The notes below the pieces were generated by a model, which saw nothing but the letters and a program-made list of their open reading frames with translations, had not been told where the DNA came from and searched no databases. From assembly GCA_029262855.1 (NCBI GenBank), contig JAJCYP010000025.1:1-46600 (forward strand): a stretch of DNA of 46,600 nt, given 5' to 3'. The position numbers and the translations under genes were made by a program. This stretch comes from Bacteroidota bacterium (GTDB taxonomy: Bacteria; Bacteroidota; Rhodothermia; Rhodothermales; UBA10348). Shown here piece after piece: positions 1 to 46,600 of the stretch; the first letter of the stretch is position 1; each line of letters begins with the position of its first letter.

Positions 1-197
1 GGGCGAAACCGGTCGTAGAACCGCCCGAGACCGCGAACTCGGAATCCAGCCCCCCCGGCAAATCCGCCTCAGCCCGTGGACAAACCGAACCATCCACCGG
101 CAGATCGGCCCCATTTCAGGGCACCATTCAGTCGTCAAAGGCCGGCAAATCGAACAGGACCGGGGCAAATCCGTCCCGAAGGCGGGGCGATTCCTGA
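1..197 (+). CDS. Possible C-terminal tail of a gene entering from the left edge (partial)
   Basis: The frame read from base 3 is open to a TGA at 195-197. It would encode about 64 residues rich in Pro, Ala, Ser, Gly and Thr with scattered charged residues, like a disordered C-terminal tail. No domain is visible and the start lies outside the window. Another frame is also open here but is extremely arginine-rich and less protein-like. The call rests on composition only, and the stretch could be non-coding. Bases 198-288 hold nothing I recognise. Confidence 0.25.
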   Translation, partial: AKPVVEPPETANSESSPPGKSASARGQTEPSTGRSAPFQGTIQSSKAGKSNRTGANPSRRRGDS

Positions 198-288
198 TGG
201 GAAGCAGGAGGAGGCCGCCACGATGTCGGCAAGCCGGTGTCAATAAGGTGAAATGACCATTCTTTGGGCGGTAGGCTTCCGGTGCGTC

Positions 289-2247
289 CTATCCAGGTGA
301 CTCCTCCGCTTCAATCGGCCGCGACTCCATCCCCACCGTACCGAACGTCGGCACCAGACTCGACAGGCGGCTGAAAATATCTGTGACCCTACCTTCCTGA
401 GCGGCCGAGATCAGCGCGTCCACGTGCTCATCGAACATGTAGGCCAGTTCCGCGGCACCCGCTCCATCTCCTCCGGCGGACTCGATGGCCTGTTGGGCCG
501 AGCTGCAGACGAAGATGCCGCGGTGTTCGGTCCGAACATACTCCTCGCCCTCCATGAACAGTTCCTCGAACATCTTCTCGCCCGGACGAAGGCCCGTGTA
601 AACGATATCAATATCGTCACCCTCGCGAAGGCCACTGAGCCGGATGACATCCTTGGCGAGGTCGGAGATCTTGACGGGCTCGCCCATGTCCAGGACGAAG
701 ACCTCACCGCCCTTGCCTAGCGTTGATGCCTCCAGCACCAATGCGACAGCTTCGGGGATGGTCATGAAGTAGCGCATCATGTCCGGATGCGTCACCGTGA
801 TGGGGCCTCCGGTAGTAAGCTGCGAGCGGAACGTCTGCAGGACGCTGCCTCGCGAGCCAAGCACGTTCCCAAAGCGCACTGCCATGAATTGGCGACCCGT
901 CCGCTCGGCTGTCTTGTAGACCAACATTTCGGCGATGCGCTTCGTGGAGCCCATCACGTTCCCAGGATTGACGGCCTTGTCAGTGGAGATCATCACGAAT
1001 GCCTGAACGTCAAACTCCACAGACGCCTCGAGGAGGTTGCGAGTGCCCAGTACATTGTTGGTGATGGCCTCCTCAGGATTTGCCTCCATGAGCGGCACGT
1101 GCTTGTGCGCGGCAGCGTGAAAGACAACCTCAGGCCGATACTCGTCGAAAATGCGGCCTATGCGGGCGCGGTCGCGAATGTCTGCTACAACTGGGCGGCA
1201 CACCGGAAAGTCCTGTTCCCCAGACAGTACCTCCTGCTCGATCCCAAAAATGGAATTCTCGCCGTGGCCGACCAGAACGACCTCAGAGGGCTCGAAACGG
1301 AGGATCTGGCGAATGAGTTCGCTGCCGATCGAACCGCCCGCGCCTGTGACGAGGGCCCGTCGACCCTTCAGGAGGGTCAGGACGCGGGCAGAGTCACCCT
1401 TCACCGGGGCTCGTCTGAGCAGGTCTTCCACCTGAACCGGCCGCAGCTGACTGACGTGCGCAGAGCCGTCCAGGAGTTCGAAGATGCCAGGCACCACAAT
1501 GACTTTCAGGCCAGCATCCGTGGAAATGTTTGTGATGTGCCGGATGGTCTTGCCTGGGGCAGTCGGCATGGCAATCACCACCGATTCGGCCGAATGCGCC
1601 CGCGCGACCTCCTTGATGTCCGCGGTCAGGCCTTCGACCTCAATGCCCCGGATTCTCAAACCTCGCTTGCCCTCGTTGTCGTCGACAAAGGCGACCGGGG
1701 CGAGGCCCAGGTCCGGGTTTGACTGCATTTCGCGGACTATCATCACTCCAGCTTCACCTGCACCAGCGACGATGACCCGCTTCGAGCGGCTGGTCTTGTG
1801 CAGTCGCTCGTGAATGCGCTGAGCGAGTCGTGCTCCGAATCGGGGGGCGGAAACGAGCGGAAGCGCGATGAGGGCTTCCAGCAGCGGGATAGACCGGGGG
1901 AATCCCGACTCGACCAAGCCGAGCGGCCGGAGGACCCCTTCAAACAGGCCAACAGTGAGAAGGAAGGCTACGGTGGCTCCCAGGCCAATCCGCGCCAGCT
2001 CGTCGACGCTCGCGTAGCGCCAGATACGGTGGTACAACTTGAAGCGGAAGAAGACCGCCAAGCGGATCGTCAAGATGGACAACGACGCCACAGCAATTGA
2101 TGGCGCGAAATCAACAACCGCTCCAAGAGAGTCTGTCCTGACCCATACGGCCAAGGCGGTAGCAATCAGCGAGACTGCTATGTCAGCCAGCAGGACGTGC
2201 CGGTTTCGCACGCCAAGGAACCAGTTGGCTAGTCGTTCCAGATACAT
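289..2247 (-). CDS. pglF: Membrane-bound UDP-GlcNAc 4,6-dehydratase, PglF/WbpM/CapD family (copy 1)
   Basis: 652 residues, the usual size of the large membrane form of this family. The N-terminus has about four hydrophobic segments (roughly residues 18-36, 50-67, 88-106 and 120-134). A first Rossmann-like domain follows with the motif VAGAGEAG near 160, then the catalytic SDR domain with TGAGGSIG at 301-308. The active site reads STDK (421-424) and NVMGSTKR (430-437). The usual SDR tyrosine is replaced by Met in an MxxxK arrangement, a hallmark of WbpM/PglF/FlaA1 dehydratases. The family converts UDP-GlcNAc to the 4-keto-6-deoxy sugar at the cytoplasmic face of the inner membrane. With pglC, pglD and pglE at 34.8-37.2 kb it most likely starts bacillosamine-type synthesis. 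Start chosen at ATG (MYLERL), matching copy 2. The distinction between 4,6-dehydratase and 5-inverting activity cannot be read here. Confidence 0.9.
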   Translation of the reverse strand: MYLERLANWFLGVRNRHVLLADIAVSLIATALAVWVRTDSLGAVVDFAPSIAVASLSILTIRLAVFFRFKLYHRIWRYASVDELARIGLGATVAFLLTVGLFEGVLRPLGLVESGFPRSIPLLEALIALPLVSAPRFGARLAQRIHERLHKTSRSKRVIVAGAGEAGVMIVREMQSNPDLGLAPVAFVDDNEGKRGLRIRGIEVEGLTADIKEVARAHSAESVVIAMPTAPGKTIRHITNISTDAGLKVIVVPGIFELLDGSAHVSQLRPVQVEDLLRRAPVKGDSARVLTLLKGRRALVTGAGGSIGSELIRQILRFEPSEVVLVGHGENSIFGIEQEVLSGEQDFPVCRPVVADIRDRARIGRIFDEYRPEVVFHAAAHKHVPLMEANPEEAITNNVLGTRNLLEASVEFDVQAFVMISTDKAVNPGNVMGSTKRIAEMLVYKTAERTGRQFMAVRFGNVLGSRGSVLQTFRSQLTTGGPITVTHPDMMRYFMTIPEAVALVLEASTLGKGGEVFVLDMGEPVKISDLAKDVIRLSGLREGDDIDIVYTGLRPGEKMFEELFMEGEEYVRTEHRGIFVCSSAQQAIESAGGDGAGAAELAYMFDEHVDALISAAQEGRVTDIFSRLSSLVPTFGTVGMESRPIEAEESPG

Positions 2248-2578
2248 CTATTCCCCTACGATCACTCTAAGTAGAAATACACCTGAACATTCAAAAGGCC
2301 TCAAAAGAATGGCAAGAAGTTACGACGCGACGATTGTCCGCGCAGAATGTCTCCTGCCACTTGATAACGCGCTGTTTCTGGTCGATCGGGGACACAGGGC
2401 TGGGGACTGCCTCCAGAGCGACACGCCTGCCCCGGGCGGCGCTCGAGAGAGCCGCAACAACTTTAGCCAGGCAACATCCAGAAAAACGTCGCATCCCGTT
2501 CACCAATCCTGCCCTTTGCCCCGTATCCCATATGTGACAGCTACTTCCCGCGGCGCAACAGAGTATCACCCACGACCC
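2248..2578. other. Divergent intergenic region between pglF copy 1 and the small membrane protein
   Basis: This 331-base gap separates two divergently transcribed genes and should hold both promoters. No convincing gene is present: the frames open here are Arg/Cys/Ser-rich with no recognisable motif. The only feature I can support is the element CTTTGCCCCGTA at 2514-2525, which recurs at the same distance before the paralogous small gene. A short shared string (AGTTACGAC) also occurs upstream of both pglF copies. Confidence 0.4.
2514..2540 (+). promoter_or_regulatory. Conserved upstream element of small membrane protein A
   Basis: CTTTGCCCCGTA followed eight bases later by GTGACAG, starting 65 bases before the ATG at 2579. 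The same 12-mer, followed by GTGTCAG, lies exactly 65 bases before the paralogue's ATG at 6411. Surrounding bases have diverged much more. The conserved sequence and spacing suggest a promoter, a regulator site or a leader element. Its function is unknown. Confidence 0.4.
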
Positions 2579-2971
2579 ATGCGAGGACAGATACCACCGC
2601 CCCGGCGCGATCATCACTCGGCTCCCCTCGCAGATGCAGGATTCCTCGGGATAGACAGCCCGGTCCTGTGGCCGGTAGCCCCCTCGGGCGATGGGCAGGG
2701 CAAACGGACTGACCTCTACGGCGACTCAGCCGGCTCTCTCCCCATCATGACCCCCAGCCTCTCGGGCTTCCAGATGCCCACCCATTCGGGCGATGGGCAC
2801 GGCCAGTCTCTGCCGTTCATGCAGCCCTCCCTGGCTCAGCCCCGCGTGGTCTCAACGCCCAAGGGCGAAGTGATGAAGCTCGTGATGCTCGTGGTGTTCT
2901 TCCTCCTCTGGATCTCCACTGCCAGCACGCTGCTGTTCTTGTACATGGATCGGTACCTGTTTCCAGGGTGA
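2579..2971 (+). CDS. Unrecognised small protein with C-terminal membrane segment (copy A)
   Basis: 130 residues; I do not recognise the family. It begins MRGQIPPPRR, then has GIDSPVLWPVAPSGDGQGKR and a second SGDGHG motif about 35 residues later. It ends in a strongly hydrophobic segment (about residues 100-121) and a short tail MDRYLFPG. A homologue of nearly the same length lies at 6411-6812. Over the last 32 codons the two genes differ at 14 synonymous but only 2 amino-acid-changing codons, which shows that the frame is translated and under purifying selection. The start at 2579 is set by the shared MRGQ-PPPRR N-terminus, although the frame is open further upstream. It is divergent from pglF copy 1 and next to SLBB gene remnants, so a role in polysaccharide assembly at the inner membrane is plausible but unproven. 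The bulk of the protein would face one side of the membrane like a tail-anchored protein. Confidence 0.75.
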   Translation: MRGQIPPPRRDHHSAPLADAGFLGIDSPVLWPVAPSGDGQGKRTDLYGDSAGSLPIMTPSLSGFQMPTHSGDGHGQSLPFMQPSLAQPRVVSTPKGEVMKLVMLVVFFLLWISTASTLLFLYMDRYLFPG

Positions 2972-2995
2972 ACCCATTCCGGGCCAGCTGTTTGG

Positions 2996-3217
2996 CTAGC
3001 GGCCCGTGAGGCGCTCTACGGCGAGCGCAACCGAGGCGAACGCGACGACGACGCTGAACATGTCGCGCCAGCTCAGACCTTGCTTTATTACTGCTTGGAC
3101 CTCCAGGACGTCTCCCGCCATGACTTGTATGTCGCGGCCCGAGACGTTCTCCGAAGGATGGGCCGCTTGCTACGGAGAGGGGTTCGGAGAGTTTGGTGCC
3201 CACCGGGACCTCGTAGC
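2996..3217 (-). pseudogene. Relic of the small SLBB protein (C-terminal part, frameshifted)
   Basis: Directly after the stop codon of the intact SLBB gene (3218), the minus strand encodes YEVPVGTKLSE and SGPSFGER, homologous to the intact protein. The frame then breaks and resumes as SGRDIQVMAGDVLEVQAV, KQGLSWRDMFSVV and ASVALAVERLTGR before a stop at 2996-2998. It lacks the signal peptide, the N-terminus and about 25 internal residues. It looks like a tandem duplicate that suffered an internal deletion. Confidence 0.75.
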
Positions 3218-3712
3218 TTACTTCCCGGTGATGCGCTCGACGGCCAAGGCCACTGAGGCGAAGGCGGTAATTACCGAAAACAAGTCCCGCCACGATAGAC
3301 CCTGCTTAACCACGGCCTCGACTCCGAGGACATCTCCGTTCATCACCTGTATGTCTCGGCCCGTGGCGTTAACGCCGTTCTTGGCCTTCTGCTCGTAGAT
3401 GACGCTGCGGCCCACGCCTGAGTCTCGGAAGAGCTTGATCGTCACCGTTCGTTTTGATCGCCGGGTTCGTTCACCCACGGTCGGGCCTCCGGCGATGGAG
3501 AGTAGTTCCGAGAGTTGCGTGCCGATGGGGACTTCGTAGAGCCCGGGGTAACGGACTGCGCCCCAGACGCTGACGTGCATCGTGACGTCGCCTTCTTCGG
3601 CGTAGTTGAAGTAGGCCGCCGTGTTGCGGCGGGAGCGTTCGAAATCGCTGAGTTGGGCGAGGGCGGGGGTGGCGACGAAGAAGAGGAGGGCAGCGATGAG
3701 GGCTGTGCGCAT
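3218..3712 (-). CDS. Small secreted single-SLBB-domain protein
   Basis: 164 residues from the ATG at 3712. That start is preferred over an upstream in-frame one because it begins a clear signal peptide (MRTALIAALLFFVATPALAQ). The mature part has the SLBB signature VWGAVRYPGLYEVPIGT then IAGGPTVGER, followed by GRDIQVMNGD and a hydrophobic C-terminal helix (FSVITAFASVALAVE). SLBB domains occur in Wza-type outer-membrane export proteins. This one lacks the preceding poly-export domain and is much shorter than the 920-aa protein at 39.3 kb, but it ends in a similar hydrophobic helix. It is likely periplasmic or membrane-anchored and accessory to polysaccharide export (inference). It lies 115 bases downstream of pglF copy 2 on the same strand, probably co-transcribed. 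Two decayed copies are nearby. Confidence 0.8.
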   Translation of the reverse strand: MRTALIAALLFFVATPALAQLSDFERSRRNTAAYFNYAEEGDVTMHVSVWGAVRYPGLYEVPIGTQLSELLSIAGGPTVGERTRRSKRTVTIKLFRDSGVGRSVIYEQKAKNGVNATGRDIQVMNGDVLGVEAVVKQGLSWRDLFSVITAFASVALAVERITGK

Positions 3713-3827
3713 GGGTCCGAGAGCGGGGTATATGGTCGTCTCGGAGGTATCGGCTGGGATTGGTGGGAATGAAGTTGCAGATCCGCGTGACGGCGGTGTC
3801 CACTCAACGGGCACTCGGCCGTTTAGA

Positions 3828-5810
3828 TCACGAGGCCCAGGCTAATCGGCGTCGTCTCCGCTGGCCAGAATCCAGAATCGGCGCTGAGTCCATCCCGACC
3901 GTTCTAAACGTCGGCACCAAGCTCGAAAGTCGCCCGAACAGTTCCGACGTCTTGCCCTCCTGAGCTGCAGCAATGAGCGCGTCGACGTGTTCGTCGAACA
4001 TGAATGCCATGTCCGCCGCGCCAGCCCCGTCCCCGCCTGCTGACACAACGGCGTCATGCGCCGTGTTGCAGACAAAGATGCTCCGGTGCTCGGTGCGGAC
4101 GTACTCCTCTCCGTCCATGAAGAGCTCCTCGAACATCTTTTCACCCGGCCGAAGGCCGCTGTAGACGATGTCGATATCGTCGCCCTCCTTGAGGCCGCTC
4201 AGTCGGATAACGTCTTTGGCGAGGTCGGAAATCTTAACCGGCTCACCCATGTCGAGGACAAATACTTCGCCCCCTTTGCCGAGTGTTGATGCCTCCAGCA
4301 CCAAAGCGACAGCTTCGGGGATGGTCATGAAATAGCGCATCATGTCCGGATGCGTCACCGTGATGGGGCCTCCGGTAGTAAGCTGCGAGCGGAAGGTCTG
4401 CAACACACTTCCCCTCGATCCCAGCACATTGCCAAACCGGACAGCCATGAACGGACGACCCGTCTCCTCCGCCGTCTTATACACAAGCATCTCCGCGATG
4501 CGCTTTGTAGACCCCATCACATTTCCGGGGTTCACCGCCTTGTCAGTCGAGATCATCACGAAGGCCGCGACGTCGAACTCAACCGAGGCCGAAAGCAGAT
4601 TCCTCGTCCCAAGAACATTGTTCGTGATGGCCTCCTCAGGGTTCGCCTCCATGAGCGGCACGTGCTTGTGCGCCGCCGCGTGGAAAACCACTTCCGGCCG
4701 ATGCTCCCGGAACACGCGGCCTAGCCGTGCTCGGTCCCGAACGTCCGCTATGACAGATCGGCAAATAGGGGCGTCTGGCCCGGCTCCCGAAATTTCCTGC
4801 TCAATACCGAAGATTGAGTTCTCGCCGTGGCCTAGCAAGATGACTTCGGCCGGCATAGACCGATAAATCTGCCTAACGAGTTCGCTTCCAATCGAGCCAC
4901 CCGCTCCGGTGACCAGCACTCGTCGCCCTTTTAGCAGTGCCTCTACGCGTCCCGGATCGCTTTTGACGGGGGCACGCCGCAGAAGATCTTCGACCTGTAC
5001 GGGTCTCAATTGGCTGACGTGCGCCGAGCCGTCTAGAAGTTCGAAAATGCCCGGGACCACGATCACCTTGAGGCCAGCACTCGTGGCGACATCCGTGATT
5101 TGCCGAATCGTCTTCCCCGTGGCTGTCGGCATGGCGATGACGACCGATTCAGCCGAGTGGCTTCTGGCCACCTCCTTCAGATCTGCCGTCAGACCCTCGA
5201 CTTCGATACCGCGAATTCTCAACCCTCGCTTGTTGACCGAGTCGTCGACGAAGGCGACGGGAGCAAGGCCAAGACCAGGATTGGACTGCATTTCCCGCAC
5301 GATCATGACGCCAGCTTCTCCCGCACCGGCCACAATGACGCGCTTGGACCTGCTGGTCCTGTGTAGGCGTTCGAAGATTCGCTGAGCCAGACGGGCACCG
5401 AAACGCGGGGCTGACACGAGAGGAAGGGCAATCAGGGCCTCCAACAACGGGGTTGACCTCGGGAAGCCGGACTCGATCAGTCCCAGTGGCCGAAGGACCA
5501 ATTCAAACGCTGCCACGGTAAGCAGAAACGCAATCGTCGCTCCGAGACCGATCCGAGCCAACTCGTCGACGCTGGCGTATCGCCAAATACGGTGGTATAG
5601 TTTGAAACGGGCGAAAACCGCGAGTCGGATCGCGAGAATCGCGACGGACGCAACGGCGATCGACGACGCGAAATCAGCAACTGACACAAATGAGTCAGTC
5701 CTCGCCCAAACCGCGAGTGCAGTTGCGATCAGGGATACTCCGATATCCGCCAACAGGACGTGCCGATTGCGGACACCCAGAAACCAGCTAGCCAGTCGTT
5801 CTAGATTCAT
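3828..5810 (-). CDS. pglF: Membrane-bound UDP-GlcNAc 4,6-dehydratase, PglF/WbpM/CapD family (copy 2)
   Basis: 660 residues from ATG at 5810 (MNLERLASWFLG), aligned with copy 1. A TTG three codons upstream is the less likely start. It has the same architecture: four N-terminal hydrophobic segments, VAGAGEAG, TGAGGSIG, STDK and the MxxxK active site in NVMGSTKR, so catalysis should be intact. Protein identity with copy 1 is high throughout. At the DNA level most of the gene has many silent differences, except 4285-4394, which is almost identical to 722-831 (gene conversion, see findings). The C-terminus differs, ending in an Arg-rich tail. The two copies may be redundant or act on different UDP-sugars or strand locations; the sequence does not decide this. 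Confidence 0.88.
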   Translation of the reverse strand: MNLERLASWFLGVRNRHVLLADIGVSLIATALAVWARTDSFVSVADFASSIAVASVAILAIRLAVFARFKLYHRIWRYASVDELARIGLGATIAFLLTVAAFELVLRPLGLIESGFPRSTPLLEALIALPLVSAPRFGARLAQRIFERLHRTSRSKRVIVAGAGEAGVMIVREMQSNPGLGLAPVAFVDDSVNKRGLRIRGIEVEGLTADLKEVARSHSAESVVIAMPTATGKTIRQITDVATSAGLKVIVVPGIFELLDGSAHVSQLRPVQVEDLLRRAPVKSDPGRVEALLKGRRVLVTGAGGSIGSELVRQIYRSMPAEVILLGHGENSIFGIEQEISGAGPDAPICRSVIADVRDRARLGRVFREHRPEVVFHAAAHKHVPLMEANPEEAITNNVLGTRNLLSASVEFDVAAFVMISTDKAVNPGNVMGSTKRIAEMLVYKTAEETGRPFMAVRFGNVLGSRGSVLQTFRSQLTTGGPITVTHPDMMRYFMTIPEAVALVLEASTLGKGGEVFVLDMGEPVKISDLAKDVIRLSGLKEGDDIDIVYSGLRPGEKMFEELFMDGEEYVRTEHRSIFVCNTAHDAVVSAGGDGAGAADMAFMFDEHVDALIAAAQEGKTSELFGRLSSLVPTFRTVGMDSAPILDSGQRRRRRLAWAS

Positions 5811-5819
5811 TTTACCCAA

Positions 5820-5856
5820 AGGTCGCTCGAATACCTGAAATACACGGGAGCGACCT
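5820..5856. promoter_or_regulatory. Inverted repeat in the 5' region of pglF copy 2
   Basis: AGGTCGCTC at 5820-5828 is the exact reverse complement of GAGCGACCT at 5848-5856, with a 19-base loop. It starts 10 bases upstream of the pglF copy 2 start codon, so it would fall in the leader RNA or act as an operator. No equivalent is present before copy 1. Confidence 0.35.
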
Positions 5857-5964
5857 CATTGCCTATCAAAATTTCCAAAAGTTACGACAAAGGGAGTTGA
5901 ACGGCACATATTGAGCCGCTATGTCACAAAACGCGACGTTTTCTTATCCCGGGGGACAGGCCTG

Positions 5965-6247
5965 GCTGATTGATCGTGACGACACGCTTCGTGCGCCGTG
6001 CTCTCTCGCCGGTCGTGGGTCCACCCGCTATGGAGATGAGCTCAGACATTGGCGTGCCCACCGGGAGTTCGTACAGGCCCGGATATCAAACAGCGCCCCT
6101 AGACCGAGGCGTGTCTTGTCACGTCTCCTGGTCCGCGTAGCTAAAGTACGCAGCCGTATTCCGCCGAGAGCGCTCAAAGTCATCGTACTGAGCGAATGCC
6201 GGGGTGGTGGCGAAAAGTGCGAGGGCCAGAAAAAGGGATGCACACAT
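5965..6247 (-). pseudogene. Frameshifted, truncated copy of the small SLBB protein
   Basis: The reading starts at the ATG at 6247 with a signal peptide (MCASLFLALALFATTPAFAQ) and the same mature N-terminus as the intact gene (DDFERSRRNTAAYFSYA). It then hits TGA. Homology resumes in another frame as GLYELPVGTPMSELISIAGG and TTGERARRTKRVVTI before fading near 5965. The C-terminal half is missing. It lies between pglF copy 2 and the second small membrane-protein gene. Confidence 0.8.
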
Positions 6248-6345
6248 GGCTATGGCAGGAGGCTGGATTGGGTCCTTAGAGGAGGTATGGGCCGTCTTTT
6301 TTCACGGTGAAGGATTTCCCGGCTCAGACCTTCGCGAATTCTCTA

Positions 6346-6372
6346 CTTTGCCCCGTACTCAAGGGGTGTCAG
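6346..6372 (+). promoter_or_regulatory. Conserved upstream element of small membrane protein B
   Basis: CTTTGCCCCGTA followed by GTGTCAG, 65 bases before the ATG at 6411. It matches the element at 2514-2540 in sequence and spacing. The stretch 5857-6410 otherwise holds only the SLBB pseudogene and no other supportable gene. Confidence 0.4.
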
Positions 6373-6410
6373 CCGAAGTTTCCCGGCCCTAATCTCCCCG
6401 ATACAACGCG

Positions 6411-6812
6411 ATGCGAGGACAGTTACCGCCCCCCAGAAGAAATCAAAGCTCAGCGACCTTGGCTGAGAACTCTGGATTTTACGGGATAGACAGTCAGGTC
6501 TTATGGCCAGTAGCTCCTTCAGGAGACGGCCAGGGGAAACGCCTCGATGCGGCGGCCGAGAACGCCTCGTTGCCTGTGATGCAGCCGAATTTGGGTGGGG
6601 TGTCGATGCCACGGTTTAGTGGTGATGGCCACGGGAAGGGAATGCCTTTCGTTCAGCCAGCGATTGCGGTTACGGCGGAAGCTCGTACCGTGAGAACTCC
6701 CAAGGCGGAGTCAATGAAGCTTGCGATGTTAGTCGTGTTCTTTCTGTTGTGGATTAGCACGGCGAGCACGCTGCTGTTCTTGTATATGGATCGGTATTTG
6801 TTCGCGGGGTAG
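6411..6812 (+). CDS. Unrecognised small protein with C-terminal membrane segment (copy B)
   Basis: 133 residues, paralogue of the protein at 2579-2971. Shared features are the MRGQLPPPRR start, GIDSQVLWPVAPSGDGQGKR, a second SGDGHGKGMPF motif, and a C-terminal hydrophobic helix followed by YMDRYLFAG. The central linker differs in sequence and length, while both SGDG motifs and the membrane segment are kept. No signal peptide is present at the N-terminus. The membrane segment sits within the last 35 residues, so the N-terminal 100 residues would be soluble and tethered. It is associated with pglF copy 2 just as copy A is with copy 1. Function is unknown, and I know of no characterised family with this pattern. 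Confidence 0.75.
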   Translation: MRGQLPPPRRNQSSATLAENSGFYGIDSQVLWPVAPSGDGQGKRLDAAAENASLPVMQPNLGGVSMPRFSGDGHGKGMPFVQPAIAVTAEARTVRTPKAESMKLAMLVVFFLLWISTASTLLFLYMDRYLFAG

Positions 6813-6970
6813 GCTGCTATCCAGAGCTGGGGTCGGTGGATGGCTGGGCCCGAGCGACGCGCTCGCTCGCCAATCCTCGGGCCGCCGGCGATGAGGTCCA
6901 GAAAGGGGTGTGTGGAAAAGATTCCTCTTTTCCCGCCTGGAATCTTCACGACTTCTGTAGTCTTCCTCGT

Positions 6971-7217
6971 TGTCAGTTCCGGCCGAAAATGTCCGGATAG
7001 TTCCGATTGAAAATGTCCGGGTTTTGGCGGAGGTGGCAAGCCTCAGATTGCGGCCGGTTCGGGTTCTGATTCGTTGAGGGTGTCGGAACGTCTCCAGAGG
7101 TCCTGATCATGGCGCATCCGGTAGGAGTTGCCCCGGATGGAGACGATGTGGCAGTGATGGAGGATGCGGTCGATGAGGGCTCCGGCCAATGACCTCGTCT
7201 CCGAAGACCTCGCTCCA
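6971..7217 (-). mobile_element. Relic of an IS21-type element: end repeats plus istB 3' end
   Basis: On the minus strand, residues of an IstB C-terminus are readable: WSEVFGDEVI, then after a one-base frameshift near 7190 GALIDRILHHCHIVSIRGNSYRMR, with the frame ending at 7043. Beyond it, at 6971-7020, are repeated GAAAATGTCCGG-type units ending in TG at 6971, as at IS21 termini. The repeat sequence differs from that of the intact IS21 element next door, so this is a different IS. The upstream part of istB is lost at the junction with the IS3 relic near 7217. Confidence 0.7.
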
Positions 7218-7395
7218 TGCCTTGCCCTGAGGCTTATAGTAAAAGACCGATGGCTGCAGCGCCGACAGTTCGCAGGCGCGCCGCTTGGAGACCCCGAACC
7301 CCACGATAAAGAACTCGGCCCACTCCCGCTTCTGAGCCGGCCTCAGAGCTTTTCCGCGATGACCTCCTTGAGCATACGCTTGTCAAGCGTCAGGT
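7218..7395 (-). pseudogene. IS3-family relic, left part (end of orfA, start of orfB)
   Basis: On the minus strand the orfA frame reads DKRMLKEVIAEKL then stop, followed by an orfB start such as VGFGVSKRRACELSALQPS and VFYYKPQGKA, a typical IS3/IS407-group orfB N-terminus. It is cut off at about 7217 by IS21-type sequence. Its other half lies beyond the IS21 element at 10061-10360. Joining the two sides across the target duplication restores the orfA coiled-coil end (LVADLTLDKRML). Confidence 0.75.
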
Positions 7396-7414
7396 TGCGT
7401 ATTCCGGTGGAACG

Positions 7415-7516
7415 CGGCCACCGATTCTGGCTGAAGCCGGCCACTGATTCTGGTCGAAGCCGGCCACCGATTCTGGTTGAAGCCGGCCACTGATTCTGGT
7501 CTGAAGCCGGCCGCCT
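7415..7516 (+). repeat. IS21 left-end multiple terminal repeats
   Basis: Four tandem units spaced about 23 bp, consensus GCCGGCCACYGATTCTGGT plus a short variable link. They are IS21 transposase (IstA) binding repeats by family knowledge. An inverted, slightly diverged copy of this end lies at 39101-39194. Confidence 0.8.
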
Positions 7517-7643
7517 GGCGGCCTTCTTCCAGATTGGGTGGCCGGATTGCGCCAGAATGTCTGGTCGGCACCTGAAGCGACGGGCAAATGTCCAGGCGGA
7601 CGTCGTTCCTCCTCTTCCATGACACAAACAGGAAGAGGTGCTG

Positions 7644-9188
7644 ATGCCCGCCCCCCGGATGCCCATGAAGAAGATCAGAGATGTACTGAGGCTCCACTTC
7701 GAGCTCAAGCTCAGTCGCCGTCAGATTGCCCGTAGCCTCTCGCTTTCCCGCGACACGGTCGCGGTGACCATTGCTCGCGCGGCGGCCTCGGGCCTTGCGT
7801 GGCCTCTACCCGACGGCGTGTCGGACCAAGATCTGGAGCGGCGCCTCTATCCGCCCAAGGAGGACGGGCCCGCCTCCGGGCCGCATCCGGAACCCGACTG
7901 GCTGCATCTGAAGAAAGAACTCGGGCGCACCGGCGTGACGCGGCGCCTCCTCTGGGAGGAATACCAAGCCGACCACGAAGGGGGCCTCTGCTACAGTCAG
8001 TTCTGCTACCGGTACCGCCAGTGGCTGCGCCATGTGGATCCGGCCATGCGGATGGACCACAAGGCCGGCGAGAAGCTCTTTGTCGACTATGCCGGAGATA
8101 CCATGAGCGTCATCGACCCGGAGACTGGCGAGATCCGCGAGGCGCAGCTGTTCGTGGCCGTACTTGGCACATCGAGTTACCTGTACGCCGAGGCCACTTG
8201 GACACAGCAGCTCCAAGACTGGGTGATGGCGCATGTCCGGGCGCTGGACTTCCTGGGAGGAGTCCCCAAGCTGATCGTGCCCGACAACACCCGCACGGCC
8301 GTCAAGCACTCGTGCTACTATGAACCGTCCCTAAACCGGACCTACGCGGACCTGGCCGCCCATTACGGGACGGCCATCCTGCCCACCCGCGTCCGCAAGC
8401 CCAAAGACAAGGCGAAGGTGGAGGCGGGTGTCCTCCATGTGGAGCGCCGCATTCTGGCCAAACTCCGCAACCGGCAGTTCTTCTCGCTCGCCCAATTGAA
8501 TGAGGCCATCGACGATGAAGTGGACGTCATCAATGGTGCCCCCTTCCAGAAGCTGGAGGGCTCCCGGCTGAGCCAGTTCGAAGCGCTCGACAAACCAGCG
8601 CTGCTGCCGCTGCCGGCGCACCGCTACACCTACGCGACGTGGCACGAGTGCCGGGCTGGCGTCAACTACCATCTCGAGTTGGAGAAGCACGGCTACTCGG
8701 TACCCTACCAGTTGATACGCCGCAAGCTCAACGTCCGGGTCACCGCATCGGTCGTCGAAGTCTTCTACCGAGGGGAGCGTGTAGCCAGCCACGCTCGAAG
8801 CTCTCGGGCCTACGGATACACCACGGTCCGTGAACACATGCCCTCCAGCCACCGCCGTTATGCCGAGTGGACACCGGAGCGCATTACCGGATGGGCGGCC
8901 AAGGTCGGCGAAGCAACGGCCGAGGCCTGTGCCCACATCATGCGGTCCAGGCCGCACCCGGAGCACGGCTTCCGCGCCTGCCTTGGCATCATGCGCCTGG
9001 CCAAACGCTACGGCGATGACCGCACCGAGGCGGCCTGCCAAAGGGCCCTCGCCGCAGGGGCCGTCCGATACAAATCCATTGAGTCCATCCTGGCGCGCGG
9101 ACTCGATAAACAGCCGCTCTTGCCGCTGGAGCCACCAGAGGCGATCCCGAACCACGAACACATCCGCGGACCCGAATACTACAACTAA
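7644..9188 (+). CDS. istA: IS21-family transposase IstA
   Basis: 514 residues from ATG at 7644, preceded at a good distance by AGGAAGAG (7630-7637). A GTG at 7638 is too close to that site. The N-terminal helix-turn-helix contains LSRRQIARSLSLSRDTV. The catalytic DDE residues are visible: Asp about 148 in FVDYAGD, Asp about 214 in VPDNTRTAV and Glu about 260 in KAKVEAGV. The protein cuts and joins the IS ends and acts with IstB. Length is normal for the family. It is followed after 13 bases by istB. Confidence 0.93.
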   Translation: MPAPRMPMKKIRDVLRLHFELKLSRRQIARSLSLSRDTVAVTIARAAASGLAWPLPDGVSDQDLERRLYPPKEDGPASGPHPEPDWLHLKKELGRTGVTRRLLWEEYQADHEGGLCYSQFCYRYRQWLRHVDPAMRMDHKAGEKLFVDYAGDTMSVIDPETGEIREAQLFVAVLGTSSYLYAEATWTQQLQDWVMAHVRALDFLGGVPKLIVPDNTRTAVKHSCYYEPSLNRTYADLAAHYGTAILPTRVRKPKDKAKVEAGVLHVERRILAKLRNRQFFSLAQLNEAIDDEVDVINGAPFQKLEGSRLSQFEALDKPALLPLPAHRYTYATWHECRAGVNYHLELEKHGYSVPYQLIRRKLNVRVTASVVEVFYRGERVASHARSSRAYGYTTVREHMPSSHRRYAEWTPERITGWAAKVGEATAEACAHIMRSRPHPEHGFRACLGIMRLAKRYGDDRTEAACQRALAAGAVRYKSIESILARGLDKQPLLPLEPPEAIPNHEHIRGPEYYN

Positions 9189-9201
9189 TCCCACCTCCGA
9201 C

Positions 9202-9960
9202 ATGCTCACACACCCCACGCTCGAACAATTACGCCGCCTCCGGCTCAACGGCATGGCAGACGCCTATGCCCAACAAGTCGAACAGGCGGACGCGGAGGCG
9301 CTCTCCTTCGACGAACGCCTCGGCCTACTCGTTGACCGGGAACGAAGCGACCGCGAGTCACGACGCCTGTCCAATCGGCTCCGGCGTGCCCGCCTGAAGC
9401 ACCAAGCCTCCATGGAGGATCTGGACTACTCAGCTGCCCGTGGTCTGGACAAGACGGTTATCCGCGGACTGGCCCGGTGCGCCTACATCCGGCACCATGA
9501 GAATGTGCTTATTGTCGGCGCCACAGGCACCGGCAAGACCTACTTGGCCTGCGCACTGGCTCACAGAGCGTGCCTGGAAGGCTTCTCGGCACAGTACGAA
9601 CGCCTCTCTAGACTGCTCGAATCAATCCGGCTCGCACGGGCCGACGGGAGCTATCCCAAGCTCGTGGCCGCCCTGGCGAAGACGGATGTCCTGGTGCTCG
9701 ATGATTGGGGGCTCGCCCCGATCCCACCCCAGAGCCGCAATGACCTGCTCGAGATCCTGGATGACCGGCATGGGTCCCGCTCGACCATCGTGACCAGCCA
9801 ACTCCCGGTTGCTGAGTGGCACGCCTCGGTCGGAGATGCCACCTTGGCAGACGCCATCCTCGATCGCCTAGTTCACAATGGCCACCGCGTCACGCTCAAG
9901 GGCGATTCCATGCGAAAGAAGCGGACTCCCGTACCGGAAGCCGGCCACCCCGTCACCTAA
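9202..9960 (+). CDS. istB: IS21-family helper ATPase IstB
   Basis: 252 residues from ATG at 9202; the frame extends upstream inside istA but homology starts at MLTHPTLEQLRRLRLNGMA. Walker A is GATGTGKTYLA (near residue 108) and Walker B is VLVLDDWGLAP (near 168). This AAA+ protein stimulates IstA transposition and target selection. The C-terminus carries ADAILDRLVHNGHRVTLKGDSMR, homologous to the relic at 7043-7217. Intact. Confidence 0.93.
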   Translation: MLTHPTLEQLRRLRLNGMADAYAQQVEQADAEALSFDERLGLLVDRERSDRESRRLSNRLRRARLKHQASMEDLDYSAARGLDKTVIRGLARCAYIRHHENVLIVGATGTGKTYLACALAHRACLEGFSAQYERLSRLLESIRLARADGSYPKLVAALAKTDVLVLDDWGLAPIPPQSRNDLLEILDDRHGSRSTIVTSQLPVAEWHASVGDATLADAILDRLVHNGHRVTLKGDSMRKKRTPVPEAGHPVT

Positions 9961-10060
9961 AACCAACTCGTCGCTCCGCTCCGATCAGGCGGCCGGCTTC
10001 AAACCAGAATCAGTGGCCGGCTTCGACCAGAATAGGTGGCCGGGAACGCCGGAATAGGCA

Positions 10061-10360
10061 GTCAGGTCGGCCACGAGCTGTTTGAGTCTCGTATTCTCTT
10101 TCTTCAGGGCCTTCAGTCGGCGGAGTTCGGCCACGCCGATCCCGTCGAACTTGCGTCGCCATCGGTAGAACGTGCTCTCACTGACGCCGATCTCGCAGCA
10201 CACTTCTCCGATGGTTCTTCCATCCTCCGGTTGGCGCGGGGCGTAGGCAATCTGCTCCTCGTGAATCGCTCCCTCTTCATGCTATCACTTGGCTTGTGCG
10301 AGACCCCAAACCCATCGAAACTCTAACTATCTAGGTGTCCAGTTTTTCGGGGGAAGGTCA
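10061..10360 (-). pseudogene. IS3-family (IS407-like) orfA relic, right part
   Basis: On the minus strand from ATG at 10280 the protein starts MKRERFT. After a one-base deletion it continues in another frame as EEQIAYAPRQPEDGRTIGEV, EIGVSESTFYRWRRKFDGIG and LKKENTRLKQLVADL, an IS3 OrfA helix-turn-helix and leucine zipper. It is interrupted at 10061 by the IS21 element and continues at 7395. The outer IS end reads TGACCTTCCCCCGAA starting at 10360, as in the IS407 group. Bases 10361-10529 hold no gene and presumably the wbpA promoter. Confidence 0.75.
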
Positions 10361-10529
10361 GAGGCATTTTGCTCCGAGCTGAACCGGCCAGAAAGAAATC
10401 CTTCCTACAACTTCTTCCCGCTCCGGCCAGGACGGTGAGGATTGTGTTCATCGCTGGCCTGACATAGGCCCAAGCCCTTTTCAGAGCCTATCTTAGGACA
10501 ACGCCTTCAATACGAATCTGTGTTTTTCG

Positions 10530-11885
10530 ATGGATGTGAACCCAATTCTTTCCCAACAATGCGAGTCAGAGGTTGCAGAAGCGCTTCTCCGGAAAATCCA
10601 CTCAAAGACGGCCCGTATCGGGGTGGTCGGTCTTGGATATGTCGGACTCCCACTGATCTGGACGTTCCATCGCGAGGGTTTTCCTGTCCTAGGTTATGAT
10701 ATCGATCGGTCGAAAATTGATCACTTTGAGGCGGGCACCAGCTACATCAAACATTTCGGCATCTCAAGAATGCAGGTTCTTGCCGCTTCAGACCGCTGCG
10801 AGGCCACTACGGATTTTGACCGCGTGCCGGAGGCAGACGTGCTCTTGCTCTGCGTTCCGACACCCCTGGATGCTCATCGAGAGCCCGACATGTCCTACGT
10901 GGAGAATACGGTGAGGGCTATCGGGCCCCACCTACGCGAAGGTCAACTGGTTATCCTGGAGTCGACTACTTATCCGGGGACGACCAACGAGATGATCGTT
11001 CCGATTTGCGAGCAGCATAGTGGTCTGAAGTCTGGTGAAACGCTTTTCGTTGCCTACAGTCCAGAACGAGAGGATCCTGGCAATCCCGATTTTGAGACCT
11101 CAACAATTCCAAAGGTGGTTGGGGGCGAGGGTGCGGATGCCTCGATTGTCGCGACGGAGCTCTACCGCCAGGTCATCGACAAAGTGGTGCCTGTCTCGAA
11201 TACGAAAACGGCTGAGGCCGTCAAGCTGCTTGAGAACATTTTTCGCGCCGTCAACATTGCCCTCGTGAACGAACTCAAAGTGGTGTTTCATGCGATGGGA
11301 ATCGACATCTACGAGGTCGTAGACGCCGCTAAGACGAAGCCGTTCGGTTTCATGCCATTCTATCCGGGTCCGGGGCTTGGGGGGCACTGCATTCCCATCG
11401 ACCCCTTCTATTTGACATGGAAGGCGCGCGAATTTGGCCTGCACACCCGATTTATCGAGCTAGCCGGAGAAGTCAATACCGCCATGCCGAATTATGTTGT
11501 TCGACGCGCGATGGAAGCGCTGAATGATCAGGGCAAGGCGCTAAAGGGAGCGAACGTTCTTTGTGTTGGACTGGCCTATAAAGCGGACGTGGATGACATG
11601 CGCGAGTCGCCGACCTATCCGATAATGGATGCGTTGAAGTCGTTTGGCGCGACGGTCAGCTACTACGATCCGTACATCCCCGTCATCCCCCGTTCTCGCG
11701 AGCACGTGGCGTGGACAGGCCTAAAGTCCGTGGAGTGGAAGGACGAATCCCTAAAGAATTTTGATCTCGCGGTCATCCTGACGAAGCACACTGGCGTAGA
11801 CCACGCCAGACTACCTTCGTTGATTGACTGTATTGTCGATACCAGGAATGCGATTCCCGGCGATCTGCGAGTGCACAGGGCCTAG
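10530..11885 (+). CDS. wbpA: UDP-N-acetyl-D-glucosamine 6-dehydrogenase (WbpA/TviB type)
   Basis: 451 residues. The NAD-binding motif GVVGLGYVGLP is at residues 31-41, slightly later than usual because of an N-terminal extension of about 20 residues. The catalytic cysteine lies in GPGLGGHCIPIDP (Cys about 287), and the UDP-binding C-terminal domain follows (VGLAYKADVDDMRESP). The family oxidises UDP-GlcNAc (or UDP-ManNAc/UDP-Glc in relatives) at C6 to the uronic acid using two NAD+. It is the first gene of the plus-strand cluster, right after the IS block. With wbpB, wbpE and wbpD downstream it would supply UDP-GlcNAcA for 2,3-diamino uronic acid synthesis. Substrate is assigned from the neighbours. 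Confidence 0.9.
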   Translation: MDVNPILSQQCESEVAEALLRKIHSKTARIGVVGLGYVGLPLIWTFHREGFPVLGYDIDRSKIDHFEAGTSYIKHFGISRMQVLAASDRCEATTDFDRVPEADVLLLCVPTPLDAHREPDMSYVENTVRAIGPHLREGQLVILESTTYPGTTNEMIVPICEQHSGLKSGETLFVAYSPEREDPGNPDFETSTIPKVVGGEGADASIVATELYRQVIDKVVPVSNTKTAEAVKLLENIFRAVNIALVNELKVVFHAMGIDIYEVVDAAKTKPFGFMPFYPGPGLGGHCIPIDPFYLTWKAREFGLHTRFIELAGEVNTAMPNYVVRRAMEALNDQGKALKGANVLCVGLAYKADVDDMRESPTYPIMDALKSFGATVSYYDPYIPVIPRSREHVAWTGLKSVEWKDESLKNFDLAVILTKHTGVDHARLPSLIDCIVDTRNAIPGDLRVHRA

Positions 11886-12053
11886 CGGCAAGACACTTGA
11901 GGCTGCCCTGTCGGCCGTCTGGGCCTCGAAACGTAGTCTCCCTATCGAGGGAAGACCCCCTGTGAGGCACCAACCAGATCGATCTGGCCGGACACCTTGC
12001 ATCGGTCTGAGGAATCGGCTTTTCTTCCTGTCTCAAACATTGGATAACAATTG

Positions 12054-12860
12054 ATGGAACTCGCCAACGTGGTCACCCGCGCGCCGCAGAGATGCGAAGG
12101 ATCGACGCTCTATTTCGCGCCACCATCGGCAAACGAGGACTGGCAGCGCCAGCAGGCGGAGAGCGTTGGTCGCTACCAGAATAACAGTTATGAGGCCGAC
12201 GGGACGTTGGGTGAACTGTTTGGTGGCTTCGTTGCGGCCACGCTCGATCGCACCGGCCCGGTGATCGACATTGGGTGCGGGCTGCACCCGATCGTGCCAC
12301 ACTATGTCAAGCAGCTAGCCCTACCCGCGTTCGTGGGGATCGAACCGCTCACGACTGCGACTACCCGCCAATATTCCTGCCTGGCCGGGGTCACCGCCGA
12401 ATCGATTCCCTTGCCTGACGATTTCGCGAATGCCAGCCTGTTCGCCACCTCGCTGGACCACATTGAGGATGCGCGAGGCGCGATCCGCGAGGTTGTGCGT
12501 GTTCTCAAGCCCGGCGCCCCCCTTTATTTCTGGCTCGGCGTCCACGACCCAGAGATCCTTGCTGAGCAAAAGACCTTCGGGAACGTCCACAATCGGGCGA
12601 AAGGCTGGCGCAAATGGGCTCGCATCATCGCTGCGCCGGTCGAACACCTGCACCTGTGGCGCGCGATGAAGCGCCGTGCGCGTGACCTCGCGAACGGGAC
12701 TCCGCTCGATCACGCACACGTCCGCTATCACACGCTCGCCGGTATCGACGCCGAGCTGGAAAGCTACGGGCTAGATATCGCCCGCCGCCTGCTTGTGCCC
12801 GGCTCGACCTCGCTGTTCGTCGAGGCTCACGCCATTCAGATTGAACGAGCAGGAGGGTAG
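12054..12860 (+). CDS. Class I SAM-dependent methyltransferase
   Basis: 268 residues from ATG at 12054; a TTG just before is less likely. Motif I is VIDIGCGLHP (near residue 70), followed by a typical Methyltransf_11 pattern (LDHIEDARGAIREVVRVLKPGAPLYFW split across motifs III-IV). It probably methylates a sugar or the nascent glycan in the cytoplasm, but the acceptor cannot be read. 168 bases separate it from wbpA. The same reading frame stays open for 75 codons after the TAG stop (see next entry). Confidence 0.8.
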   Translation: MELANVVTRAPQRCEGSTLYFAPPSANEDWQRQQAESVGRYQNNSYEADGTLGELFGGFVAATLDRTGPVIDIGCGLHPIVPHYVKQLALPAFVGIEPLTTATTRQYSCLAGVTAESIPLPDDFANASLFATSLDHIEDARGAIREVVRVLKPGAPLYFWLGVHDPEILAEQKTFGNVHNRAKGWRKWARIIAAPVEHLHLWRAMKRRARDLANGTPLDHAHVRYHTLAGIDAELESYGLDIARRLLVPGSTSLFVEAHAIQIERAGG

Positions 12861-13088
12861 AGTCGGGTAGGAGTCCTTGCTCATCACCCGCTCGTTCCTG
12901 CGTTCGCCACGACCGAGGACGCAGCGGAGAAGGCAAGACTGGAAGATGACCAAGAAGAATCGCGGGAGGCTGCGGACGGTCTATCTGAAATCAGTCGGGA
13001 AGCCTATGTTGAGCGAGAGGCGGACTGCAAGGAGTGGCTTGATCTCTTCGTCGGGCCAGGCATGCCGGGGCCGAGCATGATGTGGTAG
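12861..13088 (+). other. In-frame open stretch after the methyltransferase stop; possible gene remnant
   Basis: Immediately after the TAG at 12858-12860 the same frame continues for 75 codons to a TAG at 13086-13088. It has protein-like composition: an acidic helical part (EDAAEKARLEDDQEESREAA) then REAYVEREADCKEWLDLF and GPGMPGPSMMW. There is no good start codon until near its end. It may be the 3' fragment of a lost gene, a former extension of the methyltransferase, or chance. The rest of the gap, 13089-13298, shows nothing recognisable. Confidence 0.35.
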
Positions 13089-13298
13089 GCAGCTTCGAGC
13101 CGACTCAGACGCTCAAGCGTGACGCCGCTCAAGCAATCCGATTTCGAACGTAATCTGGCAAGTCTGCAAGGTGATCAAGATACCGAGTCGCCATGCCGAA
13201 CCTATAGGCTCTGTTCCTTATGACGATTGCTCTGCTGTGGAACAATTGAAGCGTCAATCACGGCGACGGTACTGGGCTAGTGCCCCCCCGAAGTAAAG

Positions 13299-14588
13299 GT
13301 GGCGCCCGAACCGATATCCATACGTCAGCAGCTAACCAGGTTTCTGGCCGGCGACGTTTCGCTGTTGGCCCTTTCAGGGATTGCGTCCCAGGTCGTGAAT
13401 CTTGGGGCGTACCCCTTTCTGACGCAACTCTACTCACCAGCCAGCTTCGGTTTGTACAGCGTGATCATTGCGCTCGCGGCCTTTTCTGGTGCCGCCATCC
13501 TGCTACGGCTAGATACGATCATTCAGATCGTTGATTCCAGCGAGGAAGGGGATATCCTGAGCGCCGCCGTAATAGTCGGTCTTGGCCTATCACTTGCGGG
13601 AATGGCGCTACTGCTAGTCTTCGGCGAGTGGTTGTTCGGACTGGTAGCTGAAGATCAGAGCTGGCAGGCGGGCTATGCGCTGGTGGTACCCCTCCTAGCC
13701 CTGATGAGCGGACTATTTGCCTTGGCATGTCAATATTATGCCAAGGCACGACGCTACCGACGTTTTTCCTGGGCAAATGTCCTGCGGACGCTGGCGATGG
13801 TGGGGTCCCAGTTGGGGCTGGTATGGGTGCTCCCCGGACCAGCAGGACTGATCGCGGGTTTCGGCCTGGGTCTGGGCCTTGCGCTAGCGTTCGTCTGGCC
13901 CATTTCCCAGGACCTAGTGGCTAAGGTGATGACGGCCCCGCGTCAGGCCCTGCGCAGGGTGCGCACTACGATATATCAGCACCGCGCATACATCCGCGTG
14001 GACGTGGTCAATGTGCTGATCGCCGCCTCGGTCCTTAGCATCTACCCAATCATCGTGCTGATCGGCTTTGGCGCCGAAGAGGCGGGTTTGTTCGCCGTGG
14101 CCGCCCGTCTTACATTTATCCCGGTTGACGTTTTGGCCGCCTCGGTGTCCACGGTGTACTTTCAGAGGTTCTCGCTCGCTGTGCGCCAGGGCGAGGGGAC
14201 GATGCGACTTTTTCGGCGCACGGTCGCCGGGGCCACCGTCGCGGCGGCAGCAATAGCAATAGTCGTCTTCGTCGCCGCCGACCCGTTTGTGCGTGTTTTT
14301 CTGCCTCCCGAATGGTCGAGGGTGTCTCATGCCATGCTTCTCTTGTTGCCTACCTTCCTAGTGCGTTTCATAATCGGATCTATTGGCAATACACCGCTGG
14401 CCTTGTCTCGGCCGCAGGTCCTATTCGGCTGGAACCTGACTCAGATCATGGTCATCAGCCTCACGTGGATCGCCACAAAGAACGAGAGTCTAGACCTGTT
14501 CCTGTTGGCCGGCGGCTGCGGGCTGCTTGTGGCGGGGGTGCTGTATCTGGCGATCCTCTCACGGTCAATCAAGCAACACGTGGCTTGA
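13299..14588 (+). CDS. wzx: Wzx-type polysaccharide flippase
   Basis: 429 residues starting at GTG 13299; no better start fits the conserved N-terminus. It is highly hydrophobic with about 12 membrane segments through its length. The N-terminus (ALSGIASQVVNLGAYPFLTQLYSP, then FGLYSVIIALAAF) is the classic start of the polysaccharide biosynthesis/MATE-like flippase family. It would translocate undecaprenyl-linked repeat units across the inner membrane. It is the only flippase in the window, consistent with a single Wzx/Wzy system. Confidence 0.85.
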   Translation: MAPEPISIRQQLTRFLAGDVSLLALSGIASQVVNLGAYPFLTQLYSPASFGLYSVIIALAAFSGAAILLRLDTIIQIVDSSEEGDILSAAVIVGLGLSLAGMALLLVFGEWLFGLVAEDQSWQAGYALVVPLLALMSGLFALACQYYAKARRYRRFSWANVLRTLAMVGSQLGLVWVLPGPAGLIAGFGLGLGLALAFVWPISQDLVAKVMTAPRQALRRVRTTIYQHRAYIRVDVVNVLIAASVLSIYPIIVLIGFGAEEAGLFAVAARLTFIPVDVLAASVSTVYFQRFSLAVRQGEGTMRLFRRTVAGATVAAAAIAIVVFVAADPFVRVFLPPEWSRVSHAMLLLLPTFLVRFIIGSIGNTPLALSRPQVLFGWNLTQIMVISLTWIATKNESLDLFLLAGGCGLLVAGVLYLAILSRSIKQHVA

Positions 14589-14599
14589 CAAAGAGCGTG

Positions 14600-15018
14600 A
14601 TGCTGTCAATTATCCGAACGATTGGCTTCAGGGCTTCTTTTGTCGCGCTCCAGCTACACGGACGTGCGTTCCGGTTGGTGCCGCTCCCAGGGATCGAAAT
14701 CGCTAGGGGACTAGCAATTGGCGTTGACGCTGCGATTGAACGCAGGCTCTCGATTATCCCATTTGGATACTGCCTCGCTTTCCGAAGCAACCGGATCAAG
14801 GCGCTGCCTCGTTCGGCGGATCAGGTTGCGTTTGGCGACGACGTCTGGATCAGGGCTTGTGTGAAAATGTTCGCGGGCGCAACAATTCATCCCCGGCCTA
14901 TCCTGAGCGCCGGTGCTTCGGCGTCAGCGTAGTCTCAGGTGGCCGCACGATCATCGGGAGAACCCCCGCACGAAATCCGAAACCTTCCCACGACATCCGA
15001 AAAACGTGTGGCCAATAA
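14600..15018 (+). pseudogene. Frameshifted hexapeptide-repeat acyltransferase
   Basis: From ATG at 14600 the frame encodes a LbetaH acyltransferase-like protein: GLAIGVDAAIERRLSI, then FGDDVWIRACVKMFAGATI. It stops early at 14932 after a low-quality tail. In the next frame the expected C-terminus is readable (GVSVVSGGRTIIGRTPAR), ending at 15016-15018. A single frameshift near 14910 explains both. An intact version would O- or N-acetylate a sugar. Activity is unlikely unless the shift is a sequencing error. The end overlaps the 5' leader of the next gene. Confidence 0.65.
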
Positions 15019-15040
15019 TATTTCTAATACGGAGAGCAAT

Positions 15041-16018
15041 ATGTCTGAACTAACCCACAACCTTGCCGGACGCAGAGTCCTTGTCACCGGTGGTGCCGGC
15101 TTCATCGGGTCACATCTCTGCGAAGGATTGCTTAAGCAGGGCGCCCATGTCATCGCGCTCGACGACATGTCGGCAGGGCGTGAAGCGAACGTTCGCATCT
15201 TCGAGGACAGCCCGCACTACCGGTTCGTGCGGGGCAGTGTATGCGATGATGACTCCAAGATGCACGAAATTTTCGAGGGTCTGGACACAGTATTCCACAA
15301 CGCGGCGTCGAAGAAAAACATCTGTCTTCACGATCCGAAGCGGGATCTAGCCGTTAACGCTGAGGGTACGCTAAACCTGCTGTTGCTCGCAAAGAAGCAT
15401 GGCACGCGAAAATTCGTCCACGCCTCCACCGGTTCGGTCTTTGGCGAACCGAGCGTCTTTCCCACCGATGAAACGCATCCGATGCGCCCGCGGTCGTATT
15501 ACGGGGTCTCCAAACTGGCTGGGGAACGCTACGTGGACACGTTCCACCAACTCTACGATATGGACACCACGATCTTGAGATATTTTCACGTCTACGGGCC
15601 GCGTCAGGAATCGAACGAGTTCGGTGGCGTGGTGTCGATTTTTATGCGAAGGATAGCTGAAGGCAAAAGCCCCATCGTCTTCGGGCATGGGGAGCAGGTG
15701 CGGTCGTTCACGTATGTAAAGGATTTGGTAGACGTAAACCTGCGATCGGCGACAATGCCGGTTGCGTGTGGACAGGTCTATAACGCGGCATCGGGCATCC
15801 GCATCTCGATCAATGACCTTGCGAGCAAGATGTTAGAATTCTCGCGGCGGATCGACCTGTCGGTCGAACATGGCCCCGAACTCGTCGGCGACATAATGAA
15901 TTTCGACATCGACAACTCGAAGGTTCGTCGTGAGTTGGCTGTGACGTTTCAGCAGGATTTCTGGGGAACTCTACGCGTGTCGCTTGAAGACATCGGTGGG
16001 TTCCTGTCCATCGACTGA
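15041..16018 (+). CDS. NAD-dependent sugar-nucleotide epimerase/dehydratase (extended SDR)
   Basis: 325 residues from ATG at 15041, preceded by GGAGA at 15031; a longer upstream frame overlaps the acyltransferase remnant and is rejected. It has [11 protein letters not shown] (near residue 14), FHNAASKKN, the serine STGSVFGEP and the catalytic YYGVSK. The fold is GalE-like extended SDR. Substrate is not evident; candidates are 4-epimerisation of UDP-GlcNAc or of its uronic acid. It ends 11 bases before the next glycosyltransferase, so these genes are probably one operon. Confidence 0.82.
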   Translation: MSELTHNLAGRRVLVTGGAGFIGSHLCEGLLKQGAHVIALDDMSAGREANVRIFEDSPHYRFVRGSVCDDDSKMHEIFEGLDTVFHNAASKKNICLHDPKRDLAVNAEGTLNLLLLAKKHGTRKFVHASTGSVFGEPSVFPTDETHPMRPRSYYGVSKLAGERYVDTFHQLYDMDTTILRYFHVYGPRQESNEFGGVVSIFMRRIAEGKSPIVFGHGEQVRSFTYVKDLVDVNLRSATMPVACGQVYNAASGIRISINDLASKMLEFSRRIDLSVEHGPELVGDIMNFDIDNSKVRRELAVTFQQDFWGTLRVSLEDIGGFLSID

Positions 16019-16029
16019 ACAGGCAGGTA

Positions 16030-17268
16030 ATGCGCAAGCTGCTATACGTTGATTCGTCCTATAGCTTGTCCCAGGTCCGCTCACGCGGCCTCGGGCACGT
16101 CTTGAGGATGCGCTTCCTTGACGGGTATTTCGATCGGGTGTGGTCCGCGCATCCGGTTGATACCCACCCTGCGCTGGATCCTGACATCGGTCCCTCGGGA
16201 AAGCCATTTTGCGAACGCATCTCGGACGACCATGTCTTCGTGCGCGGCAGGTACGGGCGTTTTCCGCTACTGGCTCACGTTGCGCCGCTCAACGCCCTGT
16301 TGGGATTGGGATCCTTCGTCGCAGGGCTAGTCAGACTTGTCCGCCGCGAGAAGATAAAGGTCATCCGCGCTGGAGACCCGTTGATGTGTGGGCTGATCGG
16401 CCTGATCGTGTCTCGCATGACAGGCGCGAGGTTGGTCGTCCGCATCAATGGAGATCACGACATGATCCGCGCTAGCAGTGGATCAGCGATAATGCCGTCG
16501 TTGTTCCGATTTGTCGCGATCGAAAAGCTGATCGAGCGACTTGTGTTGACACGCGCGCATTGCATCGTCGCACCAAGCCGAAACTACGGCGATTTTGCCG
16601 TCCGAAAGGGCGCCGATCGCGATCGCGTGGTGATCGTTCGGTATGGGAACTTGATCGACCCCATCCATTTTGAGGAACCCGAGGCGCGCGGGCTTCCGGT
16701 CGATGAGGCTTTGACTGAAGAGTTGCGCGCGCGGCCGTGGATGGTCCACGTAGGGCGACTTCACAGCATGAAACATGCTACGGATTGCTATGATGTGCTG
16801 CTCAAGCTTGCCCGCGACGATCACGTCACGGGACTTTTGCTAATCGGTGACGGTCCACTGAGGGAAGAGATGACGAGACGCGCGGAAGCGGACGGGCTGT
16901 CCGAGCGCGTTCGGTTCCTCGGAAATATTGACCAGCGGTTGATTGCGCAAGTCCTGCCTTTATGCACCATTGCGCTTTCACCTCTCACAGGGCGGGCCCT
17001 AGCCGAAGTCGCCCTGGCCGCGCTCCCGATCATCGCCTATGACCTCGACTGGCAGGGGGAGGTGGTCGAAACTGATGTAACGGGCGTATTGGTGCCCGCT
17101 CGCAACACCGTGGACATGTCACGCGCAGCCGCCTGGCTTTTGGCGGATGCGTCGCTACGCCGAACGCTCGGCGCCGAGGCGCGCCGTCGAGCGTATGAGT
17201 TGCTCGAACCGGAAGAACAGACCCGGCGCGAGATCGAGGCTTATAGAAACCTTGGTGTGTTAGAATGA
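16030..17268 (+). CDS. Glycosyltransferase family 4
   Basis: 412 residues. GT-B fold: an N-terminal acceptor domain and a C-terminal Glycos_transf_1 domain with MVHVGRLHSMKHA, GLLLIGDGPLREEM and a nucleotide-sugar binding stretch (LPLCTIALSPLTG, then ALAEVALAALPIIAYD). The usual acidic EX7E pattern is weak: ALAEVALAALP has a single Glu. This retaining glycosyltransferase would add a sugar to the lipid-linked repeat unit at the inner membrane. Donor and acceptor are unknown. The stop overlaps the next start (ATGA at 17265-17268). Confidence 0.82.
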   Translation: MRKLLYVDSSYSLSQVRSRGLGHVLRMRFLDGYFDRVWSAHPVDTHPALDPDIGPSGKPFCERISDDHVFVRGRYGRFPLLAHVAPLNALLGLGSFVAGLVRLVRREKIKVIRAGDPLMCGLIGLIVSRMTGARLVVRINGDHDMIRASSGSAIMPSLFRFVAIEKLIERLVLTRAHCIVAPSRNYGDFAVRKGADRDRVVIVRYGNLIDPIHFEEPEARGLPVDEALTEELRARPWMVHVGRLHSMKHATDCYDVLLKLARDDHVTGLLLIGDGPLREEMTRRAEADGLSERVRFLGNIDQRLIAQVLPLCTIALSPLTGRALAEVALAALPIIAYDLDWQGEVVETDVTGVLVPARNTVDMSRAAAWLLADASLRRTLGAEARRRAYELLEPEEQTRREIEAYRNLGVLE

Positions 17269-18413
17269 GCGCCCCCCTGTCTATTGTTCACATGATTCCG
17301 GCCCTGACCAAGGGGGGGGCCGAACGTGTCGCGGTCGACCTGGCTAATGCCAGTACACGCGCAGGTCACAGCACCACCGTAGTTGCCGGCTGGAAAGTCG
17401 CCGAGCAGATTCTGCGGGTCCGGTTGGATCCGGGGGTGCATGTCATTTACATGACCCAAAGAGTTGGTAGCAAGTTCCAACGCTATTGGGCTGGCCTGAA
17501 GTGGGTGCTGGAGAACCGGAAGTGGCTGGCGACGCACGACGTCGTGCATGTTCACTTGACCCAAGCTTCAGTTTTCGGGACCATTCTATTCACCCTGCGT
17601 AACCTGAGTGGTGATTCCAGGCCGGCGATAGTCGAGACCTATCATTGCGTCGGCATGAAGATTCCAGATTACGAGCGCGCCTTTCATGCGTGGAATTGCC
17701 GACGCCGCGACGGGCTGGCAGTGATGGCGCTGGATCCCTATTGGCGTGACTTCATGGGCCGCAGCCCGACTCGAGTAGTCGAGATGATTCCCAACGGCGT
17801 TGACACGCCTGTTGGCCCCGCCCCGCCCGGCTGTGTACGAGCATATCTTGAGGGGATCGGGGTTCCCGCAACCGCAAGCCCGATAATCGGAACAGTTGGG
17901 CAATTCCGAGCGGAGCGGCAGCCCCAAAGCATTGCTCGCATTCTAATCGAAGTGCTGAAACAGACACCCGATAGCGTTCACGCATTGATGTGCGGCTCGG
18001 GCGAGAAGTTAGACGCGGTGCGTGCGCTCGTGGAGGGGGAGGGCCTTGCTTCACGATTTTCTCTACCGGGCACTGTTAACGAGCCACGGCTGGCGATGTC
18101 AGCAATGTCCGTCTACTTGACGATTAATGTGGGCTCCATCACCGGGGTCGCCGCAATTGAGGCGGCATTTTGCGGTGTACCGATTGTTGCGTTGCAGGTT
18201 GATTCGACGTGCTCGCCAAGCGACGATGACTTGATCTGGTCAAGCGCCGCCCCCGAGTCACTGTCGCAGCGCATCCTAAGGCTTCTCGCCGATCCTGAAG
18301 AGCGCGAGCAAATAGCCGCGCGGCAGCATGCCCATGCGGTTGCCAATTATTCGGTCGACAGCATGCTCGCGAAATATATGACGCTCTACCGTCGGGCGAT
18401 CGGCGTCCGGTGA
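17265..18413 (+). CDS. Glycosyltransferase family 4
   Basis: 382 residues. The N-terminus has the classic GT4 motif MIPALTKGGAERVAVDLA. The C-terminal domain shows IGTVGQFRAERQPQS, HALMCGSGEKLDAV and VAAIEAAFCGVPIVALQ (nucleotide-sugar site). It overlaps the upstream glycosyltransferase by four bases, so translation is probably coupled. It would add one residue of the repeat unit. Specificity is not deducible. Confidence 0.85.
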   Translation: MSAPLSIVHMIPALTKGGAERVAVDLANASTRAGHSTTVVAGWKVAEQILRVRLDPGVHVIYMTQRVGSKFQRYWAGLKWVLENRKWLATHDVVHVHLTQASVFGTILFTLRNLSGDSRPAIVETYHCVGMKIPDYERAFHAWNCRRRDGLAVMALDPYWRDFMGRSPTRVVEMIPNGVDTPVGPAPPGCVRAYLEGIGVPATASPIIGTVGQFRAERQPQSIARILIEVLKQTPDSVHALMCGSGEKLDAVRALVEGEGLASRFSLPGTVNEPRLAMSAMSVYLTINVGSITGVAAIEAAFCGVPIVALQVDSTCSPSDDDLIWSSAAPESLSQRILRLLADPEEREQIAARQHAHAVANYSVDSMLAKYMTLYRRAIGVR

Positions 18414-18443
18414 CCGTAGGGTATCCTTAGCAGGAATAAAGGA

Positions 18444-18917
18444 ATGCCAATTACTGACGCAAAAATAGATCAGACTACGAGAATTTTTCATCCTGACCTT
18501 GTAAACTTGTACGGATGCGAGATCGGAGCCCAGACGAAGGTCGGCACATTCGTCGAGGTTCAAAAGGGTGCTGTGATCGGCGCTCGTTGTAAGATTTCGT
18601 CACACAGCTTCATTTGCGAGGGCGTTACTATTGAGGATGAAGTCTTCGTCGGTCATGGTGTGATGTTTATCAATGACATCGAGCCACGTGCCACGACGGC
18701 AGGGGGCGCTCTTCAAAGCGAGGCCGATTGGTCAGTAGCGGAAACGCGCGTGTGTGGCGGCGCGTCCATCGGAACCGGCGCTGTCATCATGGGTGGTGTC
18801 ACGATCGGGGCCCGGGCCCTAATCGGCGCTGGCTCAGTCGTTACGCGAAATGTGGAACCCGATAGCGTCGTCGCGGGTGTGCCCGCCCGCTTCGTTCGAA
18901 CTCGGGTCAGACAATAA
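18444..18917 (+). CDS. wbpD: UDP-2-acetamido-3-amino-2,3-dideoxy-glucuronate N-acetyltransferase
   Basis: 157 residues, the size of WbpD/WlbB. Left-handed beta-helix hexapeptide repeats cover most of the chain (IGAQTKVGTFVEVQKGAVIG, IEDEVFVGHGVMFIND), with VCGGASIGTGAVIMGGVTIG and a C-terminal GVPARFVR. The FIND asparagine-aspartate pattern is typical of this subgroup. It acetylates the 3-amino group of the uronic acid made by WbpA, WbpB and WbpE. AAGGA lies just before the ATG. The next gene is wbpB. Confidence 0.88.
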   Translation: MPITDAKIDQTTRIFHPDLVNLYGCEIGAQTKVGTFVEVQKGAVIGARCKISSHSFICEGVTIEDEVFVGHGVMFINDIEPRATTAGGALQSEADWSVAETRVCGGASIGTGAVIMGGVTIGARALIGAGSVVTRNVEPDSVVAGVPARFVRTRVRQ

Positions 18918-18945
18918 AATAACAATCTAAAAAACGGTTTTGGCG

Positions 18946-19950
18946 ATGATTAATGTTGGAGTTGTCGGATATGGTTACTGGGGTCCAAACCTTGTAAGGA
19001 ATTTTCTCGCGGAGGAGGGCTGCGATGTGTCTTTTGTCTGTGATCTAGACCCCAAACGCTTGGCACGAGTCTCGGGGCAGTATCCGTCTGTGCGAACAAC
19101 TACGGATTTCCGGGAAATGCTGAATGATACGTTAGTCGATGCCGTCGTCGTCGCCACGCCTGTCCATACTCACTTCGAGCTTGCGATGGCTGCACTGAAC
19201 GCCGGAAAACATGTTTTGGTCGAAAAGCCAATAGCGAGCACGGCCGACGAAGCACAGAGACTTATCGAGGAGGCTGACCGGCGGGGCCTCGTGCTGATGG
19301 TAGACCATACCTTCGTCTACACTGGCGCGGTTCGGAAGATGTACGACCTCGTCCGGCAACCCGACTTCGGGCAGTTGCACTACTACGATTCGACGCGGGT
19401 AAACCTTGGGCTATTCCAGCATGACGTGAACGTGCTTTGGGACTTAGCTGTGCACGATCTTTCCATTATGTCGCATGTGCTTGGCGCCAAGCCCTTAGCT
19501 GTCTCAGCCACGGGGCAAAGCCAAGCGCCAGGCCAGCCAGAATACGCTGCGTTTCTGACGGTATACTTCGCAGACATGATTGGACACATAAATGTCAATT
19601 GGATGTCGCCAGTAAAGGTCCGCCGAACTCTGGTTGGCGGTAGTGGCAGGATGATAGTCTATGATGATTTGGAAACCGTCGAGAAGATCAAACTATATGA
19701 CAAGGGAGTCACGATGACCGAGAATCCGGAGGATATCCGAAAAATGCTCATCAGCTATCGAACGGGTGACATGTGGTCGCCCAAGCTTGATGAAACCGAA
19801 GCACTGGCCCTGGAGGTTCTTCATTTTGTCGAGTGCATCGAAAATGGAAAAACTCCAATAACCAGCGGCGAACAGGGACTTGAGCTGGTGCGTATTCTAG
19901 AGGCCGCGGACAAGTCGTTGAGCCAGCGCGGCGCTCCACAAAACCTATAA
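18946..19950 (+). CDS. wbpB: UDP-N-acetyl-glucosaminuronate 3-dehydrogenase (Gfo/Idh/MocA, WbpB-like)
   Basis: 334 residues from ATG at 18946 (a TTG two codons upstream is possible). The Rossmann motif is VGVVGYGYWGPN at the N-terminus. EKPIA near residue 95 holds the family's catalytic-site lysine, and DLAVHDLSIM near 165 the His/Asp region. It oxidises C3 of UDP-GlcNAcA, giving the 3-keto sugar for WbpE. The neighbours wbpD and wbpE support this over other Gfo/Idh roles. A second, WlbA-like enzyme is at 42.9 kb. Confidence 0.88.
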   Translation: MINVGVVGYGYWGPNLVRNFLAEEGCDVSFVCDLDPKRLARVSGQYPSVRTTTDFREMLNDTLVDAVVVATPVHTHFELAMAALNAGKHVLVEKPIASTADEAQRLIEEADRRGLVLMVDHTFVYTGAVRKMYDLVRQPDFGQLHYYDSTRVNLGLFQHDVNVLWDLAVHDLSIMSHVLGAKPLAVSATGQSQAPGQPEYAAFLTVYFADMIGHINVNWMSPVKVRRTLVGGSGRMIVYDDLETVEKIKLYDKGVTMTENPEDIRKMLISYRTGDMWSPKLDETEALALEVLHFVECIENGKTPITSGEQGLELVRILEAADKSLSQRGAPQNL

Positions 19951-19961
19951 ACAGAGCCTCA

Positions 19962-21062
19962 ATGTCTGAAGTACAGTTCCTCGATCTCAAAGTGCAGTAT
20001 GCCACGATAAAGGACGAGATCGACGCCGCCGTTATTCAAGTCTTGGGGAGTACGGCCTATGTTCTTGGTCCAAGAGTTGACGCGTTCGAACAGGCGTTTG
20101 CAAGTGCCCACGGTGCTGAGCACGGCGTTGCCGTCAATTCCGGGACTAGCGCCCTTCATTTGGCGTTACTTGCCGAAGGAATAGGTGCGGGAGACGAGGT
20201 CATCACGATCCCGATGACGTTCACCGCCACTACCGCCGCGATCAGCTATACTGGCGCGAGACCAGTCTTCGTCGACGTCGACCCCGAGACCTGCACAATG
20301 GACCCGTCGCAGATTGTCGCGCAGCTTACGTCGCGGACCCGCGCCATATTGCCTGTCCATCTTTATGGTCAGGCCGCGGATATGGACCCGATCATGGAGA
20401 TCGCCCGCGCTCACAATCTGACAGTAGTCGAAGATTGCGCACAGGCCCACCTCGCAACCTACAAGGGTCGCCCCGTCGGGAGTATCGGGGATTATGGCTG
20501 CTTTAGCTTCTACCCGGGGAAGAATTTGGGAGCCTATGGCGAAGGAGGGTTAGTCACGACGAATGACGGTGCAGCTGCTGAGAAGATGCGGCTCTTACGA
20601 GACTGGGGCCAAGTGCGCAAGTATCACCACGAAGTGCTGGCGTATAACTATCGCATGGACGGCATCCAGGGCGCAGTTTTGGGCGTGAAACTGAAGTATC
20701 TAAATGGCTGGACCTTGCGTCGCCGTAGCCGCGCCGCGCTGTATAGGGAATTGTTGGACGGCTCTGGGATCCGGGTTTCAAAGGAGGCTGCCGAACGGGA
20801 CCACGTCTACCACATTTTCAGCGTATTCCACGACGAGCGAGATCGTCTTCGGGCGCATCTATCGACGGCCGGCATCCAGTCTGGCATGCATTACCCTTAC
20901 CCAGTGCATTTGCAAAAGGCGTACGCCGATTTGGGCCACAAGATTGGCGATTTTCCGGTCAGCGAGCAGGTGGCGAACACGCAGCTGTCGCTACCGATGT
21001 ATCCTGAACTATCCGATAGTGACGTGGCACGGGTGGTCGAGGCTCTGAAAAGTTTCGCATGA
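19962..21062 (+). CDS. wbpE: UDP-3-keto-GlcNAcA aminotransferase (DegT/DnrJ/EryC1, WbpE-like)
   Basis: 366 residues, usual length. The PLP-lysine motif is SFYPGKNLGAYGEGG (Lys near 185). VNSGTSALHLAL and VEDCAQAH are further PLP-site motifs. It transfers an amino group to C3 of UDP-2-acetamido-3-keto-glucuronate, completing with WbpA, WbpB and WbpD the route to UDP-GlcNAc(3NAc)A. It starts 11 bases after wbpB. Bases 21063-21343 downstream hold no clear gene. Confidence 0.9.
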   Translation: MSEVQFLDLKVQYATIKDEIDAAVIQVLGSTAYVLGPRVDAFEQAFASAHGAEHGVAVNSGTSALHLALLAEGIGAGDEVITIPMTFTATTAAISYTGARPVFVDVDPETCTMDPSQIVAQLTSRTRAILPVHLYGQAADMDPIMEIARAHNLTVVEDCAQAHLATYKGRPVGSIGDYGCFSFYPGKNLGAYGEGGLVTTNDGAAAEKMRLLRDWGQVRKYHHEVLAYNYRMDGIQGAVLGVKLKYLNGWTLRRRSRAALYRELLDGSGIRVSKEAAERDHVYHIFSVFHDERDRLRAHLSTAGIQSGMHYPYPVHLQKAYADLGHKIGDFPVSEQVANTQLSLPMYPELSDSDVARVVEALKSFA

Positions 21063-21343
21063 ACCGCGCAGGCCGCAATAAGCCCGTGAAGGCAGGCGGC
21101 TCAGCGAATTACCGCCGGTATTCGGATCGAACGACACCACCCCAGAGGTGTACTCCGAGTTTCATGTGTAGTCAGTCGGCGCTTTTACCTAATCCCGGTC
21201 GGCGGAAACGCTCGGCATGAGGCTAATGAACTGGTGGCGGGGTGACAGATTCACACCAGTTCACTAGTCGGCGGGAACCACCGAGACCGCCCCTTGGCAT
21301 TGGTCGACTCCACGACCAACATTATGACTCATTGAGGTTCAGC

Positions 21344-21937
21344 GTGATCAGGAATCTAAACGACCTAAAAACGTACATTTCCGCCGATTTGAAAAGCATC
21401 GGGCAAGGACTGAGCATCAAGAACTGGATCATGGATCCGGCAATGCGTCTCACGATCGTGATGCGCTTGACCGAGTACTGCCAGAACACGACAAAGCCGG
21501 GAATAGTCACTCTTCCAATATTGTTCTGGTTCAGGATGCTCTCGGTCAAACTAGGGTTCAGCCTCGGGCCGAATATTTTCGGTCCGGGTGTCGCAATTGT
21601 TCATCACGGGCTACTAATCATCGACCCCACCACCCGTATTGGACGAAACTGCCGCATACACATGGGTGTTCACATCGGAGGAGCCGCCGTGTTCGTTGAT
21701 CCGACCAAAGTCAGCGAGTATTCACCGCGCCTCGGAGACAACGTATACATCGGGCCGGGTGCCAAGATCTATGGTCCAATAAAAATCGGTTCGAACTGCA
21801 CGATTGGGGCCAACTCAGTCGTGACAAAGAGCTTTGAGCAGGACGGTTTGCTGATAGCAGGCGTTCCTGCGAAGGTTTTGGCTGAAGGCGAAACCGGCGG
21901 GCGGGCGGTTCGGTTCTTGCAGGACGATAAATTCTGA
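21344..21937 (+). CDS. Serine O-acetyltransferase-like hexapeptide acyltransferase
   Basis: 197 residues from GTG at 21344, chosen because GAGG lies 6 bases upstream (21334-21337). The frame also allows an earlier GTG at 21242 with a poorly conserved N-terminus. The fold is CysE-like: an N-terminal helical part (LKTYISADLKS), then LbetaH repeats with IVHHGLLIIDP, HMGVHIGG, DNVYIGPGAKIYGPIKIG and AGVPAKVL. In polysaccharide loci such proteins usually acetylate a sugar rather than serine. It abuts hisH (TGA-ATG). Confidence 0.75.
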   Translation: MIRNLNDLKTYISADLKSIGQGLSIKNWIMDPAMRLTIVMRLTEYCQNTTKPGIVTLPILFWFRMLSVKLGFSLGPNIFGPGVAIVHHGLLIIDPTTRIGRNCRIHMGVHIGGAAVFVDPTKVSEYSPRLGDNVYIGPGAKIYGPIKIGSNCTIGANSVVTKSFEQDGLLIAGVPAKVLAEGETGGRAVRFLQDDKF

Positions 21938-22567
21938 ATGGGTGATTTGTTGAAAGTATTGATTGTAGATCTCGGAGTGGGAAACATCAATTCCGTCCGG
22001 CGCGTCTTCGAGCATATTGAGGTCGACGCCGAGATCGTAAAAATTCCAGAGAAAGCGCTGAACTGCGACAAGTTGATTTTGCCGGGGGTCGGAGCCTTCG
22101 ACTCCGGTATGGAGGCCATCGAAAGCGGAGGATGGTCGGACGTGCTGAACCACCTTGCTTTCGATCGGCGGGTGCCAATTCTTGGAATTTGCCTGGGGAT
22201 GCATCTCTTGTGCCGCGGGAGCGAAGAAGGAAAACGCAAGGGGCTTGGCTGGATCCCAGCAGATGTTGTGACCTTCAAGCTGCAGGACATGAACCTGAAA
22301 GTTCCCCACATGGGTTGGTGTGTCGTCGCGCCGACTCAGGCCAACCCACTGCTGCCGATGGGCACAGATGAGCAGCGCTTCTACCACACTCACAGGTACC
22401 ATGCGGTGTGCGACAGCGGCGCAAACGTTGTAGGGATTAGCGAGTATGGCTATCCCTTTGCGTCGGCCGTTCGAAATGAGAACGTGTATGGCGTTCAGTT
22501 TCACCCAGAGAAGAGCCACAGATACGGCATGAAATTGCTAAGGCGCTTTTCGGATATAGAATGTTGA
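21938..22567 (+). CDS. hisH: HisH-type glutamine amidotransferase for sugar amidination
   Basis: 209 residues, class I glutamine amidotransferase. The nucleophilic Cys lies in LGICLGMHLLC, the oxyanion region is PGVGAFDSGM, and His/Glu are in QFHPEKS, so glutaminase chemistry looks intact. It overlaps hisF by 7 bases and is followed by wbpG. No other his gene is nearby, so it most likely supplies ammonia for making the acetamidino group on a 2,3-diamino uronic acid, as HisH2 does in Pseudomonas O-antigen synthesis, rather than for histidine. Confidence 0.88.
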   Translation: MGDLLKVLIVDLGVGNINSVRRVFEHIEVDAEIVKIPEKALNCDKLILPGVGAFDSGMEAIESGGWSDVLNHLAFDRRVPILGICLGMHLLCRGSEEGKRKGLGWIPADVVTFKLQDMNLKVPHMGWCVVAPTQANPLLPMGTDEQRFYHTHRYHAVCDSGANVVGISEYGYPFASAVRNENVYGVQFHPEKSHRYGMKLLRRFSDIEC

Positions 22568-23325
22568 GCTTTCGAATTATCCCGTGCCTGCTTCTGAGCA
22601 ACGGTGGTCTGGTGAAGACTCTCCAATTTCGCGAGCCGAAGTACGTCGGTGATCCGATTAATGCCATCAGGATTTTCAACGAAAAAGAAGTTGACGAGCT
22701 GACGGTCATCGACATTGACGCGAGCGTCAGGCAGACGGGGCCCGACTACCAGCTAATCGAGCAGATGGCTAGTGAGTGTTTCATGCCGCTGTGTTATGGC
22801 GGCGGCATTCGGACACTTGACGAGGCAAGAAAACTGTTCGACCTGGGGGTGGAGAAATTGTCACTCCAATCCATCTTGGCAACCGAGCCTGCTCTTCTCA
22901 CCGAGATTTCAAGCATCTTCGGCTCTCAAGCAGTGGTGGCTTCGGTCGATGTGAAAAAGGACTGGCTGGGACGATTCAAGATATTTAGCAAGTTCGGCAT
23001 AAGATTCTCCTACGCCAGTTGGCAGGAGATGGTCGTTGACCTGGTTGAGCGTGGCGCCGGTGAGATCATGTTGAATGCCGTTGATTTGGATGGCACCCGT
23101 CAGGGCATGAACCTTGAGCTGATCAGCGAGGCCTCGAGCCTGGTGGGCGTTCCGGTTATGGCCATCGGAGGCGTCGGCGCACTCGAGGACTTCAAGGACG
23201 CCCGGCTCGCCGGTGCTAGTGCGGCAGGGGCCGGCGCTTACTTCGTGTTTCAGGGCGCACATCGGGCGGTTCTGATCAGTTACCCGCGACGCCAAGAGAT
23301 AGAAGAATTATGGGGCCGAGTATGA
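22561..23325 (+). CDS. hisF: HisF-type cyclase-like subunit for sugar amidination
   Basis: 254 residues, TIM-barrel HisF family with IIPCLLLSNGG at the N-terminus, VIDIDAS, CYGGGIRTLDEA, ASVDVKK and MAIGGVG. The aspartate that is catalytic in histidine-pathway HisF (position 11, CLDV) is Leu here (CLLL), while the second Asp (ASVDV) is kept. That argues against imidazole-glycerol-phosphate synthesis and for the O-antigen HisF2 role, passing ammonia from HisH to WbpG. Overlaps at both ends indicate a coupled three-gene unit. Confidence 0.87.
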   Translation: MLSFRIIPCLLLSNGGLVKTLQFREPKYVGDPINAIRIFNEKEVDELTVIDIDASVRQTGPDYQLIEQMASECFMPLCYGGGIRTLDEARKLFDLGVEKLSLQSILATEPALLTEISSIFGSQAVVASVDVKKDWLGRFKIFSKFGIRFSYASWQEMVVDLVERGAGEIMLNAVDLDGTRQGMNLELISEASSLVGVPVMAIGGVGALEDFKDARLAGASAAGAGAYFVFQGAHRAVLISYPRRQEIEELWGRV

Positions 23326-24488
23326 CCAATCCACAGCAAATCTGCAGTCGTTGCATCATGGACACGACGGCAGCGGACATTACGTTTGATGAGCGTGGGT
23401 TTTGCAATTATTGCACGTCCTTTCTGGACAAGCGACGAAAGCACATTGAGCTAGACAATAACAAGCGCGTCGAACGCCTTGAGACCCTAGTTGATATGGT
23501 CAAGGCGTCCGGAAAAGGACGAAAGTATGACTGCATCGTGGGGCTGTCCGGCGGCGTAGACAGCAGTTGGGCGCTTGTGCAGGCGGTTCGTCTGGGTCTC
23601 CGACCTCTTGCCGTCCATATGGATAGCGGATGGAATTCCGAGCTAGCGCAGAACAATATTTCCAACATCGTACGGGGCCTAAATGTCGACCTGTACACCC
23701 ATGTGATTGAATGGCCTGAAATTCGCGGCTTGATGGAGGCCTTCTTCGAGGCCGACGTCATCGATGTAGAAGTCCTGTACGACAACGCAATGTTGGCAGT
23801 GAATTTTCAGCAAGCCGCAAGGTTTGGGCTGAAGTATATCTTGGCGGGAACGAATATCGCCACTGAAGGAGTCGATATCCCAAAGAATTGGAACTGGTAC
23901 AAATCTGACAAGAAGAACATCATTGGGATATCTCAGAAATTTGGTGGGCCCAAATTGAGGACGTTTCCCGCGATCGGGACATTCGATACTGCGAGATTCG
24001 TGATCATCAACGGGATCCGGTGGATCTCCTTCTTGGATTACTTGGGATACAAGAAATTCGAAGCACTCGAAGTACTAAAGGCGGAGTTCGGCTACAAGCC
24101 CTACCCTCATAAACACTATGAGTCTGTTTTTACGAGGTTCTTTCAGGGATACGTTCTGCCGAATAAGTTCAACGTCGACAAGAGGAAACCTCACCTGTCG
24201 AGTTTGATCATGAGCGGCGAAATGTCTCGGGAAGAAGCTTTGGAGCTTGCTTCGGGAATCGCGTATCCGAGCGAAAGGGAAATGGAAGCGGATAGGCGAT
24301 ACTTCATCAAGAAGATGGGGTGGACCGAGGAAAAGTTCAGGAATTACATGTCCCGACCGGAAAAGCCTCATACAGACTACCCTTCGGAAGCCGCCTTCCA
24401 CGAGAGGCTACTGGCACTTTACCGCCGCCTAAATTTGCGCGTCGGGCGCATACAGTGGAGCCCGGCCAAGGAAGATCACGCCGGTTAA
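23322..24488 (+). CDS. wbpG: N-acetyl sugar amidotransferase (WbpG)
   Basis: 388 residues from ATG at 23322, overlapping the hisF stop as ATGA; an ATG four codons earlier is possible. The N-terminus has two CxxC pairs (CSRC and CNYC), a likely zinc site. The PP-loop ATP-pyrophosphatase motif is GLSGGVDSSW (near residue 72). The enzyme activates the acetamido carbonyl with ATP and uses ammonia from HisH/HisF to form acetamidino. Together with wbpA, wbpB, wbpE and wbpD this predicts an amidino-containing uronic acid in the polymer. Confidence 0.9.
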   Translation: MTNPQQICSRCIMDTTAADITFDERGFCNYCTSFLDKRRKHIELDNNKRVERLETLVDMVKASGKGRKYDCIVGLSGGVDSSWALVQAVRLGLRPLAVHMDSGWNSELAQNNISNIVRGLNVDLYTHVIEWPEIRGLMEAFFEADVIDVEVLYDNAMLAVNFQQAARFGLKYILAGTNIATEGVDIPKNWNWYKSDKKNIIGISQKFGGPKLRTFPAIGTFDTARFVIINGIRWISFLDYLGYKKFEALEVLKAEFGYKPYPHKHYESVFTRFFQGYVLPNKFNVDKRKPHLSSLIMSGEMSREEALELASGIAYPSEREMEADRRYFIKKMGWTEEKFRNYMSRPEKPHTDYPSEAAFHERLLALYRRLNLRVGRIQWSPAKEDHAG

Positions 24489-24723
24489 TACCGCGTCGGC
24501 GAGCGATCCACGGAAGCTACACTCAGCGGGGAAGCGACTGGGTTGCATGTAGGCGCCGTAAGTTGCTTTTCGAGGGCTTCACCCCCCCAGCCGTTATACG
24601 GAGATCGATATTTCGAATGCGACTAGTTTTTCATGGATGTTTTCGCCCTACCTCTCTCCGGCACGGACAGAGCTCAGGGGGGCGATTTGTCAACCCGTAC
24701 AAGTCTGATACGAGATTGCGTCA

Positions 24724-26670
24724 ATGTGCGGAATAGTTGGATTTCTGTCGCCCGGGAGACCCGCCGAGGAGACTGTTGCACGTCTTATGGCAGATCGCAT
24801 CGTCCATCGCGGCCCGGACCGTGGCGCGACCTGGAGCGACTCGGAGGCCGGGCTTGCGTTGGCACATCGTCGACTCTCCATTCTCGATCTCAGCGCCGCC
24901 GGTAGCCAGCCGATGCTCAGCGCCGATGGCCGCTTTGCGCTAGTTTTCAATGGCGAGGTCTACAATCATCGCGAGTTACGCGAGCAGCTTGAGGCAACTG
25001 GTCATTCAGGGGTGTGGCGTGGCCAATCCGATACGGAAGTCCTCCTGGCAGCGCTGGCACACTGGGGTGTCGAACCCGGTATCAAGCGGGTCAACGGGAT
25101 GTTCGCTCTAGCGATCTGGGACCGCCGAGAGCGCCATCTATGGCTGATCCGCGACCGGCTGGGCGAGAAGCCCCTATACTATGGCATCTGCCGAGGGAGC
25201 CTTGTATTCGGATCCGAGCTTAAGGCGCTCGCCGCGCATCCTGACTGGTCCGGTACGCTCGATCGCGATGCTGTGGCGCTGTTTCTTCGATTCGGTTACG
25301 TCCCCGAGCCGCATTCAATTTTTGAAGGTATCGCCAAGCTTGCGCCTGGGCATCTGATCAGGATTACGGCAGACGATCTACATGCGTTGCCATCGTCAAA
25401 AGCCTACTGGTCGCTTGCATCGCACGTTACCGGGCCGCGTCGGCAGGAATCCGATGAAGACCTTGTCGATATGCTGGAAGGACGGTTGCTAAAGGCTGTC
25501 CAGTTGCGGATGGAGGCAGATGTCGGGTTGGGGGCGTTTCTGTCGGGCGGCATCGATTCCTCCCTGATCGTCGCACTCATGCAGGCACAGTCGACCCGTC
25601 CGATCGAGACTTTCACTATGGGTTTTGATGTGCCCGGATTCAACGAGGCGGTCTCGGCCGGGGAGATCGCGCGCCACCTCGGAACACACCACAAAGAGTT
25701 TTATGTCACTTCACAGGATGCGCTTGATGTCGTGCCCGACCTCCCGTATATCTGGGACGAGCCCTTCGCGGATTCGTCGCAGATACCGACGCTAATTCTC
25801 AGCCGGTTGACGCGCCAAAGCGTCACCGTTGCCCTCAGCGGAGACGGTGGAGACGAATTCTTTGGCGGCTACAATCGCTATGGGCAGGGATACGCTTCGT
25901 ATCGCAAGTTGGCGATGTTGCCCGGTCCAGTCCGGGCGGCGGCAGCGATGGTAATGCGTTATGCACCTGCGCATGCGCTCGACCGCTTGATGGCGCGTCT
26001 GCCATGGGTTACAACATTTCCAGCGGTTGGCGATCGTTTACAGAAATTGGCGCGCGTGGCTCAGGCGTCGGATATTGCAGGATTCTACGCGATTGTGGTC
26101 TCGCAGCACCATGGTGGTGACTCTCTGGTTCTCGACGCAAAGGCTCCCCAAGTACTGGCAGACAGCCCGTCTGAGTGGCCGGCGCTTGACGATCCGCGCG
26201 AGGCCATGATGTATGTTGACGCGTTGACGTACCTACCGGGGGATATTATGGTAAAAGTCGACCGAGCAACCATGGCGCACGGTCTTGAAAGCCGCGCTCC
26301 CTTTTTGGATCATAAACTGGTAGAATTTGCTTGGTCGCTGCCCATGTCGGTCAAGATCAAGAACGGAAAGACCAAGTGGGCATTGCGCGAGGTTCTCGCG
26401 CGGCATGTTCCGCGTGCCATGTTTGAGCGACCCAAAATGGGTTTCGGCATCCCGATAGAGCACTGGCTATCCGGGCCGCTACGCGACTGGGCAGGCGATT
26501 TGCTCTCGGGTGAACGTATCCGGCGGCAGGGGCTACTTGACGCCGATAAAGTTGCCCGCATGTGGCGTGATCATTGCGAGGGTACGGGTAGACTGCACCA
26601 TCAACTCTGGACAATTCTGATGCTACAAGCTTGGTTGGATTCTCAGTCCAGAATGGGACAAAACCAATAG
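24724..26670 (+). CDS. asnB: Asparagine-synthase-type (AsnB) amidotransferase
   Basis: 648 residues, normal length. The processed N-terminal MCGIVGF gives the Cys nucleophile of the class II glutaminase domain. The synthetase domain has FLSGGIDSSLIVAL (PP-loop, near residue 275) and SGDGGDEFFGGYNRY. In polysaccharide clusters this family often amidates the carboxylate of uronic acids, or of amino acids linked to them. That fits the uronic-acid pathway here better than free asparagine synthesis (inference). It has its own 235-base upstream gap. Confidence 0.88.
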   Translation: MCGIVGFLSPGRPAEETVARLMADRIVHRGPDRGATWSDSEAGLALAHRRLSILDLSAAGSQPMLSADGRFALVFNGEVYNHRELREQLEATGHSGVWRGQSDTEVLLAALAHWGVEPGIKRVNGMFALAIWDRRERHLWLIRDRLGEKPLYYGICRGSLVFGSELKALAAHPDWSGTLDRDAVALFLRFGYVPEPHSIFEGIAKLAPGHLIRITADDLHALPSSKAYWSLASHVTGPRRQESDEDLVDMLEGRLLKAVQLRMEADVGLGAFLSGGIDSSLIVALMQAQSTRPIETFTMGFDVPGFNEAVSAGEIARHLGTHHKEFYVTSQDALDVVPDLPYIWDEPFADSSQIPTLILSRLTRQSVTVALSGDGGDEFFGGYNRYGQGYASYRKLAMLPGPVRAAAAMVMRYAPAHALDRLMARLPWVTTFPAVGDRLQKLARVAQASDIAGFYAIVVSQHHGGDSLVLDAKAPQVLADSPSEWPALDDPREAMMYVDALTYLPGDIMVKVDRATMAHGLESRAPFLDHKLVEFAWSLPMSVKIKNGKTKWALREVLARHVPRAMFERPKMGFGIPIEHWLSGPLRDWAGDLLSGERIRRQGLLDADKVARMWRDHCEGTGRLHHQLWTILMLQAWLDSQSRMGQNQ

Positions 26671-26822
26671 TTCGGTTAAATATTGGGATTTCCCTATCTA
26701 CTCCTTCCGTTGAGGCTGTAAGGCGATCGCTCTCCCACTGAGCACGTATCGATACGCCGAGCGTCCCAGGCCGGATGAACCCATCAATCACCGCGGCTAA
26801 CAGTTGAACCCAATTCTCATCA

Positions 26823-27578
26823 ATGAAAATTCTATTTATGGGGCGAAAGTCCTCCGGCGCGGAGGCTCTGCGGTGGACTGTCGCGAATGGCTTCGAGGTA
26901 GTTGGTGTTCTGACCGACTCGCATTTGAATGCGTCTCCAACTGCCAAGGTGGCCCGCGAGAATGGGATTCCCATTCTGGATCACGCCGAGGTTGACTCCC
27001 TGTGTGAAAGAAGAGAATTCTCGTTTGATCTCGGCATCTCCTTTGTCTATTGGCGCATCCTGAAAATGGATCTGATCAAGTCGGCAAGTCGAGGGATCAT
27101 AAATTTCCACCCCGCCCCGCTACCCGCTTACAAGGGGACTGCTGGTTATAACCTCGCTATCCTCAGAGGATTGGATGAGTGGGCTTGCTCAGCTCACTAT
27201 ATCGATGAAGGTATCGACACCGGGGAGATCATAGATGTCTTTCGTTTCTCCATTGACTCAGACCGAGAGACGGCCGTCAGTTTAGAAAAAAGGACGCAAG
27301 AGTTTATGTTGTCGCTGTACAAAAAAACCTTGACTAGAGCTGCGCTGGGTTGTGAGCTAGACACTCAACCCAACGCCGGGGGGGAGTATATTAGCCGCAA
27401 ACAAATGGAGCAGCTCAAGTTGGTGGTCGAAGGCGACGACGTCGATCGCAAAATCCGTGCGTTCTGGTTCCCGCCCTACAGCGGTGCGACAATCAGCATC
27501 AAAGGAAAGAACTACACACTCATCAACGATAGCATCTTGGCCCAGCTTGCCCAAGATGGCGAAACCAGTTTGCGTTAG
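26823..27578 (+). CDS. Formyltransferase-family protein, probable sugar N-formyltransferase
   Basis: 251 residues. The formyltransferase core is visible: INFHPAPLPAYKG (Asn-x-His near residue 96) and YIDEGIDTGEIID (catalytic Asp near 133). The C-terminal part has the FWFPPYSGATISIKGK stretch typical of sugar formyltransferases. The enzyme uses N10-formyl-tetrahydrofolate to formylate an amino sugar nucleotide. A plausible substrate is a 4-amino or 3-amino sugar made in this cluster. It is too divergent to be the housekeeping Met-tRNA formyltransferase. Confidence 0.8.
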   Translation: MKILFMGRKSSGAEALRWTVANGFEVVGVLTDSHLNASPTAKVARENGIPILDHAEVDSLCERREFSFDLGISFVYWRILKMDLIKSASRGIINFHPAPLPAYKGTAGYNLAILRGLDEWACSAHYIDEGIDTGEIIDVFRFSIDSDRETAVSLEKRTQEFMLSLYKKTLTRAALGCELDTQPNAGGEYISRKQMEQLKLVVEGDDVDRKIRAFWFPPYSGATISIKGKNYTLINDSILAQLAQDGETSLR

Positions 27579-27639
27579 GACGATTGTTTTGGTCACTGTT
27601 TAGTGTCCTCGCTAACCCATGATCGTGCACAGTTGTGAG

Positions 27640-27906
27640 TGTCCGGACTTAACCGGCTGGGCGCAGGTGAATGGTCGGAACGCCCTTTCATGGCAGCAGA
27701 AGTTTCAACTTGACCAGTGGTATGTCGAGAATAGATCATTCCTCCTTGATGCAAAGATCCTTATCATGACGGTGAGGGTCGTTTTGTCCCGACATGGGGT
27801 GTCACAGACAGGTCACGCGACGACGCTGCGGTTTCCAGGGAACAGCCAACCAGAAGGCGGGAACCCTAGCGCAACCCGAAAGCATAGGACGTCGCGAATC
27901 GCATGA
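27640..27906 (+). pseudogene. 3' fragment of an undecaprenyl-phosphate sugar-1-phosphate transferase
   Basis: The frame encodes only the conserved C-terminal part of a bacterial sugar transferase: [37 protein letters not shown] and [10 protein letters not shown]. It is followed by an unrelated tail. The membrane anchor and catalytic DE dyad are absent, so it is inactive. It is homologous to the C-terminus of the intact PglC at 36618-37211 and probably marks an older or replaced initiating transferase. Bases 27907-28069 hold nothing recognisable. Confidence 0.8.
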
Positions 27907-28069
27907 TCGGAGTTTCCACATGGGGGATGGTTGAGGCCTCGGCCACGAAGGTAGTCATGGTAATGGTCGTGAAGTACTATCGTGGCCAAAACCCGATAGT
28001 CACAGGTTGTGAGTAACGTTCGAGAGGGTCGCGTGATGATCGAGGCGCTCGGCGGCGGAGGCCGCTAAA

Positions 28070-29038
28070 ATGGCACATATTCTAGTTACTGGCGGGGCGG
28101 GGTTTATTGGTGGACACCTATGTCGTCGCCTGCTTGATATTGGCCACTCCGTCACTGCCATCGACAATTTCGACCCCTTCTATCCACGTGCTATCAAAGA
28201 GGGGGGGATCCGTGACCTTCTCACTCGGTCGGAGTTCGCTTTGATCGAGGCAGATATTAACGACTTGGAGGCGTTGTCCCGTGACTTGCATGGGGCAAAG
28301 ATAGAGGCTGTCGTTCACCTTGCCGCGAAAGCAGGTGTTCGACCGTCCATCGAGGATCCCGTCAGTTACCAGAAGGCAAATATCCAAGGCACGCTGTCCG
28401 TTCTGGAGTTGGCTCGGCGGTTGGAAGTGAAGACCTTCCTATTCGGATCATCGTCGAGTGTTTACGGAAACAACATGAAGGTTCCATTCTCGGAAGGTGA
28501 TCCTGTGGAACATCCCATTTCGCCGTATGCCGCAACAAAGCGCGCCGGTGAATTGCTGGCTCACACATATCATCACCTCTTCGGAATGACGGTGCACTGT
28601 CTTAGGTTCTTTACGGTCTATGGACCGCGCCAGCGCCCCGACTTAGCCATTCACAAGTTTGCCCGATTATTGCTAGATAACCAGCAGATACCCATGTTCG
28701 GGGATGGAGGTAGCAGTCGAGACTATACGTTCGTTTCAGATATCGTGGATGGCGTCAGCCGAAGTCTAAAACGGGCGATGCTCGCTGCTACTCCTGAGTA
28801 TCAGATTCTCAATCTCGGCGGAAACGGAACGACCCGACTTTCTGACTTGATCGTCATGCTCGGCCAAGGATTGGGAGTCACTCCAGTCATTAATCGGCTT
28901 CCCCGAGAGCCGGGTGATGTCGACCATACGTGGGCTGATGTCTCCCGAGCACATTCATTGCTCGGCTACAAGCCAGAGATTCAGATGGAGGATGGAATCC
29001 GGATGTTTTGTGATTGGCTTGTCGATTACCACGAATAG
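28070..29038 (+). CDS. NAD-dependent epimerase, UDP-glucuronate 4-epimerase-like
   Basis: 322 residues. [16 protein letters not shown] is the NAD site near residue 8, [12 protein letters not shown] the conserved loop, SSSSVYG the catalytic serine region and [11 protein letters not shown] the Yxxx[14 protein letters not shown] and the [13 protein letters not shown] pattern resemble UDP-glucuronate/galacturonate 4-epimerases (CapI/WbnF/Gla group). It would interconvert gluco- and galacto-configured UDP-uronic acids, but UDP-GlcNAc-type substrates are possible. GGAGG stands 10 or so bases before the ATG. Confidence 0.85.
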
Positions 29039-29326
29039 ATCGTCAGAATGAAACACAATGCAATGATCGGAGTGGCGGGTTCGTGATGCCCTGGCAGGTG
29101 CCGGCCATCTGAAAAGCACGCTGTCCACGCGAGTCCGGTTTGCGTAGTCTTCAGCTGACCGTGCTCAGCCTCGAGCTCCTTCAAACGCTTCAACTGGCTG
29201 AAGCTGGGCCGCCGAACTTCAACTTCCACGTGTAATAGGTCGCGTCGCTTATCCCGACCGCCCGGCACAGTGCGCCACATCGGCTATCGTGATCCGGCAG
29301 GCGTCAGCGCCGATCTGTTGGGTACC

Positions 29327-30724
29327 GAGCTAGCCCCAAAAGTTGTGTACGGCTGAAATAGAAAAGGCGGCGTATCCTTGATGAATCAACAACGATCATC
29401 AAAACCCGGCTGACACCGGGGGACATGCCACCCATGAGCAAGAATACGATTATCAAGGGCGATATCCGCCATCATGCTTCGATCGAGGATCCGCTGACTG
29501 AGGTGCTTCGAAGCGGAGCCCGCCAGCTGCTGAGTCAGGCCATCAACGTCGAGTTGGAGACGCTCCTGGAGGAGACCAACTCACTGATCACAGAGTCAGG
29601 CCACCGCCGGGTGGTGCGCAACGGCTATTTGCCGGAGCGCACGGTTCAGACCGGAATCGGGCCGGTGGACGTGAAGGTGCCCCGGGTACGGGACCGGGCA
29701 CCGACCGCCAAAGGGGCCATCACGTTCACCCCGACGATGCTTCCCCGTTACCTGCGCAAGACCCGGAGTCTGGAGGCGCTGATTCCCTGGCTTTATCTCA
29801 AGGGGGTCGCGACGGGCCAGTTTGGAGAAGCCCTGACGGCCCTCTTGGGTCCTGAGGCTCCAGGACTGTCATCATCGACGATCAGTCGCCTCAAGACGCT
29901 CTGGGAGCAAGACCTGGATCTCTGGCAGAAACGCGACCTGAGCCGCAAGCGCTACGTCTATTGGTGGGCCGATGGCGTCTACTTCAATGTGCGCATGGAT
30001 AAGGCCTCTCAGTGCGTCCTGGTCATTATCGGGGTCACCGAGGACGGCACCAAGGAGTTGGTGGCCGTTACCGATGGCTACCGCGAGAGTACCGATTCCT
30101 GGCGAGCGGTCTTCCTGGATCTGAAGAATCGCGGACTGGAAATCGCGCCGAAGCTGGCCGTTGGGGATGGGGCGATGGGGTTCTGGGGTGCGCTTGCGGA
30201 GACCTACTCCCAGACGGCCGCACAGCGGTGCTGGGTCCACAAGATGGCCAACGTGCTGGACAAGTTGCCCAAGAGCATGCACGGCAAAGCCAAGGGGCAC
30301 CTGCGTGATATTTTCCGGGCTCCTACCCGAAAGGAGGCCGACAAGGCCTTCAACTTTTTCCTGGCCGCCTACCGGCCCAAGTACCCCAAGGCTGCCGAGT
30401 GCCTGGAGAAAGATGAGGAGGCCCTACTGGCTTTCTACGCGTTCCCGGCCGAACACTGGGCCAGTCTCAGGACCACCAATCCGATCGAGTCCACCTTCGC
30501 CACCGTCCGCCTCCGCACCAACACCTCTCGAGGCTGTTTCTCCCGGACCACCGTCCTCACGATGGTCTTCCAACTGATGCAATCCGCCCAGAGTAAATGG
30601 CGCCGCCTCAACTCACCCAGCCACCTCGCCGTCGTAGCCAAGAACATTAAGTTCATCGATGGCATTCACCCATCCAAGGTCGCCGCCTGATCTACGCCGC
30701 GTACACAACTTTGGGGCATATCTC
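29327..30724 (+). mobile_element. IS256-family insertion sequence with 9-bp target duplication
   Basis: Imperfect terminal inverted repeats are GAGCTAGCCCCAAAAGTTG at 29327 and, inverted, GAGATATGCCCCAAAGTTG ending at 30724. The flanking direct repeat TTGGGTACC occurs at 29318-29326 and 30725-30733. The 1398-bp length and 9-bp duplication fit IS256. It contains one intact transposase gene. Confidence 0.88.
29425..30690 (+). CDS. IS256-family (mutator-type) transposase
   Basis: 421 residues. DDE residues are visible in WWADGVYFNVR (Asp near 186), AVGDGAMGFWG (Asp near 251) and TTNPIESTFATVRLR (Glu near 355). CWVHKMANVLDKLPK is a hallmark family segment. Length is normal and the frame is intact, so the element could be active. 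A start four codons in (MSKNTI) is equally possible. Confidence 0.93.
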   Translation: MPPMSKNTIIKGDIRHHASIEDPLTEVLRSGARQLLSQAINVELETLLEETNSLITESGHRRVVRNGYLPERTVQTGIGPVDVKVPRVRDRAPTAKGAITFTPTMLPRYLRKTRSLEALIPWLYLKGVATGQFGEALTALLGPEAPGLSSSTISRLKTLWEQDLDLWQKRDLSRKRYVYWWADGVYFNVRMDKASQCVLVIIGVTEDGTKELVAVTDGYRESTDSWRAVFLDLKNRGLEIAPKLAVGDGAMGFWGALAETYSQTAAQRCWVHKMANVLDKLPKSMHGKAKGHLRDIFRAPTRKEADKAFNFFLAAYRPKYPKAAECLEKDEEALLAFYAFPAEHWASLRTTNPIESTFATVRLRTNTSRGCFSRTTVLTMVFQLMQSAQSKWRRLNSPSHLAVVAKNIKFIDGIHPSKVAA

Positions 30725-30794
30725 TTGGGTACCCACCGCCTTGATCAACGCGGCGTAGGCTTAGCTCATCGCCCGAAATACCGGGGGAAGGTCA

Positions 30795-31223
30795 AGTCTC
30801 CATGGTAGATAAGCGCCTCGTAGCGCACAGCCGATCTCATCGAGGATGATCAGCACTTGCTTGAGAGCCCGGGCCATGAACTTGGGCATCTGCTGGTCGT
30901 GCTTGCGATGGACCTAAGGCCTATATTCCTAGGAATATATAGAGGCGTTGCGCGTTTCGCGGAGTGAATGAGGGGAGGGTGATTAAACAGGTAGTACGAA
31001 AGTCAGAGCCACTGCGAAACGACTAAAAGCCTTCGTGAGAGCCATCTGGAGCTCTTCCGTGCAGACCGCTCCAGGATCAGACGGACTTGAGGCTCTACGG
31101 ATCGCTCAATCCATGACGAGATAGGGGTGTGCATGTGCCAAATCGAGAGAGCACGCATCGATTAGCCGACGGGCGGGGCTGTACTAATTGTCCTCGAATT
31201 CGTTCGGTCCGGGATTCTCGGCG
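30795..31223. other. Gap with remnants of unknown genes
   Basis: No complete gene. On the minus strand at about 30797-30915 an open, coding-like stretch reads HRKHDQQMPKFMARALKQ then VLIILDEIG. It seems to be a gene fragment of unknown family. An 18-base perfect palindrome sits at 30922-30939. From 30940 to 31223 nothing is recognisable. Confidence 0.4.
30922..30939. repeat. Perfect 18-bp palindrome
   Basis: TATATTCCTAGGAATATA reads the same on both strands. It is AT-rich in a GC-rich setting and lies between mobile-element debris and gene fragments. It could be an operator, a recombination site or an IS remnant. No gene lies directly downstream to suggest which. Confidence 0.4.
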
Positions 31224-31249
31224 TCAATGATCGTCAGAAAACTGCAGAA

Positions 31250-31548
31250 TACACGTGGGTGATATCGGAGGAAAGGCGGGTCTCGCCCGGCGGGAGGAGG
31301 CCGTAGGTCTCCCGCCCAGGACCGGCAGGAACGCCTTCCCCGGTTCGGGTGCAAAGCTTTTCGGGCCGACCCTAGTTGGCGATGACTGTGTGGTTAGCGC
31401 GATCGCAGTAGTCAACCAGAATGTTCCTGAGTCAGGTATTTCAATCGCAGGGGTGTCAGCCAAAGTCGTTTCGGATTCAGAATCCGAGGCGATGATCACG
31501 GATCCCGACTTCTTCGACGTCCAGAATGTGGTAGAAGGCCGAAGTTGA
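31250..31548 (+). pseudogene. 3' fragment of a serine-acetyltransferase-like acyltransferase
   Basis: The open frame encodes only the end of a LbetaH acyltransferase: FPGSGAKLFGPTLVGDDCVV, then AVVNQNVPESGISIAGVSAKVV. It resembles the C-terminus of the protein at 21344-21937. The helical N-terminus and first repeats are gone. Its stop overlaps the start of the next gene. Confidence 0.65.
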
Positions 31549-32660
31549 CGGGCAGGCATAGCGGATATAGCGTTGGAGTGCTCGCCACAGGTAGCGTCGC
31601 ATTGCTCTCAGCGGGTCTTGCCGTCGCGAAACTCTGGTCTTGGGGGCTCATTCGGGCGATTGAATACAACCCGTACGCAAGTGGCAACGATTCCAACTTG
31701 TATCATCGATTTGCAGTGCGAGAGCAATCTGCCGGTGGCAACGTCAACATCTGGCCAGGGGTGCTTCGAGCCCTCAACGACGTTGGTCTCTATGATAGAA
31801 CGACGATTTCATTCTTATTACTCGCCCTTACCGTTACGATACTTCCGCTAATTCTGGCCGGTTGTCTTCGTCCAACTCTGGGGCGCCGTCTCAACCGGCA
31901 GCAGCGACGGACTCGCTGGATGTTTGTACTGTTTGTGATTGCATACCCGTCGCTTTTTCTCTTCTCGCTGGATCTGTACCGAGATCCGGTAATTGTGTGT
32001 CTGTTTGCGCTGGGTACCTACTTCGCCACCTTTGTTCTACAAGGACGCTCCTGGGTCTCGAAGGCGATCGGAGCCTTATTCTTTGCGGCAGTCAGTTACC
32101 TAGCATTTGGTTTCCGAAACTACTTGGGCGTGGCCATGGTCCTGAGTCTGCCGCTCGCGCTGGTATTTGATGCGAGAAGAACTGGTGCCGTATTTCTAGT
32201 TCCAGCTTTGCTGCTGAGCGCAGCGGTGGTGCACTCCGCAGGATGGCTTGATCCTTTGCTGCTCTACCGCGGAGAATTTGGCTTCGAGAGAGGTAGTACG
32301 TCTTTTGGCATAGGAATCGCTGGGAGTTCCACCACAGCTTTCCTAGGCTTATGGCTCTTGTCCATTGCGTATCAGGTCTTGGGGCTCTATGTCACATCTC
32401 CGTTACTCGGCCTTCTGTTTCTACTTGAGTCCGTGCCTATCCTGATCATGCTCAAGGGTATCGTCCGCCAGCGCTTTGCCCTTGGGCGGACCGCAATCTA
32501 CGTGTTGACTTTCGTCACGCTATATACCGCGGTGTGGACCCTCGGGAATGACAATATGGGTACTGCCCTGCGTCTTCGCATTCCGACTTATGTCGGTATT
32601 GCGCTGGCTTGGGCATTAGCTAGGATGGATGCCCTTGAACCCACTAAAGTCCCTATGTAA
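31545..32660 (+). CDS. wzy: Multi-pass membrane protein, probable Wzy-type polymerase
   Basis: 371 residues with about 9-10 hydrophobic segments. The annotated start is TTG at 31545, overlapping the upstream fragment; a GTG near 31575 is an alternative. A large periplasmic-type loop with LDLYRDPVIV and FGFRNYLG, and a later TLGNDNMGTALRLRIP, resembles the charged Arg/Asp patches of O-antigen polymerases and related EpsG-like proteins. Wzy proteins are too divergent for a firm call. The assignment rests on topology and on this being the only unassigned polytopic protein in a Wzx-dependent locus. Confidence 0.6.
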   Translation: MTGRHSGYSVGVLATGSVALLSAGLAVAKLWSWGLIRAIEYNPYASGNDSNLYHRFAVREQSAGGNVNIWPGVLRALNDVGLYDRTTISFLLLALTVTILPLILAGCLRPTLGRRLNRQQRRTRWMFVLFVIAYPSLFLFSLDLYRDPVIVCLFALGTYFATFVLQGRSWVSKAIGALFFAAVSYLAFGFRNYLGVAMVLSLPLALVFDARRTGAVFLVPALLLSAAVVHSAGWLDPLLLYRGEFGFERGSTSFGIGIAGSSTTAFLGLWLLSIAYQVLGLYVTSPLLGLLFLLESVPILIMLKGIVRQRFALGRTAIYVLTFVTLYTAVWTLGNDNMGTALRLRIPTYVGIALAWALARMDALEPTKVPM

Positions 32661-32740
32661 GCTTCCCTGATCTTTGTCCGCTCGAATGAAGTTGCCCCGA
32701 TTTGGTGGACTACCTTTCACCCGAAGCCAAGAGGTAGTCT

Positions 32741-33049
32741 ATGCCCCGATCTTGTCCCCCTTACCCGCCCGACTCCCGCCAGCAGATTGTTGAGCTGCAC
32801 CGTTCAGGCCGCTCGGTCGCGGAGCTGGTTCGAGAGTTCGAGCCTTCCCAGGATACGATCCGCAGTTGGATCAGACAGGGCGACGCCGATGCCGGTCGCA
32901 GACCGGATGTAGCGACCTCTTTCGAGAAAAAAGTACTAGCTCAACTGCGTCCTGAGAACAGGCGGCTTCAGAAAGAACCAGACATTTTGGCAAAAGTCGC
33001 GGCCTGGTTCGCTCAGGAGACCGGCTCGATTCCACGTTTGAGTTCGTGA
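32741..33049 (+). CDS. IS3-family OrfA
   Basis: 102 residues. The N-terminal helix-turn-helix (SRQQIVELHRSGRSVAELVREF, then IRSWIRQ) and C-terminal leucine-zipper-like part (LRPENRRLQKEPDILAKVAAWFA) are typical of IS3 OrfA. The orfB frame begins at its end in another frame, as in frameshift-expressed IS3 elements. OrfB is broken, so the element is dead. The likely left end is in the TGCCCCGATTTGGTGG region near 32693. Confidence 0.8.
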   Translation: MPRSCPPYPPDSRQQIVELHRSGRSVAELVREFEPSQDTIRSWIRQGDADAGRRPDVATSFEKKVLAQLRPENRRLQKEPDILAKVAAWFAQETGSIPRLSS

Positions 33050-33540
33050 GCGCTTACCGGGCCGCATATCCTGTCGCCACCATGTGCCGGGTTCTGGAGG
33101 TCTCCTCCAGCGGCTATTATGCTTGGGTCAAGCCTCCGCCGTCTGATTACGCGGTACGTGACAGGGTATTGAAGGAGATGGTGCGCCGAATCCACACGAA
33201 CTCGCACGAGACGTGCGGTGCCTCGCCTATCCACGCTGACCTGTGTGAGGCCGGTATTAACGCGTCGCGCAAACGGGTCGCCCGCCTAATGCGAGAGGCT
33301 GGATCGCGCGGTGTCAGCCGACGCAAGGGGTTCACCACGACCCGCCGAAGCCGGAACAGGTGTCTGCTCCTGATCTGGTCAATCGGGATTTTACCGCGAC
33401 AAGGCCGAACCAGCCTGGGTTGCAGACGACCACAATCATCACCGACCCCACAAAGCCCTCGGATTCCAAAGGCCGGCGGGCTTTCTACAATCCCAACCTG
33501 TCGCCCCTTAAGCGGACCGCAATAGGAGCGAGCCGACACC
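33046..33540 (+). pseudogene. Truncated IS3-family orfB
   Basis: It starts SAYRAAYPVATMCRVLEVSSSGYYAWVK in orfB style and continues through the HTH_21 region (CGASPIHADLCEAGINASRKRVARLMREAG). The frame is lost near 33350, where APDLVNRDFTATRPNQ is readable in another frame. The catalytic DDE core is absent because of an internal deletion, and only a distorted C-terminal end remains before the next gene at 33557. Confidence 0.8.
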
Positions 33541-33556
33541 TAGGCAAGCGAAGTAT

Positions 33557-34675
33557 ATGAAGATTCTCATTCTAGCGAGTTACAAGCACTCCTTGCTGAA
33601 ATTCCGTGGTGACCTGATACGAGAGTTGGTTTTGCAGGGTCACGAGGTGGTTGTGGCGGCTCCAAGTCTCCGGCCGGGGGATCAGGTGTGGGCCGATTTG
33701 CGCAACTTGGGCTGTACCTGCCGTTCCGTCGTCCTGGACAGGAGTGGTCACAATCCGTTGTTAGATATGGTTGCGCTGTTCTCGCTCTTCGCAGCAGTTG
33801 TTTCCGAGCGTCCCGATGTAGTCGTGGCCTACACCATCAAGCCGATTGTCTATGGCTTGCTGGCCGCCCGACTAGCCAGGGTTCGATGTCGCATAGGTCT
33901 CGTGACAGGCCTAGGGGGTGCGCTGGGGTCTGGGGGCAAGACGTCCCGCGCGCTCGTCTTCCTACATCGCGTGGCCTTGAGGGGGGCCAAGGCTGCGATA
34001 TTTCAAAACGTTCAAGATCGCGACTTTTTCCGAGCTCGGAGAGTGCTTAGCGGCCAAACCGCCTCGTTTGTAGTGAACGGGTCCGGCGTGAGTCTTGATG
34101 AATTTAAGCAATCAACCCCGGTGAGTCAGCCCCTTCGTTTCCTAATGATAGCAAGGCTTCTAGCTTCGAAAGGGGTGCGCGAATATGCTAGTGTGGCCAG
34201 GCGGGTGCGGAGGTTATTTCCAGCAGCGGAGTTTCAGATTGCCGGATGGCGAGAGAATGGCCCAGATTTTGTCACAGCCGATGAACTCCGGCAATGGGAA
34301 TCAGAAGGGTCTCTGATTCTGCTAGGCAAGCTGGATCACGTGGGTAAGGCCCTACGTTCCTGTTCAGTCTTCGTGTTGCCGACCTACTACCCCGAAGGGC
34401 TGCCAAGGTCCATTCTTGAGGCTCTGGCTATCGGTAGGGCGATAGTCACTACGGATATGCCCGGCTGCAGGACGACCGTTGAAGATGGCCAGAATGGGTT
34501 TCTCGTTGCCCCGCGTTCAGAGGACCAGCTTTTCGAGGCCTGCCTCACGTTTGCGAAACAACCGGAACTGATAGCCACGATGGGCCTGCAATCACGTATT
34601 TTGGCAGAAAGCCGATTCGACGTCAAGAAAGTCAACAAGGAAATGATCGCGATTATCGAATCATGTTCTGGGTAG
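33557..34675 (+). CDS. Glycosyltransferase family 4, PglA-like
   Basis: 372 residues. GT-B fold: N-terminal LLKFRGDLIRELVLQGHEVV, then VAYTIKPIVYGLLAARLA and LVTGLGGALGSG. The C-terminal donor domain has MIARLLASKGVREY and LPTYYPEGLPRSILEALAIG, in which the EX7E-type pattern is visible (Glu-Gly-Leu...Glu). The pattern resembles PglA/WbnK-type enzymes that add the second sugar onto undecaprenyl-diphosphate-linked bacillosamine or FucNAc. It is convergent with the pglC-D-E operon, supporting that role (inference). Confidence 0.82.
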   Translation: MKILILASYKHSLLKFRGDLIRELVLQGHEVVVAAPSLRPGDQVWADLRNLGCTCRSVVLDRSGHNPLLDMVALFSLFAAVVSERPDVVVAYTIKPIVYGLLAARLARVRCRIGLVTGLGGALGSGGKTSRALVFLHRVALRGAKAAIFQNVQDRDFFRARRVLSGQTASFVVNGSGVSLDEFKQSTPVSQPLRFLMIARLLASKGVREYASVARRVRRLFPAAEFQIAGWRENGPDFVTADELRQWESEGSLILLGKLDHVGKALRSCSVFVLPTYYPEGLPRSILEALAIGRAIVTTDMPGCRTTVEDGQNGFLVAPRSEDQLFEACLTFAKQPELIATMGLQSRILAESRFDVKKVNKEMIAIIESCSG

Positions 34676-34770
34676 AGATGCAACGAGCTGAAATGTACGC
34701 TGGCTGATTGGCGACATTGCAAAACGGCCACCGCGACTAACGAAACGGTACTCGCTCCTTCGGCCTACCA

Positions 34771-34832
34771 GTGCGACGTCGCACCGCAGGGTGCCCGGAT
34801 CTGTTTGGGATTCGGGTCTCGGTTATCCGAGA
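34771..34832. terminator. Dyad symmetries between convergent genes
   Basis: GTGCGACGTCGCAC at 34771-34784 is a perfect 14-bp palindrome. TCTCGG-TTAT-CCGAGA at 34817-34832 can form a 6-bp stem with a four-base loop overlapping the pglE stop. They lie between the convergent glycosyltransferase and pglE and could end transcription in either direction. No T-run follows, so the call is weak. Confidence 0.3.
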
Positions 34833-35977
34833 TCACCGTTCATTTGACTCGAATCGTCGAATAAAGCGCAGATGTGAAAGAGCACTTCGTCTTGCTGCAA
34901 GTCGCTCATATCACTGCCCGAGGGTAGGCATAGGCCGGTCTCGAAAAGCCGCTCATCGAAGCCCACGCCATGATAGTTTGAACCAGCATAGAGCGGTTGC
35001 AGGTGCATCGGCTTCCAGACCGGGCGGGCCTCGATAGAGTGGTCGAGGAGTTTTAATCGGACGTCCTCGCGGCTCACACCGGTAATGTCAGGGTCGATCG
35101 ATATGACGGTAAGCCAACGACTAGATCGGTAGCCTTTGGGTTCCGGCATGAAGACGATTCCCGGGCGAGACAGGGCAGTGCGGTAGCGGGCGAAGATAGC
35201 CCGGCGACGATTCGCTCGCTCGTCAAGCACCCGCATCTGACCAAGCCCGATCGCAGCACAGATATTCGACAGGCGATAGTTGTAGCCATACGTTGAGTGT
35301 TCGTAGTGGGGCGCCTCATCTCGGGCCTGGGTAGCGAGGAAGCGGGCTTTCGTCGCCCAGTCCCTGTGGCGCGTCACCAGCATGCCGCCGCCGGATGTGG
35401 TAATAATCTTGTTGCCGTTGAAGGACAGTATCGCTGCGTCGCCCCCCGTCCCCGCCTTGCGTCCACGCCCGTATTCGGAACCGAGACTTTCGGCCGAATC
35501 GACAATGAGCCTGACGCCGTATTTTGTGGCAAGCCGTTCGAGGGCGTCAAGATCGACGGACTGACCATAGAGGTCGGTGGGCAGGATAGCCTTCGGCAGC
35601 CGGTTCTCGTGGTTGGCCCTCGCCAGTTCCTCGGCCAGTATTGCGGTGTCGATAGTCCAACTTTGCGGGGACAGGTCGAAGAACCGCGGCGTCGCACCAA
35701 GATAGTTGACTGGAAAGATGCCTCCTGCGAAGGTCATGGAAGAGATCCATACCTCGTCGCTTGGACCCACCCCCGCGATCCGCAGGGCGAGATGTAGGGA
35801 GGCCGATCCCGAGGAGAGGCCGACGCAATGCAGGCCGCCCCCGAGGTAGTCATTAACCGCGTGCTCAAAGGCGTCTAGTTGTGGGCCGACGGGGGCCACG
35901 AAATTTGAGGCGAAGGCCTCGGCCACGTGGGATGCCTCGAGGCCGGACATATGCGGACGCGAGAGGTAAATACGCAT
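34823..35977 (-). CDS. pglE: DegT/DnrJ/EryC1 aminotransferase, PglE-like
   Basis: 384 residues. IYLSRPHMSG at the N-terminus, VGLSSGSASLHLAL, DSAESLGSEYG and the PLP-lysine motif LSFNGNKIITTSGGGML (Lys near 190) identify the family. YNYRLSNICAAIG is the conserved substrate-proximal segment. PglE aminates the 4-keto product of PglF to UDP-4-amino-4,6-dideoxy-GlcNAc. It starts 2 bases after pglD ends, third gene of the pglC-D-E operon. Perosamine-type aminotransferases are similar, and the neighbours decide the call. Confidence 0.88.
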   Translation of the reverse strand: MRIYLSRPHMSGLEASHVAEAFASNFVAPVGPQLDAFEHAVNDYLGGGLHCVGLSSGSASLHLALRIAGVGPSDEVWISSMTFAGGIFPVNYLGATPRFFDLSPQSWTIDTAILAEELARANHENRLPKAILPTDLYGQSVDLDALERLATKYGVRLIVDSAESLGSEYGRGRKAGTGGDAAILSFNGNKIITTSGGGMLVTRHRDWATKARFLATQARDEAPHYEHSTYGYNYRLSNICAAIGLGQMRVLDERANRRRAIFARYRTALSRPGIVFMPEPKGYRSSRWLTVISIDPDITGVSREDVRLKLLDHSIEARPVWKPMHLQPLYAGSNYHGVGFDERLFETGLCLPSGSDMSDLQQDEVLFHICALFDDSSQMNGDLG

Positions 35978-35979
35978 AT

Positions 35980-36621
35980 TCAGGTCTTAGTGAGGGGGCG
36001 AGCCGGGTTGCCGACTACCGTTACGCCGGGCGATGGGTCCTTGGTCACAGCCGCGCCCATTCCGACCACAGCGCCGTGACCAATTGTGAGTGGCGCACCG
36101 GGGTCTCCCTGACGCAGGACCGCCCCGGCGCCTACGTAGGCGAAATCCTGCGCGACGACATAGCCGTTGCACTTTACGCCTGGAGCGAAGGCAACGAAAT
36201 CGCCGATAACGCAGTCGTGCTCAACATAAGAATAGAGGTTAGCGTGAAAATGTAGCCCGATGCGGGTGTTGGAAGTTAGGCTGACGAATGGGGAGAGGAT
36301 CGCCCCCCCGCCGAATTGAACATCGTCCATGATCAAGACCCTGCTGGCCCATGCTGAGAAAAAACCGACCTCCATCGCGTGGCAACGCTCTGTTAACGAA
36401 AGGCGTACCGAACTGTCGGCGACAGTCAGGCAGACGGCACGCGACTCGGCGGGCTCCGCAAGGAAGTCCGCCCAGGTCAGACAGCGATGTCCGTTGACCC
36501 GCGGGGGTAGGTCGCCCTCATCGATGAACACCGCTTCGGCAAATTTGGGCAATCGCTGGCGCACAAAAGGCATCACGCCTCTTCCGCACCCCGACGCCCC
36601 GTCAGGCCCAAAGAGGATCAT
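35980..36621 (-). CDS. pglD: PglD/NeuD-type sugar N-acetyltransferase
   Basis: 213 residues: an N-terminal Rossmann-like UDP-binding half with a degenerate glycine motif, then a left-handed beta-helix. The catalytic histidine motif YVEHDCVIGD (His near 135) matches PglD. GAVVGMGAAVTKD and VVGNPARPL close the helix. It acetylates the C4 amino group to give UDP-N,N'-diacetylbacillosamine. It overlaps pglC by four bases (ATGA), indicating translational coupling. Confidence 0.88.
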   Translation of the reverse strand: MILFGPDGASGCGRGVMPFVRQRLPKFAEAVFIDEGDLPPRVNGHRCLTWADFLAEPAESRAVCLTVADSSVRLSLTERCHAMEVGFFSAWASRVLIMDDVQFGGGAILSPFVSLTSNTRIGLHFHANLYSYVEHDCVIGDFVAFAPGVKCNGYVVAQDFAYVGAGAVLRQGDPGAPLTIGHGAVVGMGAAVTKDPSPGVTVVGNPARPLTKT

Positions 36622-37211
36622 TTGGGCGACCCAGTGAACCGGGGCATAGTGGCATGGCCCGGTGCGGCGATTCCCTCTCTGCGAACCACCTTAATAACGG
36701 TCGCCAGCAAAATGCGCAGATCGAGTCCGAAGCTACGGTTTTCTACATACCACAGATCGAGCGCGAATCGATCCTCCCACGAGAGGGAATTGCGTCCGTT
36801 CACCTGCGCCCAGCCGGTGATGCCGGGACGCACCTCGTGGCGGCGTGCCTGATCAGCCGAATAGAGCGACATGTATTCCATTAGAAGTGGTCGCGGACCG
36901 ACCATGCTCATATCTCCGCGGAGCACGTTCCAAAGGGCGGGGAGTTCGTCGAGAGAACTGGCACGGAGCAATAGGCCGAGTCGCGAAAGTCGCTTGGCAT
37001 CAGGTAGAGGATGGCCCTGGGAGTCGACAGCCTCGTGCATGGTGCGAAATTTGAATATTTCGAAGGCGCGGCCGTTCAGGCCTGGCCGCGCCTGTCGAAA
37101 AATAACGGGATGGCCCATCCGCCACCAAACCAGGAACGCAATCGCAACAATTAGGGGCAAAGTCAACGCAAGAAGCGTTCCGGCACCGGCTATGTCCAGA
37201 CATCTCTTCAT
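36618..37211 (-). CDS. pglC: Monotopic phosphoglycosyl transferase PglC
   Basis: 197 residues, the short monotopic form. There is one N-terminal re-entrant hydrophobic segment (AGTLLALTLPLIVAIAFLVW), then FRQARPGLNGRAFEIFKFRTM, the catalytic Asp-Glu dyad in SSLDELPALWN (near residue 90), MVGPRPLL and [15 protein letters not shown]. It transfers diNAcBac-1-phosphate (or a similar sugar) to undecaprenyl phosphate, the first membrane step of repeat-unit assembly. It is first in the operon with pglD and pglE. Confidence 0.92.
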   Translation of the reverse strand: MKRCLDIAGAGTLLALTLPLIVAIAFLVWWRMGHPVIFRQARPGLNGRAFEIFKFRTMHEAVDSQGHPLPDAKRLSRLGLLLRASSLDELPALWNVLRGDMSMVGPRPLLMEYMSLYSADQARRHEVRPGITGWAQVNGRNSLSWEDRFALDLWYVENRSFGLDLRILLATVIKVVRREGIAAPGHATMPRFTGSPK

Positions 37212-37576
37212 CGCTGCTCCTGGCTACATGACGCGACAGCAGGCTGTCGCCAGACTAAGTGAATCCACGCTGATAGAATCTAGTGAAGCAGAGATTCCAT
37301 CAAGTATGCGCCTAGTCGCCACTCTTGGATCGAAATGCTTTGGCGACCTGAACGCCCGAAAGATAGAAGCAGGAAAATTTAGAAACACCCGAACGTTCGA
37401 AACCTCGGTACCCGCGGGCGACTCAACTTGAGTGTGATTCTCATGGCCGGGCCTAGCCACCGAAACAGGAAACCGAGGAACCAAGATCGTCGCTCGGCCG
37501 CCCATGAAGTATAGCATAGCGCAATCTCCGAGCCTGTATATTCGAGGGCTCAATTTGATCCGCTTTTTAGTTGAAC

Positions 37577-38758
37577 ATGGAACAGGATTTCCGGCAGTCT
37601 GCCTACGATTACGCCCAGGACGAAATGTCGCTGCTTGACATCGGCGTGATACTCGCGCGAAAGCGGCGGGTGATCGCAAGGACCACGGCCTTGTTTGCGA
37701 TCCTGGGTCTCGTGACGGCCTTGGCCGCTCCCTCAGAGTACCGAGCCTCGATGACGGTAATGAGTGAGCTTGGAGGCGATGCCTCGGTGGGCGGTGGACT
37801 CGGCTCGACACTCAGGAGTTTTGGGTTTTCTCTTCCAGGCGGCGGGTCGGGCGGGACGCTTTCCGCGCAAGCAATTCCGAGTATCGTTTCCTCGCGTCAG
37901 GTGCGCCTGGCCGTGGCGAGGGACTCGTTCTATTTCCCTGAAATTGGCCGGGAGGCTACGCTTGTTGCTTACCTCAGTCGGGACCGGGACCTAAGGCTCG
38001 GCGAGGTATTGGAATTTGTGAAATCGTGGACATTGGGACTTCCAGGAAAGATTCTTTCCCCATTTCGTTCCACGCGCAATCGCGTCTCCCCATCGCCCGG
38101 AGGAGAATCGCTCTTCCTGACCGAGGAAGAGGAGGCGGCCATTGAGTGGGTTGGTGCCTCTGTGTCAGCATCGGAAAATATCACTTCCGGCTTGATCACC
38201 ATAGCCGCTTCCGGAGAAGATCCGATCGTGGCCTCCCAGTTGGTGGCTACTGTCGCTGAGAAGCTTCGCCTTCGCGTACAGGAAGTGTATACCTACAAGA
38301 CTCGGCAAAACCTCGAATTCGTGGAGAACCAGTTCGAGCAGGCTCGGAGTGAGTTGCAGCGGGTCGACGCCGCACTAGCCGAATTTCGGGATCGAAACCA
38401 GGCTCTGACGTCATCACGTGTTCAACTCGAGGAGCAGCGACTCCAACGGGAGGTGACCTTTAAGTCCCAGTTATACACCGAGCTTCAAGCTCAGCTGACA
38501 CAGGCTCGGATTGAGCTCCAAAAATCCGAGCCGGTGATTACCACAATTGAGGCTCCATCGCCGCCGCGGGGCCCTTCCGGGCCGAATCGGAAGTTGACGT
38601 TGCTGCTGGCATTGATGTTCGGCGGGATGGCCGGTATTGGGTTGGCGTTCGTGTCCTCGGCGCTGGAGAGTGGGGGGAAGGAACCTGAGGATCGGGCTAA
38701 ATTGGCTGAGATTCGGGCGGCGCTGCCGGGGTTGCCTCGGTGGCTGCGGCGCGGGTAG
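37577..38758 (+). CDS. wzz: Wzz-type chain-length determinant / polysaccharide co-polymerase
   Basis: 393 residues from ATG at 37577 (TTG two codons upstream is possible). The N-terminal membrane segment (ARTTALFAILGLVTALAA, near 35) is followed by a Gly-rich periplasmic part, a long helical coiled-coil region (about 235-310), and a Pro-rich PSPPRGPSGPNRK before the second membrane segment (LTLLLALMFGGMAGIGLAF). It has no tyrosine-kinase domain. It would set chain length with Wzy. Divergent from the pglC operon, with a 365-base gap holding both promoters. Confidence 0.83.
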   Translation: MEQDFRQSAYDYAQDEMSLLDIGVILARKRRVIARTTALFAILGLVTALAAPSEYRASMTVMSELGGDASVGGGLGSTLRSFGFSLPGGGSGGTLSAQAIPSIVSSRQVRLAVARDSFYFPEIGREATLVAYLSRDRDLRLGEVLEFVKSWTLGLPGKILSPFRSTRNRVSPSPGGESLFLTEEEEAAIEWVGASVSASENITSGLITIAASGEDPIVASQLVATVAEKLRLRVQEVYTYKTRQNLEFVENQFEQARSELQRVDAALAEFRDRNQALTSSRVQLEEQRLQREVTFKSQLYTELQAQLTQARIELQKSEPVITTIEAPSPPRGPSGPNRKLTLLLALMFGGMAGIGLAFVSSALESGGKEPEDRAKLAEIRAALPGLPRWLRRG

Positions 38759-39100
38759 CGCTTTCGGTAGCAACAGGTTCGTAGCAAGAAGGAGGACACC
38801 CCCAGCGGGTGCCTCGCCGAGTAGGGCTTCCGGCTTGATCCGGCTGCCGGAATTGTTACAAAGACTGCTGCAGTCGCCTCGAGACTCCCCGTTTCCGGCG
38901 AGAGTGGGCGGCGCGACTACCACGGCAAGCTGCTCGCGGCGATTCTCGGCCTTAAAGAAGCCCACGTGGCTAACGACTCCACCAGCGGCTCAAGATCCCA
39001 GGGAGAAGCGCTCGTCGCCGGGTCTAGTGCCCGGTGTTACAAGGCCCTGTCTGACACTCTAGCGCAAGCCGGCCGCGCGTTTTAGCATGAGGCCCAAAGA
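38759..39100. other. Gap downstream of wzz, no supportable gene
   Basis: Frames open in this interval are low-complexity and show no motif. A weak hairpin CACCC-CCAGC-GGGTG near 38800 could follow wzz but has no T-run. The interval runs into the isolated IS21 end at 39101. Confidence 0.4.
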
Positions 39101-39194
39101 GGCCGGCTTTAGACCAGATTCAGTGGCCGACTTCGACGAGAATCAGTGGCCGGCTTCAGCCAGAATAGGTAGCCGCGTACCACCGGAATATCCA
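39101..39194 (-). mobile_element. Isolated left end of an IS21-family element, inverted
   Basis: About 94 bases closely match the reverse complement of the left end of the IS21 at 7396: GGCCGGCTTYAGACCAGA, GACTTCGACGAGAATCAGTG, CCGGCTTCAGCCAGAATAGG and CCGCGTACCACCGGAATA, ending TCCA. One 23-bp repeat unit present in the intact element is missing. No istA or istB sequence remains. It matches the left end better than the right end, for example in CTTCAGCCAGAATNGGT and CGCGTNCCACCGG. Confidence 0.75.
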
Positions 39195-39254
39195 GGCCGG
39201 CGCGGGTCTTCGACGCCCTGATCTCGCGGATGTTGATGCAGTCTTGCCTCTGGT

Positions 39255-42017
39255 CTACAACCGCGAAGCCAGCACGATCGCCGTCAACGCCGCACTAATC
39301 ACCGAAACTGTCTCAGTGATGATGCGCCCGACATCCGCCTTCTCCTCGGCGGGCCTAGGAACCTTGGGAACCGCTCGGATCTCTGCCCCCTCCGTCACCA
39401 CCGGATTCGCAGGAAACAATCCGCCCCGCAACCGATGTGTCGTTCCATCTGCTTGAGTGACAAAGACAGCTGCCGTTTCTTCGCCTCTACCGCCAGCGCG
39501 ATCCAAGTAGTACGAAACCCGTTTGCCCGGGGCATATCGGATGAGCGCCGCTCGGTTGACATTACCCGCAACCCGAACCGTATTCGGTCTTCGAGGCACA
39601 AAGAGTTGATCGCCGGGAATAAGGCGCATGTCAGCCCGCGAGGATTTCGTCACCTTAGAAAAATCCACCGCAACCTGGTCTCCACCTCTCCGAAGTCTTG
39701 CTCCGCCCAGATAACCGGTGCCTAGAACTCCTCCTGCCCTCTCCAGAACACTCGAAATGGATTCGTTGTCGTCTTGGAGTGCATATACACCCGGGAACGC
39801 GACTTCGCCCTCAATCGAGACCGTCTGCACAGGCCGGTAATCAGGGTCTGTGACGACGGTGATCTGGTCACCCGGTTGCAAAACAAAGCTTCTAACCGAT
39901 AGGGCCGAACGGATCGCGGATGGGTCTACCATGCCCGAAGCATCGCGAGAAAGCCCAACAAGAGGTACCTCAACGTCCAAGGCTAGCTTCATGCCGCCGG
40001 GATCCGCTCTAGCGACGCGCACGGATTCCAGGTAAGCATATTGCGTCAGGCCTCCGGACTGGAGAATGGCGTCCTCAACCGTCAACCCTTCCCTGTACTC
40101 GATATTTCCAGGAGCCTTTACGGCACCAAAAATCTGAACGGCGCTCCCGCCGATCTCGCCGACGCTCCTCGGATAGACTCGGATTTCGTCTCCAGGGATG
40201 AGCGCAAGATTCGCCGATCCACTGCCGGCCAGCGCATCTTCGAGGCTGAACGGAATAATGACGGGACGCTGCCGCAGGCCATCCCGCCGATAAAGATCGG
40301 CGCGTGCCAAGAATACGTTCTTGACGAAGAGCGAATCCTGGAGTCCGCCAGCGGCAAACAACGCGTTCTGTAGCGTCAGGCCCGCACGATACGGCTGCAC
40401 TCCTGGTATGCGGACAGTGCCGGATACCGTGATCTGGCCATCCTCCTGGACCTGACCTCGGGACTGAACTTGCAGTCGGTCGCGTGGGCGTAGCGGCAGG
40501 TTGTGAAACGGATCGTCGGCAAGGACCCGATTCAGGTCGAGCGCGACGGTCTCCTCCGTAAAGTCTTCTCGGAGTCTGACGAGAGTCGCCTGCTCCCTGT
40601 ACGCTACCTCGGTCAGGCCATCTGCTGCCTGAATGAGATCTCGAACCGAGACAAGCGATCTGTCAAGTTGGAATTGCCCCGGCTGAAACACAGCTCCGCT
40701 CACGGACACCGCATTGTCGATTCGATCCGAGATCGAAGTCAAACGCACCACATCGCCATCACGGAGTTCCACCTTCATTCGGCCTGATAGGGCATCTGTC
40801 AGCGACAGGTCCCGGATCTCGCGAGCGATCGATGGATCGGTTCGCTCGGCAAACGGCAAAATCCGCTCGATCTGGAAACGCTTGGTATACGCCTCTGGCA
40901 ACAGTCCTCCAGCGAAGTCCAACAGATCGGCGAAGTCCTCGTCGCCCTTCAGTTCGAAAACCGCCGGACGCCTGACGGACCCCGATATGGCCACTGTCTT
41001 GCCTCGCGGGGGTACAAAAACGAAATCGTTGGTCTGAAGCCGAACGGGGTTCTGTTCGAAGCCCTTAAGGAGGTAACTATAGAGATCCAAGCCCCCGACG
41101 CGTCGCCCGTTGCGGAGAATCTCAATGGATCGCAGTGACCCGCGCGTCAGCGGTCCGCCAGTGGCGTACAGGACATTGAAGCCTGAAGCGTTGGCGCTGA
41201 TCGTATACCCACCCGGCCGCGACACCTCGCCAAGCACATAGACCTGCACGGGTCGAATCCGCGATACCGTCAAATCCATGAAGACCGTCGGCGGGTCCGT
41301 CTCGAGTCCTGCGTAGCTCCGCGAGAGGAACCGCTTGAGACTGACGCGCAGTGCATTTAGACGCGTCCCGGAGACGAGAAACTGTCCGACGCGGGGTACG
41401 AAGATCCTGCCTTCAGCATCCACGGTGAGCTCGTATGCGAACTCCGCAGCACCCCAGACCGTGAGGCGCAGTTCATCGCCAGGCCCGACTATGTACGCGT
41501 CATCGACGGGGCCGCCCGCGTTGGGCTGGAAGGCATCGGGAATGCTGTCGAAAAGGTCATAGCCGAAGAACTCGAGATCCTCTGATATGGCGGCTTCCTC
41601 AACCACGGTGCTGGACTCGGCCTCTGCGATATCACGCAACTGGCCCGCCTCGGAGGCCTGCTGTGCCGCCTCGGTCGATCCCAGACTGGCTGGAGGTGGG
41701 AGGACGGCCGCGGACGGGTCAATCGGGACCGCGCCGACTACAGCGGTCGCAGCCGCGCCATCATTCTGAGTCTTGATAGCATTTAGCATCTCCTGAATCG
41801 TTGACTCAGGCACGCCCAACTCCCGGGCCCGCTGCGCGGCCTGCACGGGATCATTGAGGTTGATACCAAGCTGCTGCGCCATCGCCCGGGCCTCGGCCTC
41901 CGACATGTTGCGCTGGTTCAACTCCTGCTGGATAGCCGGAGGGATCACCTGAGCACCGGCCGAAGAGGGCAGGAGGGAGACGAGAAAAAGTAGAAAGAGA
42001 AAAAGGCCTCGCGTCAT
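39255..42017 (-). CDS. Large multi-SLBB polysaccharide export protein (Wza-like)
   Basis: 920 residues, far longer than Wza (about 380). Signal peptide MTRGLFLFLLFLVSLLPSSAGAQ is of type I with no lipobox Cys. Residues 25-160 are a helical, Ala/Gln-rich extension. The poly-export domain is at about 174-255 (YIVGPGDELRLTVWG). At least five SLBB repeats follow, recognisable by VLGEVSRPGGYTI, ISGSVRRPAVFEL, VSGAVFQPGQFQL, VSGTVRIPGVQPY, IFGAVKAPGNIEY and IEGEVAFPGVYAL. A hydrophobic C-terminal helix (VSVISAALTAIVLAS) may insert in the outer membrane. It would form the export channel. Confidence 0.9.
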   Translation of the reverse strand: MTRGLFLFLLFLVSLLPSSAGAQVIPPAIQQELNQRNMSEAEARAMAQQLGINLNDPVQAAQRARELGVPESTIQEMLNAIKTQNDGAAATAVVGAVPIDPSAAVLPPPASLGSTEAAQQASEAGQLRDIAEAESSTVVEEAAISEDLEFFGYDLFDSIPDAFQPNAGGPVDDAYIVGPGDELRLTVWGAAEFAYELTVDAEGRIFVPRVGQFLVSGTRLNALRVSLKRFLSRSYAGLETDPPTVFMDLTVSRIRPVQVYVLGEVSRPGGYTISANASGFNVLYATGGPLTRGSLRSIEILRNGRRVGGLDLYSYLLKGFEQNPVRLQTNDFVFVPPRGKTVAISGSVRRPAVFELKGDEDFADLLDFAGGLLPEAYTKRFQIERILPFAERTDPSIAREIRDLSLTDALSGRMKVELRDGDVVRLTSISDRIDNAVSVSGAVFQPGQFQLDRSLVSVRDLIQAADGLTEVAYREQATLVRLREDFTEETVALDLNRVLADDPFHNLPLRPRDRLQVQSRGQVQEDGQITVSGTVRIPGVQPYRAGLTLQNALFAAGGLQDSLFVKNVFLARADLYRRDGLRQRPVIIPFSLEDALAGSGSANLALIPGDEIRVYPRSVGEIGGSAVQIFGAVKAPGNIEYREGLTVEDAILQSGGLTQYAYLESVRVARADPGGMKLALDVEVPLVGLSRDASGMVDPSAIRSALSVRSFVLQPGDQITVVTDPDYRPVQTVSIEGEVAFPGVYALQDDNESISSVLERAGGVLGTGYLGGARLRRGGDQVAVDFSKVTKSSRADMRLIPGDQLFVPRRPNTVRVAGNVNRAALIRYAPGKRVSYYLDRAGGRGEETAAVFVTQADGTTHRLRGGLFPANPVVTEGAEIRAVPKVPRPAEEKADVGRIITETVSVISAALTAIVLASRL

Positions 42018-42057
42018 GAAATACTCGATGCGGGTTGAGCGTTGCTGCAGACCAAGA

Positions 42058-42546
42058 CTATGGCCTCATGAATTGAAAGCGGAGGCCGGCGCGGAATCGG
42101 AAGTCTTCCAGGGATGGGGCCGCCCTGTACGTTGCCTCGACAAAAGGGTGGATGCGATTTCCAAAGGGGGCGCGGAGATAAAGACCTCCGACGGCCAGAG
42201 CCGAGGTGGTCCGTACTCCCTCATCAATGGTTCGGTCGATGCCGCCGCCGATGTAGGGCCTTAAGGGTAAGGCGCCGACCGGGAGGTTGACCCGCCAGTC
42301 CAGTCGCACGTTCCAGGATTCCACGGGGTCGTCGGGGGTGTGGTACCACCCGCCGGAAGCGGTCAGCTCGAGCGCATAATCAAAAAACGAAAAATGGATC
42401 CCGGCTCCAGGTCCGTACACAGGTCGATCTTCGAATCGCTGTGCGAACAGACTCCCGTCGACACGCATCTGAGCAGTCGCTGGGACGGCGACAAGAAACG
42501 CGAAAAACCCGAAAAGCAGAGATCGTCGCTTCGAAGCGAAGGACAT
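42058..42546 (-). CDS. Small outer-membrane beta-barrel protein
   Basis: 162 residues from ATG at 42546. The frame is open further upstream but this start begins a signal peptide (RRSLLFGFFAFLVAVPATAQ). The mature part alternates hydrophobic and polar residues with many Gly/Tyr/Arg (FFDYALELTASGGWYH, LRPYIGGGIDRTID, IHPFVEATYRAAPS, FRFRAGLRFQF), as expected for an 8-strand barrel. It lies just upstream of, and on the same strand as, the SLBB protein, likely co-transcribed. Function is unknown, perhaps an accessory to export. Confidence 0.75.
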   Translation of the reverse strand: MSFASKRRSLLFGFFAFLVAVPATAQMRVDGSLFAQRFEDRPVYGPGAGIHFSFFDYALELTASGGWYHTPDDPVESWNVRLDWRVNLPVGALPLRPYIGGGIDRTIDEGVRTTSALAVGGLYLRAPFGNRIHPFVEATYRAAPSLEDFRFRAGLRFQFMRP

Positions 42547-42927
42547 ATTTCGATGCGGTCGTGAGGGAGGCGAACAGAACACTAAAGATACGCGACTCGG
42601 GGGCAAAACTCCGCGGCGATGGAATCCGACTTCCCGGTCAATGGAATCGTCGACAGACATGGCAGTTGCGCAGAATTTGAATGAAGGTGTCTCAAAAATG
42701 CCTGCGATCTGCACTGGCTCGAGCCGCCAGCATCCCCCCACAAGCCACCGACATATTCAGGCGTTGGGCGCGGAGCTTGTTGCGGATCGGGTAGGGAAGA
42801 TCCGGGCCGGGGAATGGAAGCAGGCGCAGCCGATTGAGGGCTGGAACATGCGCGCTGGGGGAGCGGGTGAACGAGGCGGTGGTGGAGCGGTTTGGGTAGA
42901 CAGACGATCCGGGTCCGACCGCGCGAT
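42547..42927. other. Gap with no supportable gene
   Basis: 381 bases between two minus-strand genes. A plus-strand frame is open but Gly/Ala/Arg-rich without motif, and a minus-strand frame is Arg/Pro/Ser-rich. Neither has a convincing start signal. A short stretch near 42863-42900 in another plus frame reads ERVNEAVVERFG before a stop and might be the end of a lost gene. Confidence 0.35.
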
Positions 42928-43866
42928 CTAAGAAAGGGCGAGTGGGTGACACTCAGACCCCACCAATCGCTCAGGCGAACGCTTGCCCAGTATGCTCATC
43001 ATTTCGATGGCCGGACGGGCATCGAGCGCCGTGAAGCCTCGGCCCGCGACGACCTCCTCATAGGACCGGATGTGCAGGTCTTCAAAACCATGACCAAATG
43101 GGAACTCCTCGCCATCGATCGTCACAGATCGGAATGCACCCGGCCCGGGGTGCTTTGTCGCGGCGAGGTCTTTCGAGTCTATCGACAGGAACCATCTTAG
43201 CCTAGCGCGCTCCAGTTCTGCGTACCCCACCGACCGGGTCGGTGATGATTCTTGGACCTTCAGATATTGTAGCCCTCCAAAGACCCAAATCATCATATCG
43301 AACAGGTGTATGCCGATGTTGGCCGCAAGACCACCACTCCTCGATTGATCTCCCTTCCAGGAATAGTGATACCAGTTTCCCCGCGGCGTGATTGTCGTGA
43401 CATCCACCTCGTGAACCTGGCCTGGACCTTGATCAACCTTCTTCTTGAGATCGATAATTTTTTCGTGGAGCCGGAGCTGTAGAACGGCATTAACCATTTT
43501 CCCGGTGCTGGCCTCCAAGTGGCCGAGGTTGTCCACGTCTCGAGGGTCCAGAACGAGCGGCTTTTCGCAAATCGGATGAGCTCCGATTCTCAGAGCCCAG
43601 CGCATGTGCGCGTCGTGGAGGTGGTTCGGCGAACAAATCGATACGTAATCGATGGGCCGGTCGCTGCACTGAAGCTTGTAGACGTGGCGATCAAAACGCT
43701 CGAATTCCGTAAAGAATGCGGCATCGGGGAAGTATCGATCGATTACTCCGACGCTGTCGAATGGGTCGTGGCAAGCGACTATCTCTCCACCGACGGCCTT
43801 GATGGCTGCCATGTGCCTGGGAGCTACGAAACCAGCAGCTCCGAGCAGGGCAAATCTTAGTGACAT
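42928..43866 (-). CDS. wlbA: UDP-GlcNAcA 3-dehydrogenase, WlbA-like (Gfo/Idh/MocA)
   Basis: 312 residues, the length of WlbA. The N-terminus ALLGAAGFVAPRHMAAIKA and the segments HDPFDSVGVIDRYFPDA, EFERFDRH, YVSICSPNHLHDAHMRWALR and ICEKPLVL follow the Bordetella WlbA pattern closely. It oxidises C3 of UDP-GlcNAcA, the same reaction proposed for the WbpB-like protein at 18946. The window thus holds two candidates for this step. It is divergent from the primase-helicase gene. Confidence 0.85.
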   Translation of the reverse strand: MSLRFALLGAAGFVAPRHMAAIKAVGGEIVACHDPFDSVGVIDRYFPDAAFFTEFERFDRHVYKLQCSDRPIDYVSICSPNHLHDAHMRWALRIGAHPICEKPLVLDPRDVDNLGHLEASTGKMVNAVLQLRLHEKIIDLKKKVDQGPGQVHEVDVTTITPRGNWYHYSWKGDQSRSGGLAANIGIHLFDMMIWVFGGLQYLKVQESSPTRSVGYAELERARLRWFLSIDSKDLAATKHPGPGAFRSVTIDGEEFPFGHGFEDLHIRSYEEVVAGRGFTALDARPAIEMMSILGKRSPERLVGSECHPLALS

Positions 43867-44008
43867 TGGACTTCAGTCAATTCTTTTATGGATGACACAA
43901 GCTAGGCAGAGGCTGGGCTTTCGACCGGGTTGAAATCGGCAAATTTTGGAGGAGGATTCAGGCGGGTCGGCCCTTCGGCTGATGCGATCCGGCTCGTAGC
44001 TTAAGTAC

Positions 44009-46435
44009 GTGCCACCCCATCCCAATCGCCTCAGCGTCAAGATCGCCCGTCTGGAGGCAGACCTTGCCGCCCTGGAGCGCGAGCGTTCGCGATTGCAGCA
44101 CCGACTTGCGGAGCTAAAGGCGCCGAGCGCCGAAAAGGAGGCGAACGTTTCGCCCCTTAAACCAGTCGCCGGCCCCAAGACCACCGCGTCCAAGGTCGAA
44201 CTCTTCAAGTCCATCTTCCGCGGAAGAACAGACGTCCACGCACTTCGCTGGAAGAACTCCAAGAAGGCCACCCAAGGCTTCGCGCCGGCGTGTCGGAATG
44301 AGTGGGTTCATGGGGTGTGCCACAAGCCTAGAATCAAGTTCGGTGCGTGTCCCAGCCAGGCGTTTCTTCCAGTCACGGAAGAGACCGTTGCTCGACACCT
44401 TAGGGGCGGGCACGTGATGGGGCTCTACCCGTTGCTGCCGGATGAGACGTGCTGGTTCTTGGCCGTCGATTTTGACAAGGCGGCGTGGCGGGAAGATGTT
44501 GACGCGTTCGCCGAAACGTGCCGGAGGCGAGAGATCCCTTTCGCGGTGGAGCGCTCGCAGTCGGGCAATGGTGCGCATGTGTGGTTCTTTTTCCAATCAC
44601 CGGTGGCCGCCCGAACCGCTCGTGAGATGGGGTCTCTGCTTCTCACCGACACAATGGATAGGCGACACGAACTCCCCCTGGAGTCCTACGATCGACTTTT
44701 TCCCAGTCAGGACACGATGCCGAAAGGCGGGTTTGGCAACCTGATTGCCCTGCCGTTCCAAGGAGGAGCGCGTGAGCTGGGGAATTCCGTTTTCGTCGAT
44801 GATTCCTGGGTGCCGTTTCCAGATCAGTGGAAGTTCTTGGCCTCCGTCGGTCGCGTGAGTCCGGCTACGGTGACCTCCCTGGCGACTGAGGCCGCGACCA
44901 GCGGCGAGTTGGGTGCGCATGTTGGAGACGTGGAGGCGGGCGACCACGCTCCCTGGGACCGCCCGCCATCCGGGTTCAAAGACCTGCCAATTCAGGGGCC
45001 TCTCCCGGAGGAGCTGGAGGTGGTTGTTGGGCAGCTACTGTTCGTTCACACCGAGGGGCTTCCATCGCCCCTGATCAATAGGATCAGGCGACTGGCCGTG
45101 TTTCAAAACCCGGAGTTCTATAAGAAACAGGCGCTTCGGTTGTCGACGGCGCTGACGCCGAGGATGATCAACTGTGCGGAGGACCACCCGCACCACATCG
45201 GGCTACCACGAGGCGCATTTGACGATCTGCAAGAGCTGACAAAGGGGCTAGGAATTCGCCTGCAAATTCGGGATGAGAGAACCGCAGGCGAGCCGCTGAA
45301 GGCCTCGTTTCGCGGTGTGCTCCGCGAGGAGCAGGGCAGTGCGGTCAGCGCTCTGCTTTCGCACGACATCGGAGTCTTCGTCGCCCCGCCGGGAGCCGGA
45401 AAGACGGTCGTTGGCGCCAGCCTGATCGCTAAGCGTGGCCGAAATACCCTCGTAATTGTCCATCGAACGCAGCTTCTGGAGCAATGGCGCGCGCAACTCT
45501 CCGTCTTTTTGGATGTGGAGATCGGCGAGATCGGACAGATCGGAGGCGGCAAGCGAAAACCAAACGGTCGGCTGGACGTGGCGATGCTGCAGAGCCTCAC
45601 TACCAAGAAGGAGGTAGCGGATAGGGTGGCCTCGTACGGTCACGTGGTCGTGGACGAGTGCCACCACGTCCCGGCTGTTTCATTTGAGCGCGTGATGCGA
45701 GAGGTCAAAGCCCGCTATGTGTTGGGGCTGACTGCAACACCAATTAGACGCGATGGTCATCAGCCGATCATTCAGCTACAGCTGGGTCCGGCTCGCTACA
45801 CGATCGGTGCAAAGAAGCACGCGGCCTCAAGGCGCTTTGATCACCTGTTGGTGCCGAGGGAGACCGAGTTTCGCCTGACCGACGACGTGGCGGGAGTCAC
45901 CATTCACGAAGTCTATCGGCGGTTGGTGCAGGACCCGGCGCGGAATCGACTGATTGTCAGTGACGTCGTTGCGGCTCTGAGAGAGGGGAGGTCACCGATC
46001 GTGTTGACAGAGCGTCGTGCACACTTGAAGTACTTGGCGGAACAGCTCCAGGAGGTAGTGCCCAACCTGGTCGTTCTACACGGTGGCATGAAGCCCAAGC
46101 GCCGCCACGAGGCAATCGAGCGGCTGAAAACCACTCCGGTCGGGGAAGACCGACTGGTACTCGCCACCGGCCGGTTCATCGGGGAAGGCTTCGACGACGC
46201 CCGCCTCGACACCCTGTTTCTGGCCATGCCGGTTTCGTGGAAGGGAACCCTCGTCCAATACGCCGGGAGGCTCCACCGGACCCACCACGGCAAGACCGAG
46301 GTCCGCATGGTGGACTACGTGGATCGACATGTGCCCATGCTGGCGCGCATGTTTGAGCGGCGGAAGCGTGGGTATGCCGCGATGGGGTATTCGGAGGGTG
46401 GGGCGGAGGCGGGGTTGTTTGATGGCGTCGGCTAA
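44009..46435 (+). CDS. TOTE-type primase-helicase (archaeo-eukaryotic primase fused to SF2 helicase)
   Basis: 808 residues from GTG at 44009. A short coiled coil (about 8-38) precedes a cysteine cluster (Cys 95, 104, 114). The archaeo-eukaryotic primase domain follows with the catalytic Asp pair in WFLAVDFDK (154 and 156) and SGNGAHVW (185-192). The C-terminal SF2 helicase has APPGAGKT (459-466), VVVDECHH (near 546-553), GLTATPIRRDG and a motif VI QYAGRLHRT. This layout matches the TOTE conflict-system primase-helicases. No nuclease domain is visible at the C-terminus. It may act in defence or in repair; its substrate is unknown. Unrelated to the sugar genes. Confidence 0.85.
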   Translation: MPPHPNRLSVKIARLEADLAALERERSRLQHRLAELKAPSAEKEANVSPLKPVAGPKTTASKVELFKSIFRGRTDVHALRWKNSKKATQGFAPACRNEWVHGVCHKPRIKFGACPSQAFLPVTEETVARHLRGGHVMGLYPLLPDETCWFLAVDFDKAAWREDVDAFAETCRRREIPFAVERSQSGNGAHVWFFFQSPVAARTAREMGSLLLTDTMDRRHELPLESYDRLFPSQDTMPKGGFGNLIALPFQGGARELGNSVFVDDSWVPFPDQWKFLASVGRVSPATVTSLATEAATSGELGAHVGDVEAGDHAPWDRPPSGFKDLPIQGPLPEELEVVVGQLLFVHTEGLPSPLINRIRRLAVFQNPEFYKKQALRLSTALTPRMINCAEDHPHHIGLPRGAFDDLQELTKGLGIRLQIRDERTAGEPLKASFRGVLREEQGSAVSALLSHDIGVFVAPPGAGKTVVGASLIAKRGRNTLVIVHRTQLLEQWRAQLSVFLDVEIGEIGQIGGGKRKPNGRLDVAMLQSLTTKKEVADRVASYGHVVVDECHHVPAVSFERVMREVKARYVLGLTATPIRRDGHQPIIQLQLGPARYTIGAKKHAASRRFDHLLVPRETEFRLTDDVAGVTIHEVYRRLVQDPARNRLIVSDVVAALREGRSPIVLTERRAHLKYLAEQLQEVVPNLVVLHGGMKPKRRHEAIERLKTTPVGEDRLVLATGRFIGEGFDDARLDTLFLAMPVSWKGTLVQYAGRLHRTHHGKTEVRMVDYVDRHVPMLARMFERRKRGYAAMGYSEGGAEAGLFDGVG

Positions 46436-46466
46436 GGTGCCAGCACAGTTGCAGCCCGCCATCTAA

Positions 46467-46485
46467 CGGTCTCTATTAGAAACCG
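46467..46485. promoter_or_regulatory. Palindromic operator-like site before hicA
   Basis: CGGTCTCTATTAGAAACCG is a 19-bp palindrome with eight of nine pairs matching around a central T. It ends 11 bases before the hicA start. HicAB modules are usually autoregulated by HicB binding palindromes in this position, so it is a likely operator. Confidence 0.6.
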
Positions 46486-46496
46486 ATGGTGGCGGA

Positions 46497-46600
46497 ATGA
46501 AGGTCAGAGATGTTCGACGGCGTCTTCTGAAAGACGGCTGGTTTCTTGTCAGGATCAGGGGCAGCCACCATCAGTACAAACACCCGACAAAAGCAGGCCT
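46497..46600 (+). CDS. hicA: HicA-type mRNA interferase toxin (partial, cut by window end)
   Basis: The ATG at 46497 opens a frame that runs off the window after 34 codons: MKVRDVRRRLLKDGWFLVR, then GSHHQYKHPTKAG. This is the HicA dsRBD-like fold with the catalytic His in GSHHQYKHP and the conserved DGW. HicA cleaves mRNA and is neutralised by HicB, normally encoded just downstream (outside the window). It lies 61 bases after the primase-helicase. Confidence 0.85.
   Translation, partial: MKVRDVRRRLLKDGWFLVRIRGSHHQYKHPTKAG

Follow-up and report, generated by a model that had tools for sequence, protein, structure and literature searches.

The analyzed window comprises 46,600 nucleotides of contig 25 of a 4.7-Mb genome and contains two genes for a small membrane protein of an unnamed SGDG-repeat family, for which we use the working name X. 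The first copy, X1 (2579..2971, + strand), encodes an SGDG-repeat protein of 130 amino acids with a putative tail anchor, and the second, X2 (6411..6812, + strand), encodes 133 amino acids. As proposed in an earlier sequence-only reading of this DNA, the two are paralogues, and both are intact open reading frames (ORFs). They share 71% protein identity, and a genome search located no third place. Both X1 and X2 show every feature listed in that reading: the MRGQ-PPPRR start, two SGDGxG motifs per protein (SGDGQG and SGDGHG) and a hydrophobic helix at the C-terminus.

The count of codon differences on which the same reading had based a claim of selection is exact: over the last 32 codons, 16 are identical, 14 differ silently and 2 are replacements. 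When the same 20 base changes were placed at random over these codons in 5000 trials, the mean number of replacement codons was 13.2 and the minimum 8, compared with the 2 observed, which bears the claim out. For the 93 aligned codons before the tail, pN/pS between X1 and X2 has a bootstrap range of 0.25–0.48, and the same comparison with the copy in G001, a genome of the same genus, gives 0.38–0.69 and 0.34–0.67; since synonymous sites are saturated, only the direction of these ratios is safe, and a dN/dS value is therefore withheld. X1 and X2 are real genes under purifying selection.

Two PglF/WbpM-type dehydratase genes (copy 1, 289..2247; copy 2, 3828..5819; both − strand) are duplicated together with X. 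Also on the − strand is an intact gene for a small SLBB protein of 164 amino acids (3218..3712; protein 3221–3712; PF10531 over cut-off), along with two SLBB remnants, one made up of fragments from the C-terminal half that lie in two frames (2999..3215) and the other of the N-terminal 93 residues with two in-frame TGA codons (5969..6247). The suggestion that each X is paired with PglF and SLBB copies is borne out for PglF, of which both copies are intact, but only in part for SLBB, of which one copy is intact and the others are remnants. The two PglF proteins share 86% amino acid identity with each other and 73% with PglF of G001, where a single X gene is divergent from the small SLBB gene, which is followed by PglF. 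The duplication therefore most likely took place after the split from G001, and the window lineage has since kept X and PglF twice and an intact SLBB gene once.

In an alignment of 18 X members, the tail KL..V..F..W...ASTLLFLYMD.YLF is found in all 18. Besides the tail residues K, L, V, F, W, ASTLLFLYMD, Y, L and F, the invariant positions comprise the initiator Met and a single Gly within an SGDG motif. The conserved C-terminal membrane helix spans codons 94–127 in X1 (2858..2959, + strand, by alignment to X2) and codons 97–130 in X2 (6699..6800, + strand); it ends in MD(R/Q)YLF, and the last residue of the protein varies (P, G or R). The arm that precedes the helix is variable in length and sequence and carries between one and five motifs of the (G)DG type, for the most part SGDGxG, which are kept throughout and often follow an aromatic residue (PNYSGDGHGK, PLWSGDGR). 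At least two [ST]GDG motifs occur in 17 of 708 ORFs in the loci examined, 16 of the 17 being X, in a set that is centred on X and hence is no proteome census. An AF2 prediction for X2 with 15 relatives is confident for helix 97–130 alone, with pLDDT values of about 50–60 for the remainder and a mean of 61.6; the arm is thus predicted to be disordered.

X has the features that define tail-anchored proteins: a single C-terminal helix, a short tail of six or seven residues beyond it, and no signal peptide, and reading of the aligned starts of the 18 members revealed no signal-like N-terminal stretch. The 15 residues that lead up to the helix carry a net charge of at least 0 in 16 of 16 members, which fits an N-inside orientation, and the arm is presumably cytoplasmic, with the helix tail-anchored in the inner membrane. 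Bacterial bitopic and tail-anchored membrane proteins with a disordered cytoplasmic arm exist as a kind, and X has the same layout of a disordered arm and one C-terminal helix, although no sequence relation to a named family was found. Such a build, in which a disordered repeat arm sits on a near-invariant helix in the membrane, points to recruitment at the inner membrane in a multivalent manner.

Three assignments to known classes were considered and rejected. PEP-CTERM tails contain a C-terminal hydrophobic helix and are sometimes encoded near polysaccharide genes, and X resembles them in its C-terminal helix and its occasional polysaccharide neighborhood; as a PEP-CTERM/exosortase substrate, however, X would lack the hydrophobic start and the basic end (alignment), and four members scanned against NCBIfam gave no match. 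X is not a candidate for type A cargo of the type IX secretion system (T9SS) either, having no match to Por_Secre_tail (TIGR04183/PF18962), whereas its convergent neighbor in locus L051 does match. An assignment as anti-sigma factor was set aside in view of the missing HMM match (Pfam, NCBIfam) and the predicted disorder of the arm; no sigma gene was seen beside X on reading the ORF lists of the X loci.

The sequence-only reading knew no named family for these proteins, and none emerged from our searches: four members gave 0 matches at E≤10 in Pfam and NCBIfam. PHROGs returned 0 matches for X2 and, over 16 members, four weak single matches with a best E of 0.073, while the best E in a PDB search was 0.88. 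Searches of viral contigs did not retrieve X, and a search of plasmids did not retrieve X2. As judged from titles and abstract openings, the open-access literature yielded no description of the family. Nor did it yield a relevant paper for X peptide strings, the two that came up having titles without a bacterial subject, or a paper combining Rhodothermales, exopolysaccharide and gene cluster.

Within the single Rhodothermales family to which the window belongs, 19 of 27 genomes carry an X gene; 18 of these have the tail, and G023 was counted by the N-terminal part that precedes a contig end. When 114 genomes of the order were searched with a profile, nothing beyond the family reached E≤1e-3. 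With a tail-only profile, the matches at E≤1e-20 (18 in a set of 244 genomes of the class, 9 in a set of 395 of the phylum) are all in the window's family, and weak matches appeared elsewhere in 11 class and 21 phylum genomes, with best E values of 0.0021 and 0.0011, respectively. Four places with weak matches were inspected, and none was accepted as a relative: in G164 and G177 the match is to an ATP-synthase b-like protein, as judged by reading the sequence, in G161 to an ORF with the look of a transporter, and in G120 nothing is there. A single-protein match in G055 (E 0.0028) covers a low-complexity part and was likewise discarded. The searches of order, class and phylum genomes therefore gave no convincing X member outside the family. 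In a separate listing of 15 loci, obtained with a single peptide pattern by which more distant forms could be missed, the relatives are metagenome-assembled Rhodothermales or Bacteroidota.

Among the genomes without X, the gene is genuinely missing in G008 at the site after aroC, where aroC overlaps the secreted-protein gene. G025 has no X after aroC up to the contig end, aroC is cut by a contig end in G007 and G018, G014 and G026 have no aroC match, and aroC is present without an adjoining X in G005 and G002. The eight absences of X can therefore not all be taken as genuine losses. As judged from these searches, X belongs to a known general kind, that of tail-anchored proteins with a disordered arm, within which it forms an unnamed family restricted to one lineage, and a guess made at one locus is replaced by a defined family with a profile and a lineage boundary.

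We analyzed the gene neighborhoods of X in these genomes. aroC precedes X in 15 of the 19 X genomes, as the next gene in 14 and with one extra ORF between the two in G004; G006 is consistent with the aroC–X order, as inferred from the X-associated upstream element (below) located just after aroC at a contig end. X lies away from aroC in G000, G001 and G010. An HtrA-like protease gene is usually found upstream of aroC, and was identified in L054 by trypsin and PDZ domains over the Pfam cut-offs and in other loci by eye from a common N-terminus. Downstream of X there is usually a convergent secreted-protein gene, and in L051, the one X locus tested, this neighbor is a T9SS type A cargo protein over the TIGR04183 cut-off. 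The convergent secreted-protein gene is also present in G008, which has no X, and it therefore offers no evidence for X function. Likewise, htrA–aroC without X is found in G008 and, by eye, in outgroup loci (e.g. L081, L083, L087, L088, L089 and L092), so this synteny is older than X.

PglF is a rare neighbor of X. Genes matching PF02719 at E≤1e-20 occur in 9 of the 27 family genomes, 8 of them with X, and are absent at this threshold from 11 of the 19 X genomes; they lie within 3 kb of X in two X genomes, G000 and G001, which belong to one genus. X homologues next to pglF/wbpM, whose recurrence elsewhere the sequence-only reading had named as support, were seen in these two genomes only, and the X–PglF pairing does not hold as a general rule. 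Recurrence near SLBB genes, named there as support as well, is seen in part. The small SLBB gene is present in 11 of the 27 family genomes (E≤1e-6), 10 of which have X, and in five of the 10 it shares the contig with X, at distances of 0.2 kb (G000), 0.2 kb (G001), 5.1 kb (G010), 7.4 kb (G015) and 10.4 kb (G011). In the other five it is on another contig, in G012 more than 40 kb from the ends of that contig and so not close, which leaves 5 of 19 X genomes with the two genes within 10.4 kb of each other and the remainder with SLBB on other contigs or absent. The stretch on which X is near SLBB in G000, G001 and G010 has no aroC. Poly_export genes are located 18–19 kb from X in G003, G011 and G015 and 35–40 kb from X in G000 and G001, and in G008, without X, aroC is about 10–14 kb from Poly_export genes, which suggests a long-standing proximity of a polysaccharide region to the aroC/X site. 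Polysaccharide genes are found near X more often than expected, and to this extent the proposed co-occurrence elsewhere is upheld.

These neighborhoods bear on a possible role of X as tether or as regulatory subunit in a polysaccharide complex that includes PglF and/or the small SLBB protein. Such a role would suit the adjacency of X, SLBB and PglF in G000 and G001, the retention of two copies each of X and PglF following a duplication younger than the split from G001, the small SLBB gene near X in three genera (G000/G001, G010, G015, G011), and the proximity of X to SLBB where X lies away from aroC. It is difficult to reconcile with the restriction of close PglF genes to one genus and the many X genomes without a PF02719 match, or with a small SLBB gene that is found in 10 of 19 X genomes and is on another contig in half of these; a consistent linkage of X to PglF and SLBB was not found across the 19 X genomes. 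On balance we regard this alternative as unlikely. Since PglF is rarely near X and the usual neighbor is aroC, X is in particular unlikely to be a subunit of the sugar dehydratase itself, and what stands of the suggested dehydratase or export-complex subunit is a loose proximity to polysaccharide genes that does not speak for a PglF subunit.

The upstream DNA of X cannot be aligned between genera save for one block, a 25-bp promoter-like element. In the window it lies 78 bases before the ATG of both genes, with the sequences CACCAATCCTGCCCTTTGCCCCGTA for X1 (2501..2525, + strand) and CGCGAATTCTCTACTTTGCCCCGTA for X2 (6333..6357, + strand), and no further convincing element was found elsewhere in the window. 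The pattern C[GA]C[ACG]AA[TA]-N14-CGT[TA] is present exactly once in each of 18 X upstream regions of 300 bases, a count that is descriptive, as the pattern was drawn from those same sequences. The element is also found at two X genes outside the pattern set, in G006 (score 35.1) and G023, so that a −35-like box and a CGT-containing −10-like box at fixed spacing precede 20 of 20 X genes. By eye, the element often has a T-rich stretch before it.

Fifteen of the 18 sites served to build a sequence-only model (R1), which was compared with a reversed control (R2) consisting of the same 15 pieces written backwards, with matched information content (0.633 vs 0.632 bits per position). At E≤10, R1 gave 73 sites in the 27 genomes. 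Of these, 20 precede X genes, and among the 53 at other places 12 have E≤0.1 and 30 have E<0.4. The X site is the top site of its genome in 16 of 19 cases and is outscored by another site in G010, G021 and G023; for the window genes, the X2 element is the best of its genome (E 0.0015) and the X1 element has an E value of 0.19. The reversed control gave 5 sites in total in the same 27 genomes, with a best E of 0.44, and is a fair but imperfect null, in that it produced fewer first-look candidates in most genomes and that reversal alters dinucleotides. Based on the boxes and their fixed spacing, we infer that the element is an ECF-type (CGT-box) promoter. With 14 bases between them, the boxes stand closer together than in ECF promoters that have been well studied, and inspection of the regulon genes revealed no adjacent gene for an ECF sigma factor. 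The element appears to be new, as no earlier description was found in the open-access literature.

The combination of an HtrA-like gene and an ECF-like element at X could indicate an envelope-stress loop with X as client or sensor, where the exposed MD(R/Q)YLF tail would be read or cut by a membrane-anchored HtrA and the CGT-box promoter would be the output of the loop. DegS recognizes YxF tails at the C-terminus as part of the sigma-E pathway, and X is similar to HtrA/DegS clients in having a fixed exposed C-terminal tail, conserved in all aligned members, and an HtrA-like gene nearby, upstream of aroC and X in most loci that are long enough to show it. However, the htrA–aroC synteny predates X, as seen in the outgroup loci and G008, the last residue of X is variable, unlike a PDZ-binding carboxyl end, and X has no recognizable anti-sigma domain. 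We consider an envelope-stress function distinctly improbable.

To characterize the other genes that carry the element, 50 of the 53 non-X sites were inspected (all except G014:C54, G008:C7:20822 and G008:C135). In 48 loci, 44 sites have a matrix (PWM) score >16, and 42 of these are followed by an ORF starting within 350 bases. The downstream ORFs were grouped by single-linkage blastp (E≤1e-5), and the largest cluster contains 17 entries, which go back to 16 distinct sites spread over 11 genomes; all but one of these sites are in the R1 list. Its proteins look secreted, with hydrophobic starts, and the complete ones often have a GLYIYRL-type end; the member G000:C39 matches Por_Secre_tail over the Pfam cut-off, and a T9SS signal is demonstrated in part of the cluster only. 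The smaller clusters comprise four coiled-coil membrane proteins with sites 264–345 bases upstream, three single-helix proteins with the appearance of anti-sigma factors (the helix downstream is missing in one), three proteins with LPD29 matches just under the cut-off, and two proteins of 76–77 amino acids. The remaining sites are solitary, several of them inside ORFs or before unrelated genes. As judged from this set, X shares a promoter-like element with genes for cell-surface proteins. As a separate observation, the single-helix anti-sigma-like protein has an SGDG(A/S)S of its own just after the helical part.

The element can be compared with two described systems. The SM6 (CGT-box) promoters of Flavobacterium psychrophilum are ascribed to sigma-ECF and tied to T9SS genes; the SM6 genes include T9SS machinery, Band-7 proteins and a sigma/anti-sigma pair, and their start sites are mapped (PMC9723704). 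The X element is similar to SM6 in its CGT box at a −10-like place and in downstream genes that are linked to surface secretion. It differs in the −35-like box and in preceding mostly secreted cargo and unknowns, and is known by sequence alone, whereas the SM6 starts are mapped. In Porphyromonas gingivalis, PorXY and the ECF sigma factor SigP coordinate T9SS-related genes, and the suggested SigP motif is C(T)AAA(G/C/T)A(T)A(C)T(A/G)A (PMC4800418). This motif differs from the X element, and the theme of an ECF factor acting on T9SS-related genes would be common to both.

Given that a CGT-box element resembling SM6 is common to X and secreted-protein genes, we propose that X is a membrane scaffold or adaptor that is co-expressed with surface proteins from an ECF-type promoter, a reading to which we assign a probability of roughly 0.4. 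X would be a single-pass, tail-anchored inner-membrane protein with its disordered N-terminal arm in the cytoplasm, where the SGDG repeats may bind a cytosolic partner several times over. The C-terminal helix would probably pack against a conserved membrane partner and place the protein at a membrane complex for surface-protein secretion or surface-polysaccharide export, and the X gene would be switched on together with secreted surface proteins by the CGT-box promoter. Several observations count against the proposal: most species have no X gene though they have surface proteins, aroC and the secreted-protein neighbor also occur without X in G008, the boxes of the element are closely spaced for an ECF promoter, the X site is not the top site in every genome, a number of the other sites fall within ORFs or ahead of unrelated genes, and the T9SS signal is confined to part of the large cluster. 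Moreover, co-regulation alone does not establish a role of X in secretion.

X might instead serve in an unrelated membrane complex, as a structural protein or an accessory one, for example in respiration, division or light harvesting, in which case neighborhood and promoter would be uninformative. This is compatible with a conserved part that is an intramembrane helix and with neighbors, aroC and the convergent secreted protein, that have no obvious link. Against it stands an element that is common to X and secreted-protein genes and missing in the reversed control; we hold it to be possible, if doubtful. An extended version of the scaffold reading would make X the membrane hub of a hitherto undescribed, ECF-controlled surface-assembly system in one Rhodothermales family, with the SGDG repeats as a multivalent cytosolic docking arm, the fixed tail coupling to a membrane-anchored HtrA or a secretion motor, and the anti-sigma-like single-helix protein with SGDG(A/S)S in the same circuit. 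This version is speculative, and we give it the smallest chance of all.

Returning to the scaffold or adaptor reading, the X genes probably help to build the cell surface. To our knowledge, little is known about regulation in Rhodothermales, and the conserved element yields a testable set of co-regulated surface genes in these bacteria.

The X-type element, the 25-bp promoter-like element upstream of the genes for the SGDG-repeat tail-anchored proteins, also lies 36–83 bases upstream of the genes of a family (MSRPLEQSEEYILAAF...) that has the look of anti-sigma proteins (L187:6454-7098, L186:4561-5184 and L188:5533-6195 in loci from related genomes; all minus strand). These proteins carry an (S/T)GDG(A/S)S motif past the helical part. 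Pfam and NCBIfam returned no meaningful match for the family, and no sigma gene was found among the ORFs adjoining its genes. The element is likewise present upstream of genes for LPD29-like 113-aa proteins in three genomes (L204:7194-7532, minus strand; L170; L173), where the LPD29 match is weak (26.1 bits vs a cut-off of 27), and 264–345 bases upstream of membrane-anchored coiled-coil proteins in four loci (L148, L155, L162 and L167).

In the window, two ORFs that on reading resemble the IS21-type proteins IstA and IstB (7638-9960, plus strand) directly adjoin the second SGDG-repeat gene, with short direct and inverted repeats clustered ahead of them at 7400-7570. Two ORFs in the polysaccharide cluster (32741-33525) similarly read as IS3-type transposases.

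By reading, an HtrA-like gene directly precedes aroC, the usual neighbor before the SGDG-repeat gene, also in other Rhodothermales families, which lack that gene (L081, L083, L087, L088, L089 and L092); the HtrA-like gene and aroC are an old gene pair.
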